From Syncephalis fuscata (Eukaryota > Zoopagomycota > Zoopagomycetes > Zoopagales > Piptocephalidaceae), in assembly GCA_025786725.1 (NCBI GenBank), contig JAHLTZ010000013.1, positions 604,899-668,898 on the forward strand: DNA of 64,000 bases. The letters run 5' to 3'. The notes under the pieces are model-generated. The model did no database searches. It had not been told where the DNA came from and saw only the letters and a list, made by a program, of their open reading frames with translations. Positions 1-64,000 of this stretch are shown in pieces. Position 1 is the stretch's first letter, and each line of letters begins with the position of its first letter. A program made the position numbers and the translations under genes.

Positions 1-172
1 TGAATGGCTTTACTTGTTCGTTATCAGCACAAACATCCGGCTTTAGTAGAGCAAGTGTTAATTGAAGCGAGGACGGTGTCGTAGACGGTATAGCCGTATC
101 TTTTATACTACGCGTAATCATTGTATTTAATTGTCTATGCTGACCCATTCCACTACGACATAAACGCCACAT
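1..172 (-). CDS. Nucleoside diphosphate kinase, NME6-like, N-terminal part only
   Basis: Read on the minus strand from an ATG at 172, the frame stays open to the window edge (57 codons plus one base), so the gene continues outside the window. After an Arg/Ser/Thr-rich leader that looks like a mitochondrial presequence comes a segment reading LQLTLALLKPDV, which matches the first beta-strand of NDP kinases (usual form TLALIKPDA), especially the NME6 subgroup. NDP kinases move the gamma-phosphate between nucleoside triphosphates through a catalytic histidine; that part is not in the window. An in-frame upstream ATG at 232 would add 20 residues of hydrophobic sequence. I prefer 172 because it gives a basic, acid-free leader. 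The family assignment rests on one motif. Confidence 0.7.
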   Translation of the reverse strand, partial: MWRLCRSGMGQHRQLNTMITRSIKDTAIPSTTPSSLQLTLALLKPDVCADNEQVKPF

Positions 173-401
173 TGTAACTAATTGTTGAAACGGCAATAAT
201 ACACCAATACTGTATAGAATAAAAATAAACATAAAATAAAATAGTAAAGTGTTAATATTATTTAATCAAGTGTTATAATAATTATTAGGATCCGAATCTA
301 CCCGTATTAAGTGGTATGGATTAGCGCACAATCTGCTGATATCTATCTACAACACTCTCCTTTTTCGTTTGATCATTCAAGAAAGTGCTTCTTTGTGAAT
401 C

Positions 402-662
402 ATGTCAGCTCTTAACAAGTTCAACCACTTGATTGTGAACTCACTGTTCCGCCGTAATTCTGTGTTTCTTACCGGTATATTTGTCGGTGCTTTTGCCTTT
501 GAGATTGGCTATGATGGCGTGACAGAGCGTATCTGGAAGCGATTGAATCAAGGGGTAAGTTTGCTATGGATCCCAACAGCTCTACTCGTAACTATAGTAT
601 AGTATTAACGCGTTTAAATCTAGCGTACCTGGGATGATATCAAGGATCGTTATACTGCTTAG
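402..662 (+). CDS. QCR9: Cytochrome bc1 complex subunit 9 (QCR9/UQCR10)
   Basis: Two exons, 402-554 and 624-662, joined through a GTAAGT...TAG intron in phase 0, give 63 residues. This is the usual size for the smallest bc1 (complex III) subunit, which sits in the mitochondrial inner membrane next to the Rieske protein and cytochrome c1. The N-terminus carries LFRRNSVFL, then a single membrane helix (about residues 20-36), then the acidic GYDGVTERIWKRLNQG stretch. Exon 2 supplies WDDIKDRY, matching the conserved W-K-x-I-K-x-(R/K)-Y end of the family. Without the intron the protein would run into an unrelated tail, so the splice is needed. Divergent neighbour of the NDP kinase, with about 230 bp between their starts. 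Confidence 0.9.
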
Positions 663-1204
663 ATTTCCATCTAACAACAACAACAACTATAAATACAGCG
701 AAAATGAATAACATGACTACATATCGTGTGATTTACTATTTCAATGAACATTTTAGTTACTATTGTCTATTTATGTTACAATCAAGTGATGGATGTTCAT
801 TATATTTACCATGAAATGTATACACACACATATATATAGCCACAAATACATAGAAAAGTATATGATGTTTGATAGAGCGTTATAATGATTGTAAATGAAC
901 CAATAACTGTATTGCTTCGTGTTAACACCACATCTCTGTAACAATACAGGTGGATAGTTGATAGAAGAGAACGACAAGACTTTTATTCTATTAATAATAC
1001 ACGACTACTATTCTACACAGTATATTACACTCTACTGGTGTGAGTACACCCTTATTGTTCTGTTGACTACACACATTCTATTCTATTCATTCTGAAGTAA
1101 GCGTAGTTACTCCGTCTATACCTGTTACTGCTACTGCGCTTGTGCTTGTTGTTCTTGTTCTATTAAATAGTACGCAGTCTTGTTTGTCTATAGTGTATTT
1201 ATCT
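663..1204. other. Intergenic region, nothing recognised
   Basis: About 540 bp of AT-rich sequence between QCR9 and the PI 4-kinase gene. It has a short CAACAA run near 677 and no open frame with family features. It presumably holds the QCR9 3' end and the PI4K promoter, but no specific element could be identified. Confidence 0.5.
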
Positions 1205-4062
1205 ATGCAGCGTTATAGTTCTCGTCGTCATCAGTACCAGTACAGTAGTACGCCACCGCGAAAGACAAAATCACTCCATGCTCGACGTCGCCACTGGCTT
1301 CCACTATTTATTGCCCCACCACGGCCCCGTCTAGTCATTAGTACAGCGTCGCCGCCTATCGACTATTCCAAGCACTCATGGTCTCTCTCGTCTCCTCACT
1401 CTTCTTCTGACTCCTCTTCCTTTCCCTCCCCTTCCGCTCAGCAACCGACGACTGCCATGCCATGGCTCAACAGTCACAGACCCATCAATATACTGTTAGA
1501 TACACCGCCAGCCATTGATTCTCCCTATTTGGCATCCAATTCATCACAGCCATCTATTCTACTATCAAGTAATAGACATAGTCGCCAAGAAAAGGAAGAG
1601 GCTGCAGAAGAAGAGGAGGAGGAAGAGTCTGATAATGAAGATAATGAAGAAATCAATGTACGGCGTCCATTGTTGGGAAAATTATCTCATCAACCAAAAC
1701 GTCATCAAAATGATGGTAATAATTATGCGGTTTCAGAAGATTTAGTTACAAAACCTTTAGTAAAATTGTATCGACGAGGGAATAATGAAATGAAAGCTAG
1801 TTATGCAGTTATTTATTCACCACTTTATACACCTATCAATACATCAACGTCTATTGCTATTCCATCTATTAAGAGTTCTATGGATGGACGTCATAAGGGA
1901 TCTAGTGCTAGAATAGGTATGTCAGCATCACCTAGATCATCTGTGCCGGCTGTACCGGCAACGGATGAGGAGGGAACACTGAGACGGTCAACAAGACGAA
2001 AGCGTAAAGGGCGTAAGCGACAAGTAGATTTACGAATGAGTGTATTTCAACCACTTCCCAATGAATTAGAAAGTTGGCAGGTAAGTAAATAGTCCAGTAA
2101 CATTGATAGATACTAATTAATATTTGCTTGGTTAGACAGAAGTTGTTAGTTGTACACCATTTCATGCGCCTGTTAATAGCCGCGACTTTAACTCTAAAGT
2201 GGATAGAGTCAAGATGGCTATTAATAATAATATACAACCGGAGAGAAATGCGCAAGGGTCATCCGGATCGTATTTCTGTAGAATGTTGTTACCAAATAGT
2301 GATGAGGTGTCTACACGTTATCGATATGCGTTAGATCATAGAGATCCACCATTACAACGTACGCAAGTAGTGGGTATATTCAAACCAAAGAATGAAGAAC
2401 CATATGGACATTTAAATCCCAAATGGACTAAATGGCTACACCGTAACTGTTTCCCCTGTTTCTTTGGCCGTAGTTGGTAAGTAATATATACATAACTATA
2501 TAAATATGTAAATTATTAATGATGCTAATATGTTTTTAGTTTGATTCCTAATTTGGGATATTTATCAGAATCGGCAGCATTTCTACTTGATCAAAGACTA
2601 GGATTGAATATTGTGCCACATACTAATATTGCTCATTTAGCATCTACTTCATTCTATTATGGGAAGCGTAGACGTAGAAGAGCGAATAGAGAGCACAATG
2701 AGGAGGGAATGACTAGTACGGGGAATGACTATTTACCGCAAAAGATTGGTAGTTTTCAATTATTTGTTGATGGCTATGAAGATGCCGACAAGTTCTTCTC
2801 TAATCATCCCTGGACTGAGGATGATGCACCTGAAGTAGATCCAGCAGTTGATTATACCAAGAAGAATGCAACTGCTGAATTTAGATGGTCAGCGTCTATT
2901 AAAAAGCAATTTCAAGAAGAATTTGAGAAATTAGTGATATTAGACTATCTAATGCGTAATACAGGTGAATAGATAGTATTGATTGCAAATTGTCAATGTA
3001 TTTATTAGTATATTTGTAGATCGTGGTATGGATAATTGGATGATCAAGTGGTGTATGGCACCTGATGAACATCCAGCTGGTTGGTGTACTACAAGTGAAG
3101 AAGATTGTAGTCAATTACATACTACTGCCACTACTACTGCTGCTGCTGCCACTAATCATTATAATGTACAATCTGATATTATATTTAATGATCACTCAAG
3201 TGATCATACGTCAAAGCAGGCTACTAGATCATTGCGTAATACAAATAGTGATTTAATTACACCAGAGTATTTATCTGGTCCATCTACAGCATCACCATCT
3301 AATAGTACACGTCCTCATTTACATATTGCCGCTATTGATAATGGATTGGCCTTTCCGTGGAAGCATCCAGATGAATGGCGCTCTTATCCATTTGGTTGGC
3401 TTAGTCTGCCTTCTAGTATTATAGAGAGACCATTTTCGGAATTTACTCGACAGGCGATGCTAACTAAATTGACGAATCATCGATGGTGGGAGCGTACAGT
3501 GCAGTCACTCCACGCGCTATTCCGTCAAGATGAAGACTTCAACGAACGTATGTTTCATCGCCAATTATCGGTAATTAAAGGACAGGCTTGGAATTTGGTA
3601 GAGTGCCTAAGGGATCCGACGAAAGGCCCAGTTCATCTGTGTGATATGGTGGCCGTGGCAGTTATTGAGGAAGAGGTGGATGCGCCGTCACCGCTACCGG
3701 TAGATCCGAACCACCCGCCAGCCATACCGCTTACTGAACAGCAACTGGATGGAGATGGAGAGGAGGGTGGTGAATCACCGCCAAGGCCGCCGCATTCACT
3801 AGCTCGGTTAAAGGAGTCACGGTATAGACGTAGTGTCCATAGTTTGAGAAGTGCGACGAGTAATCGGTCACAGCACAGTAGACGTAGTAATCGCAGTGGC
3901 CACGCTGCAGCCACCGCTACCGCTACTGGTACTTATCATGGGGCGTTGCCGCCTAACTATTTTGATGCACCGGCAGCAACAACAAGAACCCGACGGCGAC
4001 AACGTGTAAAAGAACGACTACAATTTCTCACACAAATACGACCTTGTTTTACATGGTGTTAA
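1205..4062 (+). CDS. LSB6: Type II phosphatidylinositol 4-kinase (LSB6/PI4KII)
   Basis: Four exons (1205-2080, 2136-2476, 2540-2964, 3020-4062) join in frame to 894 residues. The first about 330 residues are low complexity (Ser/Pro-rich, then an acidic EEEEEE block, then basic) and not conserved. The catalytic part is unmistakable: a GSSGSYF glycine loop, the FKPKNEEPYG lysine motif (about residue 374), NPKWTKWL, a CFPCFFG cysteine cluster standing where animal enzymes have the palmitoylated CCPCC, LGYLSE, the DRGMDNW catalytic loop (about 548) and AAIDNGLAFP (about 650), the metal-binding DNG. A Ser/Thr/Asn-rich insert of about 80 residues separates the last two, and a basic tail of about 150 residues follows. 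The enzyme makes PI4P on Golgi, endosomal and vacuolar membranes. The ATG at 1205 is the first in frame; the open frame upstream has no ATG. Intron 1 has a clear TACTAAT branch point (2111) and intron 3 uses a GTGAAT donor. Confidence 0.95.
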
Positions 4063-7000
4063 TATTACAAGTTGTTAGTGCTGATGATCCTGTTTGTTAT
4101 TCATATTAGTTGGTTGATTGATCAATAGTGTTTTTATTTTATTGATAAAGTAAATGATTAAATTGATCTATTGATTGGTGGCATTAATGGGATATGCATT
4201 AATGCAGCGGCTGGTGCATGCACCTAGCTGAAAACCAAGCATTAATAATGCCCCTTGTTTGTATATAGCATGGCCATACTGCTGACAGTAAGATGAATGT
4301 CGCCGCCTTGTTTGTTAAAAGTCTGGCCTATGCCCGTGGCAAGTTCATGTTTCACACAACAAGCACCAAATTGTACGCAATTTAGGCGCCATCGGTGCAC
4401 AATTGAACGTGGGGCCGGATGGTGCGCAATGTGAATGATTTGATTGTTTGATTATATTGTGATTGGGTCTCAAATGACTATAGCCAATAAAATTCGCGCA
4501 ATTGAACTAGACATTCTTTCTATTGAAAATGAAACTAGGTGGTGAGTGACGTCAGTCATCAAAATATTTATTATCATAGATTTATTATCCAATATACATA
4601 CTGAATATATGCATATATCCTTTATCATTGCCATTTATACTTTTACTATTGTATATCATTTTATAAGTAGAAAAGTAAAAGAAAATATAGCCAGTACAGT
4701 TATCGTGTACAACAGTTTTGTATGTACAGTATTAACAGCAGTAGCAGATCGCACTATTATAATGATACTAAAGAGTTGTTCAATGACTATGCTAGCAGTG
4801 CTTTCTACATCATTGCTGTTGTATGTAAACTGCTGCTACATATGACAACTGTGGCGGCTACATACCGCCAAAGTCTTTATATGCTTTGGTTTACTATAGA
4901 TCTGCAATGCTCTATAGTAATGACAAATCAAAAGACAAAATTTACAGCACATATTTAACATAGCATATAAAGAAGCCAGAAATGCACTTACCGTGTCAAT
5001 AAAACTGTCAATACTAGTGATTGGAGTAATGAAGGTAAGATTACAAAAGAGCAATGCAAGTACATAGTGTAGAAGGTGTTTGTACATAACTAGTAGCCAG
5101 TCAACTACTGACACTATTTAGATGGTATATATGGAGTGTACAAGTATATGCAATGGATATATGCTATCAAGTGTGAAGAAAGAGAAAGGGAAATGTGATG
5201 ACGTAGATTGTGAGATGTGAGCCTGTCAGTCAATATTTATAAACAGCCGAGTTTAATTTATCAATAAATGGAGTGTAAATAATAAAAGTCAATCTATCCA
5301 ACATGTCGGTACATCATAAAACAACAAGTGAAGCAATAATGCATTAAGAATAAAAGCTATTTGGTATTAAAACTATTCATTATTATAAAAAATATATTTA
5401 GTATAATAACGAGTATAATAAAAAATATTTTACTACCAAATAATAAGCCATTACCATATAATATGTTTTTAGTAAATAATGAGTTACAATATAAGAAATA
5501 ATAACAAATAATAAAGACAGCTTGCGATAAAATATACTGATTTATTCTATATACTAATAAAAGAGCAATAACAATACATCATAGCGTATTAGTGGTAGTC
5601 TATACACAGTGTAGCAATATATCCTGAATGTTGCATAGAAAAGAACTACAGTGTAGATATTTGTCGTACAGTTTTGTTAGTAAGTAGCACGGTTTATTAT
5701 TAGCTGTCCATCAAGGACTATAGCTATAGTGCTGGGCAGTGAGTTAAATAACGCATGTGGTACTTGTGAAGCTAGTAAAACACATTTACTCCTGATAAGG
5801 CGAGATAATAAGTACAGGCCAAGCATGAACAATAGCATGGCATGCATAAGCAACTAGCATGGCGAGCATGATCAACTGCGTATAACGTCTATTTCTATGC
5901 GCTGTAATGTCATTTATTATTTCATGAACAGTTAGTGACTTTGTATAAAACAAATATACCATTGTTCAAGGTTCGGGGCCATTGTATTCAGCCCAAATAT
6001 CTAACAGCTAAATATATCCATTGCTTGATTAGTGTAACCAACTATCTTGCACTTAACGGAGGGACTATCTGGTGTAACGAACAGCAACTTGAAACGTCTT
6101 GCCAACCTATATTCAATATGTATTCTACTATACACAGGTGGGTGCCTTGACAACCTACCATGTTGTACTTGTTTTACTAGCAAGTATTATTAGATTTGTT
6201 ACTGATTGCTGGTGATGATATGTCATGTTACTACCACGTGCCGGCGTCGTGGATGTGTGACGCTACCGTGTGATGCCTCATTTGATTTCTAATGGTAAAG
6301 ATATGACGACCCGACCACGATAATGACTATATGGAGATAGTAATAGCGATTGCGGTAACGAGTTTTCCCGTAAATATATCCGGTACTTCAGCGGCCGAGT
6401 ACGTGACACTGATGGACACTATAAAATTCACAGCTGGTTAAGTATTATAGGAGATGTATATAGTGTGGTATATACTGTGGGTATGTTTCTCCTTTCTCCC
6501 CCGTTTCCCTTTCGAACTTTGTTGTCTCTTGTAGCCACGACTATCCTTATTTGAGCAAACGAAAGTGAGGGACGGCCTCTGAACGACTCCACCACCACCA
6601 CCACCTATTCTTGTACTTATTACTACAAACGACAACCAGACAGACAAACAAGGGGGCATCATCATTTGCATGAATTAAAACATTGAAACAAGTCGGTTTA
6701 TTTGATCCAGCCGGTTAGTTTTATTTCGATACAAGAGCCCGCTACACAGGCCAGTATTTTGCAGCTATTGTCCAAGCCCCGTTTTCTGGTTATTTGAATA
6801 GGGACGCCAGTTTTACCGGTACGTGTCTATATAGTTCTGTGCTTGCGCGTGGTCCTTGTTGGCCATATGGATAAATAGCTAAAAGCGGCCTGAAGAGTCT
6901 TTTTTTCTTTCCGTATTGCTCTATTAATTTTACCATTCATTTTCTTTTGCTTCACCGGTGGGACAAAAGTATTGCAGCCTAAATAGCTTGGCATATTTAT

Positions 7001-7246
7001 CTACACGAACATTTTCTTTACTAGGCCTTTTGCTTTTCTTTTTATTGCCTACTCTCTTTTTTTCCCTATTGCCAGTCAGTCTCAGTGCTGCTTAATAGTG
7101 GTGACCTTTCGTGGCTGCCATAAAACGGTCATACACAACCTAACCTATCTTTCTCTACCTTCTATAACGAGTAGTACTACGTATCTAATCAAAATTTTTT
7201 TATTATTTAAAGAACATTTATACGTATCTACGTACACGATATCATA
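4063..7246. other. Gene-poor 3.2 kb region with a decayed dispersed repeat
   Basis: No frame here shows a recognisable protein. Between about 4440 and 5110 lies a degraded copy of the dispersed inverted-repeat family described at 44.9 and 58.1 kb (listed separately). 5280-5560 is very AT-rich. 6480-6530 and 6900-7100 are pyrimidine-rich, the latter just upstream of the phosphate transporter start, as is common in fungal promoters. I see no tRNA or rRNA. Confidence 0.5.
4440..5115. repeat. Diverged copy of dispersed inverted-repeat family
   Basis: The segment starting near 4465 (GGGTCTCAAATGACTA, then AATAAAATTCGCGCAATTGAA) matches the left end of the better preserved copy at 58105 (GGGGGTCAAATGACTA, then AATAACATTCGCGCAATTGAA). 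The following GGTGGTGAGTGACGTCAGTCATCAAAAT motif area also corresponds. 4985-5030 resembles 44645-44695 (both contain GTGTCAAT or GTGTCAAA followed by ATTGGAGTAA). The copy is clearly older than those in the right-hand part of the window. Confidence 0.6.
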
Positions 7247-9817
7247 ATGAAATTCGAACGACAGCTCGAACTTAACGCAAATCCCGACTGGATTGATTAT
7301 TACATCAAGTAAGTATTATATTATAGTCCACTTGGACCAGTATTTAACCGGATATTAATATATGTATTTTATAGTTATGGTCGGCTAAAGAAATTGACCT
7401 ACAAGGAAGAAAAGGTCACTTCAGAACTACGATCGACAGGCAGTCTTGAACAAGGACTTGAATCGCCAGGATGTCCGTCTAAAACACTTATGACGTTCCA
7501 AGATGCGGTCGAACAAGAATTAGGCCATGTTGTATCGTTCTACCAAGCAACTGAATCATCACTTTATGAACGTCTCGACCAGTTGACCCGCCATTGTTTG
7601 GAAGAAAAGACCCGTCGTGAAATTGAAGCCGATGAATCGAATACTCCGTATATTCATCCACATTGGTGGGAAGGCGGCTGGACAGACGCACAAGTACCCA
7701 TGGCTGAAGCACGTAAAAATGATACTTTGAGTGCGCCTTCTCATACAATTAGCGGTATTACCGAAGAAGATATTCATTCTGACACTTATACCATTGCCTC
7801 GGCACGCCATATGGGCCAGTTACGTTCCGGCCTTTCATCACCCACCGTATCGATGCATGGTGGCGCTTCGGACGATGACGAACTAAAGGATGAAGCCCGT
7901 CAATTGTTTATGCAACTATCAGAATTGGAACGTTACGCGCAGCTTAATCGTTCTGGTTTTGATAAGATTCTAAAGAAACACGATAAAGTAATGGGATCAA
8001 CGCTACGTAAATGGTTTATGAATGAACGAGTCGACATGGCACGTCCATTCCAATCTGATACGCAAAGCACTTTGCGTCGTAAAATCCTTCGAGTGGAGGT
8101 TCTTCATGGATTTGCAGCTCGTATTGATAATTCACGTAAAAATGGTACATTGCTACGCCGTTTACTTCGTGATAAAATCACTTTTTCACGCAACACCGTA
8201 TGGCGTGATATGATTAATCGTGAGCGTATGATGTCAACGGTTGATGTTGACTCACCGGAAGATATTGAGGAAGCACTTGAACGGCCACACAATCGTATGC
8301 GGCTCTTTGGACGTGAGCTGCCATTTCCGCGCATTCCACGCAGCTTTATAATTGGTGTGCCATGTGTTATCATTTTTATTGTGTTGCTTTGCCTACCAAT
8401 CATGAATAACTCATCGGAACGCAATTGTCTGGCTCTTCTCGTATTGGCCTCTTTGTTCTGGGCCTTTGAAATTGTACCGCTCTTTGTTACTTCAATGCTA
8501 GTGCCATTCCTCGTTGTTATTTTAGGTGTTATGCGCGATGCTGAGGGCAATGCATTGCCAGCACCAAAAGCAACCAAGACTATTTTTGGCGCTATGTTTT
8601 CACCAGTAATTATGCTATTGCTGGGTGGCTTTGCTATTGCTGCTGCATTTAGCAAATATCATATTGCTCGTAAGATTGCTGCTGTTGTACTTTCCAAGGC
8701 GGGTACACGACCAGAAGTTGTACTTATTTCAAATATGGCAGTGGCCGCCTTCCTCAGTATGTGGATCAGTAATGTGGCTGCACCTGTTCTTTGCTTCTCG
8801 CTACTCGAACCGGTACTTCGTTCTATGCCGTCGACTTCAAATTACGGTAAAAGTCTTGTACTAGGTATTGCGCTTGCCTCAAATGTTGGCGGTATGATGT
8901 CGCCCATCAGTTCACCTCAGAACTTGATTTCGATTGATGTCCAAAAACCATCGCCATCCTGGGGCTCTTGGTTTGCCGTTGCTTTACCCGTGGCCATTAT
9001 ATCGCTATTTGGCGTCTGGGCCTTACTCATGATCACTTATAAGCCACACCGCGAGAAGGACACTGTTGTTACCATTCGTAAATACGATGAAGCATTTGGC
9101 TGGAAACAATATTTTATTATTGCCGTTACTCTATGCACCGTTGTTCTTTGGTGTATCGAGTCACAGCTTAAAAGTTATGTCGGTGATATGGGTGTTTTAG
9201 CTATTATTCCACTTGTTGTATTCTTCGGTTCAGGCCTACTTACCAAGGAGGATTTCAACAATTTCTTGTGGACAGTTATTATGCTTGCTATGGGTGGTAT
9301 TGCCCTGGGTCAAGCTGTTAACAGCTCGGGTCTATTGCACACCATTGCCACGGAGATTAGTGAGGCCGAAAAGGGCTTTTCACTTTGGGCTGTGACGGCA
9401 GTATTTGCTCTTTTAATGGCGGTTATTGCTACATTTATATCGCATACTGTGGCGGCACTTGTCATTCTACCTGTGGTCAATGTCGTCGGCCAGAGTATGC
9501 CAGAGCCACATGCTCGACTAATGGTTATGGTAAGTCTTTAAAGCAGTACAGTGACTATAGTCATTGCTATTTCTTCTAAACATTAACTAACAAATATTTA
9601 TTACTATTAATAGGTCTGCACAATGATTTGTTCCGGTGCTATGGGATTGCCAGTCTCAGGATTCCCCAATATGACGGCTATTATGCTTGAAGATTCAATG
9701 GGTCGTAATTATTTGAAAACGATCGATTTTATCAAAGTTGGTGTACCGGCCACGCTGTTCACTGCATTAGTGTCAGTATCGCTAGGTTACGGTATCTTGT
9801 TGGCTCTTGGATTCTAA
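7247..9817 (+). CDS. SPX-domain low-affinity phosphate transporter (PHO87/90/91 type, SLC13 superfamily)
   Basis: Exons 7247-7308, 7375-9529 and 9614-9817 give 806 residues. The start MKFERQLE followed by DWIDYYINYGRLKKLTY is a classical SPX N-terminus. The SPX domain ends about residue 215 with the helix NRSGFDKILKKHDK, whose lysines bind inositol pyrophosphates. The C-terminal about 480 residues form a hydrophobic Na+/sulfate-carboxylate (SLC13/ArsB) transporter fold with about a dozen membrane segments, including GIALASNVGGMMSPISSPQN and SGAMGLPVSGFPN, matching the two ion-binding hairpin signatures (SNIGG..TP.G..PN and the second, similar one). Fungal relatives import phosphate at the plasma membrane (Pho87/90) or export it from the vacuole (Pho91). 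The sequence does not decide which, although direct continuity of SPX and transporter is shared by all three. Both introns have GTAAGT donors. Confidence 0.93.
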
Positions 9818-10373
9818 AATGTTCATTTCTATAACGTTCTTTCCTTTCTCTTCTACTTACTATAACTTACTTCTTAGCGTTATATTTTTATATCGAATAA
9901 GAAGAATAAATACACAGTTATAACATAATGAGCTATCCATTTTTATTTAATATTTTAACATTGTAATAATTGAGTAATTAAAATATGGATATTTAAATAA
10001 TGTTCATTGTATCGCTTTACTAAAATGGTGAAGATGAGCACAATACACAAATAATGGCAATGGTTTGATAGAAAGCTAGAGTAATGTAATCATATTGCTT
10101 TTTGCTTGGACATCGACAATGAAACCATGTTTATTACTAAAGCTTGCATAGCTGAATAGGTGCAACTAAATTCAGACTTGCTGGTAATATAATGACGCCA
10201 TTGATTAAAAGACGAATAAATCGGGACATTGGCTAGAACTTGGTATACAAATAAGCTGATTGGCAAGTGCCAACTGATCTTGCTCTTGCCGAATATATAC
10301 CTAAATTATATCGGACTAGTAGCCTAGCCATATTACTAATGCTAGCTTCTTGAATGTACCGGTTATTCTATGT
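9818..10373. other. Intergenic region between two convergent genes
   Basis: About 550 bp of AT-rich DNA holding the presumed 3' ends of the phosphate transporter (plus strand) and of the microexon gene (minus strand). No further gene-like signal. Confidence 0.4.
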
Positions 10374-13300
10374 CTATAAAAATATAACACATGCTATAGA
10401 GTTAATGTATAAACTAGCAATACACAATGCCACTTACTAGCTATTAGTGTTAAGTCGTTGGTATACACGGTAAATATCAGTTAATTAGTACATAATTAGC
10501 TAAGACACAGAATCACTTACGACCTATCAATATTGATTTGTCAATACATATAATGAGCACACAGTTAATGCATGGCTGCTTGCAACAAAATGTCACTTAC
10601 AGCCTATTAGCATTGAGTTTTCGATACAAAAAATAACCATGCAGTTAGCGCATAGCCAATTGATATACGGTGCCACTTACGATCTATTAAGGTTGAGTCA
10701 TTTATAAACACAGTATAAATTATTTAATCAGTGGATAGTTAGCTACCATAAAATCCACGTACTCTCTATTAATGTTAGATTATTGGTAAGGACAATTTAT
10801 AGTATAGAATTAGGATATGGTCAATTAATATACAACATCACTTACGATCTATTAATGTTAAATCATTGGCAGACACAATGCATAGTATGTAATTAGCGCA
10901 TAATCACTTAGTGTAAAACACTACTTACTGCCTATTAATATTAAGTTGTTGATACACACAGTGGCCAATATATAATCAGTGTATAGCTAATTGATATACA
11001 ATGCCACTTACAGCCTATTAAGTTGTCAATGAATACATTAAAGATTATTTAATTAGTATATAATCAATCAATAAACAGTATCACTTACGAGCTATCAATA
11101 TTAATTTGTTGATACACACAATTCATAGCATGGAATTAGTGCATAGTTACTTAATATATAATGTTACATACCGACTATTGGTGTCAATTCGTTGACATAC
11201 ACAGTATATGATAAGCAGTCGATATATAGTCAATTAATAAACAGTATCACTTACTGCCTATTAATATTAATTTTTAATACACATAATGATTACATAATTA
11301 ATTTATGGCTGAGTGCCATAAAATACCGCTTACAGTCTATTAGCATTGAATTGTCAATACACGCAATAAACATTCAATTAGTGCATAGTCAATTGATATA
11401 AAATATTACTTACCATCTATTAATATTAAATTGTTGACAAACAGTAAATGGTGTGCAATTAATGTATAGCCAATTATTATATAATACCACTTACCAACTA
11501 TTGATATTAAATTATTGATAGACACAATACATAGTATGTAATTAGTGCATAATCCCGTAATATACAATACCACTTACTGTCTATTAATATTAAGTTTTTG
11601 GTATACACGGTAGACAGTCTATAATCAGCGTATAAATAATTGACATACAATATCACTTACAGCCTATTGAGTTGTCAGTAAATACAGTATAGATTATTTA
11701 ATTAGTAGTTAGCTAATTGCCATAAAATATCACTTACTCTCTATTAGTGTTAATTTGTTGATACGCACAATCCACAACATATAATTAGCGCATAGCCAAT
11801 TAATGCACGGTGCCACTTACTCTCTATCAATGTTTTAACATTGATAAACACAATACATAACATGTGATCAGTGAAAAGTTATTAATATACAACACTACTT
11901 ACTGTCTATTAATATTATTTGATTGATAAACGTAATGCATAGCATTTAATCAGTGTATATCTAATTGACGCAATATCACTTACCTTCTATTACGTTATTA
12001 ATACATGAAATAATCATGTAATTAGTACAAGCCAATTGATATACAATACCACTTACCCGCTATTGATATTAAGTTGTTAGCAGAAATAATACATAGTATG
12101 TAATTGGTTCATAGTCAATAATATAAAATACTACTTACGCTCTATTATTTATAATATATTAATACATAATTAATAATATAAATGCTACTTACTGCCTATT
12201 ATTATTAATTTGTTGGTATACACAATAAACAGTATTAATCAGTGCATATCCAATTAATATACGATGCCACTTACAAACTATTAATATTGCATTGTTGATA
12301 CAAATAGCCAATAGTATATAATTAGCGCATATTCAATTAGTATATGATGCCACTTACAAACTATCAATATCAAATTGTTGATGCAAATAGCACATAGTAT
12401 ATAATTAGTGTAAAATTACTTATTACATGATTACTTACCGCCTGTTAATATTAAGTTGTTAATACACACAGTAAGCATATAATTAGTGCATAGCCAATTA
12501 CCATACAGTACTACCTACAGTCTATTAAGTTGCCAATAACATATTATAGATTATGTGATTAGTAGATAGCTTATCAATGCACGGCGCCACTTACATTCTT
12601 TTAAGACCAGGTTTTGACCCACATGAAAGATATCATTTAATTAATACGCAGCCAATTAATATACAGTACCACTTACTCTCTATTAGTATTAGATTGTGGA
12701 CGCATACAATAATAATATAATTAGTAAATACTCAATTGCTATACAATACCGCTTACCATCTATAGCATTAGGTTGTTAATACGTACAATATTCAATAAAT
12801 GATTAGTGCATAGCTGGTACATATAAAATATCACTTACAGTCTATTGTCAATAAACATATTATAGGTTGTGTAATTAGTAGATAACCGATTAATCCACGG
12901 TGCCACTTACAAGCTATAAGCATTAAATTGTTGACCCACACAATAGATATCATTTAATTAATACCCAGTCGATTGATATACAGTACCACTTACCAGCTAT
13001 TGATATTCAATCATCGATACACACAATGCATAGAATGTAATTAGTGCATAACCATCTAATATACAATACCACTTACTGCCTATTGATATTGATTCGTTGA
13101 TAAATACAGTGGACAGTATATAATTAGTGTATAACTAACTGACATACAATACCACCTACATTCTATTAATTTATTGATAAACACCACAAATGTCACGTAA
13201 TTAGTGTATAATCACTAAATATATCATGCCACCTACTTTCTATTAACATTAAATTGTTGATACACGCAGCGCATATCATGTAGTTAGCTTATATTTAATT

Positions 13301-13723
13301 AATATACAATAGCACTTACCTTCTATTGATTTTAATTTGGCAAATAAAATATATTTAATTAAATTGCTAACTGGCCCGTAATACTACTTGCCTTTTATTA
13401 ATGTTAGTTTGACATAGTAGTATTACAAATACAGTGTTTAATCTACTGTTTATAACAAACTTACCATCTGTTTACATTTTTCATTGTGTTTATTATGTGT
13501 ATGGAGTTGTATAATAAGTAATGTAGCAACAATCCCATGATCACAACTTACTTGCTAATATCACCATTGGTGGTTAAATATAACAACAGTAAGCATATCA
13601 ATTTGCACATTATTGTAATTACAACATACCACGACGGGCTAGAGCCGGTCTAGCTTCCACAATGGCTGTACTGGCTACAAAAGCTATAGTGAGGGTGCAG
13701 GCGACTATAATAAAAAGCTTCAT
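10374..13723 (-). CDS. Secreted cysteine-rich peptide encoded by about 40 single-codon (3-nt) microexons
   Basis: Exon 1 (13723-13630) starts ATCACCATGA and encodes MKLFIIVACTLTIAFVASTA, then VEARPALARR: a signal peptide, a short pro-segment and a dibasic (Kex2-like) site. It ends in phase 1 at a GTATGT donor. Below it, AG|NNN|GT recurs every about 80 bp. The 3-nt exons start (low coordinate) at 13552, 13465, 13392, 13320, 13237, 13160, 13077, 12994, 12911, 12839, 12757, 12677, 12595, 12519, 12439, 12358, 12275, 12193, 12139, 12057, 11984, 11903, 11821, 11738, 11661, 11578, 11495, 11414, 11334, 11255, 11172, 11089, 11012, 10929, 10846, 10763, 10681, 10601, 10521 and 10438. Every intron splits a codon after its first base. 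Joined, they give 40 sense codons with six cysteines spaced C-x7-C-x2-C-x11-C-x3-C-x4-C, after an acidic start. Unit 13392 is degenerate (GC donor, AA before the triplet) and may be skipped, costing one Glu. The last exon is unsettled: acceptor at 10394 (stop 10374-10376, taken here) or at 10374 (stop after three more residues). Function unknown; a secreted disulfide-rich peptide is inferred. Splicing is not proven. Confidence 0.75.
10441..13629 (-). repeat. Tandem array of about 40 similar introns (about 80-bp unit)
   Basis: Each unit, read on the minus strand, begins with a donor (GTAAGT in most; GTAGGT at 12513, 13154 and 13231; GTACGT at 10757; GTATGT at 11166; GTAAGC at 11328 and 12751; GCAAGT at 13386). 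It continues with GTATTGTATAT-like sequence, a conserved GCACTAATTAC-like block (a CTAAT branch-point candidate about 40 nt before the end), TATTGTGTGTATCAACAA and ends TTAATATTAATAG. Lengths between triplets are 51-84 nt, most often 80. Units near 13.4-13.6 kb are the most diverged. The units are clearly related, so the array grew by tandem duplication of an intron together with one triplet, or by repeated insertion of one intron type. It has no spacer/repeat logic of a CRISPR array. Confidence 0.9.
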
Positions 13724-14976
13724 GGTGATATTGATTTGTTAAACAAAGTAAAAAAGTAGAGGATCAAAGTATAGAGTAGAGTGCAGTGAATGCTTGGTAG
13801 AAAGTAGGGTGTAATGAAGATATTGCTGCTATGTGTGTAATTTGCGGCTATTTAAGCTTATAATTGCACTGAGATATAAAACATGTATTGTATGGATTAT
13901 ACCATCGGTGTAATATAAACCAATAGCAATACATTTATATAGTGATCTAAATCGTACATATACCAGTATGTTCATAGTGTGACATTGTGCTGCCTGGCCC
14001 TTTGCTTCAATCTGCTTAGTGTTTAGTCATGTGAAGTGGCAATGATGATGGTTCAGTACATATAATACAGGGGTACATATACCAACCTGTGCTTTGTTGC
14101 CCAATTTGGACATTTAGTTAAAAAACTTGTTCGTTTTATAAAAATAGTAATGACGACTTTGCTGTCACTTTCATTGACAGAAATGCGTAAACTAGTCTTA
14201 ACTCCTTGAGTTATAAAATAAACTGGTTGGTGCATGTGTGTATTCAATCTAACAGTATGAAGATTTTTACAAAAATAAGCAGTGCATTAAATTTGCAAAA
14301 GCATAGTATCAAAATATCATTGTATACTGCACTATTGTCAATGTCTCAAGTAGCGCATTGTCAAAATCGTTCAAAAACCAGTTGCATAATAGGCACTGTT
14401 TGTAATATACTACAGCACATAGTTTACTAGTAGATATTTTATTCAATTACTAATGTTATTGACTATTCAACCGTCCGGCTATCTCAATTGCTTAAATAAC
14501 ACTTACTAAAATGTGGAAATACTAAGCTACAATTGTAGGGCTGCCATAGTTAGATACAGTTAGTTTTGCTATAGTTAGTTTTGCACAGTATATAAACACA
14601 GTTTGCTTGATGTTTTAGTTTCAAATTGCATATTTAAATAATATTATCGAACTCAATATAAATTATTATTAAATTCGACTCTTTTATTATGTTTATATAA
14701 TATAAACATGCTAATACACTAGCACCATATGATTCTAGAATTAAAATAGTAATAAGGCTTTATTATTGATAAAGTGTTCGGAGTAAGAGAATGCCAGATC
14801 AGATCATGACCGTGATGAGTGATCAATTAAGGATCGAGTAGTTCAAATCAGATTCACTCTATCCAAGTAAGTTTTTCTTTTTGCAGTAATTCCGTAGAAG
14901 CGACACCAGTTCTCTTTATCGTGCCTGATTTCTACTCGCGTTGATCTACTCTTTAAACGAAAAGCACCATAGCAAT
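13724..14976. other. Intergenic region upstream of two divergent genes
   Basis: About 1.25 kb separating the microexon gene (minus) from TIM8 (plus). It is AT-rich with no protein-like frame beyond chance length. It must contain both promoters, but no specific site beyond the weak TATA candidate could be picked. Confidence 0.4.
13850..13862 (-). promoter_or_regulatory. Possible TATA-like element of the microexon gene
   Basis: On the minus strand CTTAAATAG occurs about 130 nt upstream of the exon 1 ATG. It is the best TATA-like match in an otherwise AT-rich leader; the assignment is weak because AT-rich hexamers are common here. Confidence 0.2.
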
Positions 14977-15273
14977 ATGGCTTCACACGGACATGCTTCG
15001 AGCCTCTTTTCCGGCGCCGCCGGTAATGATTCGCCATTTAGCCCAGAAGATCAAAAAGAGCTGGCCGTGTTCCTCGAAACCGAGCAGTCAAAGGCTCGTC
15101 TCCAGAGCTCTATCCATACATTCACGGAAATGTGCTGGGATCGGTGCATTACGGGCAAGATCGGCACAAAGCTATCGTCAAGCGATGAATCGTGTCTAAC
15201 TAACTGCGTAGAACGCTTTCTCGACACTAGCTTGTTGATTGTCAAGCAGTTGGAAAGCAAGCGTGGCAATTAA
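14977..15273 (+). CDS. TIM8: Mitochondrial intermembrane-space chaperone Tim8
   Basis: A single exon of 98 residues. It shows the twin CX3C motif of small TIM proteins, CWDRC and CLTNC, 15 residues apart, with the conserved CVERFLDTS that distinguishes Tim8 (animal TIMM8: CVERFIDTS) from Tim9, Tim10 and Tim13. The two motifs form two disulfides in an intermembrane-space helical hairpin; Tim8-Tim13 hexamers escort hydrophobic precursors to the TIM22 complex. The ATG at 14977 is chosen because family proteins start shortly before an FLETEQ-type helix (here FLETEQSKARLQSSIHTFTE). The frame is open 12 codons further upstream but without an ATG. Confidence 0.95.
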   Translation: MASHGHASSLFSGAAGNDSPFSPEDQKELAVFLETEQSKARLQSSIHTFTEMCWDRCITGKIGTKLSSSDESCLTNCVERFLDTSLLIVKQLESKRGN

Positions 15274-15564
15274 CGCTACACAGTAATAATAATAATAATA
15301 ATAGTAATAGCAGTGGCATAGTAATCATATCCATAACAAGTTTTGTTACGCTAATTAATTGCTTTATTGCTTGTATGGTCTGAAGTCACAAACATTGATA
15401 AAGTATGATGACAATGATGCTGATATTCAAGTAAAACACCGCCTATTGCGATACTATCTATACTTAACTGTCTATTATATTTTAATGTTATTTATTAAAT
15501 ACGATCAATATAAAACATAGTATTCATTATATTAAATTGGTATAGGCTAATCATTTATTACTAT
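15274..15564. other. Short intergenic region with AAT microsatellite
   Basis: Between the convergent TIM8 and eIF2B-beta genes. It holds an AAT-type trinucleotide run at 15287-15306 and AT-rich 3' flanks, nothing else. Confidence 0.5.
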
Positions 15565-17320
15565 CTAAAGTTCAATATCTTCTGAATTGTACTGTTCCAC
15601 GAGTAACTGTCCGATAAAAGACCGTGGCTGGGCACCACTAGTTGATTTGTTAGTATATGCTGTGTCAAACCATCTACAGCCCATTATATTTAATACTTAC
15701 ATATTAGTAATAAACAAATCAATAGACTCTGGCGGTACATATTCATGACGAGGCTGTAACACTTGAACTTCTTTAATCAATTGATCTACAATATAATAAA
15801 TAAAATAATTAATAAGCCATCCACTATCATTGTTACTGGAACATACCTTCTTCAAACGGTAGAATAGCATCCGGTGCACCGTGTACAGTGTATTGACTTG
15901 CATCAAACGGCACAACTGGAGAGAATTTAAATACACCGCAGCATACTACAACAGGTACGTGATGGTGTCGTGCTGCAACTGTAGCGGCCCGACTACCAGC
16001 AATAGCACTTAGACCGCCATTAGCAAATACTATTAAATTATGAGTATAAGCAATTAGTAACACATAGCCTTTAATCTCCTACCTCCATGAGCGCCTATTA
16101 CGACTTTATTCATACGCGACATAACTGCAAATATCGCGGCATCAGGAATAACAGTCGTTTCAATGCCCGCTGCCACTAATGCCGCTGCTTGTTCATGACC
16201 TATATAACTGTAACAATTAAGTGATAAATTGTCAAATAACTAGATAAACTATAATATATCGTTATTTACCTAGGAGCAGATTCGGCCACCACCACTTGAA
16301 ATCGTCGCTTTTTAGCAGCATGCCGTAGAAATTGTTCTACCGTTCTCGATTTGCCAATAGTCAAAATAATTTCACTATATACATAGTAAGTATAATATAT
16401 ATATATGCCAATGGCCACATCTAGCTTACTTTGAATGAATATGATCTAATACTTGACCTGCTACATTGACATAGACATTTTCAAGCTCGTCAATATACTC
16501 TTGAATTGCCTGTATCATATTAGGCTTCAGTCGTAAAAAGCAAAGTAAGTCAAGTTAATAACCGTTATTAGCCAGTGTACTAAGTGCTTATAACAAGGAT
16601 ATTATATGTAGATGTTGCATCATTATCATTGTCGTCGTCGTCTTTATCGTTATGGTTGCTATCATCGTCATCTTGTACAGAATCGGCCGTATCAGCGCCT
16701 ACCCGCATTGCTGCAACCAGATCATTGCCAAACAGTGTAAACATAGACGATGTTGTAGCATATTGATGTTGGCCATGTGTAGACAGCGTTCCTGAACCAG
16801 TGGCAGTAGCACCAGCTGCCCCATGAAGTCGTGGTCCAACAGCGCTGCTAGCCGTATTATTGCTAGTTTCTGGCTGCAATGCTGTTTGATACTCTTCACG
16901 GATCAGTTGCATCACACGTCGACACACATTGCCTACAACCAATTCTGTATGCTATATTAGCGTGGTTAAATAAAATTAATTTAAGCTATTTACTTACCAG
17001 TGGGCTGTGCGGCCACCAATCGACTAGATACTTCGCGAACAACCTTTAAAAGCTGATGCACATTGGCCCAACGACTTGACGATACCACCTGGCGCAAAAG
17101 AAGTGCCGTCTCCAAAGCAATAGGCCAAGAACCCACCACTTGTCTACTCGATAATACACACAGATACATATATAAGTAAGTTGAATCTGAATCCAAGGGA
17201 TAGATTGCAGTTTACAACACACTGCCCACCCCTATATTATATCTACATATCTACATACCGTAATCTTAGACGACTAATAAACCCGTCTACCTCTGTTTGT
17301 AGTGCTTGTGAACCTGTCAT
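15565..17320 (-). CDS. GCD7: Translation initiation factor eIF2B subunit beta (GCD7)
   Basis: Nine exons on the minus strand: 17320-17259, 17143-16998, 16932-16595, 16524-16430, 16374-16270, 16207-16083, 16029-15847, 15785-15701, 15637-15565, joining to 403 residues. The sequence follows eIF2B-beta throughout: [132 protein letters not shown]. eIF2B-beta is a regulatory subunit of the exchange factor that recycles eIF2-GDP and senses phosphorylated eIF2alpha. A low-complexity insert of about 60 residues (Ala/Gly/Thr-rich, then poly-Asp/Asn) lies in exon 3. The donor after exon 3 is the weak GTTATA. The last intron has a perfect TACTAAC branch point. Confidence 0.95.
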
Positions 17321-18010
17321 AATGCTGAAGTGGTCAAATAGAGCACTTGTTACCAAGGAATGCTCGCTGTAGGTAAAACAAGTAGAAAAAACACTATTCA
17401 AGATCAAAGAATTCCAACCAGTCTTTAGAGTATTACTCTTTTCCTTCACTCACTCGCTCCTATTACTTACACCACCACTTGTCACTACGACTGTCATCTA
17501 AACAGTCAGTTAGGTAACCGGTCATCTAGTTTATACTGTTTGCTTCGTATCTTTCTTTCTAGTGTTTAAATACAACTGTGGATTTGTAGCTAAATACATT
17601 TAGTATTATACAGACACGGGATCTTGCCTCTACTTGAGCAGTAAGTAGTGAACGAACGAACGAACGAGCGAGTGCATGCATTCTTATACTGCATGCTTAC
17701 GTGTTCGAGCGTTTAACCACAACTATTTGTTGAATATACTATCAGCGCCGGTAAGGCTTTCATCGCCATTCACGCCTACACGAGTGGAGGACTGGACACG
17801 GCAGGTGCTTGGTCAGCACGCCTGCTCGTTGGATCGGCACCTCCTTTAACCACTGCTACAACAGCGGCTGGCCAGTCTTCATTGCTGCCATTCTCTGGCT
17901 CATCACCCCTATCGCTTACGCCCGACGGATTAACTGTGGCATCGCGTCTACGCGCCTCTTCTTCTGCCTCGCATATTGTTAATAATAGTAACGGCATTGC
18001 GGGTAACAAT
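17321..18010. other. Divergent promoter region of eIF2B-beta and CAF1; possible CAF1 N-terminal extension
   Basis: The frame of CAF1 is open upstream from 18011 to a TAA near 17716, rich in Ser, Ala and Leu, but without an ATG. A 5' exon starting at the ATG near 17668 and spliced at GTAAGG (about 17751) could feed into it, but no acceptor fits convincingly. A GAAC tetranucleotide run lies near 17650. Transcript data would decide. Confidence 0.35.
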
Positions 18011-19556
18011 ATGCCTTCACAAGAGGGCAAATATATCCGAGAGGTATGGGCGGATAACCTTGAAAGTGAAATGGCTATATTACGCGATCTTGTTGAACAT
18101 TATCCCTATCTAGCCATGGTAAGTTATAATACGCAGTTATAGTGTAGTCGATAGAATGGTCTATATTAATAAGTATTAGGATACTGAATTTCCAGGTGTT
18201 GTTGCCCGACCCATTGGTAGTTTCCGAACTGCATCTGATTATCATTATCAAACATTAAGGTGTAATGTTGATTTGTTAAAGATTATTCAACTGGGCCTTA
18301 CATTTGCCAATGAACAAGGAGAAATGTCACCGGGTGCAGCTACTTGGCAATTTCATTTTAAATTCAGTTTAGCGTAAGTAGTAGCGTGTGTGTTAAATAG
18401 TAAAATATGTAAAACATAATATTAATTTTAATATATATATATATTGATATGTATATATAGCGATGATATGTATGCACAGGACAGTATTGATCTACTAGCC
18501 AAGTCTGGTATTGATTTTAAACGACACGAGGACCGTGGTATTGATGTGCATCTATTTGGTGAATTACTAATCAGTTCTGGATTTGTATTAACACGCGATG
18601 TAAAGTGGATTTCATTTCATAGGTATTTATTGTAATATTGATTATGGATGTGTATTAATGGATCATTAATAGTGGCTATGATTTTGGGTATCTACTTAAA
18701 GTACTTACGTGTTCTCCATTGCCACCTGAGGAAGCAGGATTTTTCTCGTTGCTACATACCTATTTTCCATGCATTTATGATATTAAATATTTGATGAAAA
18801 GCTGTAAAAACCTTAAGGGAGGTCTACAAGATGTGGCCGATGATCTACAGGTACAGCGTGTTGGTCCACAGCATCAAGCTGGTAGTGATAGTCTATTGAC
18901 TTGTACGACATTTTTTAAAATGCGTCAAATGTTTTTTGCTGATCAAATTGATGATGCCAAATATCTGTAAGTAATTAACTAGTGTAATGTATTTATAGTA
19001 TCAATATTAACCACCATTCATTACATCCTATACTATTAGTGGGTATTTATATGGACTGGGTAGTGGTGCACCCGTCAATAATGGTGCAGCTCCTACGCCA
19101 CTTAACTCAGTCAATGGTACACATACAGATGCATCAACACCACAGCCATCATCTTCATCGTCAACCTTGTTATCGATGGCAGCCGCCACCGGATCTATTA
19201 GTATGATTAGCAATACTACAGTTGTTTCTACGACTATGGCAACAGCAACGACAACGACAACACCAAAAGCTATCATTTCAACACCTCCCACATCATCATC
19301 ATCTCATGATGTCAATAAAGAAACTAAAACTGATGATACAACGACTTCAACTACTGCTGCCACTGCACCACCATCGACAACAGAAGATAAAGATCAGTCT
19401 GTTGATACAGCAACAGTAGCAGCAGTAACAACAGTTATTACAGCTACAACTACTGCTGATGTTACAGCCATTACCACTACCACCACCACTACATCTTCTC
19501 CTTCATCTCCTACTTCATCAACTTCAAATCCAACTATTTCTACACCAGCCTCTTAA
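18011..19556 (+). CDS. POP2: CCR4-NOT deadenylase subunit CAF1/POP2 (CNOT7/8 type)
   Basis: Exons 18011-18118, 18180-18373, 18461-18622, 18673-18966 and 19040-19556 give 424 residues. The first about 265 are a close match to CNOT7: [93 protein letters not shown] and [13 protein letters not shown]. The DEDD nuclease residues are visible as D37 and E39 (DTE), D158 (GYD) and about D226 (GSD). It shortens mRNA poly(A) tails as part of CCR4-NOT. Unusually, the core is followed by about 150 residues of Thr/Ser/Ala low complexity. The ATG at 18011 is the first in frame near the conserved start, and an N-terminal extension is possible. Convergent with the OHCU decarboxylase gene, 165 bp between stops. 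Confidence 0.93.
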
Positions 19557-19721
19557 ACTAAAGGCTTTTCTGTGTTATATACACCTTCATATACACCTTT
19601 TGGTATACTTGTTTACTCGCAGGCATATAATACTAACGAAGCATGGGATTGTACCGATCCGTTTATGGGTCAACGACTCGTATCACATTTATTTTAATAA
19701 AATAAGAAAGCAGTTTATAAA

Positions 19722-20321
19722 CTATAATTTTGATATTTGTAGTTTGGTTAAACGATCACGAGCAATAGCAATCATTGCTTCTAAAGCTGTGCGGATCTCT
19801 TGTTCACGATGTCCATGTGCTAAGCGATCCTCAAGTACGGGCACAATTTCGGCCCGGCTACGACCATTGACAAATACCATAAAGCAAAAGCCGTACTTTG
19901 CCTCGTAGGCCGTATTGAGCTCGGCCAAACGCGCCAATGTCTCGGCAAGTGGGACGGCAGTCGTTGCGGCCGATCCACCTGACTGACCGCCGCCTTGTTC
20001 TACTTTCGATAGCGCGGAAAGTGAAGCAGTAGGCGCGCCAATACGAGGATGGGCATTAATAACCTCAACGACCTCTTGCTCGGTCAGTCTTGATTCGTTG
20101 TCGTATGAAACGTTGGCATCGCACGCCGCTAGCAGTATCGTTTCGGCTGTCGATATCAGCGACTCATACGACGTGTACGGTCGACGTATCAGTAGTCGTT
20201 GGGCCAGCGGAGGCGCCGTCTCAAATAATACGTTGACCACAGCAAGGAATTGCTCGTCGGGAAGTGCGTTTAAATCGTTTATCGGCGGTAGAGAAGGCTG
20301 TGCGGTTGACGACGACGACAT
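19722..20321 (-). CDS. OHCU decarboxylase-like protein (ureide pathway)
   Basis: A single exon of 199 residues starting at the ATG at 20321. It has the domain of 2-oxo-4-hydroxy-4-carboxy-5-ureidoimidazoline decarboxylase: LNALPDEQFLAVVNVLFE at the start, the INAHPRIG motif with its catalytic histidine, and LNTAYEAKYGFCFMVFVNGRS near the end. The enzyme converts OHCU to S-allantoin after urate oxidation. Fungal homologues are often annotated as uncharacterised but keep these residues. A Gly/Ser/Ala linker replaces part of the mid-region. An in-frame ATG at 20390 would add 23 residues; I chose 20321 because it directly precedes the conserved region after a short Ser-rich leader. It diverges from the ABC transporter, with 367 bp between starts. 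Confidence 0.9.
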   Translation of the reverse strand: MSSSSTAQPSLPPINDLNALPDEQFLAVVNVLFETAPPLAQRLLIRRPYTSYESLISTAETILLAACDANVSYDNESRLTEQEVVEVINAHPRIGAPTASLSALSKVEQGGGQSGGSAATTAVPLAETLARLAELNTAYEAKYGFCFMVFVNGRSRAEIVPVLEDRLAHGHREQEIRTALEAMIAIARDRLTKLQISKL

Positions 20322-20688
20322 ATTGTAACAATATTTGCGTAGAATAATTGGATAGAATAAAGTTAAATTTGGACCATCTTGGCACATCATTCAATTGTAT
20401 CGATGTGAAGTGTTAATCACGTGGATCTATTGCCGTTAGGCAAAGGTATGTGCGCACCGTCATGCGATAAACATTGAATGCGAGTGCCGGCCTTTTAATG
20501 GTCGTGGCCATCGGTCGTTACATATAGACAGCGTCTAAATAAGCAATGTTAAGCCGCCAAGATTAGCGGTTATGGCGTTGATAACGGCAATAAATTAGCA
20601 AATAAATAAAATGAATGATTACTGCTGCATTATGGAGTGCTAGTTGAACCATTAGTTTTGATTCTTATTGTTTAATTAGTAGTTTAGT

Positions 20689-23600
20689 ATGAGTGAGGAT
20701 CGTCCAATTGAGCTAATACCTAGGGAAAATAGCCGTCGCCGACCCACGTCATCGCCGGATCGTGCCGCCAATGCTGCATCTTTTAGCGATGATATCGAGA
20801 ATAAATCGAATCATCAGCATGTCACGTCAAACGTATCGTTAAAAACACCGCTGCCACCACTAGCGCGAGCAAATTGGTTCTCGCGACTAACATTTGGTTG
20901 GATTGGCTCGCTGGTTTCACTAGGCCAAAAGCCTATACTAACTGAAGTCGATATGCCACCTATAAGGTAATTTGACCCAGCTATTTATTCTGTAAATGAT
21001 GCAGTAGGCTAATAATAATAATAATAATACACGTTAGTGACGATGATAATTGTCGTAATTTATCGGATACTATGCTTGATGCATGGAGAATTGAATTGGA
21101 TCGAGTGCGACATATCAAAGGAGCAACGCCTAGTCTGTGGCGTGTATTATTTCGTACATTAAAATCGATACTTTTAATCTCTGGTGTAATGAGTGTACTA
21201 GTTGCGGGGCTTAAAATAGCTGAAGCAATATTACTGGGGTAAGTACTATGTTAATAAAGTGTTATAACATTACAATATTATGATAAAATATACTGTTATT
21301 ATTATTTATTAATAATGGTACTAATAATGACTGTAATTACTAGACAGTTTATATATTTCTTCCAGGATCCACAGGCACCCAATCGTACGGTAAGTAATTT
21401 TAAGCATACTATTTATTGCCTGACTGTATTATATTTAATAATAACAATTTTATTTTGTCTAATGTGGTCTTCATTTAGGGATATTTGTGGGCATTGGCAC
21501 TTATTGGTGTCACTATGACCCATGCATGTTTACAAAGTCAGTATATCTTTCCAGCTCGTCGTATGGGCTTTCAAGCGCGTACCGGTCTTATTGGTAAATA
21601 TTAAATTGCGTATATTATAGATATACACATACCAATCATTATCAATCTATTTAGCTGTATTATATCGTAAAATGCTACGACTACCCGCTAGTTCGTTGAT
21701 TTCATCTGGTGAAGCCATTAATATCATATCAAATGATACCCAGTGCTTCGAAACGCTTGCTCCATTACTTCACGATTTATGGATTGGACCGACCGAGTCC
21801 ATGATTGTTATATTTCTGCTGTGTATTACACTTGGTTGGCCAGCACTTATAGGTGTAGGAATTGTTGTGATATCTGTACCGGTCAACGCATGGATTACTC
21901 GTCAGCTAATGTTTATTCGCATGGGACTTGTTACGCATCGAGTAAGTAATGCAATACAATAAATTAAAATAACCTGTTTATTTATTGCTTTATTTCTAAT
22001 TATAGGATTCAAGAATTAGATTACTAAGCGATATATTTCACGGCATTGAACTTATTAAATTGTTAGTCTATTGTTAACGTGTATAGCACATACTTACATT
22101 TTACTAGATCTGCATGGGAAGAGCCATTGGAAAACGAGGCTAATAAACAACGAAATGAAGAAATGCAATTCTTTTTGCAAAATTTAAAATATGCTACAGT
22201 ACTGTTTTCATTTTTCTCTAATATTACAAGTAAGTAATAATTAGCACAAATATGATTAATTACTAATTATTGGTATAGATGTGCTTGCTATCAGTACATT
22301 TGCTGTATATGTGGCTATCGGCAATGAATTACAGCCAGATATTGTTTTTTCATCGCTAGCTTTGTTAAATATTGTTCGTTTAGCAGTTGGAACAAGATTT
22401 CCAGCTGCTTTACGTTTACTTGCTGAATGTATCGTTGCTGCAAGGCGTATAGTATCATTATTGACACTGCCAGAAAATGCACCACTATCCATTGATGATA
22501 GTCGATCGTTAATTTCAGATCCAAGTCTCAATGATAGTTCTGTATCAAAGCCAATTATGGAATTTAGAAATGCCAACTTTACCTGGGCTCCCTTAACTCA
22601 ACCATTACTACCCGTTAAATCTAAAGTAATAGCAAATAAACGTAAGTAGTAGTATTTATATTGATATAGCTTTATGTTTATCCATTTAACTAGATGAAAT
22701 GGCCACCGATATACCATTAAAATCTAATTCAGAAGCAAATAATGTATTAAAAAATATTAGTTTTGATTTATTGGATGAGGAGCTACTGGTTGTTGTCGGA
22801 CCGGTGGGCGGGTAACTAATTAGCTAATCTAAATAGTTGAATTATTCTAATGCATCTATATAGTGGCAAATCATCATTATGTATGGCTGCTTTACAAGAA
22901 ATACACGCCGTATCAGGCAATGCAGCATTTTTTACAACAAACACCAATACCGCTGGTCGTGGTCGTATTGGCTATGCACAACAGCAGCCATTTCTGCTGT
23001 CAGGCACAGTAAGAGATAATATTACCTTTGGCGAACCCTATGATCCCGATTGGTTTGCTCGAGTTGTGGAGGCATGTGCACTCCGAGAAGATCTTGAAAA
23101 GCTATCGCACGGTGATATGACATTTGTCGGTGAACGAGGCATTACACTTAGGTAGGCAATATTTACCCCCCCCCAATAGTTATACAGTATATTCATTATA
23201 ACAAATATAGTGGAGGTCAAAAAGCCCGTGTAGCACTGGCCCGTGCCATTTACACACCGGCCGATTATTATGTCTTTGATGACCCATTATCGGCTGTTGA
23301 TCCACACGTAGCCCGTCATCTATTTGATCAAGCCATTTGTGGATTGCTAGCTGGCCGACCACGGCTACTTACTACACATCAGCTTCAATTTGTATTTCAA
23401 TGTGATAGAATATTGGTATTAGAGAATGGCGAGATAACCGCACTGGATACACCAAGTAATGTACTAGCAACATTGGTGGAAATCGATGCTACAGATTCTA
23501 CCAACAATGATGAACAAGGTTTTATTCATCAATTGCGCCAATATATGCAAAATGAAAGCAGTGCAAGTCAAAGTGCCAGTGAAGAAGTAAAAGATAGCGA

Positions 23601-26287
23601 TAGCACTAATAATGAAGACATTAATAACATTAGTAATGATAACAGCAGCCATTAGTAAGTATTTAAACGTTTAAAGCCATAACTAATTATTTATACACAA
23701 AATCACATAGTGAAATTGCATCAACCAGCGATACTGATACAGCCAAAGACATAAAAACAGAAGGAAGTTTAGAGACTAATAATGCAGTTGCTGAAGATCA
23801 AGAAATTGGTACAACGCCATTAAATGTTTATTGGCAGTTTCTTAGATTCGGTGGATCCATTGGCACTGTTATATTACTTTTATTGATCACAGTTGCAACT
23901 CAAGGCTGTCTACTTGCTACCGATTGGTATTTGGCATTATGGAGCGGAGCACAGCCTCGATCCGATGCAAGTCAAACACTTGAAATCGACTATACCATAT
24001 TAGTGGTAGTATCAATTGTACTTAGTATGGGACATACAGGATTCTTTATGGGTATTTGTTGGAATGCCAGTCGTTGGATGTTTCGTACGATGCTACACTC
24101 GGTAAGTATTACTATTATTATTGGTAAAGATTACTTTTATTTATTATTATTAGATATTGGCCACTTCTATTCATTTCTTCCATTCAAATCCACATGGACG
24201 TGTTTTGAATCGATTTTCAAAGGATCAAGCACATGTTGACGAACAATTACCCAATGTTGCGTTTACAGCTGTTATGAGTATTATCTCAATTGCTGGATTT
24301 GTAATTGTTGTTTGTATTATTAATCCTTATATTACTATTGCTCTTGTTGTACTGGTAACCATTTTCATTTATTTACGTCAAAGATTTGCTCGATCAAGCC
24401 GTCAAGTGCGCCGAATTGAAAGCGTATCGCGCAGTCCCGTCTATTCTCAACTATCAGGTCAGTTAGAAAGAAGGAGGACACAACAAAAAAATGACCTAAA
24501 TATTAATATTCATTGCTTTTATTATTGTTGTTGTGGTTACTATTGTTTAGAAGCATTGCATGGATTGGTGACGTTGCGTGCTTTAGGTGTACAAGATCGC
24601 TTTTGGAATAAGTTTGCCAAGACACAAAATACAAATAGTCGGGCATTTTTTGCTTTTGTTGCCCTTGGACGATGGATTGGCTTTCGACTTGATTTCTTTG
24701 GTGCTGTGTTTCTTACTGCTGTCACATTGGCAGCCGTACCACTTCGATCAAGTATTCAGGTACTACTTATTAGTAGTTTAAACAATTGTACTACTCGATG
24801 ACTTAAACTATGCTATTTTAGGCAGCATTTGTTGGTCTTTCCCTCAGCTATTTACTGCAATTCATTGGACTGTTACAATGGGCTGTGGAGCAGTCTATTG
24901 AACTTGAAATGATTTTTATTTCTGTTGAAAGAATAGCCAAATACACTCGGTAGCTATATACAGCAATATCTAATGAACTAATTACTTATTGCGTATTATA
25001 CAATTGATATAGATTATCACCAGAGTCATCGCAAAACATAAATATTATACCACCGGCCAATTGGCCTGATCAAGGTGCAATCGAGTTTCGTAATATGACG
25101 CTGACTTATCCAAACACCACCAAGGCTGTATTAAATAAGGTTTCCTTTAAAATTAAAGTAAGTAGCCAGTGGCTATAGATAGACTGATGTTGATTTATTG
25201 CTATTTTACATTAGCCTGGAGAAAAGATTGGCATTGTTGGTAGAACAGGTGCCGGTAAATCATCCATGCTTACAGCACTGTTCCGATTAACAGAAGTAAC
25301 ACCATCCAACTGTATTCTTATTGATGATATTGGCACTTCAAACATCGGTCTATATGATCTACGATCACGTCTGGCCATCATTCCAGTGAGTAGCACGCAA
25401 TCTACCAGCAGTAGTTAGCTGGTCAAATGTTGTTTTATTAACTACTGATTATTTAGCAAACACCTATATTGTTTAAAGGCAGTCTACGATTCAATCTAGA
25501 TCCATTTCAAAAACATACCGATAATGAATTGTGGAATGCATTGGATGCAGCAGAACTAAAAGATAAAATACAAGCATTACCTAACAAGCTTGATTCGCCT
25601 GTGGTAAGTGTTTATTTAGTGTAATTAATGGTAGCCAATATTATAGCAATATATTAATTACTATCAATAACACTTTGCTGTATTGACAATGTATATAGAC
25701 CGATGATGGGATAATTTTAGTGTTGGTGAACGACAATTGATTTCACTATGTCGGTAAGTAGCCGGTTAATGTACAAGTAACATTACTAATATATAGTGAT
25801 ACTAAGAGCTATTCTACGCAATGCACGTATAGTAGTTATGGATGAAGCAACGGCCAATGTTGATTTAGCAACTGATCGTCGTATTCAACGAGCTATTCGT
25901 CGTCACTTTCAGCATGCTACTGTCATGACTATTGCCCATCGATTAGATACCGTTGTGGGTGCTATGGCGCTGGTTAATCGCCATACTTATGCAACACCCA
26001 ACACAAATACGCAAGAAGATGAAGATATCAAGGTTATACCTGTCACTGTTGACAAGGATATGCAGGCGGAAGAAGAGAATTTAGGTGCTGATCGTATCAT
26101 GGTGTTGGATGCTGGTGAAATTCGTGAATTTGATACACCTGAAGCACTAGTAGCTCGGCGCTCTAATGGTTCAAATGGTGAAGGATGGCTACGGCGTATG
26201 TTACTCGATGCCGGTGATGCTGGAGAACGAGCAATTGAATTGTTAGAAGCAAATTGGGCTACATTATCTAATGAACGGGAAATGTAA
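20689..26287 (+). CDS. ABC transporter, subfamily C (MRP/YCF1-like), one apparent frameshift
   Basis: Twenty exons: 20689-20966, 21038-21238, 21344-21389, 21479-21593, 21655-21941, 22006-22061, 22108-22229, 22279-22641, 22694-22811, 22864-23151, 23211-23654, 23711-24101, 24154-24457, 24551-24759, 24822-24949, 25013-25157, 25215-25385, 25457-25603, 25699-25753, 25807-26287; about 1449 residues. The order is TMD1-NBD1-TMD2-NBD2 without an N-terminal TMD0. NBD1 has Walker A GPVGGGKSS, signature [14 protein letters not shown] and Walker [16 protein letters not shown]2 has [18 protein letters not shown]2 has GRTGAGKSS and [12 protein letters not shown]; its signature FSVGERQ is of the degenerate ABCC type. 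The small exons (46, 55 and 56 nt) are all needed. Exon 19 lacks one base at GGG 25708-25710: without it a TGA or TAA is met just before the NBD2 signature. Likely a vacuolar or plasma-membrane exporter of conjugates; substrate unknown. Confidence 0.93.
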
Positions 26288-26315
26288 TTTATTTACTGTT
26301 TATAAATACAAAAGG

Positions 26316-29279
26316 TTATGTATGTTGTTTTTTCAACAATCGTTGAGTTGTATTTTGCGCGACTATTTCATCTTCATCTTCATCATATTCAGATTCAGAC
26401 TCTTCTTCTTCTGTACCTGAAATCAATTCATCATTTGTAGAGGCTTCACTGCTCTCCCCTTCAGTTGTTACATATTCATCTTCTTCGCTATCATCTTCAT
26501 AATCTTCCTCTTCCTCTTCGGTACTTGTTCCATAGAATGTATTTAAATCCGCTGGCCTGATGCCATCCATAGTTTTCTTGCATTTGTAAGCGTCGTCGAT
26601 GACTGTAACCTTGTACGATCAGACTCGGTTATAATTGGCTCCTAGTTTATCGGTTGTAATGAGCGGTTATTTAATGGCCTGTTTCTACTACTTACCGGCG
26701 CACCACGGACTGCTGGATCTGGCTGCTCAATTGGCCAATCTGGTAAAGGCTCATAGCCGGCCGTTGACTGATTTATTACACGTGACATAGATCCAATAAT
26801 GTAGGGATTGTCTATAGCAATGCAACTGTAAATACCAATAGCGCCAAATACTTGCAAGTAATACATACCGATTGTCACGTCTTCGATTGCTGTTTTTTTC
26901 TCTGTATCAGAGGTAAAGCTGCCAATATAGCGATACCAATGGAAAGAAATTGGGTGGACTAGCTCATCTATTCGCTGTTCACTAGCTGCGTCATCTTTCT
27001 TTTTAGTATCGTCATGGCCATCTTTAGTAATACCTTGATTGGTTGCTATTCCGCGAATCCATCGAGCACAATCACGTACATCGTAATTCAAGTCATAGCG
27101 AGCCAACTCAAGTAGATGCAAAAATAAGCCTTTTTCCGTTGCTTCACCCGTCAATGCCATAACCAGGCCTAATCGCAATGCTTGTAATTTCACCAAAGTA
27201 TCTTCATCAATAAATTTGCGTGTTAATTCACGAAGTATATTTGGCGCATAGGACACGACTTCATTTGCCACTTCTAATGGCAATGGCGTTAGATCGTTTG
27301 TCGCTAGTTGTCGAAGACAGTAATGGCTTATAAGCCATACAATATTGGCCCGTGCCACCGATGACTGTGTATCGAAGAAGATGCCAATTAAATAGATAAT
27401 ATACTGTTTCATATTATCAATTGAAATATACTCAGTTTGATGCAATAGAATTTGCCGTGTTGCTGCTGCTGCTTCACCTGCTAAGCATTCTATAATCATT
27501 TACAGTCAATTGGCCATTACTATACTGAAACTATTATTATAATTACCATTATCATTTCTATATAGATGCATTAAGTGGCGTAAACATACATTGGTGTAGG
27601 TTGGTTGCCGTTTTACAAACTGTCCTATAGCTTTTACTGCTAAAACTGTTAATTCTTTACTGGGAATTTGACATAGGCCTGTACAATAACATATTAATTA
27701 TATTTGTATTATGATTGAATATCAATATAGTGGCACTTACAAATAGTTCATCCACCACGCCTTGTGCTGTAGAATCATTTACGGTTTGAGTAAGCATGTC
27801 AAGTTTTAACTGTCCAATAATGACTGGATCTGTAACACGCAAATAGAATGATTTAACGCTATCTGCAAATACCTCCTAATAATACAATTAATATTTATGG
27901 CGCTATTAATTGTCTATCTAACTTACGGGTCGTTTCTCTATGATAGGTTTAATATTCATTAATACTGTGTATTGTATTTCACGGCTTCCATGTAATAATC
28001 TGCCTAATGGTTGGGATATTTTGGCAATATCATCTTGGGTTCCAATATAAAAGAATAATGAAATAGCTGTTATAATTACCTAGTATATTGATTAATAAAA
28101 GTAATACATTAATAAATTAACTTACTGCACTATTTCGATGGTACAATAATGGCGCAGTCGCTTCTAATAATAACTTATGATCTGGATCTAGTTGTGTGTT
28201 ACTCTCTGAATCTTTATGTTCGGCCGTACTATCATTATCGCTATTATCTTTAACATGGTCGGAATCGTAAAAGGTCTCTAATGAATGATCTACTGGCTAA
28301 TCTCTTATTATTAGTGCTGTTATGCAATTGTATCTATAGCCTACCAAACTGGATGACTTTATATGTTGTGGATCTGTAAATTGGGTTCGAGCATAGCGTG
28401 TCAGCACCTCTAGAATGGCAATCTGCCCCCATTCATCGGCATCGGCTAACATGCGACAAAGTCGTCGAAAGTGCTGATGCAGCAAATCAATTCGCTCTGG
28501 ACATAAATCGGAATAGGCCGTCATAACCGAACCAATAACCAGCGAAGACCGATCGTGCAGCAATTGCACAAGTATATCGATTAGATCGGCCCGGCGAGTT
28601 GGATCGAGCCTATGTAGTGTATTAACCATTAGTCTATTTTACAGCCAATAAAATAGACTTACAAAGCACATTTAGCAATGGCCAGCGCTGCTGTCTTTCT
28701 AACATAAGGACTGCTATCTGAGGCACATTTACGCACACCCAATACAAGAAGTGGAGCAATAGCTGGTACGCGAATACCCGTCATAACACGAAGGGCCATA
28801 GCACGAATAAACTGATTGGCATCGCCTAGATCTTTTTGAAACGTATTGACCGATAGAAGCGACAGATCCGGTTCTTGTGCAGCATATCTCAGTAAATAGA
28901 TATACACGAGCTTGCGTACGTCCAAATTACGCGATGCTACAAGCTTGACTACATGTGGAAAGAATTCAGCCACATTCCAGCCTTTTGAAATCAACTAAAT
29001 GGTGTTTATAAACAATACATGCAGTAAGTATTGGTCGTTGCATCACACGTCTATAGCGCATATACTGACCGCAACAAGCCGTTTTAATCCTTCAAGCTGT
29101 TCCCGATCGTAGCGTGAGCCCAATAGTTGTGCCAAATCTTGTAAGCGATCCTCTGCCGTTTCCAAATACCGAGTACCTGCATCAAATGCCAAATCTCTTG
29201 TCGTTTCAGCAACGGTCTCTGAGAACCGTTTAGAGAACTGAGCAGCAGTCTGGGCAGCACGTGCCAAATAGTCGGCCAT
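26316..29279 (-). CDS. APL6: AP-3 adaptor complex beta subunit (APL6), one apparent frameshift
   Basis: Nine exons: 29279-29070, 28994-28663, 28609-28345, 28296-28126, 28079-27927, 27875-27741, 27678-27547, 27489-26696, 26609-26316; about 828 residues. It follows AP3B closely: TAEDRLQDLAQLL, VRKLVYIYLLRYA, LLSVNTFQKDLGDANQFIRA, PYVRKTAALAIAK, CPERIDLLHQHF, DEWGQIAILEVLTRYARTQF, LDPDHKLLLEATAPLLYHRN, YDLNYDVRDCARWI, then the acidic Glu/Asp/Ser tail typical of AP3B. The animal C-terminal ear domain is missing. AP-3 sorts cargo from Golgi or endosomes to the vacuole. Exon 7 lacks one base (near 27654-27658, minus-strand GTAAAGAATT), otherwise it stops after nine codons. The stop is only 28 bp from the convergent ABC transporter stop. 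Confidence 0.92.
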
Positions 29280-29658
29280 ATTGTTGTTACTATTGCTGCT
29301 GCTGCTACTGCTACTACTACTACTATTGTTAATAGGTTAGAAACAAAGAATGGAAAGAAAGAAAAGGTGTCAGTGTCAGTGTTGTTGACGTCGTTTATGG
29401 GGGTAATAATGACAGTATGCGGAGAGAGAGATACAGACAACAAAGCAGCCATTATAGTGTAGAAAAGGCGTGTCAAAATAGACAAATGGCATAACAGAAT
29501 GAATTGTCTATACGGTGGATGCATACATCCACCCACACACACGCACTTCTTAATCTTGCTTTCTACTTGTTCTTGGTCGATTTAGTTTTACTTATTACTT
29601 ACTTATATTAGCGTTTAACATCAAGGCTTACTATTCTTCTTATTCCTCGCTCTACACC
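29280..29658. other. Divergent promoter of AP-3 beta and APH-1
   Basis: About 380 bp with a trinucleotide run (ACT/GCT type) at 29293-29325 and no gene-like frame. Confidence 0.5.
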
Positions 29659-30652
29659 ATGACACTGCTCTCCTTCTTTGGGTGTGCTTTGACGGCTTAC
29701 GGGCCAGTTGTATCGGTGTTTCTGTTAACTATTGCCCGCGATGCACAACTGGTCATCCTGGCGATGACAAGGTAAGCTTATAGCTAGAACACTGTAATAG
29801 CCAACCTGCCAGCTAATACATCGACTACAGTGCCTTTTTCTGGCTTGTGGCATTACTATTGACGTCGGTTCTTTGGTATATTATTCCACCGGCCCGCTCA
29901 CTTCATCCCGTCACTTTACTCTATGCTGTACTGATTCAAGAGATAATTCGCTGGGGCTACTTTAAAATGATCGAGTAAGTAGCTATGTTACTGTGAGTCT
30001 TGTAGCAATACTAAACGTACAATAGACGAGCAGAAAAGGGACTTCATACGACGGCCAAACAGCCAACATCCCGTCTAAATCGTACTTCATTTGCCTTTGG
30101 TAAATTAATTATACATACATCCATTTTGTATTTACTAATGTTTATTATTAGCAAGTGGACTCGGATTTGGTGTTATTTACGCATTAATTACGTATATTGC
30201 CCTATTGTCAAAGTCTAGCGGTCCCGGTGTATTAATGTCACCCTCTTGTCCAAGTGTATCATCGTTCTTTTTGTCGGGTAAGTAAATGCAGTACAGTTGT
30301 ATATTAAATGCTAGTGTTAACATAAATACAATGATCGTAATAGCTATTATGACAGCTATTATGAGTTTAACGCATATATTCTGGATGATGGTGGCTTTTG
30401 ACGGCTTTTTCCAGCCAATGTCTGTTGGCGTATAGGCTACGTAGTAATGAGCCATTATGTTACTTCATACACTGTAAGTATTAAAGCATAGTCGCACAGC
30501 CATATAAATGTTTATTAATCATGACTTGCTAGACTATTATCAGCTCGGGTGGAATAAGCTATGGCTGTGCCTATCCACTTCTTATTAATACCGTAATTCT
30601 TATAATTACGGCTGGATTGGCCATTGCCCGTGTTTTAAAGTATCATGCTTAA
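29659..30652 (+). CDS. APH1: Gamma-secretase subunit APH-1, one apparent frameshift
   Basis: Six exons: 29659-29771, 29831-29974, 30026-30099, 30152-30277, 30344-30473, 30533-30652; 235 residues, seven hydrophobic segments. It starts MTLLSFFGCALTAYGPVVSV and continues SAFFWLVALLLTSVLWYI, QEIIRWGYFKMIERAEKGL, ASGLGFGVIYALI (the GxxxG-type packing motif of helix 4), PSCPSVSSFFLS, LTHIFWMM and MSHYVTS. The histidines in LTHIFW and MSHYVTS correspond to the two conserved intramembrane histidines. APH-1 scaffolds presenilin, nicastrin and PEN-2. Exon 5 is one base short at the T run 30406-30410; the frame before it would stop at once, and the frame after it restores the conserved helix. Finding this gene argues against Dikarya, from which I recall it is absent. 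Confidence 0.9.
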
Positions 30653-30697
30653 TTTGTCAATGTTGTGAATAATAGACTGTTTATCAAAATGTAATAC

Positions 30698-31628
30698 TTA
30701 ATGCTGTCCTGAAGAAAGTGAGCGATAAAACTCTGTAAATGCATTGTCTACATCAAATGCCAATTGTCGCATTTGCTCCTCGTCCAGTTCGTCTTTGGCT
30801 TTCATTTGATTTAAATTAATAAGCCTAATTTGATATTTGATTTAGTAATACTATCATTAAATAATGGCTGGTTATAGTCATGTATTTATATTACTTGCCA
30901 TGCTACTAATTTTTCTTTGCTTGGGAACTCAGATGTTAATGCACTTGTGTTATTAAGACTTTGCATTAGATCACCCAGCAGTGGATGTAAGTTATCGGCA
31001 GCCCGTAAATCCATTTTAAGTGCATCAGATAGTGTAATAAAATCCTAAATACGTAAAATAAATGTTATGACAACAATCATCCCTACTATTTACATAACTA
31101 AATAGAAATAAGCTTACTTTAGTAGCTTCGGCCACTTGTCTTGGTGTATTATCGGAACCTGGTCCACGTGCAGCCGCATGTTCTACTGTGGCTGGAACAC
31201 CTGTCACTAGTAGACGATGTACGGCCGCAGGACAGTCAAGCTGCCATTACTGTCGATTAGCAAATAGTCAAGCCATCTATCAACTATCCACTTGCCTTAT
31301 ATTCTTGCATAAATGCTTTTACATTAGGTACTGAATCAGCAACTAGACTAAGCCTGTTTTAAATTGAGCTATCAATTTACTGCATTCTTCTGTGTATCTA
31401 AGTGTTTATTAGTAGATGTGCACTGTATTGGTAAACAAACTACGCTTTATCTATCTATATATACATAGTTATAACAACTTACGCTGTAGCCGAAATGGCA
31501 TCTCGGACATAGGCTTTCTCCAATTGTTCGACACAGACAATCAAAGCATATAGATCTGCTTGGTTATCGTATGTCTCGCGCTCTTTACGCGAGGCCCATA
31601 AACGTACTTGTTCATCGGCAGATTCCAT
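30698..31628 (-). CDS. VPS28: ESCRT-I subunit VPS28, one apparent frameshift
   Basis: Five exons: 31628-31483, 31397-31296, 31240-31118, 31044-30899, 30824-30698; 214 residues, the usual VPS28 size. Motifs in order: WASRKERETYDNQADLYALI, LEKAYVRDAIS, YTEECSKLIAQF, LDCPAAVHRL, DALKMDLRAADNLHPLL, and the C-terminal four-helix domain ending DELDEEQMRQLAFDVDNAFT. VPS28 links ESCRT-I (VPS23/TSG101) to ESCRT-II in multivesicular-body sorting. Introns 2 and 4 have GC-AG ends (GCAAGT donors at 31295 and 30898). Exon 2 lacks one base near 31352-31355 (GG run on the minus strand). Convergent with APH-1, 45 bp between stops. Confidence 0.92.
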
Positions 31629-31906
31629 ATAGTAACAGTGGTGGGTGGTTAAAGAAGAAATGGCTTTACAGGAGAGTAAATGGAAGAGTGTTGTGACGTA
31701 AAAATATCATAAACTAAGCGTAGTTATAGATTATTAGTATTATTAATAAATTTATTCACTTTTCTTATAAATTTCTTATTGTACTAATTACTTCAATGAT
31801 AATGACTGTAACAATAATAATTCTCTTTATTTTCTTCTTGGGGACAATAAACCACTGCTACACTGTCTATACGATTTAACTTTTTTAATAAACGTTATGT
31901 ATGGTA

Positions 31907-32981
31907 TTATCCTTTGGTAGATATCTCTTCAGCTGGTAATGCTGACTCCATTGTCGTTTGTGCAGGCTCATCAAGAGATGTATTAAAGATTGGCAAAGCA
32001 ACCGATTCGCTTGTTTTGATACTAAGCGCAAGAATATTACGCCACTTCTTTGGAATATGGTCAACGATAAATGGCACGGCGTGTGTAATGTTTTCTGCCA
32101 CTTGTTTTGCCGTCATACCCGAATGGCCAACACGTACCGATCTATATTAACATAACAAAATGTTAATTACTTATATAACTACAGGTACAGTAGCTTTACT
32201 TACATGCAAGTACCGGCTGATAGGCTCATATAGGTTGAATAGCAGGCACGCATAACTTCAGCCTTTAAATTGGATTTTGTGATGTCAATTGGAATAGGCA
32301 ACCTATAGAAACGATATAAGCTTAATCGCTAGCTTATAAAATTCATTATACCTACTTTTTCTTTTCAAAAAACTTTTTACCAAGAACACGAGGTAGTAGT
32401 GGTATAATGGCCGCATCAGCAAGGAATAAATCGTAAGATGAACATAATTCACGCTTGGCTTCATATTGCTTGTATTTAGAGCGTAGTTTTGACAAACCAA
32501 TCACCTAGATGATAAAAACACCACCACCATTCATTTAGTTACACTAGTTATTTGGTAAATGATGTTAATTACCTTTTCAACTCGATTGACTTCCTTTTCA
32601 CTTAGCAAATCTTTATACTTTTGTTGAGGGTCCCGTGTTAATAAACAGACACGGGCATCTTCCTTGGTAATTGTGTGCTTGACAGGACTATTATTACATT
32701 CATTAATTACCATTAATTTATTACTGTAGCATTATTAGTTACTTACATGCGAATTGGTTTGGCACGGCCCTTTTCTGGAATACGCTTCAGTGCCACAACA
32801 AGCCAGATTGACACTTCATCTTCAATAAGTTGTGCTCCATTCTCGGCATTCTTCTTCTCTACGTAGTGTAGCAGTGCCTTGGATGCACGCAACACCTATG
32901 GACGCAATCGCAATCAATAAAGATACAAATAAAAAACAGTGTCTACTAGCCTACCTGCTTGTCATCAATGGTTGGAGCCAT
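31907..32981 (-). CDS. Ribosomal L1-domain protein (UTP30/RSL1D1/CIC1 family)
   Basis: Six exons: 32981-32955 (nine codons), 32895-32747, 32687-32573, 32504-32356, 32302-32204, 32141-31907; 257 residues, no frame problem. It has the L1 fold signature of the ribosome-biogenesis branch: SIWLVVALKRIPEKGRAKPI, DARVCLLTRDPQQKYKDLLS, SYDLFLADAAIIPLLPRVLG, KKKLPIPIDI, MTAKQVAENITHAVPFIV and KKWRNILALSIKTSESVALP. Family members act in nucleolar pre-ribosome assembly (Utp30 in 90S, Cic1 in pre-60S). The sequence does not settle which; the short length and lack of long basic tails favour the Utp30 side. Confidence 0.88.
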
Positions 32982-33199
32982 CGCTACAGTATTGCAACTC
33001 TGTTACTAATTAGAGGCGTCCACGTAAAATAATAAACGATTACTACTGAACTACTATTGATGTAATAGTGTTCAATATGCGGTCAGAGGAATCGTAGCCA
33101 AAAAGTAATTGTAGACGGAATCGCTTTGGAAAAAGAAAAGTGGGCTGAAAAAAAAGAAAAAATTGACTGATGTTTATTGGATAAAATGTCTAATTTATT

Positions 33200-35998
33200 T
33201 TAAGATTCGTGCACCATACAAAGTGCCTCTACTAGTAGCGCATGGATAGCTGAAGTATCGCTATGATCGTTGCTTAATGCCATTAATGGTGTATTCGTGG
33301 ATAGCTGTATAGACAGTTGATTAGTATTGAATAGATAAATACAGCCTATTTATTATACTTACTATACTTTGGTATAACGATATACCTTGTCGTAATTCAT
33401 CAACCCGACGGGTCTGTAACAGCAAATCGTGCCATTTACGCTGCTGTTCACTAATACGACGAATGGCATTTAATCGCAACGATGCATAATCCGCTATAGT
33501 TGATGTCTGTCCCTCTAATGAAGACTTCAACGTTGTTAATAGAAAATTCTCTAATCGAGTAGGAATGCTGTTTATAGGACTGGTGTAGAGGGTCAGTAAG
33601 CGTTTTTATAGTCATTCTATTACTTTTACCTAGTGGATTTACATGGAATCAATTGATTACTTAATTGTTCAGATACACTTAATGACTTGGTGGCATCTAA
33701 TTGGATTAATAAATCGGATTGTCTATAAAACAGTTGTATTTATATTTATATTAGTATTAGTATTAGTATTAGTATTAGTATTTATACAACTATTTAACAA
33801 CTAATAAAACTGACCCAGTTGGCACTAATAGTTGTAGATTAAACGGACGCGTGAACTGCTGTAGACCCTCTATCATATAATTCCCACTGGAATCCACAGT
33901 TAATTGAACTTTTATACCATTAAATATTGAGGTTGGCACAACATATTCCAATTCGATACACTGTCTTGGCTGCACCATATCTTGTAATTGGCCTGTAATA
34001 TGTGAAATCGAATAGCTAGATTGTAATACAACATAAGTATTTATCCATATATAAATATAGCAATTATTACTTTGGTAGAAAGGCGGTTCTATATTGAGTA
34101 TCTAGCGTCGATCCACTACTAACCATAGCACCTAATTCTTCTGGCGATAAGATATGCTTATTCGGTAGATGGAGTGCATCTGATATGCCAAATCGATTAA
34201 TATTATAAAAATAACTGTAACCAAATCTATGATACTATAATTAATATCCAGTTATTATTGCATCTATTGATACTTACACAGCTTGACCGGATACTTTAAA
34301 ACCTTGATCTATGGCTTGTTGTGCTGACTGTTCAATTGATGTAATTAGTGTGGATAAGTTATTTATATTTACAGCATCTTGACCACTATCATTTCTAAAA
34401 CACAATTATCGTTAATAATAACTAGATAGATTATTAAAAGTCATCCTACTTGATTGGAACAATAGCACTGGCAAGTTGCGTGTTTCTACTATACTGTGCT
34501 TCCTTCTATTCTTTATAAGATTAATTAATAGTAGAAATGTTAACTTACTGTGGTAATATCTATTGGAGTCGGGTCTATTACACGAAATGGCGCTGAATAG
34601 CGTGGCAATAGTGGCATACTCAATGTATCGTGGAATGGTAACAGTGTCAGATTATAGTCACTATGGCTATTAGAGCCATTATCGGTGGTAGGCAACTTGT
34701 AAAGATACGTAGTAGTTGCATCATTAACTGTGACCATTTGTTCAATGGCCGATGCAGCCATGTTTAAATCACGTTTATTGCTGCATATTAATTGAAACTA
34801 GTACACACAACATGGTAATTAGACATTTTATTCACTAGACTATTGATTGATTACTTACACTTTGATCGCCATCTTTAGATTCATCAAGTGGATTGATGAT
34901 AACACTTGTCATTGTTCCTAGCCTCGATAGTCTATCCGATGATAGATGAGCAGCTGTTGTAGATGCGGGTAAATGAATAGTATCAATGGCCGGTGTCTAT
35001 ATATTAATTAATAAACTATATCTATTAAGGAGTGTGTTGATAGTTACCATAATCGGTTTTAACTGTTTGATACTGGCAGTAACTTGTGCTTCTGTCCCAG
35101 CAATATACAGCATATTTGAATCACGGTCAATATCCACCCGGACATCATTGGATCTAACTCGATCAAGTAACATAGGATCTACCATGGTTTATTATAAAGT
35201 TGATACTATTAATTAAGTAAATAGACCTACCATAAGTGTCCATTAATTGAATTGCTTCACGTGTAATCAAATGCTCTAGATTGATGATAAGTATATTATG
35301 TATATTATGTATATAAACAAACCTTGTTTTTCTAATATGGCATCACTATCCATATCTTCATAGAAAATACGGCCTTTGACTGTAGATGCATCATACATAT
35401 TTTTTAAATGAATGGCCCGTTTTTTAGCTGCTTCTTTTGACCAGTACTCAATCATTCTATCGGTTAATTTACGTTTACTACCGCTAATACTTAGTTTGAG
35501 CGATAATAGATACATCTTTAACTGATTAGCTGTAAATCCTTGTTCCAATGTTGTTTGTAACTCTTTACGTTGTTTGTCCGTCAGTCTATCCATATTCTTT
35601 GGTTTCAAATTGGTAATATCGTTAAGATTGGCGCGTACTGGTCTTTCCTGTAGTGTGTCCATGAGCTGGATTGTTTCTTCAGATAATGGATCTTGTATGA
35701 GTTGTGCCTCTTCAGTTACGGTTGTATCGTTACTATTGCTGTTGAGTTTATCTTCTAGTGTATCTTTTTCATTAACAGCTGTATCTAGCGTATTCGTATC
35801 TTTTAATTCATCCGTATTGGTTGGTACATCTTGTTGGTCGGTTGAAAGATTGGTATAATGGCGTTGTAATGTTTGACCCGTTATAGCTATTGGCATAATT
35901 CGATGCGTATAAGGCAATGTCGTAGCTGTCATTGCGCTATACCGGCCATTTAGCCTTGCTGTGGCTAGCCGCTGTAGTCGGCGACTCAGTAAATGCAT
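33200..35998 (-). CDS. SLS1-like mitochondrial protein
   Basis: Twelve exons: 35998-35323, 35275-35231, 35178-35048, 34996-34859, 34797-34549, 34505-34450, 34394-34278, 34214-34071, 34015-33815, 33722-33630, 33579-33363, 33304-33200; 723 residues without a frame break. The first about 50 residues are Arg/Leu/Thr-rich without acids, a good mitochondrial presequence. A segment LSLKLSISGSKRKLTDRMIEYW resembles the SAP-like helix pair (GxKxxLxxRI) near the start of fungal Sls1, a membrane-associated protein linking mitochondrial transcription and translation. The rest is only loosely conserved, as in Sls1. One region (exon 3) has an RVDIDRDSNMLYIAGTEAQV KH/beta-type strand pattern. Assignment is a family-level guess. 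The intron at 33723-33814 carries a repeated TACTAA motif. Confidence 0.6.
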
Positions 35999-36161
35999 AT
36001 TGTACTTTTAATCTTGACAAAAAAAAGAAAACAAAAGTGAGTCCATTCAATTCGTAAACTGTACTCGGAATCAATAATAAATCCAGTTCGACGTCACAAT
36101 AAACACTAACCATCATTTGTACACTGTAGCTAAACACTCCTTATTCCATTTGTAATTCAGC

Positions 36162-36876
36162 ATGTCAAGTCAAAAACATCTACCAGAGATCACCGACATT
36201 GAGCTGCCACTTTCATCGGCAGAGCTTGAGGTAGAGCTGTTTGCTATTCCTGTTGTTGTAGACTATTAATCATTGAAGTTGCTCTATTAGGTACTACATC
36301 GTCAGTATAACCGAGAAGGCGAAGCAGCAACACCGCAAACAAAATTCAACTATGCATGGGGCCTCGTCAAATCACGTAATAGATCTGAACAAGAACGTGG
36401 TGTTCAAATACTAACAGGTAAGTAATATGAATCTATATAGATGTATACATGAATACTATGGTGGTTATTGTATAGGCTAATTGGCGCTCTTACAACGAAC
36501 TACGCTAATAACTGTAATAGAAATCTGCCGCGAATCACCACAGCGTCAACGCGAATCGCTTTACTACCTTTCACTAGGCTATTGTAAACTGAACAAGTAT
36601 GTAGAGGCACGGCAATGTATTGATCAGCTGTTGGATACCGAGCCGCATAACCAGCAGGCCAAGACACTACGCGCTATTATTGATCGCAAGGTCAATCGAG
36701 GTAAGTGGTCGATAATACCGCTATTAATAAGCTATTCTATATTTTACTAACTATTCAATACTGTATATTATTGTATGATATGATACTGTAGAAGGATTGC
36801 TGGTTTTGCTATGATTGGTGGACTCGTAGCGGGGATCAGTTTACTAGCGACCATGGTTGTGAAACGTCGTAAATAA
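36162..36876 (+). CDS. FIS1: Mitochondrial fission protein FIS1, one apparent frameshift near the C-terminus
   Basis: Exons 36162-36230, 36291-36417, 36521-36700 and 36792-36876; 153 residues, exactly the usual FIS1 length. It shows the TPR-like bundle: TKFNYAWGLVKSRNRSEQER, ESLYYLSLGYCKLNKYVEAR, LLDTEPHNQQAKTLRAIID, then a tail anchor GFAMIGGLVAGISLLATMVV ending in basic residues. FIS1 sits in the outer mitochondrial membrane and recruits the dynamin fission machinery. Exon 3 begins at 36521, not at the earlier TAG near 36479, because only that choice keeps the frame and alignment. Exon 4 lacks one base just after its acceptor (GAAGG at 36791-36795); as written the tail anchor would be lost. 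Confidence 0.92.
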
Positions 36877-37144
36877 TTGCGATACAACGTGAAAACTAGC
36901 ACGTTAACAAATAAAATGATTTGATTTATCAATAATTAACACGTATTTAAATGAATAAATTATACAATTAACACATTTATAGTAAATTATTACAACACTA
37001 GTTACAATTACAAATGAATCAAGATTAATATTATATAGTATCTATTTATCTATTTAGCACTTAAAGCATAGATGATTTTAATACTTTATAGCAGTAAATG
37101 AACAGGTGCTGGCTTAGAACTAGTTGCAGACATGGAATAGGCCA
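36877..37144. other. Short AT-rich intergenic region
   Basis: Convergent 3' ends of FIS1 and ALG6, about 270 bp, AT-rich, nothing recognised. Confidence 0.4.
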
Positions 37145-39136
37145 TTATGCACGTTTTGGTTGGTGTGCCAATTCCTTTTTGTTTAGTGTGAATTGGCGAT
37201 AGTATAGATATACTAAAGTGCCACTGAAACATGCAGTTGAAAATAGAATATTCAGCATGATGTAGATATGTGGTAGACGTGCTGGCACTGGTGCAATATG
37301 ATCTAAAATAAATATAGCACTCATTGCACCATACGTTATCTATTATACAATAATGAGTTGACCATTTAATAACATCTACTTGCTAATCTACTTACCCATA
37401 TACCTTGACGAACAATCTGTGGTGCTGCTTTAATGATAGACTGTCCAAATAGCCAATTCCACAAGGCTAGACCGGTCAATACTTGTAGTGTTAATCCTTC
37501 TCTACGCAATAACGGATACATACTAGATAACATAACTATTAACAGCCATTGCCTTTAATACTATAACTAGCTTACCTGAATACGGCCACATTAGTAAACC
37601 ATGAAACTAGTACTGGTTCATCAACGATTAAAAGCGTAATTGGTAGTAGGGGTAGTAGAATGGTTTTTTCATGTACTTGAAAGCTAAATAGGAAGAAAGC
37701 CAATGCTGAATTGGCCATAGCATAGACAAGATGACGACGACTACCATGGCGGAATACATTGATACAAGCTGGCATAAATGCTAGCAGTGTAGTAAAAGTA
37801 CTAAGTGTTGTTAATGTTGTTAATACCAGTATTAAATGACGTGTAGTAGATAGACTTGTAAATTGTCGCTATCAACTTACCTAAGCATGGCTAATTGCTC
37901 TTTGCTATACCAGTCACGTAGTTTAACCACAATGCTAATAGCACACCAAACATTTGCTACTTTGTCTTCATAAAGACCACGAGCCACTGGAAATAGACGA
38001 ACAAATACTTGACGTAAAGTATCAATTGAGCCAGCAAATGGCAATAGATTAAGAGCAAATGTTACGGCCACTGTTAGTCCCAACTGTATAAACAGTGAAA
38101 AACTATACTCATATTAGATAACAGTATTCATTACCAATCAACAATCACTTACCCTCGAGGCTGACGGAAACACTTGCCCAATAAGAAGAAGAATATAGCT
38201 GGTGAATAGTACAGGGCCATTTGTTTAAACATAAGCGACAAACAGAAGTACACCGATCCTAATAAATATCGACCACGAGAGTAATAGACAACTGCTAATA
38301 GCGATAACCCCAACATGACCGAGTTGTATCTACACGTCTATTAGCGCTATTGACTACTATAAACAGCAATAGCTTACTGAAAATGGCCATGATCTACAAG
38401 GATTAAAGACGGCTGCAATAACAATATGAATAATGTTGTATACTAGAGTAATAAATACCAATTTACCGCTTATTAGTCTAGTTTGTAAAATATGTCTATG
38501 TATAACTTGCCTGTACCGATCGAGATGCATCACGTAACCAAGTACGTATAAATAGCACAATGGCCGGTATGTAAATGGCATAGTCAAGTACAATTACAGT
38601 AGTCCGCATAAAGACTCGTGATTCTGGCGTTTCAATGCCACGCGATTTATCAAGAACAAACCAGGTAGGATTTATCAGTGACCCGCTAATAGTGCCATTA
38701 AGTATTATCAATTTATTATCACGTAAACAACTTACACAAAGCCACAAAGCCAACTAACATAAGCTGTCAGTGGTGGATAGTCAAGACCCCAGTAAGAAAG
38801 GTCGTAAAAGTACCACTGGCTAGGCGGTAAATGAAGTGTAATTTCCATCCAGTGTCGCTGTGCCTCATAGTCACCAAATACCGGTGGTATAGCTTCTCCT
38901 ATACATCGCCATATCCGTATCCGTATCCATAAGCTATAAGTTAATTATCCTAGATATAACTAACCTGAATACGGGCCCAAAGACACGACCCAACGCACTA
39001 ACAAAGCAATAAGCAGAATAGTTGGCAGTACGGTAGACTCGCCCGCTTTATCGGTTAGAAATTGAATCCAGCATCCTGCTCTATTGCTAGTCAGTACATT
39101 GTCTGACGTTTGGCGACCTGCTCCTTTACGCGCCAT
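37145..39136 (-). CDS. ALG6: Dolichyl-P-Glc:Man9GlcNAc2-PP-dolichol glucosyltransferase ALG6
   Basis: Nine exons: 39136-38965, 38898-38736, 38685-38511, 38442-38378, 38329-38153, 38102-37881, 37800-37576, 37522-37396, 37339-37145; 506 residues, frame intact. Diagnostic motifs: [80 protein letters not shown] and [19 protein letters not shown]. The acidic loop residue in [10 protein letters not shown] is the catalytic Asp of this GT-C family. ALG6 adds the first glucose to the lipid-linked N-glycan precursor in the ER lumen; about eleven membrane helices are visible. Intron 3 has a GC-AG boundary (GCAAGT donor at 38510). For exons 4, 6 and 7 the acceptor further from or nearer to the donor was chosen to keep frame and homology. 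Confidence 0.95.
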
Positions 39137-39565
39137 ATTATGATAGCGTTAAGATGATTAAAGTCAACAATGGTAGTAAATCAGCTCAACGAAATAGACG
39201 CGAAAGAGAGAGAAAGAGAATATAGGCGTATAAAACCAATTCAATAGTTGAGTTACAAAAGAACGAGGTGAATACCACATCTATCCACTAATATGACCGC
39301 CACATATCATCAATCCAATTAGGCAAGTAAAGCAAGGGCGCCGTTTTTATTTATTAAGGGAAAACTGTCTCATCAGCCATTGAACTCTACTGTGAATATA
39401 ACAATGGCCATCCATCGATCTAGCAACTAGTAATATAATAGCCTATTCTTGTATTATCATTATTCTTCTAGAGGTTGATGTTGGACGCTATTCTTTTAAA
39501 TAGACAGCTAATTAAATTAATATATGACAAAAAGCATATGCTAGGCATCTATCGTAAGTATATGG

Positions 39566-40345
39566 CTATTCTTCTTCTGATCCCGACAAAGATGCATCGT
39601 CCTGGCGTTGTTGTGCGGCTACTGCATCGGCTAGATTGGCCGCTTTGTCATTATCACTGCCCCCTTGAAGTCGTTGGCCTATTTGAGTGTTGGTTAATTG
39701 TGTTGATATACACGTATATACTCACGAATCAATTCGATAATAGAAGCTTGTGTTCGTCGTTCTAATTTACTTAGCTTTTTCTCTACATCTCGCTTCAAGT
39801 CCCAATTGGCTTTCTTTGGTGCTAAATGAAATAGATCCTATAATAATAAACATACATCGGTTAAATGTCATTATTTATCGTGTGTATGTATTTACGCAAC
39901 CCACCATATCTTCTTTATTACGCTCAGCCTCCTCGGCAATGGTCTTATCAGTAATGCCTGCCATGGCCTTTTCTACTGTTGCATCAAGATCGGATGGGCC
40001 GCGTTTTCGTGGTTTTAGCGCCTCACTTTCTTCTGTATCCATGAATTTACTATTATTATCATCGACTGGATTGCGTAGTGTTTGACCTGATTCCATTATT
40101 ACGTCGGAATCGGCACTATCTGCACCAGTAGCAGTGCAATAGTGGCAATATCCTCATTTAACGGCGTATAGTTACGGAAGCGCAGCGATGGTCTAGTAAA
40201 ACATAAATAAACAATAGAATACACGATGAATCAAAAGATTATAAGCATCTTACTTTGCAGTAGGACGTTCGCCTGCGTCAACCGCCTCCTTTGCAGCGCG
40301 TAATGCTTGCAATCGCTCTTTGCGTTTCTTTGCTGCGTCTTCCAT
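39566..40345 (-). CDS. Spliceosome-associated CCDC12/Cwf18 protein, one apparent frameshift
   Basis: Four exons: 40345-40254, 40192-39905, 39837-39726, 39678-39566; 201 residues. It begins with a basic coiled coil (KKRKERLQALRAAKE), then SLRFRNYTPLNEDI, matching LRLRNYVPEDEDL of CCDC12. After an acidic linker comes DLFHLAPKKANWDLKRDVEK and LSKLERRTQASIIELIR. The family is a small component of the catalytic spliceosome (Prp19-associated). Exon 2 is one base short somewhere in 40118-40150: its first part is in the conserved frame, its second part in the next. The donor of exon 2 is GTGGGT and that of exon 3 GTGAGT. Confidence 0.88.
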
Positions 40346-41379
40346 TACGTCTAGTCAACTAATAAGCTATTTTCTTTGTCGTGTCTTTTAGAAAAGAGGA
40401 TAAATAATACTAAAAGAAAGAGTAGACAAAAGCGGAATCGACACTTTTTGAAAATAAACACTAAATTACAGATGAAATAGGATTTTATTACTATAAACTT
40501 GGTATTCAGTACGCATATATCCTGTACGCGTATATTCAGTATACATATACGTTCCGTCTGCATATACATTTTTACTGTACCTCTAAGTTAATGTATATTA
40601 TTATATAGTATACTAGACATATTCTATTCGTTATTTGGCCATGTTTTATTTAAAACTGTCGTTTGTTTGTTGCTAGCCTTATTATTTATAACTTTGACTC
40701 ATTGAGCTATAATAATCCAAAATTTTTATAACCATTAAAGCTAAAAGCAAGCAAACAACAGTTTTAGATAAAACAGACTAAAGGAATATAAAATAATATA
40801 AAATATAATAAACACACTGAAAAGAATATGATAAATAATGTTGAAATTATAGTGCATATAACGTAATTAGTGGAATAAACAAAGTGTATCGCTGCATATA
40901 ATAAATAAAATGTGTCTAGTATATCATATAGTGTGATATATAGTAGTATGGAATAAAATGGAGATAATATAAGTAAATAGTGGATATATGCATACTGATA
41001 ATGAATCTACAATGATGAGTATTTTGGACCCTGACGTTATTCACCACTCATCATCATGTTCAGTAGATTGGATGTTATTAGATGTAGTCATTTGATCACT
41101 AAATCACAATAAATTGTTAATAAATTGCTAATAAATTGCTAATAAAAATGCTTTATTATAAATAGCATGATAGTTTTTAACAAAATCCACTTGAATCATC
41201 TGCTACTTAAGCAATACTAAACTATGGTGGTTCAGTTTTAACTTGGCCTAAATCAATTTGAGTTAGCATGATATACTTGGCACAGACGATGGAAGATAGT
41301 CTTTATCTCTTTCCAACTTATTTACTTTGTCTATACTTGTAGTACTTTTATCTTTATTTCCATCTTTAGGCCACTCATC
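40346..41379. other. Intergenic region with a dispersed-repeat remnant
   Basis: About 1 kb between the divergent CCDC12 and NKAPD1-like genes. Its centre (40670-41110) is a copy of the dispersed inverted-repeat family, listed separately; no gene is seen. Confidence 0.5.
40670..41110. repeat. Half copy of dispersed inverted-repeat family
   Basis: The stretch 40850-41100 (gtgtctagtatatcat, then ggataatgaatctacaatgatgagtatttt, then the cactcatcatcatgttca block and tagtcatttgat) is the right half of the element seen at 45470-45880 and 58740-59165. The left terminal repeat is absent or eroded. Confidence 0.7.
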
Positions 41380-42702
41380 ATGGCAAATAAAAAGCCTCGC
41401 TCTGTAATAGATGGACTGGCACAGTTTCTGGCTTCTACATCAAACTTGCCAGCCCAATCAGTTGCCAATCCCGATGAAACGACGTTAGATTTGGAGCGCG
41501 AGGCTGCCGAACTGATGTTGAAAGAAGCCGCCGAATTTCGGCATCGCTATAACTCTGTGGGTGTTGAGGCCTACTTACATCCTAACCGGTAACTTTATAC
41601 GACACTTTATTAAATACTAAACCAACAGCTGGTATTTTCTTTGTATATAGCAAACCTAAAGCGGACAAACGATTTTTGGTCAATGTTATGCGCCAGGTTG
41701 ATTCGCACAACAAAGTAGTACTACGCCAGGAAGCGCTTGAGGCAAGTAGGCGTCGATCAAAGCAGCACGGTAGAATGCGTGCTTTTAGGTATGTCATTAA
41801 GTATTGCTGCTACAAAAAATACATATCATACTTATTCCAAGAACATATTGATAGCGATGAATCTACACAAAAAGAAACGTCAACAATTACCGACTTGGAT
41901 TATAAAGATCGTGTAAATCATAGAACTAGCTCTAAAGACACCGGTATAAATAGTCGACGTGATTTATCCGCTAAAAGAAATAGCCGGTAATTGTGTAGTA
42001 ATTATTAATTAAATTATATTTATTCATTCGAATAATCATGTTAGAAACCGTCGACGTTCAATATCACCCTCTACTACCTACGCTGAATCTGATAATGACG
42101 TACAACAGCGATCCAGTTCAACTAAACCTCGTGGACGTGGACAGACTGATGAATCACGTATGGATCGTTATTTTAGTAAAGACTACGATCCACGTCTTGA
42201 CATTGCAGATAGTATTTCTGCAAATGGTTTAATACCCGATTTTGGTGATTCGCTTGAATATGCATCCAATGTCACAAGTACGGTTGGTCGTACTGGTAAA
42301 GAGGCTATATCTTCAGATGAAGATAGTTTACGCTCTTATAAACGATCCAAAAAAGATAAGAAGCGTAAACGAAAGAAAGAGCGAAAAGAAAAGCGTAAAC
42401 ATAAACATCGAAAAAGATATGATACTGACGACGACGATACGGAAGATAGTGAAGATTATAAAAACGGCGATAGCAATGACAACAATAGTAATAAAGATGG
42501 CGATGAGCAGAAGAAAAAACGAAAGCGCCATCGTCGCCATCGTCGAACATCATCCACGGACTATTCGTCTTCATCTGATTCATTTTCAAAACCTAGTCAA
42601 AAGCCGGCTAAAACAGTAAATGCACCAGTACGTGAATGGGATCAAGCAAAACTGGCTGGGTCCTGGGATCCATCTACTTATTTTATACAGCATCCACAAT
42701 AA
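41380..42702 (+). CDS. NKAPD1-like (C11orf57-type) nuclear protein
   Basis: Exons 41380-41588, 41651-41788, 41855-41986 and 42045-42702 give 378 residues. The segment FLVNVMRQVDSHNKVVLRQE resembles the FLRNVIRHTDAHNKIQEE signature of animal NKAPD1. The C-terminal half is a long highly charged region (Lys/Arg/Glu/His blocks such as KKDKKRKRKKERKEKRKHK, then Asp/Asn, then KKKRKRHRRHRR), typical of RNA-processing proteins. It closes with a conserved-looking REWDQAKLAGSWDPSTYF. Function in any species is poorly known; nuclear, RNA-linked by inference. The start has no alternative ATG upstream in frame. Confidence 0.6.
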
Positions 42703-44930
42703 ATAATAGGTATATTTGCGCTTTGTAATTATAGCTTAAGTTTAATAAAAACAATAAAATAACAGCAATAGCAATGTTAATGATAGTGATACTCGTCATC
42801 ATAAATTTATTATTTAGTAAACATGTATCTTCAAATGTAAATACTGTATCTTTTGTTCTATCCGTACAACTCAGTAAGCAAAAACAAATAAGATGCGTCT
42901 ATTTTATTAATAAAAAAACTAGAAACAAGCAGACAACGGTTTTAAATAGCGCATAGCCAATATATAATAAATAGTATTATATAATGAATATATGGATGGC
43001 AAAACATAAATAACGGTAATAAAGCTATTAAACATTATACTGTGTGCTGCAACTTTCTATCGCATCTAACATGATTGTTAGAACTAAACAACTGTATATT
43101 TTGCTGTTTATAGCAGATCGATCGTTTATTTGATATCATATCATGTCAAAGTACACGTTAGCACACACAAAACAGTAAAAAGACAAAAACATGGTTGTAA
43201 ATAGGCGGGCAGTATATAGGATAGTATAATAACGGCACATAGTATGTTTATACAATAATATACAGTGGTATATGCAATAACACTATGGAGCGGACATACC
43301 ATAGCATATTGGGTAGCCAAAAGTCTATACATGCAAATGCAGTTGGCCACACAGTATTCAGTAGACTGGAATGACGGATGACAAGTTGTATCGCAATGGA
43401 TAGCACATTGAATGAAAAGGTACCACAATTGTATAAACAGCAACATATATCGGATATGTTTGCTATAATATGTATTCTACAGCGCACATGCAAAACAATA
43501 AGCAGCCATACAATACACAGTAGGCAATGGTGCATCTGTATGGTACAAGTATGTATGCACGCGCATAACAAAGCACTACTGCAAACATAGATTATTTGGA
43601 AACAAAGTATAGCAACATGAATGCAAACAGCAACACTAACACGACATATGCAAATATTTACGCAAGAATACTAGATGATTAAACGGTAAGTAGTTTGAAG
43701 TAAAAATAAGCAAATATTTATTATATAGCAGTACCAGTTGTCTTATCATAGTAAACAGCTGATTATAAGAGCGTACATGGCTATTTGTGTTATACTGTCT
43801 TTATCCGCACAATAATACATAGTTCAATAAAACATAACAATGCTTACCTGTAACTTCAAAGAAGCGGTAAATGCTTCAGATGTAGACTGATAGAGCATAG
43901 TCAGAGGCTGTCAAATAGCGACCTGTCATAAACATTGACACCAGTTACAGTACTGGCTCAGGACAACTAATGCGATAATTAGAATGTAAATAAAGCACTG
44001 CACAAGCACCACTGACTACATACTAAGCAGGATGCTATGGAAGACGCTGTTAATCAAACGACAGCATATACACCAATGTTTGTTCACAGAATACAGAGCC
44101 TGTAGCCGTTGGTGACAATGATCAAATAGCAACATTTGCTCAAATATACTACAGTCTACACAGTTAGCGTGTTAGGTCTTACATTAGTTGTTGCATTTGA
44201 AAACACTGATGTTTAAAAAGAAGTAGTGTTGAGCGAGAATGTTCAGGTAGAGAAGTAACAGCGCATATAGTCACCACAGTCATCGTACCGACAGCTGTGT
44301 ACATACAGCAATAGCAACAGTAGCAACTCGCGCTGTTGTACTGGCGCCGAAGACTTACTTAGCAACTATACTAGCAGTTCGATATACTAATATTGGTGGT
44401 GTATGCATACAGCAGCTGTACCTGAAGACTATGCTACCTATATGCTGCCAGAATCACTATATACACTGTTTTGCTATAGATTGCCGCCGCAGATCGTACT
44501 GACAGCAGCCTGTACCGTCTCGACAGTAGTAGATTGCACTGCCGCTGTTGAAATAGTAAAGCTGTTGCCAGCTGACCTGTAGTGGCAATCTATAGCAAAA
44601 TATAGCGTATATTCAACATAGCATAGAAACAAGACAGAAATGCGCTTATCGTGTCAAATAGGCTGCCAATACCAATGATTGGAGTAAATAAGATCATTTG
44701 CAAAAAGGTAAGCTTAAAAAAAGCAATGCAAGCGATTAATGTAAAAGTGTTTGCAGTTGTCTGGTAGTCAGTAGTTACTGACACCAGCTAAGTAGCATGT
44801 ATGGAGCGTATAAGTATATGCAATGGGTAATGCTGTCAAGTGTGAAGAAAAAGAAAGAAAAGCGTGTGGCGTAGATTGTATGCTATGCAATCAGTAAACC
44901 GCTTTTGTAAGACACAGTGGTGAAATAATT
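42703..44930. other. Gene-free AT-rich region, start of the repeat block
   Basis: No recognisable protein or RNA gene. Around 42915-43000 and 44590-44900 are weak matches to the dispersed repeat family (compare 40740 and 4985). 44270-44580 is rich in CAG/CTG/ACAGC trinucleotides. Probably old transposon debris. Confidence 0.4.
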
Positions 44931-44939
44931 GAGTAAGCA

Positions 44940-45885
44940 TTTATTGTGACTGGTAGTCAAATGGCTAACATTTAATAACATCCAGTCTACTGAACATGAT
45001 GATGGGTGGTGAGTGACATTAGTTATCAAATACTTATCAGCATCGATTCGTTATCCAGTACACATATACCCTCCATTCACCTATATCATTACCATTATAT
45101 GGCATATTGAATACATTCTATTTGTTATGAGTTTTAAATAAATAAATATATAGTCTATTAAGCAAACTGAGCAAAATTAGTCAACTTTGTTAATAATAGA
45201 GCTAAAACAAAAAGAACAGCCGCAATAAATAGCCAGTAGTCATTAGACAATAAAACGGCATATAATATAAAGAATATGCAATACGCAGTAACGATTAGCA
45301 ATGTTAATGTTATTGAGCATATATGCATGAGCAGATGATCGACATTAGTCGACATTTATTAATAATAAAGCTAGAACAAAAGTATAAACAGATTTGGATA
45401 GAGGAAGGCTAAGCGATTATAAAATGATATATAGAATAATAAATGTACGGTGAAAAAGCATATAAAATAAAGTTAAAGCTATAGTGCATATAGCGCAATG
45501 AGTAGACTGAATGGAGTTTGTTGGTGTATATAAACAATAAAGTGTGTCTAGTCTATCGTAGAATGGGATACAATGGTGTGGGATAGTACAGGAATGATAT
45601 AGGTAAATAAAATATATATATTTACTAAATATATGCATACTGGATAACGAATCTATGCTGATGAGTATTTTGATGACTGATGTCACTCACCACTCATCAT
45701 CATGTTCAATAGATTGGGCGTTATTAAAAATAGTCATTTGTCCCCAAAAAAGCAATAAGTGTGATGATGTGACGATTAAATCAAACTCACCACTTGTCCC
45801 CATGTTCAATAGATTGAATGTGCAGTTCAATTGCGCGAATGTTATCAATATAGTCATTTGACCCCCAAATCATAATATAATCTAA
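44940..45885. repeat. Dispersed inverted-repeat (MITE-like) element in copy A
   Basis: The right terminal repeat (45650-45885) reads, on the minus strand, GGGGGTCAAATGACTA followed by ATTCGCGCAATTGAACTGCAC, and the left end (44955 onward) carries the corresponding GTCAAATGGCTAACATTTAATAAC with GGTGGTGAGTGACATTAGTTATCAAAT. The terminal repeats are imperfect; the interior is AT-rich without a transposase frame, as for a non-autonomous element. Confidence 0.65.
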
Positions 45886-46223
45886 TGATTTGATAATTTA
45901 ATAAAATGATTATTCAATAAAATAAACGTTTAGTTTGACTGGGCGAGTGCTGTCAAACAAGTCAATTGGTACCAATCATAATAATTGTTTATTCATATTA
46001 CATCAGCACTTGCACCCACACTATAAAAACAGACTGCCGATCGCATAGCACACGATTTGCGTCACACGTTCCTCTTTCTCATCCACCACACTTGACAGCA
46101 TTTATCCACTAGCCACCTTTCCACTTGCACTTGTTTCCATAAGTCCGGTATATGCTTTGCATGCTATATGTCATTGTTAGTCTATTAGTATAAGCATGCC
46201 TAGTCTCGGTACTACATACCGCC

Positions 46224-46247
46224 CTGCTGTATGGCGCCATACAGCAG
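46224..46247. repeat. Perfect 24-bp palindrome in copy A
   Basis: A perfect self-complementary sequence, half-site CTGCTGTATGGC, also present in copy B at 59505-59528. Unusual GC content for this AT-rich neighbourhood. Confidence 0.95.
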
Positions 46248-46289
46248 TGCTAGCGGTATCGTTTTACCTTGTGGGCAGCTGCTAGTATG

Positions 46290-46745
46290 CTAACTATGGC
46301 AATATATGCTACCAAACATATACCGTTATCTTTCTCTTTCTCATCCTCTTTCTCATCCTCTTTCTCTTCATCCTTTTTTCACTAACCTTCCATTACTTAC
46401 CGTACTAGCAACAGTGTATGCTGGATATATGCTACCAAACATACACTGTTATCATTCTCTTTCTTTTCCCACCTTCTTTCCCATCCTTTTCACTAAACCT
46501 TCTATTACTTATCGTACTAGCAACAGTGTATGATGGATATATGCTACCAAGCATACACTGTTCTCATCCTCTTTCACTTTACTCCTTCTTCCCTATCCTT
46601 TTCACCAACCTTCCATTACTTACCGTACTAGCAACAGTGTATGCTGGATATATGCTACCAAGCATATACTGTTCCTTTCTCATCCTCTCCTCATCTTTTC
46701 CTCTATACCTTCCATTGCTCATCGTGCTAGCAATAGTGTGTTTAG
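46290..46745 (+). repeat. About four 110-bp tandem units with hairpin, copy A
   Basis: Each unit has CCTTCCATTACTTACCGTAC, then a hairpin (AACAGTGTATGC ... GCATACACTGTT arms around about 16 nt), then a CT-rich stretch. The counterpart array is at 59580-60005. The last unit is diverged (TAGCAATAGTGTGTTTAGC). Confidence 0.85.
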
Positions 46746-47012
46746 CTATGGTAGTAGCATATGGTGGCACTCTGTACTGGCCATACAGCAGTGCCATTAT
46801 ATGCACTACCTGTAAACACCTGCTAGCACGATGTTGCATTGGCAGCACATCTCTTTCCCTTTTCCCTTTTTCCTTTTAACAAACCACTTACCGGTCCTTC
46901 TTTATGGTGCACTGATTGTGCAATGGTAAGTAACTAGCTTAAATCAGTCACTAACTCTTCATATAATACTTTAGATTTACAAGCCATCAAGTATCAAGTT
47001 CAAGAACAATGG

Positions 47013-48336
47013 CGATTAGTGTGTTAGCGGCCGGCTACCAAACAATATAACAATTAATGTTATATTGATGACTTTAGATTTAGTTCACTAACTTACTAAC
47101 CTGTATTGATAATTACAGCTTTATATCATAAATAAAAAGCACCAAATTGTTTTAGTGTGCTAGCGGCCGGCTACACAACATTGTAACATACTAACTTTAT
47201 ATGTATTATTTTAGATTTTAGATGCCGGATACTAACACTAACATTTATTGCTTATTATAGATTTTAGATAGCCGGACACCAACACTAGTACCAGCACTGG
47301 CATCAGCAGCAGCACCAGCACCAACATCAACACCAGCACCAGCACCAACACCGACATCAGCACCAGCATCAGCATCGGCATCAACACCAACACCAACACC
47401 AGCATCAGCACCAGCACCAACACCAGCACCAGTACCAGTACCAACACCAGTACCAGCACCAGTACCAGCACCAACACCGGCATCAGCACCAACATCAACA
47501 CCAGCACCAGCACCAGCACCAACACCGACATCAGCACCAGCACCAACACCAACACCGGCATCAACACCAGCATCAGCACCAGCACCAACACCAGCACCAG
47601 CACCAGTACCAACACCGACATCAGCACCAGCACCAGCATCGGCATCAACACCAACACCAACACCAGCATCAGCACCAGCACCAACACCAGCACCAGCACC
47701 AGTACCAACACCAGTACCAGCACCAGTACCAGCACCAACACCGGCATCAGCACCAGCACCAACACCAACACCAGCACCAGTACCAACACCGACATCAGCA
47801 CCAGCACCAGCATCGGCATCAACACCAACACCAACACCAGCATCAGCACCAGCACCAACACCAGCACCAGCACCAATACCAACACCAGTACCAGCACCAG
47901 TACCAGCACCGGCATCAGCACCAACACCAGCATCAGCACCAACATCAGCACCAACACCGGCATCAGCACCAGCACCAGCACCAGCATCAGCACCAGCATC
48001 AGCACCAGCACCAACATCGACACCAGCACCAGTACCAACACCGACATCAGCACCAGCACCAGTACCAATATCAACATCGGCACCGGCACCGGCACCAACA
48101 TTAGTAACAACATCAACATTGGCATCAACACTAACACTAACATTGTATTTATTATTTTAGATCCGTAGGTAGCCGGCCATGGACACCTAGCGTATGTATT
48201 ATTATTATACATAGCCGGCCGCTAGCACACTAAAACCAAATATGCAATATTAATTCAAGACAATTGTCTACTAACGTATTAACATTGTATTTATTATTTT
48301 AGAATTGTAGGTAGCCGGCCGCTAACACACTAATCG
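47013..48336. repeat. Nested inverted repeats enclosing a hexanucleotide array, copy A
   Basis: The outer arms 47013-47038 and 48311-48336 are a perfect 26-bp inverted repeat; the inner arms 47150-47173 and 48212-48235 are a perfect 24-bp inverted repeat. Both pairs share the core TAGCGGCCGGCTA but differ in flanks, so arms pair within their own set. Between them lies a (CCAGCA/CCAACA/CCAGTA)n array at about 47275-48130. Copy B has the same arrangement (outer arms 60276-60301 and 61936-61961). Confidence 0.9.
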
Positions 48337-48339
48337 CGA

Positions 48340-49250
48340 TTTTAAATAAGTAAGTAATGTGATATAGCAGTTGTAGCAGTATCCATCATAATTTGTATGT
48401 GGTGGTATACTGTCACCAATAAACGGCGGTATACCATCACAACAATAGCAACAATAGCAACAATAGCAACTTCACAAGTACTTGATGTGACATCATCAAG
48501 ATTAATTGATACTATTGCTATCAATTAACAGCAAGATTAAAGTTATATTGGATCAATTAATAATATATTATTTATTGGTAATATCCAAGGGATTATTAAT
48601 TAATATTACCAAACAATATCCGAGCAAAGCATTAAATAAAAGCACATAGCTATTAAATAAGTAGATGCAAAGGTTTATATTTTTGCATCTCAATCAAAAA
48701 AACAATACAATAAAGATTATACAATTAGTATATATTGCGCATACTAACTAATGATTAAACAATTTAACAATGCTTATAGTATGATCAGCAGATCAAATGG
48801 CAATATTTTAAAAGCATTTAATGTACTGAACATGATAATGGATGATGAATAAATAAAATAGAAAATAGACATTAATGTAGATGTACTATCCAGTAAGCAT
48901 ATATCCAGTGTGCATATACTTAATATGCATACATCCAGTATTTACATATATCATTGTATGATATCGTGTGTATATTATATTAATTGTAGGAAGCAATATA
49001 CACGACTCATTCACGTCAGTATGTTATAGTGCTTATAACATGCAATGATTTATATTAATTATTACCTCACATATATGATGTATTGCATCGGTAGATTGAC
49101 ACTCACATATTAAATAATAGAATTTAGCATTCATTACCATAAGAGTTATGTACGTTTATATAAACAGATGTAGCATTAACTAAACAATAACTTTGAATTA
49201 AAAGTATTGTTCTAGAACATATATTGACAGACATATACTAATTGAATAAT
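48340..49250. other. AT-rich spacer inside copy A
   Basis: Part of the composite repeat (counterpart 61965-62870). Contains an AACAATAGC run near 48440 and a rearranged match to the dispersed element ends around 48780-48860. No gene. Confidence 0.4.
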
Positions 49251-49254
49251 GGAG

Positions 49255-49790
49255 CAAATAAATATGTAATTAATTGAATAAATGAGTGGTTGACTAATTG
49301 ACGGACAAATTGAATAACTAAATAAGCAACTAATTGCCCAACTGAACAACTAAATGATCAACTAATTGAATAAACGACTAACTAAATGAACAACTAATTG
49401 ACCAACTAATTGACCAACTATTGACTAACTAGTTGGCATAATTTCCCAACTAATTGACTAACAATATTACAGACTAACGACTCGACTAATTCGTTGACAT
49501 TAATAATCAACAATATAAGAAGTAGACAACCAATTGCATAAATGATTGAACAATAGACTAAATAACAGAATGGTTGACAGATCGACAGACTGGTCAACTA
49601 ACGGATTGAGTAAGCGATTAAATGACAGATAGACAGACAAACTAAATAATCGAATAATAGACAGACAGACAGACAAAACAACTAATTGATTAAATGACCA
49701 ACTAACAAACTAACTAACCGACAGATTGACTAACTAACAGGCTAAATGACAGACAGACTAACTAACTGAACAACTGAAGTATAGATAGTG
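49255..49790. repeat. Simple-sequence DNA (ACTAATTGA/GACAGACA type), copy A
   Basis: Irregular tandem runs of short words such as CTAATTGAATAA, GACTAACT and GACAGACA. The counterpart at 62875-63460 differs mainly in copy number of the short units. Confidence 0.8.
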
Positions 49791-50052
49791 TGAAGCATAG
49801 GTAGTTTAGGCCACCACATTTTAATATATTTATTTTAGCACAATTTAGGGATGAAGTGTATATATGTTTATATACATAGATACAGCATCAACTAAGCAAT
49901 GTTTTGCAAGTTATTTGAATGTACTAGCTTGTATATTGACGGACTTTTACTAGTGGGCCATTTGACGCAATATTTGAGTAAAAATGGCAATAATTAGCCG
50001 ATAATTGCCCAGTAGACTAACTAACTGAATGATGGACTAAACAACGGAATAA

Positions 50053-50345
50053 TTGACTAAGTATTTGAATAAAGGTATAATTGACTAAGTAATTGAATAA
50101 AGGTATAATTGACTAAGTAATTGAATAAAGGTATAATTGACTAAGTAATTGAATAAAGGTATAATTGACTAAATAATTGAATAATGGTATAATTGACTAA
50201 ATAATTGAATAATGGTATAATTGACTAAAGAATTGAATAATGGTATAATTGACTAAAGAATTGAATAATGGTATAATTGACTAAAGAATTGAATAATGGT
50301 ATAATTGACTAAAGAATTGAATAATGGTATAATTGACTAAAGAAT
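50053..50345 (+). repeat. 28-bp minisatellite, about 10 units
   Basis: Unit GGTATAATTGACTAAGTAAT plus TGAATAAA. Three successive variants occur in blocks (GTAATTG...AAAGG, then ATAATTG...AATGG, then AGAATTG...AATGG), which shows local block-wise expansion. It starts exactly where copy A and copy B of the composite repeat stop matching. Confidence 0.9.
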
Positions 50346-50792
50346 TGAAGAATAGACTAAATAAGTGAATAATTGACTAAAGAGTAGAATAATAGACTAA
50401 ATGGTTGAATAATGGTTAAAATGAACACAGCCACAACAAAATGAACTTTAACAATGAATAACTCGATAAATATTAGCACAAATGACATGAGACTAGGTGA
50501 CAATGAAACAGAATGAACAGGAGAATAAGAAACAACAATAAAACAGACAACGATTTTTTTATTTTTTTGAAAATATTTTTGACAATTATTTGACAAAGAT
50601 TTAGGGCTAATGAAGATAGGGCTTGACAAAATAGGGCTAAAATAAGAAAAATAAGACAAAAATGAAAAATGAAGGAAAATGAACAAGAAGTTACAGGACA
50701 ACTATACGAGCGATAGCGAGTTAGAAAACAACAAGAACAACGACAATAGAACAACAACAACAACAACAACAAGAGAAGAGAGACACAAAAAA

Positions 50793-53700
50793 GGGTTCTA
50801 CCACTACGGGACCTAGTATTGGAGTTCGAAAAACGGTCACGCTAATGGCTTCATATTAGGAAGGTGCCACTCAAGCAGTAGTGCTGTGGCAATGTGCTGT
50901 GCAGATTGAGGCCAATATGAGTAAAATACAACGAGTAAAGTGACCATTACATAGATAAATACGTAAAAACAACGCTGGGGAAGCAAGTGATGCGTAAACT
51001 ACGTAAAACAAACAAACAAAATACGGTAGCTGAACTACGAGTAATGACCTGCAAGAACCATACTGACTGGTCATTAGCTGAAATTACTGCAATGACTGCA
51101 ATGACTGCACTAGAATAGGCCAATTGACCCCCAGTAGCCAGTATACCATACAACAATCAACACACTATCATAATAAACAAATTATAGCAATAAATAAACA
51201 AATTTATTTGTATACTTATTATTTTTACCAATATTTGACCAATATTGCTATGATATGCATATACAATTCTGAATAAAAACAATAAATATTTACACATCGC
51301 ATTTTATTGATCCATTATAACCAGAATTGTCGTCTGAGTACGCAGAACCAATCGGATTTGCTGTATATTTTTTCGTTAATTTACTATTAATTTTTTAGTG
51401 TGTCCATTGTGACTGCGTAATATGGTAATTAGCGAACTGAGTGTAAGGAATGGCCAGTTTCAACTATAAAGCTAGCGTAAAATGGACAGCGCCAATCGAT
51501 AGAGCGTGGCCATTATACTGTATAACAATATACAACAACACGCTATAAAATAAAACACATATGGTATACAACGTCAAATTTACAGTGATAAGTTACAGTG
51601 TACCACTATGGCCATTTCAAGTGCCCTCACAAAAGGGTTCTACCACTACGGGACCTAGTATTGGAGTTCGAAAAACGGTCACGCTAATGGCTTCATATTA
51701 GGAAGGTGCCACTCAAGCAGTAGTGCTGTGGCAATGTGCTGTGCAGATTGAGGCCAATATGAGTAAAATACAACGAGTAAAGTGACCATTACATAGATAA
51801 ATACGTAAAAACAACGCTGGGGAAGCAAGTGATGCGTAAACTACGTAAAACAACAAAAAAACAAAATACGGTAGCTGAACTACGAGTAATGACCTGCAAG
51901 AACCATACTGACTGGTCATTAGCTGAAATTACTGCAATGACTGCAATGACTGCACTAGAATAGGCCGAATTGACCCCCAGTAGCCAGTATACCATACACC
52001 AATCAACACACTATCATAATAAACAAATTATAGCAATAAATAAACAAATTTATTTGTATACTTATTATTTTTACCAATATTTGACCAATATTGCTATGAT
52101 ATGCATATACAATTCTGAATAAAAACAATAAATATTTAGACATTTTATTTTATTGGCTTATTATAACCAGAATTGTCGTCTGAGTACGCAGAACCAATCG
52201 GATTTGCTGTATATTTTTTCGTTAATTTACTATTAATTTTTTAGTGTGTCCAGTTGTGACTGCGTAATATGGTAATTAGCGAACTGAGTGTAAGGAATGG
52301 CCAGTTTCAACTATAAAGCTAGCGTAAAATGGACAGCGCCAATCGATAGAGCGTGGCCATTATACTGTATAACAATATACAACAACACGCTATAAAATAA
52401 AACACATATGGTATACAACGTCAAATTTACAGTGATAAGTTACAGTGTACCACTATGGCCATTTCAAGTGCCCTCACAAAAGGGTTCTACCACTACGGGA
52501 CCTAGTATTGGAGTTCGAAAAACGGTCACGCTAATGGCTTCATATTAGGAAGGTGCCACTCAAGCAGTAGTGCTGTGGCAATGTGCTGTGCAGATTGAGG
52601 CCAATATGAGTAAAATACAACGAGTAAAGTGACCATTACATAGATAAATACGTAAAAACAACGCTGGGGAAGCAAGTGATGCGTAAACTACGTAAAACAA
52701 AACAAAATACGCTAGCTGAACTACGAGTAATGACCTGCAAGAACCATACTGACTGGTCATTAGCTGAAATTACTGCAATGACTGCAATGACTGCACTAGA
52801 ATAGGCCGAATTGACCCCCAGTAGCCAGTATACCATACACCAATCAACACACTATCATAATAAACAAATTATAGCAATAAATAAACAAATTTATTTGTAT
52901 ACTTATTATTTTTACCAATATTTGACCAATATTGCTATGATATGCATATACAATTCTGAATAAAAACAATAAATATTTACACATCGCATTTTATTGATCC
53001 ATTATAACCAGAATTGTCGTCTGAGTACGCAGAACCAATCGGATTTGCTGTATATTTTTTCGTTAATTTACTATTAATTTTTTAGTGTGTCCAATTGTGA
53101 CTGCGTAATATGGTAATTAGCGAACTGAGTGTAAGGAATGGCCAGTTTCAACTATAAAGCTAGCGTAAAATGGACAGCGCCAATCGATAGAGCGTGGCCA
53201 TTATACTGTATAACAATATACAACAACACGCTATAAAATAAAACACATATGGTATACAACGTCAAATTTACAGTGATAAGTTACAGTGTACCACTATGGC
53301 CATTTCAAGTGCCCTCACAAAAGGGTTCTACCACTACGGGACCTAGTATTGGAGTTCGAAAAACGGTCACGCTAATGGCTTCATATTAGGAAGGTGCCAC
53401 TCAAGCAGTAGTGCTGTGGCAATGTGCTGTGCAGATTGAGGCCAATATGAGTAAAATACAACGAGTAAAGTGACCATTACATAGATAAATACGTAAAAAC
53501 AACGCTGGGGAAGCAAGTGATGCGTAAACTACGTAAAAACAAACAAAATACGGTAGCTGAACTACGAGTAATGACCTGCAAGAACCATACTGACTGGTCA
53601 TTAGCTGAAATTACTGCAATGACTGCAATGACTGCACTAGAATAGGCCAATTGACCCCCAGTAGCCAGTATACCATACACCAATCAACACACTATCATAA

Positions 53701-54160
53701 TAAACAAATTATAGCAATAAATAAACAAATTTATTTGTATACTTATTATTTTTACCAATATTTGACCAATATTGCTATGATATGCATATACAATTCTGAA
53801 TAAAAACAATAAATATTTAACATCGCATTTTATTGTCATTATAACCAGAATTGTCGTCTGAGTACGCAGAACCAATCGGATTTGCTGTATATTTTTTCGT
53901 TAATTTACTATTAATTTTTTAGTGTGTCCATTGTGACTGCGTAATATGGTAATTAGCGAACTGAGTGTAAGGAATGGCCAGTTTCAACTATAAAGCTAGC
54001 GTAAAATGGACAGCGCCAATCGATAGAGCGTGGCCATTATACTGTATAACAATATACAACAACACGCTATAAAATAAAACACATATGGTATACAACGTCA
54101 AATTTACAGTGATAAGTTACAGTGTACCACTATGGCCATTTCAAGTGCCCTCACAAAAGG
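50793..54160 (+). repeat. Four-copy tandem satellite, about 842 bp per unit
   Basis: Units start at the GGGTTCTACCACTACGGGAC boundary at 50793, 51635, 52482 and 53323 and end at 54158; lengths 842, 847, 841 and about 836. The copies differ by only a handful of substitutions and small indels. The unit junction is AAAAGGG; after the last copy the sequence switches to GGGTTTAACATT. Confidence 0.95.
50871..51074 (-). CDS. Small conserved frame in satellite unit 1 (67 aa), doubtful gene
   Basis: In each of the four units a minus-strand ATG-to-TGA frame of 66-68 codons persists (50871-51074, 51713-51919, 52560-52760, 53401-53601). The only length variation inside it, in an A/C-rich stretch, is 19, 22 or 25 nt, always a multiple of three, while indels elsewhere in the unit are not. 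The product would be hydrophobic with six to seven cysteines and no family I know. This may be chance: a second overlapping frame is open as well, and the copies are very similar overall. Confidence 0.2.
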   Translation of the reverse strand: MTSQYGSCRSLLVVQLPYFVCLFYVVYASLASPALFLRIYLCNGHFTRCILLILASICTAHCHSTTA

Positions 54161-54199
54161 GTTTAACATTAAGGTACGTTTTGTTATAAAAAGCCCTAA

Positions 54200-54670
54200 A
54201 ACATAAACACGCGCTTATTTAATAATAGATCTAGAAGCAAAACAGCAATGGTGTTGCATAGCTCTTACGCATTATACAATAAATGGCATACAATATAATG
54301 AATGTACAGCGTAATAAGTGGATTAAGTGAGGTGTGTTGCCGCATATAATAAACAAAATGTGTCTAGTGTATCATATGATGCTATATAGTAGTGTTTCAA
54401 TAAATTATAGTGATATATGTAAATAAAATATAGATGTGTACTGGATAATAAATCCACGATAATAAGTATTTTGACAGCTGGTACCACTCACCACCAGTTC
54501 TATATCCAATAGAACGAATGGCAGGTTTTAATGGGACAAATATTATTAAATTAGTCATTTTATTATAAATCGGATTGTAATTAAATGGCTTGATGATTGA
54601 TGTTATTCATCACCTAGCATTATATTCAATGAAATAAGTATTATTAAATGTAATGATTTGATTACCAAAT
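54200..54670. repeat. Half copy of dispersed inverted-repeat family
   Basis: 54330-54380 (gtgtgttgccgcatataata, then gtgtctagtgtatcat) matches 40880-40935 and 58795-58830. 54455-54660 contains two diverged sub-blocks ending TAGTCATTT and GATTTGATTA. It lies just upstream of the unknown gene. Confidence 0.6.
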
Positions 54671-54679
54671 TATTAACAG

Positions 54680-55133
54680 CTTATTAAATATTAACGTAAC
54701 ACAATATAAATGACGTTTAAATAAAATACTAGTACTATTGTTAAATGAGTGGTGGTGTTGAAATATGTTATTATTATTTTAGCAAAATAACATGCGCATA
54801 CACCTTCATTTTGTTACAGTAACATTGTAACAAAGTGGCCATTTCCGTGGCCACTAAATTACTAGTCAGTCACACATGGCAAATACTATTTTTATTTTTT
54901 TATTTTTATTTTTATTTTTATTTTTATTATTTTATTTTCTTGTATATTGTTCTACTCGATACTAGCTATCAACTAGAGCAATATATAAACACACCAGTTA
55001 TCACAAATAAAAACATGATCAATTTTTATACAAATTTACGTTTATTTCTCTCTAACTTGTGCTTTGTCACTTGTCCAAGTAATCTGCATACTCAGTGTAT
55101 CTCATCAGGTTACATTAAGCAAAAAATACTCAA
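54680..55133. other. Upstream region of the unknown gene, T-rich run
   Basis: Contains a (TTTTTA)n run at about 54887-54935. No other feature recognised. Confidence 0.5.
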
Positions 55134-58033
55134 ATGTTCTCTCTCATTACTACGTATTTTGCCAAGCGTGCTCGCGTTGAGCAACCAGCTTCTAGTGTAG
55201 CTGAGCAATCTACTTCTAGTGTAGCTAATCAGCCTAATACTACTTCTTTATTCAAGCGTGCTCGTGTCAAACAATTGAATAGTAGTCCCGTGCCTATAAC
55301 CTCTGATGATTCAACATGTAAGTATCATTTTAATCTGTATATTGTACAATTTGTAGCAACGACTCTAACTTCAGCTTCACTATAGGCAGTATGAATATCA
55401 GCGTGTTTGAGGGATACACTCAAGAGCATGATCATAAGCAAAGCGATGCCCCTTATCATCTTAGAAATATTAATTATGTCCGTACACATATTCAAGGAGT
55501 GTCTGGTGATTTAAAAGACAAATATTGTGTTAAAAACTTTTCTGATGAATCCCCCAAAACTAAAATACGTCGAGACATTGATTCAATTGCGATAGTTTGC
55601 GATGAAATTAAAACAATACCTGTCACATCTTGTGACATCGATATAATGGTCAGGGCCAATTACAATTTCTCTTACAAGTCTGATACCGGCGTTGTTTATA
55701 ATCACCATACATTAACAAAAGGTGAAGACGTTAAAATATTCCATATACCAAATTTAAATTTTGCTAAATTCGGTAAATTACAGGTAATGTATACAAAAAT
55801 ACGTTTTATTTAAGCTAATCATTGGTGATTTTACTATTGTTTAATTATAGGTTGTAATATGTTTTCCCGCCTTGTATTATAAGCGATCCTTGAATCAAAC
55901 AAAGCATACATATGCTGTTGATCAAGCTACTCATAAGCTTTTTGTGGATTCGGTACTTATACCTGCCCTTAATAATTTATCTGACAGTGAAGTTTTGTCT
56001 GTTCCTTTATCATACGATTCTACTCAAGTAAACACTAGCGTTAGTTTATATTCCGATACAGTAGACGAACTTCTTACGCAAATGCGTAGAATAATATTAA
56101 ATAATCCTGATACCAAGGACTTTGATTCATTTTTTTTCATCGTTTGGGGACTAGGATTTAAAAAAAGGTACCCTGATGAAGGTATTATTTCACTGCATTC
56201 GCCTAGAAAAATATTAGAAACTTTCAACTTGAATTGGGACATTATCCCTTTAGATAAAACATATATTGATGTTGGATTTTCTATTTTACCTATCGAATGT
56301 AATTATCCGTTAACTGGTTTTGTTAAAGACCATGATGACATTGCTTTTCATTTTTTTAGTGATGATCCCATCCGTTTGGCTAGTGGTAAGCTAGAATATA
56401 TATATATATGCGTTTTGCCAAATCATATTTTATTGTTTACTGACTTTTTCACCTATATTCATAGCAACTCGTCGTTATGATAGTTTTTGCAACTTTGAAA
56501 ATTTTGGTGGTTTTAAACACACCAACACTGTTCGCTCGAGGCTGATAAATATGCAAGTCTACAGCCTGAGCAAACACGCCTTCTATACACGAGCTTCAGG
56601 CAATTCTGATCGTCATGGACGTGATTTCAGCCCAAATGAAGTACTTGAAAAAGGCAGAGGTGCCATTAAGTTTATAGTAAGTGCTTGCAAAATTATGGTC
56701 AATTATTGATTTGTAATTAATTTCTTTTTAGAAATTAATCGAAAAAAATATTGAATTGATGAAAAAGAAGAATTATGGTGTTCGTTTTGAATTCCGGTTA
56801 ATTATGACCGAGTTTAATACCGACATTCAAAACATAGAAGACAAATTTGGGTAATATATAAATTTAAATTACTATACTTGCTAACATTTTTATTTATAGA
56901 GTTGAAGTGTACGAAAAAGTTGTTTGGAATTATTCTGATCAGCTTTGGTCCTATGCTGGCAATAGAATTAACGCTTTGTGGTATCTGGTAGAGACAAATT
57001 ATCTTTCGGTCAGCAACAGATACTCAGATCAACACCTGTCTTTTATTGCCCAGCTTAGCTATATGTTATCGGCAGTATTCCACCGCCCGATGGACAGATC
57101 TCAGTGGCGCGACACTGTCGGCCAAACGTTAAAAAACCATCGCCGTCTAGATTCTAGTGCTTGTTTTCTTCCTAACCTTATCGAGTCTAATTCAGATGAT
57201 AATCGTTGGTCAACAAGTGACATTTATACTGTTGATAAACTGAAAGCCATTTTTGAATTTAGCCAATTCGAAACTGACAGGATTACTGTAACTTTAACTA
57301 ATACCTCTGATACTGATACTTTTACTGATGTAGCCGAATCATTGCCTATCATTAATAGTCTGCCGAGTGGCCCAGTTTATAAATTCAACTTAGAAGTGGA
57401 TGACTGCCAATATCACAAGCATATTAAGACTGAACACTATCATTTTGATAAAGCCTGTCAATATTTCTGTACTCATCGTCTTGGACCAGGAAATGTGGCG
57501 CCTTTTGTTGACCTTTATATGGATGAAGTGTTTACTATGTACAAGTGGGATGAATTTGTAAAGGAGGAACATAAAGAAGGCTTTAATAGATTTGGACGAC
57601 GAATATTCTCCAACGAAGCGGATTTTCACCTTAAGCTGATTGTAAATATTTAAGCTGTTTTGTTTAATACTTCATTGAACATAATTAACTTTGCTATTTA
57701 TTCATTTAGAAAAAAAGCGTTCAATTAACAACATCTAACTATTACGAGACCTGGACAGAGAAATGGTATTTTCCCTCCCATGCTGTTATTGAAGAAGATC
57801 CCATTGACACGAGCCATCCACATAAAAGCGGGAGATGGAGCAAGCACGGTGCAAGAACAGCATACATAATACTTGCGCGCCAGAATGATGTTAAAGAGGA
57901 GTTTATAAACTTTCGTTTGGCGTGTCTTGAATATCTTAGAAGCCACTATCCTATTATCCCTAAATGTGCTAAGAGCAAATTATACGTCGTGGCACAACGA
58001 AAAATGCAGTTTGTTCAAACAGCCAATAATTAA
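55134..58033 (+). CDS. Unidentified seven-exon protein (837 aa) embedded in repeats
   Basis: Exons 55134-55317, 55386-55783, 55851-56385, 56465-56676, 56732-56850, 56900-57641 and 57710-58033 join with no frame break; donors include GTAAGT, GTAATG, GTAAGC, GTAATA and GTAAAT. The N-terminus has two copies of a basic KRARV motif (FAKRARVEQ, FKRARVKQ) separated by Ser/Val/Gln-rich sequence, which suggests nuclear entry. The bulk is a folded-looking, aromatic-rich protein with segments such as FHIPNLNFAKFGKLQ, THKLFVDSVLIPALNN, FFFIVWGLGFKKRYPDEG and HRLGPGNVAPFVDLYMDEV. The pattern of HKLFVDSVLIPAL followed by a wide conserved region reminds me of large fungal proteins carried by mobile or repeat-rich DNA, but I cannot name a family. 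No DDE triad, reverse-transcriptase or integrase motif was recognised. It sits between two members of the inverted-repeat family (54200-54670 and 58105 onward), so a mobile-element gene is plausible. Confidence 0.75.
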
Positions 58034-58104
58034 AAATATTTTTGAATAAACTTATTTTATAATAAAGTTTATTACATTTATAGCAATTTATTAATAATTC
58101 AATA

Positions 58105-59165
58105 TGATTTGGGGGTCAAATGACTATTTTTAATAACATTCGCGCAATTGAACTGCACATTCAATCTATTGAACATGGGGACAAGTGGTGAGTTTGATTT
58201 AATCGTCACATCATCACACTTATTGCTTTTTTGGGGGACAAATGACTAATATTTAATAACGCCCAATCTATTGAACATGATGATGGGCGGTAAGTGACAT
58301 CAATCATCAAATACTCATCATTGTAGATTTATTGTCCAATATGCATATATCTACTATCTACCTATATCATTACCATTTTATGACATATTGAATACATTCT
58401 GTTTGCTATGAGTTTTAAATATATATAGTCTAATGAGCAAGCTGAGCGAGATTAGTCGAACTTTATTAATAATAGAGCTAAAACAAAAAAAAACAGCTGC
58501 AATAGATAGCCAGCAGCCATTAGACAATAAAACGGCATATAATATAAAGAATATGCAATACGCAGTGACGATTAGCAATGTTAAAGTTATTGAGCATATA
58601 TGCATGAGCAGATAACCGACATTAGTCGATATTTATTAATAATAAAGCTAGAACAAAAGTATAAACAGATTTGCATAAAGCATGGCTTAGGGAGTATAAA
58701 ATGCTATATAGAATAATAAATGTACGGTGAAAAAGCATATAAAATAAAGTTAAAGCTATAGCGCATATAGCGCAATGAGTAGATTGAATGGAGTTTGTTG
58801 GTGTATATAAACAATAAAGTGTGTCTAGTCTATCGTAGAATGGGATACAATGGTGTGGGATAGTACAGGAATGATATAGGTAAATAAAATATATATGTGT
58901 ACTGAATATATGCATACTGGATAACGAATCTATGCTGATGAGTATTTTGATGATTGATGTCACTCACCACTCATCATCATGTTCAATAGATTGGGCGTTA
59001 TTAAATATTAGTCATTTGTCCCCCAAAAAAGCAATAAGTGTGATGATGTGACGATTAAATCAAACTCACCACTTGTCCCCATGTTCAATAGATTGAATGT
59101 GCAGTTCAATTGCGCGAATGTTATTAAAAATAGTCATTTGACACCCAAATCATAATATAATCTAA
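58105..59165. repeat. Dispersed inverted-repeat (MITE-like) element, best preserved copy
   Basis: 58105-58345 and 58915-59165 are near-perfect inverted repeats of about 240 bp. The left arm starts ATATGATTTGGGGGTCAAAT, and the right arm ends GTCATTTGACACCCAAATCAT. Each arm contains two related sub-blocks ending in a TCTATTGAACATG motif followed by GGTGAGT or GGTAAGT. The interior of about 570 bp has no convincing protein. The left arm starts 70 bp after the stop of the unknown gene at 55134-58033. Confidence 0.8.
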
Positions 59166-59579
59166 TGATTTGATAATTTAATAAAAATGAATATTTAATA
59201 AAATAAACGTTTAGTTTGACTGGGCGAGTGCTGGCAAACAAGTCAATTGGTACCAATCATAATAATTGTTTATTCATATTACATCAGCACTTGCACCCAC
59301 ACTATAAAAACAGACTGCCGATCGCATAGCACACGATTTGCGTCACACGTTCCTCTTTCTCATCCACCACACTTGACAGCATTTATCCACTAGCCACCTT
59401 CCCACTTGCACTTGTTTCCATAAGTCCGGTATATGCTTTGCTTGCTATATGTCATTGTTAGTCTGTTAGTATAAGCATGCCTAGTCTCGGTACTACATAC
59501 CGCCCTGCTGTATGGCGCCATACAGCAGTGCTAGCGGTATCGTTTTACCTTGTGGGCAGCTGCTAGTATGCTAACTGTG

Positions 59580-60005
59580 GCAATATATGCTACCAAACAT
59601 ATACCGTTATCTTCCTCTTTCTCTTCATCCTTTTTTTCACCAACCTTCCATTACTTACCGTACTAGCAACAGTGTATGCTGGATATATGCTACCAAGCAT
59701 ACACTGTTATCATCCTCTTTCTCTTCCCTCCTTCTTCCCCATCCTTTTCACCAACCTTCCATTACTTACCGTACTAGCAACAGTGTATGCTGGCTATATG
59801 CTACCAAGCATACACTATTCTCATCCTCTTTCACTTTACTCCTTCTTCCCTATCCTTTTCACCAATCTTCCATTACTTACCGTACTAGCAACAGTGTATG
59901 CTGGATATATGCTACCAAGCATATACTGTTCCTTTCTCACCCTCTCCTCACCCTCTCCTCATCATTACCTCTATACCTTCCATTGCTCACCGTGCTAGCA
60001 ATAGT
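59580..60005 (+). repeat. About four 110-bp tandem units with hairpin, copy B
   Basis: Same structure as 46290-46745: pyrimidine-rich segments alternating with the 12-bp-arm hairpin. Differences between A and B are mostly in the CT-rich parts. Confidence 0.85.
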
Positions 60006-60275
60006 GTGTTTAGCTATGGTAGTAGCATATGGTGGCACTCTGTACTGGCCATACAGCAGTGCCATTATATGCACTGCCTGTAAACACCTGCTAGCACGAT
60101 GTTGCATTGGCAGCTCTTCTTCTCTTTCCCTTTTCACTTTAACAAACCACTTACCGGTCCTTCTTTATGATACACTGATTATGCAATGGTAAGTAACTAA
60201 CTTAAATCAGTCACTAACTCTGCATATAATGCTTTAGATTTACAAGCCATCAAGTATCAAGTTCAAGGACAATGG

Positions 60276-61961
60276 CGATTAGTGTGTTAGCGGCCGGCTA
60301 CCAAGCAATATAACAACCAATGTTATATTGATGACTTTAAATTTAGATTACTAACTTACTAACCTGTATTGATAATTACAGCTTTATATCATAAATAAAA
60401 ATCACCAAATTGTTTTAGTGTGCTAGCGGCCGGCTACACAACATTGCAACATACTAACTTTATACATATATTGTTTTAAATTTTAGATACCGGATACTAA
60501 CACTAACATTTATTGATTATTATAGATTTTAGATAGCCGGACACCAGTACCAACACCGGCATCAACACCAGCACCAGTACCAACACCGGCATTAGCACCA
60601 ACACCAGTACCAACACCGGTATCAGCGCCAACATCGACACCAGCACCAACATCAACACCAGTACCAGTACCAGTACCAGCACCGGCATCAGCACCAACAC
60701 CGCATCGACATCAACACCAACACCAACACCAGCATCAGCACCAACACCAGTACCAGCATCAGCACCAGTACCAGCATCAGCACCAGCACCAACATCGACA
60801 CCAGCACCGGCATCAGCACCGACACCGACATCAGCACCAACACCGACATCAGCACCAGCACCAGTACCAACACCGACATCAGCACCAGCACCAGTACCAG
60901 CACCGGCATCAGCACCGACATCAGCACCAGCACCAGTACCAGCACCGGCATCAGCATCGGCATCAACACCAACATCAGCACCAGCACCAGCACCGGCATC
61001 AACACCAACACCAACACCAGCATCAGCACCAGCACCAGCACCGGCATTAACACCAACACCAGCGCCAACACCAACATCGACACCAGCGCCAACACCAGCA
61101 CCAGCATCGGCATTAACACCAGCACCAGCACCAGCACCAACACCGACATCAGCACCAGCACCAGTACCAACACCGGCATCAGCACCAGCACCAGTACCAG
61201 CACCGGCATCAGCACCAACACCAGCATCGGCATCAACACCAACATCAGCACCAGCACCAGCACCGGCATCAACACCAACACCAACACCAGCATCAGCACC
61301 AGCACCAGCACCGGCACCGGCATTAACACCAACACCAGTATCAACACCAGCATCAGCACCAACACCAACATGGACACCAGCGCCAACACCAGCACCAGCA
61401 TCGGCATTAACACCAGCACCAGCACCAGCACCAACACCGACATCAGCACCAGCACCAGCACCAACACCGACATCAGCACCAGCACCAGTACCAACACCGG
61501 CATCAGCACCAGCACCAGTACCAGCACCGGCATCAGCACCGACATCAGCACCAGCACCAGTACCAGCACCGGCATCAGCACCAACACCAGCATCGGCATC
61601 AACACCAACATCAGCACCAGCACCGGCATCAACACCAACACCAACACCAGCATCAGCACCAGCACCGGCATTAACACCAACACCAGCACCAGTATCAACA
61701 TCGGCACCGGCACCGGCACCAACATTAGTAACAACATCAACATTGGCATCAACACTAAACACTAACATTGTATTTATTATTTTAGAATCGTAGGTAGCCA
61801 GCCATGGACACCTAGCGTAAGTATTATTATTATACATAGCCGGCCGCTAGCACACTAAAACCAAATATGCAATATCAATTCAAGACAATTGTCTACTAAC
61901 GTATTAACATTGTATTTATTGTTTTAGAATTGTAGGTAGCCGGCCGCTAACACACTAATCG
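60276..61961. repeat. Nested inverted repeats enclosing a hexanucleotide array, copy B
   Basis: Counterpart of 47013-48336; the array of CCAGCA-type hexamers spans about 60540-61760, some 350 bp longer than in copy A. Long open frames on both strands in the array are a by-product of its 6-bp period. Confidence 0.9.
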
Positions 61962-63014
61962 CCATTTTAAGTAAGTAAGTAATGTGATAAAGCAGTTGTA
62001 GCAGTATCCATCATAATTTGTATGTGGTGGTATATCGCCACTAATAAACGGCGGTATACCATCACAACAATAGCAACAATAGCAACAATAGCAACTTCAC
62101 AAGTACTTGATGTGACATCATCAAGATTAATTGATACTATTGCTATCAATTAACAGCAAGATTAAAAAAGAAATATTGGATCAATTAATAATATATTATT
62201 TATTGGTAATATCCAAGGGATTATTTATTGATATTACCAAACAATATCCGAGCAAAGCATTAAATAAAAGCACATAGCTACTAAATAAGTAGATGCAAAG
62301 GTTTATACTTTTGCATCTCAATCAAAAAATCAATACAATAAAGATTATACAATTAGTATATTTTGCACATACTAACTAGTCATTAAACAATTTAATGATG
62401 CTTATAGTATGATCAGCAGATCAAAAGGCAATATTTAAAAGCATTTAATGTACTGAACATGATAATGGATGATGAATAAATAAAATAGAAAATAGACATT
62501 AATGTATTATTATTATCCAGTAAGCATATATCCAGAGAGCATATACTCAATATGCATACATCCATTATTTACATATATCATTGTATGATATCGTGTGTAT
62601 ATTATATTAATTGTAGAAAGCAATATACACGACTCATTCACGTCAGTATGTTATAGTGCTTACAACATGCAATGATTTATATTAATTATTATCTCACATA
62701 TATGATTTATTGCATCGGTAGATTGACACTCACATTTTGAAGAATAGAATTTAGCACTCATTACCATAAGAGTTATGTACGTTTACATACACAGATGTAA
62801 CATTAACTAAACAATAACATTGAATTAAATATATTGTTCTAGAACATATATTGACAGACATATACTAATTGAATAATGGAACAAATAAATATAGAATTAA
62901 TTGAATGAATGAGTGATTGACTAATTTACGGACAAATTGAATAACTAAATAAGCAACTAATTTACCAACTGAACAACTAAATGATCAACTAAATGAATAA
63001 AGAATAAGTAATTT

Positions 63015-63110
63015 ACCAACTATTGACTAACTAGTTGGCATAATTGACTAACTAGTTGGCATAATTGACTAACTAGTTGGCATAATTGACTAACTAGTTG
63101 GCATAATTTA
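63015..63110 (+). repeat. 21-bp minisatellite in copy B, four units
   Basis: TTGACTAACTAGTTGGCATAA repeated about four times; copy A has a single unit at about 49421-49441. A 23-bp unit (ATGACAGATTGAATAAGCAATTA) repeated three times follows at about 63285-63345. Confidence 0.85.
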
Positions 63111-63745
63111 CCAACTAATTGACTAACAATATTACAGACTAACGACTCGACTAATTAGTTGACATTAATAATCAACAATATAAGAATTAGACAACCAAAA
63201 GCATAAATGATTAAACAATAGACTAAATAACAAAATGGTTGACAGATTGACAGACTGGTCAACTAACGGATTGAATAAGCAATTAAATGACAGATTGAAT
63301 AAGCAATTAAATGACAGATTGAATAAGCAATTAAATGACAGATTGACAGACACAGTAAGTAATGGAATAATTGACAGACAGACAGACAAAAAACTAATTG
63401 ATTAAATGACCAACTAACAAATTAAATGATAGACAGACTAACTAACTGAACAACTGAAGCATAGATAGGATGAAACATAGGTAGTTTAGGCCACTACATG
63501 TTTAATAAATTTATTTTAGCACAATTTAGGGATGAAGTGTATCTATGTTTATATACATAGATACAGCATCAACTAAGCAATGGTTTGCAAGTGATTTGAA
63601 TGTTATAGCATGTATATTGACAGACTTTTACTAGTAGGCGATTTGACGCAATATTTGAGGAAAAAAGGCAATAATTAGCCGATAATTGTCTAATAGACTA
63701 ACTAACAGAATAATGGACTAAACAAGCGGATAATTGACCAAGTTA

Positions 63746-64000
63746 CTTATCAATAGCATATTTGCATAATGTAATAAGTAGTTTATGCAATAAAAGGTAC
63801 AAGTGGCCAAATATTTGAGTAAATAAAGCAATTAACGAATAAATTGGCCAATACACACAAGTACTTTGTAAGAGAAAGAGATTAGCACAATATTGCACAA
63901 TACTTTAGATACATTTACATAGACAGATACAGCATCAATCAGGCAATATTATGCAATATATTTCATAGGTATAGCTTGTGTATTGACAGAATTGTACTAG
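63746..64000. other. AT-rich right edge of the window
   Basis: Repeat-derived looking AT-rich sequence; 63900-64000 (gacagatacagcatcaat, then cttgtgtattgacagaa) is a diverged second copy of the motif at 63555-63630, showing that the simple-sequence field continues beyond the window. Confidence 0.4.

What the first reader, a model, noticed from the sequence alone, without database searches (positions are those of the whole stretch)
10374..13723. A gene made of about 40 consecutive single-codon exons
On the minus strand AG|NNN|GT recurs every about 80 bp for 3.1 kb, below a clear signal-peptide exon. The phase is fixed independently by exon 1 (94 nt, phase 1). In that phase the 40 triplets join without a stop and give six cysteines with spacing C-x7-C-x2-C-x11-C-x3-C-x4-C in a short peptide following a dibasic site. 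About one cysteine would be expected by chance. Every intron interrupts a codon after its first base. I know of genes with many microexons (schistosome MEGs, aphid bicycle genes, both secreted proteins), but not of a protein whose whole mature part is spelled one codon per exon.
Basis: partly seen in the sequence, partly recalled or inferred. Interest (0 to 1): 0.97.

Follow-up and report, generated by a model that had tools for sequence, protein, structure and literature searches.

The report
Peptide gene spelled one-codon-per-exon
In a fungus thought to parasitise other fungi, a large family of genes for secreted, mostly cysteine-rich peptides appears to be chopped so finely that almost every amino acid of the mature peptide sits in its own three-base exon, an arrangement with no precedent known to us that would stretch ideas of what splicing can do and how proteins can evolve.

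Summary
The window is from Syncephalis fuscata, a zoopagalean fungus. The gene at 13723-10363 (minus) has a 94-nt signal-peptide exon, 39 exons of exactly 3 nt separated by introns of one family (median 79 nt), and a short last exon. Joined in the phase set by exon 1 it reads ...RR|ANEEKCTAYYEKYCVFCKPEDKKSYIDDCIARCNQNRCPNIE*.

It belongs to a large family. AATAG-N3-GTAAGT occurs 3183 times genome-wide against 28 for the reversed pattern; spacings of 2 and 4 stand at control level. The signal-peptide exon has 150 scored matches. In 20 parsed rows (471 codons) the joined triplets give 0 stops (order shuffles: mean 17.8, min 8) and 50 Cys (mean 23, max 37). Strongest test: array gene L042 and single-exon gene P0122 are sisters, and 13 mature codons spread over about 1 kb in L042 match P0122's contiguous DNA at 33 of 39 bases; none of 40,000 order shuffles scored as high. 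Between paralogs the codons diverge several-fold faster than the introns, while many cysteines persist.

Splicing itself was not observed: no RNA data were available, and 8 of 20 arrays do not parse cleanly.

The parts
13630..13723 (-). exon 1: MKLFIIVACTLTIAFVASTAIVEARPALARR + first base (G) of next codon; signal peptide and dibasic RR
   Evidence: 150 scored genomic matches; donor GTATGTTG
10438..13554 (-). array of 39 single-codon exons and 38 introns of one family (consensus GTAAGTggTATTGTATATTAATT..ACTAATTA..TTAATATTAATAG)
13552..13554 (-). microexon 1 CAA -> A
   Evidence: weak score, 2.6
13465..13467 (-). microexon 2 ATG -> N
   Evidence: weakest score, -1.7
13320..13322 (-). microexon 3 AAG -> E (after a 142-nt intron)
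13237..13239 (-). microexon 4 AAA -> E
13160..13162 (-). microexon 5 AAT -> K
13077..13079 (-). microexon 6 GCA -> C
12994..12996 (-). microexon 7 CTG -> T
12911..12913 (-). microexon 8 CTT -> A
12839..12841 (-). microexon 9 ACT -> Y
12757..12759 (-). microexon 10 ATG -> Y
12677..12679 (-). microexon 11 AGA -> E
12595..12597 (-). microexon 12 AAT -> K
12519..12521 (-). microexon 13 ACT -> Y
12439..12441 (-). microexon 14 GCG -> C
12358..12360 (-). microexon 15 TTT -> V
12275..12277 (-). microexon 16 TTT -> F
12193..12195 (-). microexon 17 GCA -> C
12139..12141 (-). microexon 18 AGC -> K
12057..12059 (-). microexon 19 CGG -> P
11984..11986 (-). microexon 20 AAG -> E
11903..11905 (-). microexon 21 ACA -> D
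11821..11823 (-). microexon 22 AGA -> K
11738..11740 (-). microexon 23 AGA -> K
11661..11663 (-). microexon 24 GCT -> S
   Evidence: missed by the first parser
11578..11580 (-). microexon 25 ACA -> Y
11495..11497 (-). microexon 26 TTG -> I
11414..11416 (-). microexon 27 ATG -> D
11334..11336 (-). microexon 28 ACT -> D
11255..11257 (-). microexon 29 GCA -> C
11172..11174 (-). microexon 30 TCG -> I
11089..11091 (-). microexon 31 CTC -> A
11012..11014 (-). microexon 32 GCT -> R
10929..10931 (-). microexon 33 GCA -> C
10846..10848 (-). microexon 34 ATC -> N
10763..10765 (-). microexon 35 AGA -> Q
10681..10683 (-). microexon 36 ATC -> N
10601..10603 (-). microexon 37 GCT -> R
10521..10523 (-). microexon 38 GTC -> C
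10438..10440 (-). microexon 39 CTA -> P
10363..10373 (-). last coding exon: (A)AC ATA GAA TAA -> N I E stop; an alternative acceptor ending at 10368 gives K stop with the same TAA
   Evidence: read by eye; L040 and L050 have the AATAACC of this exon at the homologous place
10130..10362 (-). 3' UTR resembling that of other array and single-exon family members, with AATAAA at 10130-10135
   Evidence: by eye; extent is a guess

Best explanation
The locus is a protein-coding gene of Syncephalis fuscata, one of a large family that encodes small secreted, probably Kex2-processed (RR/KR), mostly cysteine-rich peptides. Exon 1 carries the signal peptide and ends after the first base of a codon. The mature peptide is then encoded by a tandem array whose repeat unit is 'one codon-sized exon + one ~79-nt intron', and the message is assembled by removing every intron singly. 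Each intron carries a near-perfect donor (GTAAGT, rarely GCAAGT), a conserved ACTAATTA block (possibly the branch site) and a TAATAG acceptor, so each can be recognised by intron definition; after one intron is removed the next donor lies 3 nt downstream of the junction. Arrays grow and shrink by whole units, probably through unequal exchange between similar introns. That adds or removes single residues without breaking the frame, and the codons diversify, probably under strong selection, while introns and signal peptide are kept. Some members have become single-exon genes, most simply by recombination with their own spliced cDNA, which would be a natural record that the codon exons are joined. 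The likely role is a diversified set of secreted peptides for interaction with a host fungus. SHOWN: architecture, phase, family, absence of stops, Cys excess, homology of one array to a contiguous sister gene, accelerated codon divergence. INFERRED: splicing in vivo, order of splicing, branch site, direction of the array/contiguous switch, secretion, function.
For: (1) 3-nt spacing is >100-fold above control genome-wide; spacings 2 and 4 are at control level, 6 is 38 against 19; 310 of 334 in fetched loci. (2) Phase set by exon 1: 471 codons in 20 rows, 0 stops and 50 Cys; order shuffles give at least 8 stops and at most 37 Cys in 1000; phase 2 has 52 stops and 17 Cys, phase 0 has 0 stops and 2 Cys (rows are partly paralogous and L023 repeats the start of L052). 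(3) Arrays parsed without exon 1 (L001, L006; L007 is the C37 copy of the window gene): phase 1 has no stop and carries Cys, phase 2 has stops in all three; phase 0 has a stop only in L001. (4) L042 (array) and P0122 (contiguous) are sisters (100/100; 5' flanks align over 536 bp with score 321, next best array 57; 3' UTR score 56, next best 34), and CKCQDEDGNCTSC / CKCRDDDGYCTSC are 33/39 identical in DNA although the L042 codons lie in 14 exons over about 1 kb; score 69 against a maximum of 62 in 40000 order shuffles. The likeness was first noticed by eye. One D of the stretch comes from a GC-AG microexon; when GC donors were allowed for all genes it closed the one gap seen before. (5) L052: 77 single-codon exons in a row give a stop-free amphipathic stretch; helical moment as high in 0.1% of shuffles (trimmed before a later stop). 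(6) Paralogs: introns 89% but triplet bases 50-62% identical (L043/L045); nonsynonymous 185, synonymous 18, identical 87 over 14 non-independent pairs; Cys shared at 33 of 56 Cys-bearing positions, 27 of 50 without the near-identical W/L039 pair. (7) Triplet base composition resembles codon positions of three contiguous members (117 codons) when shifted to phase 1.
Against: No RNA or protein evidence was available. Of the 14 public proteins found for this family none, by eye, reads as a parsed array peptide; P0125 only begins like L042. Not every array parses cleanly: 8 of 20 loci (L039, L040, L044, L045, L048, L050, L052, L055) show a stop or an exon not divisible by three in the joined model; some carry inserts (L039, and probably L044), L045 has one 2-nt unit, and the rest are unexplained. 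Exon 1 of L042 is no closer to P0122 (77/93) than that of L043 (79/93), L047 or L050 (78/93). The window peptide itself has no significant similarity to a contiguous member (P=0.21) and no contiguous copy in the genome. Of 16 array peptides tested against five contiguous ones only L042 (0 of 2000) and L051 (P=0.0095, not significant after 16 tests) fall below 0.01. Microexons 1 and 2 of the window gene have weak splice scores. Phase 0 is also nearly free of stops (0; 2 stop triplets of 495, 10.0 expected).
Confidence: 0.9

Rival explanations
1. The array is effectively one long non-coding intron: exon 1 is joined directly to the last exon (or the transcript is not productive), and the triplets are not translated.
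For: No RNA evidence for the microexons; the public gene models seen do not follow the arrays; 3-nt exons are hard for exon-definition splicing (general knowledge).
Against: In the window gene a direct jump leaves a signal peptide plus a few residues. Stops are absent and Cys in excess in the phase of exon 1; the L042 triplets are spelled like a contiguous sister gene; changes are mainly nonsynonymous with many Cys retained.
Confidence: 0.05
2. Arrays are decaying copies: single-exon genes are the functional members and were bombarded by introns, leaving pseudogenes.
For: Single-exon members exist with the same signal peptide, and for those examined a similar 5' flank and 3' UTR; some arrays are damaged or unclear.
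Against: Splice sites are kept at hundreds of units (at exact sites donor +2 is T in 359 and C in 5 of 364, never A or G), no stops in 471 codons and selection-like codon change; exon 1 is 93-100% identical among L043, L045, L046, L047 and L051 in the five pairs compared.
Confidence: 0.03
3. Same coding reading, different origin: mobile introns (introners) were inserted between the codons of an ancestral contiguous exon, rather than arrays growing by tandem duplication and contiguous genes arising by cDNA-mediated intron loss.
For: In the window array, L042 and L052 the introns are about as alike between arrays as within (means 0.63-0.69), with no neighbour effect, as expected from dispersed insertion of one family.
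Against: Some 30 insertions per gene would all have to fall in phase 1, one per codon. No member of the intron family lies elsewhere in the 64-kb window at E<0.05 (best 0.08; the rest of the genome was not searched with the profile). Neighbouring introns in L043, L047 and L056 reach 95-97% identity and introns two to five apart 100%, with repeated codons in L043. A single-exon gene (L024/L053) is nested within a well supported clade of array rows.
Confidence: 0.15
4. Contiguous members arose because recombination in exon 1 and the 3' UTR swapped mature regions between genes, so the contiguous state says nothing about splicing of the array.
For: Conserved exon 1 and 3' UTR could serve as exchange points; L053 has no clear mature-part match to the array peptides tested.
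Against: For L042/P0122 the mature DNA itself is homologous in both states (33/39), so a conversion between interrupted and uninterrupted forms is needed somewhere.
Confidence: 0.15

Closest known systems
Schistosome micro-exon genes (MEGs)
   Same: Secreted proteins of a parasite, most of the coding region in very small symmetrical exons, so exons can be skipped without frame loss; mature part with higher dN/dS than the signal peptide (passages of PMC4350168).
   Different: Here exons are mostly single codons, the exon-intron unit is a tandem repeat of one intron family, the organism is a fungus, and contiguous sister genes exist. No comparison with MEG sequences was made.
Aphid bicycle genes (and the megacycle gene)
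   Same: Fast-evolving family of putative effectors with many small exons; nearly all internal exons start at codon position 2, as here; about 17 exons on average, one gene with >100 microexons (passages of PMC9168663).
   Different: Bicycle exons are longer than one codon and not a tandem repeat of one intron (recalled, not tested here); insect, not fungus.
Isolated ultra-short exons: 1-nt exons of plant APC11 and VPS55; a 3-nt exon of mouse Ncam
   Same: Show that 1-3-nt exons can be spliced; the 1-nt VPS55 exon has conserved GTRAGT donors; intronless APC11 copies were attributed to RT-mediated intron loss (passages of PMC8831610; the Ncam exon from a passage of PMC8042270).
   Different: One such exon in the cases seen; here about ten to more than eighty in a row make up the mature protein.
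Conotoxin / snake-venom type genes with exons evolving faster than introns (recalled, not looked up)
   Same: Conserved signal peptide and introns, hypervariable Cys-rich mature part.
   Different: Mature part there lies in one or few ordinary exons.
Introners (recalled; one search returned no paper)
   Same: A family of similar introns present in many copies.
   Different: Confined to the array within the window, phase 1, one codon apart.

Membership tests
Micro-exon genes (MEG-like architecture) | most of the coding region in very small exons of length divisible by three | tested here: met
   nearly all internal exons 3 nt, some 6-27 nt and probably one of 33; a few odd-length exceptions
Micro-exon genes (MEG-like architecture) | secreted product with N-terminal signal peptide | tested here: inconclusive
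   exon 1 reads as a typical signal peptide by eye; no predictor run
Micro-exon genes (MEG-like architecture) | alternative splicing of microexons | not testable with these tools
   no RNA data
Schistosome MEG families by descent | sequence homology to MEG proteins | not tested
   no direct comparison made; a profile search of a 5.8-billion-protein set with A1 returned 14 proteins at E<=1, each named for S. fuscata
Bicycle genes | paired CYC motifs and aphid distribution | not tested
   motif recalled only; no comparison made
Introner families | copies dispersed in unrelated genes | tested here: inconclusive
   none outside the array in the 64-kb window at E<0.05; whole genome not tested with the profile
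Spliceosomal (GT-AG / GC-AG) introns | GT or GC donor, AG acceptor, no other base at donor +2 | tested here: met
   exact AATAG-NNN-GXAAGT sites in 21 sequences: T 359, C 5, A 0, G 0; branch site not demonstrated

The most novel reading that the evidence does not exclude
The codon-exon array is a device for evolving and perhaps varying peptides residue by residue. Because each amino acid is a separate exon in one phase and all introns are alike, recombination inserts, deletes or swaps single residues, and splicing may skip residues, so that one locus yields many peptides. In addition the triplets may be replaced as whole units by a process focused on them (short-tract exchange among thousands of units or targeted mutation), since even the mainly silent triplet base 2 differs far more than intron bases between close paralogs, and whole triplets differ inside nearly identical flanks (L045/L046: GCA/ACC with 0 of 140 flanking differences, TCA/ACG with 1 of 140).
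Probability: 0.35. Interest if true: 0.98.

Novelty: categorically new. Interest (0 to 1): 0.96.

Why it matters
Ultra-short exons are known singly; a protein assembled from dozens of consecutive single-codon exons is not known to me, and the listings of my searches of the PMC library showed none. If transcripts confirm it, it sets a new limit for intron definition and splicing fidelity (a 77-residue stretch needs some 78 exact joins), shows genes in which introns are more conserved than the codons they separate, and offers a natural system for studying how proteins evolve one residue at a time. It would also explain why annotation misses such peptides: ordinary gene callers and similarity searches cannot read these arrays.

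Tried and rejected
Searching the genome for a contiguous copy of the window's mature peptide: none. Protein search with the window's full joined peptide: none at E<=10. Pfam (7 proteins): nothing above a curated cut-off; five of the seven had no match at E<=1, P0127 one weak match, L052 twenty sub-threshold ones, several of coiled-coil or helical type by name. PDB by sequence with the window peptide: none. Rfam on the window: none. Bacterial promoter scan: not informative for a fungus. A sharp rise of flank mismatches next to differing triplets, as a trace of short-tract exchange: not seen; flanks of differing triplets are more divergent over the whole +-40 nt. A parser forced to multiples of three gave bad, stop-bearing models for W, L040, L044 and L050; of its models only those of L045 and L052 were used further.

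Rows left out before counts: one search excluded by hand L002, L009, L010, L013, L039, L040, L057 and L058, dropped near-duplicates by a string test (printed as 'dup'), cut each row at the first exon not divisible by three, and dropped genes with fewer than 6 exons before that point (L050, L055, L011, L021, L026, L031, L034); the four loci without a donor (L024, L032, L033, L053) never entered. It kept L023 although that is the L052 locus, and paralogs such as L043-L046. Pairs are not independent. In one search every row without a contiguous exon was labelled array by me; L031 was hardly parsed, but has 7 array-intron matches.
Full report
WHERE IT IS FROM. The window is contig C35 (604899-668898) of a 28.95-Mb genome in 299 contigs. 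A reading frame at 7415-9541 (SPX/SLC13 transporter) is 100% identical to a protein named for Syncephalis fuscata on a contig of the same length, 668898; the next two hits are other Syncephalis. Taxonomy: Zoopagomycota, Zoopagales, Piptocephalidaceae. That Syncephalis species are mycoparasites is recalled.

OBSERVATION. On the minus strand exon 1 (13723-13630, 94 nt) encodes MKLFIIVACTLTIAFVASTAIVEARPALARR plus one base; 39 exons of exactly 3 nt follow, from 13554 to 10440, and a last exon ends at TAA 10363. Joined, the mature part is ANEEKCTAYYEKYCVFCKPEDKKSYIDDCIARCNQNRCPNIE; the NIE end is my reading, and an alternative acceptor would give K. For this gene alone, order shuffles of the triplets give 6 or more Cys in 0.68% and no stop in 2.2%, both in 0.095% (20000 shuffles).

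GENOME-WIDE FAMILY. A 30-mer of the unit with free triplet matches 872 + 955 places at up to 3 mismatches, control 0. Exact AATAG-Nk-GTAAGT counts are 59, 3183, 54 and 38 for k = 2, 3, 4, 6, with reversed-pattern controls 58, 28, 50, 19. Exon 1 as protein gives 150 scored matches, the weakest at E=1.4e-4 (150 of 291 candidates scored; near copies and single-exon members included). With 20-40 units per array this implies on the order of a hundred arrays (inference).

CODING EVIDENCE. I parsed chains of microexons downstream of exon 1 in fetched loci. In 20 rows, 471 codons: phase 1, which exon 1 dictates, has 0 stops and 50 Cys; phase 0, 0 stops and 2 Cys; phase 2, 52 stops and 17 Cys. Shuffling triplet order within genes gave phase-1 stops of mean 17.8, minimum 8, and Cys of mean 23.2, maximum 37, in 1000 trials. 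The rows include paralogs, and one locus twice. Phase 0 being stop-free there as well goes with a scarcity of triplets beginning TA (1 seen, 14.2 expected; 0 of 5000 shuffles as low) in a somewhat different set of 495 triplets, where 2 stop triplets occur against 10.0 expected. Such triplets would put GTA across the acceptor; this explanation is inference, and codon bias is not excluded. L001 and L006, parsed without exon 1, and L007, the C37 copy of the window gene, have phase 1 free of stops; L003 and L008 contain a long misparsed or inserted piece with stops. L052 spells 77 residues (VEQKLQSFATQLQQEIDSFRPSCSEDIQKLYDQADKLHDELL...) with a mean helical moment of 0.396 against 0.219 in shuffles, P=0.001, and P(no stop)=0.0035 in 2000 shuffles; its parsed array runs seven units further, with a stop at the fourth, and was cut before that point for the test.

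GC-AG UNITS. Among 15 introns longer than 110 nt printed, six contain AG|NNN|GCAAGT or GCGAGT (L042 no. 12, L047 no. 2, L056 no. 1 and 7, L035 no. 6, L052 no. 14); the others hold longer exons, an insert or no clear unit. At exact sites the base at donor +2 is T 359, C 5, A 0, G 0. Allowing GC donors in all genes makes L042 read CKCQDEDGNCTSC, L047 DLEECLRC (compare L051 GLEECWAC) and L056 C-x2-C-x3-C as in L051. The resemblances in L047 and L056 were noticed, not tested.

THE CONTIGUOUS SISTER. Family members exist whose mature part follows the signal peptide without an intron: L053/L024, L032/L033, P0122 at C278, P0121 and others. P0122 reads ...RGPIPPFGACKCRDDDGYCTSCAPAYEG. The array gene L042 spells CKCQDEDGNCTSC. 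I saw the likeness by eye and then tested it. DNA identity over these 13 codons is 33 of 39, with the L042 codons in 14 exons from about 551 to 1605 nt downstream of its ATG. Local alignment score is 69; the best of 40000 order shuffles was 62. L042 and P0122 also share 5' flanks (score 321 over 536 bp, next best array 57) and 3' UTR (score 56 of 92, next best 34), and pair at 100/100 in a tree of 5' flank plus exon 1; exon 1 alone does not single L042 out (77/93; L043 has 79). In a 28-row tree the contiguous L024 sits inside a 100/100 clade with nine array rows (some near copies) and, at 98/96, with L018 and L031; the 15-row tree needs three switches. Since some thirty phase-1 insertions per gene are hard to imagine, while one recombination with spliced cDNA removes all introns, I favour array-to-contiguous; then P0122 is a natural record of exact splicing. 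This is inference. Against over-reading: of 16 array peptides compared with five contiguous ones, only L042 (0 of 2000) and L051 with P0121 (P=0.0095) fall below 0.01, and the second would not survive correction for 16 tests; the window peptide does not stand out (P=0.21).

EVOLUTION. L043 against L045: introns 89%, splice sites 98%, exon 1 98%, 3' region 94% identical, but triplet bases 50/62/52%; L043 against L047: introns 83%, triplets 34/38/38%. Over 532 aligned unit pairs triplet divergence is 2.3 to 13.7 times flank divergence by bin, about 5 in the bins from 3 to 12%. Over 14 pairs there are 185 nonsynonymous, 18 synonymous and 87 identical codons; Cys is shared at 33 of 56 Cys-bearing positions (27 of 50 without W/L039), 9 of the 33 with different codons. 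Triplet base 2, mostly silent in phase 1, also exceeds the introns (11 of 29 different against 11% in L043/L045), so point mutation plus selection on amino acids may not be all; but introns may themselves be constrained, some units may be misaligned, and pairs are not independent. Gaps between paralogs are often whole units. Introns are about equally alike within and between arrays in W, L042 and L052, whereas in L043 neighbours average 0.82 against 0.72 at distance 12 or more, with repeated codons (ACC CAA).

ARRAYS THAT DO NOT FIT WELL. In one search, 12 of 20 loci (W and L039-L058 without L053) have no stop and no exon of a length not divisible by three; W's model there includes a zero-length exon. 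Stops appear in L039, L040, L044, L048 and L055; odd-length exons in L040, L045 (2 nt), L050 (16 nt), L052 (2 nt) and L055. Among the partial loci, L034 opens with an unclear stretch. L041/L057/L058 parse, but for L041 no acceptor for a last exon was recognised by eye. Whether the misfits are damaged genes, parser errors or assembly errors is open. Larger in-frame exons also occur (6, 9, 12, 15, 27 and probably 33 nt), so 'one codon per exon' is the rule with exceptions outside the window gene. The 33-nt exon of L042 is read by eye and agrees with the public model P0125.

MECHANISM. The intron consensus is GTAAGTggTATTGTATATTAATTaAcTATgcACTAATTAtATatTATgcAcTgTGTgTATCAAtaAcTTAATATTAATAG (78 introns of 80 nt, of 328 examined). 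Short length and strong sites fit intron definition; ACTAATTA is a possible branch region (inference from conservation). Nothing here shows splicing directly.

LITERATURE. Seen as passages: PMC9168663, PMC8831610, PMC4350168, PMC8042270. Others were seen only as search listings. No paper held in the library joined Syncephalis with microexon or with introns per gene, and the listings of searches on microexons in fungi, single-codon exons and introners showed none describing such a gene. Most subscription papers and bioRxiv preprints were not searchable.

Noticed in passing
window:50786-54230: Four tandem copies of a unit of about 841 bp, 67-100% identical to the reference copy in the stretches compared.
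   Followed up: partly
window:47277-48097 and 60542-61721: Two long arrays of a CACCAG-like 6-bp repeat open in several frames on both strands, each preceded by copies of a 112-bp repeat (46376-46673; 59634-59930); looks like a segmental duplication.
   Followed up: no
L039, L049, L055; probably L008, L037, L044: A similar element (...AAGCTTGTGAGCCCCCGCTGC...; AAGAGCTTGTGAGC in L039) lies within array introns of L039 (C37 copy of the window gene), L049 and L055; pieces read through in L008, L037 and L044 look like the same element.
   Followed up: partly
G000:C37:14008-14103 (L010, L039): Near-identical second copy of the window gene on a 24-kb contig: exon 1 94/94, introns 98%, aligned triplets differing at 2 bases; perhaps the other haplotype.
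   Followed up: partly
L045, about 1070 nt after the ATG: One unit is 2 nt (GG) instead of 3, shifting the frame; the adjoining G run makes an assembly error possible.
   Followed up: partly
L050 + strand near 1285; L047 + strand near 982: Distant signal-peptide-like exons on the opposite strand; the first lacks its ATG, and L050 has four array-intron matches on that strand; perhaps decayed family members.
   Followed up: no
array units, 495 triplets: Triplets beginning TA are almost absent (1, expected 14.2), perhaps because AG|TA creates a competing donor across the acceptor.
   Followed up: partly
public proteins P0123, P0124, P0126, P0129, P0130, P0132, P0134: Public gene models share the signal peptide, but their tails look by eye like read-through or misjoined array/intron sequence; P0134 appears to be a frame-shifted relative of P0128.
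   Followed up: partly
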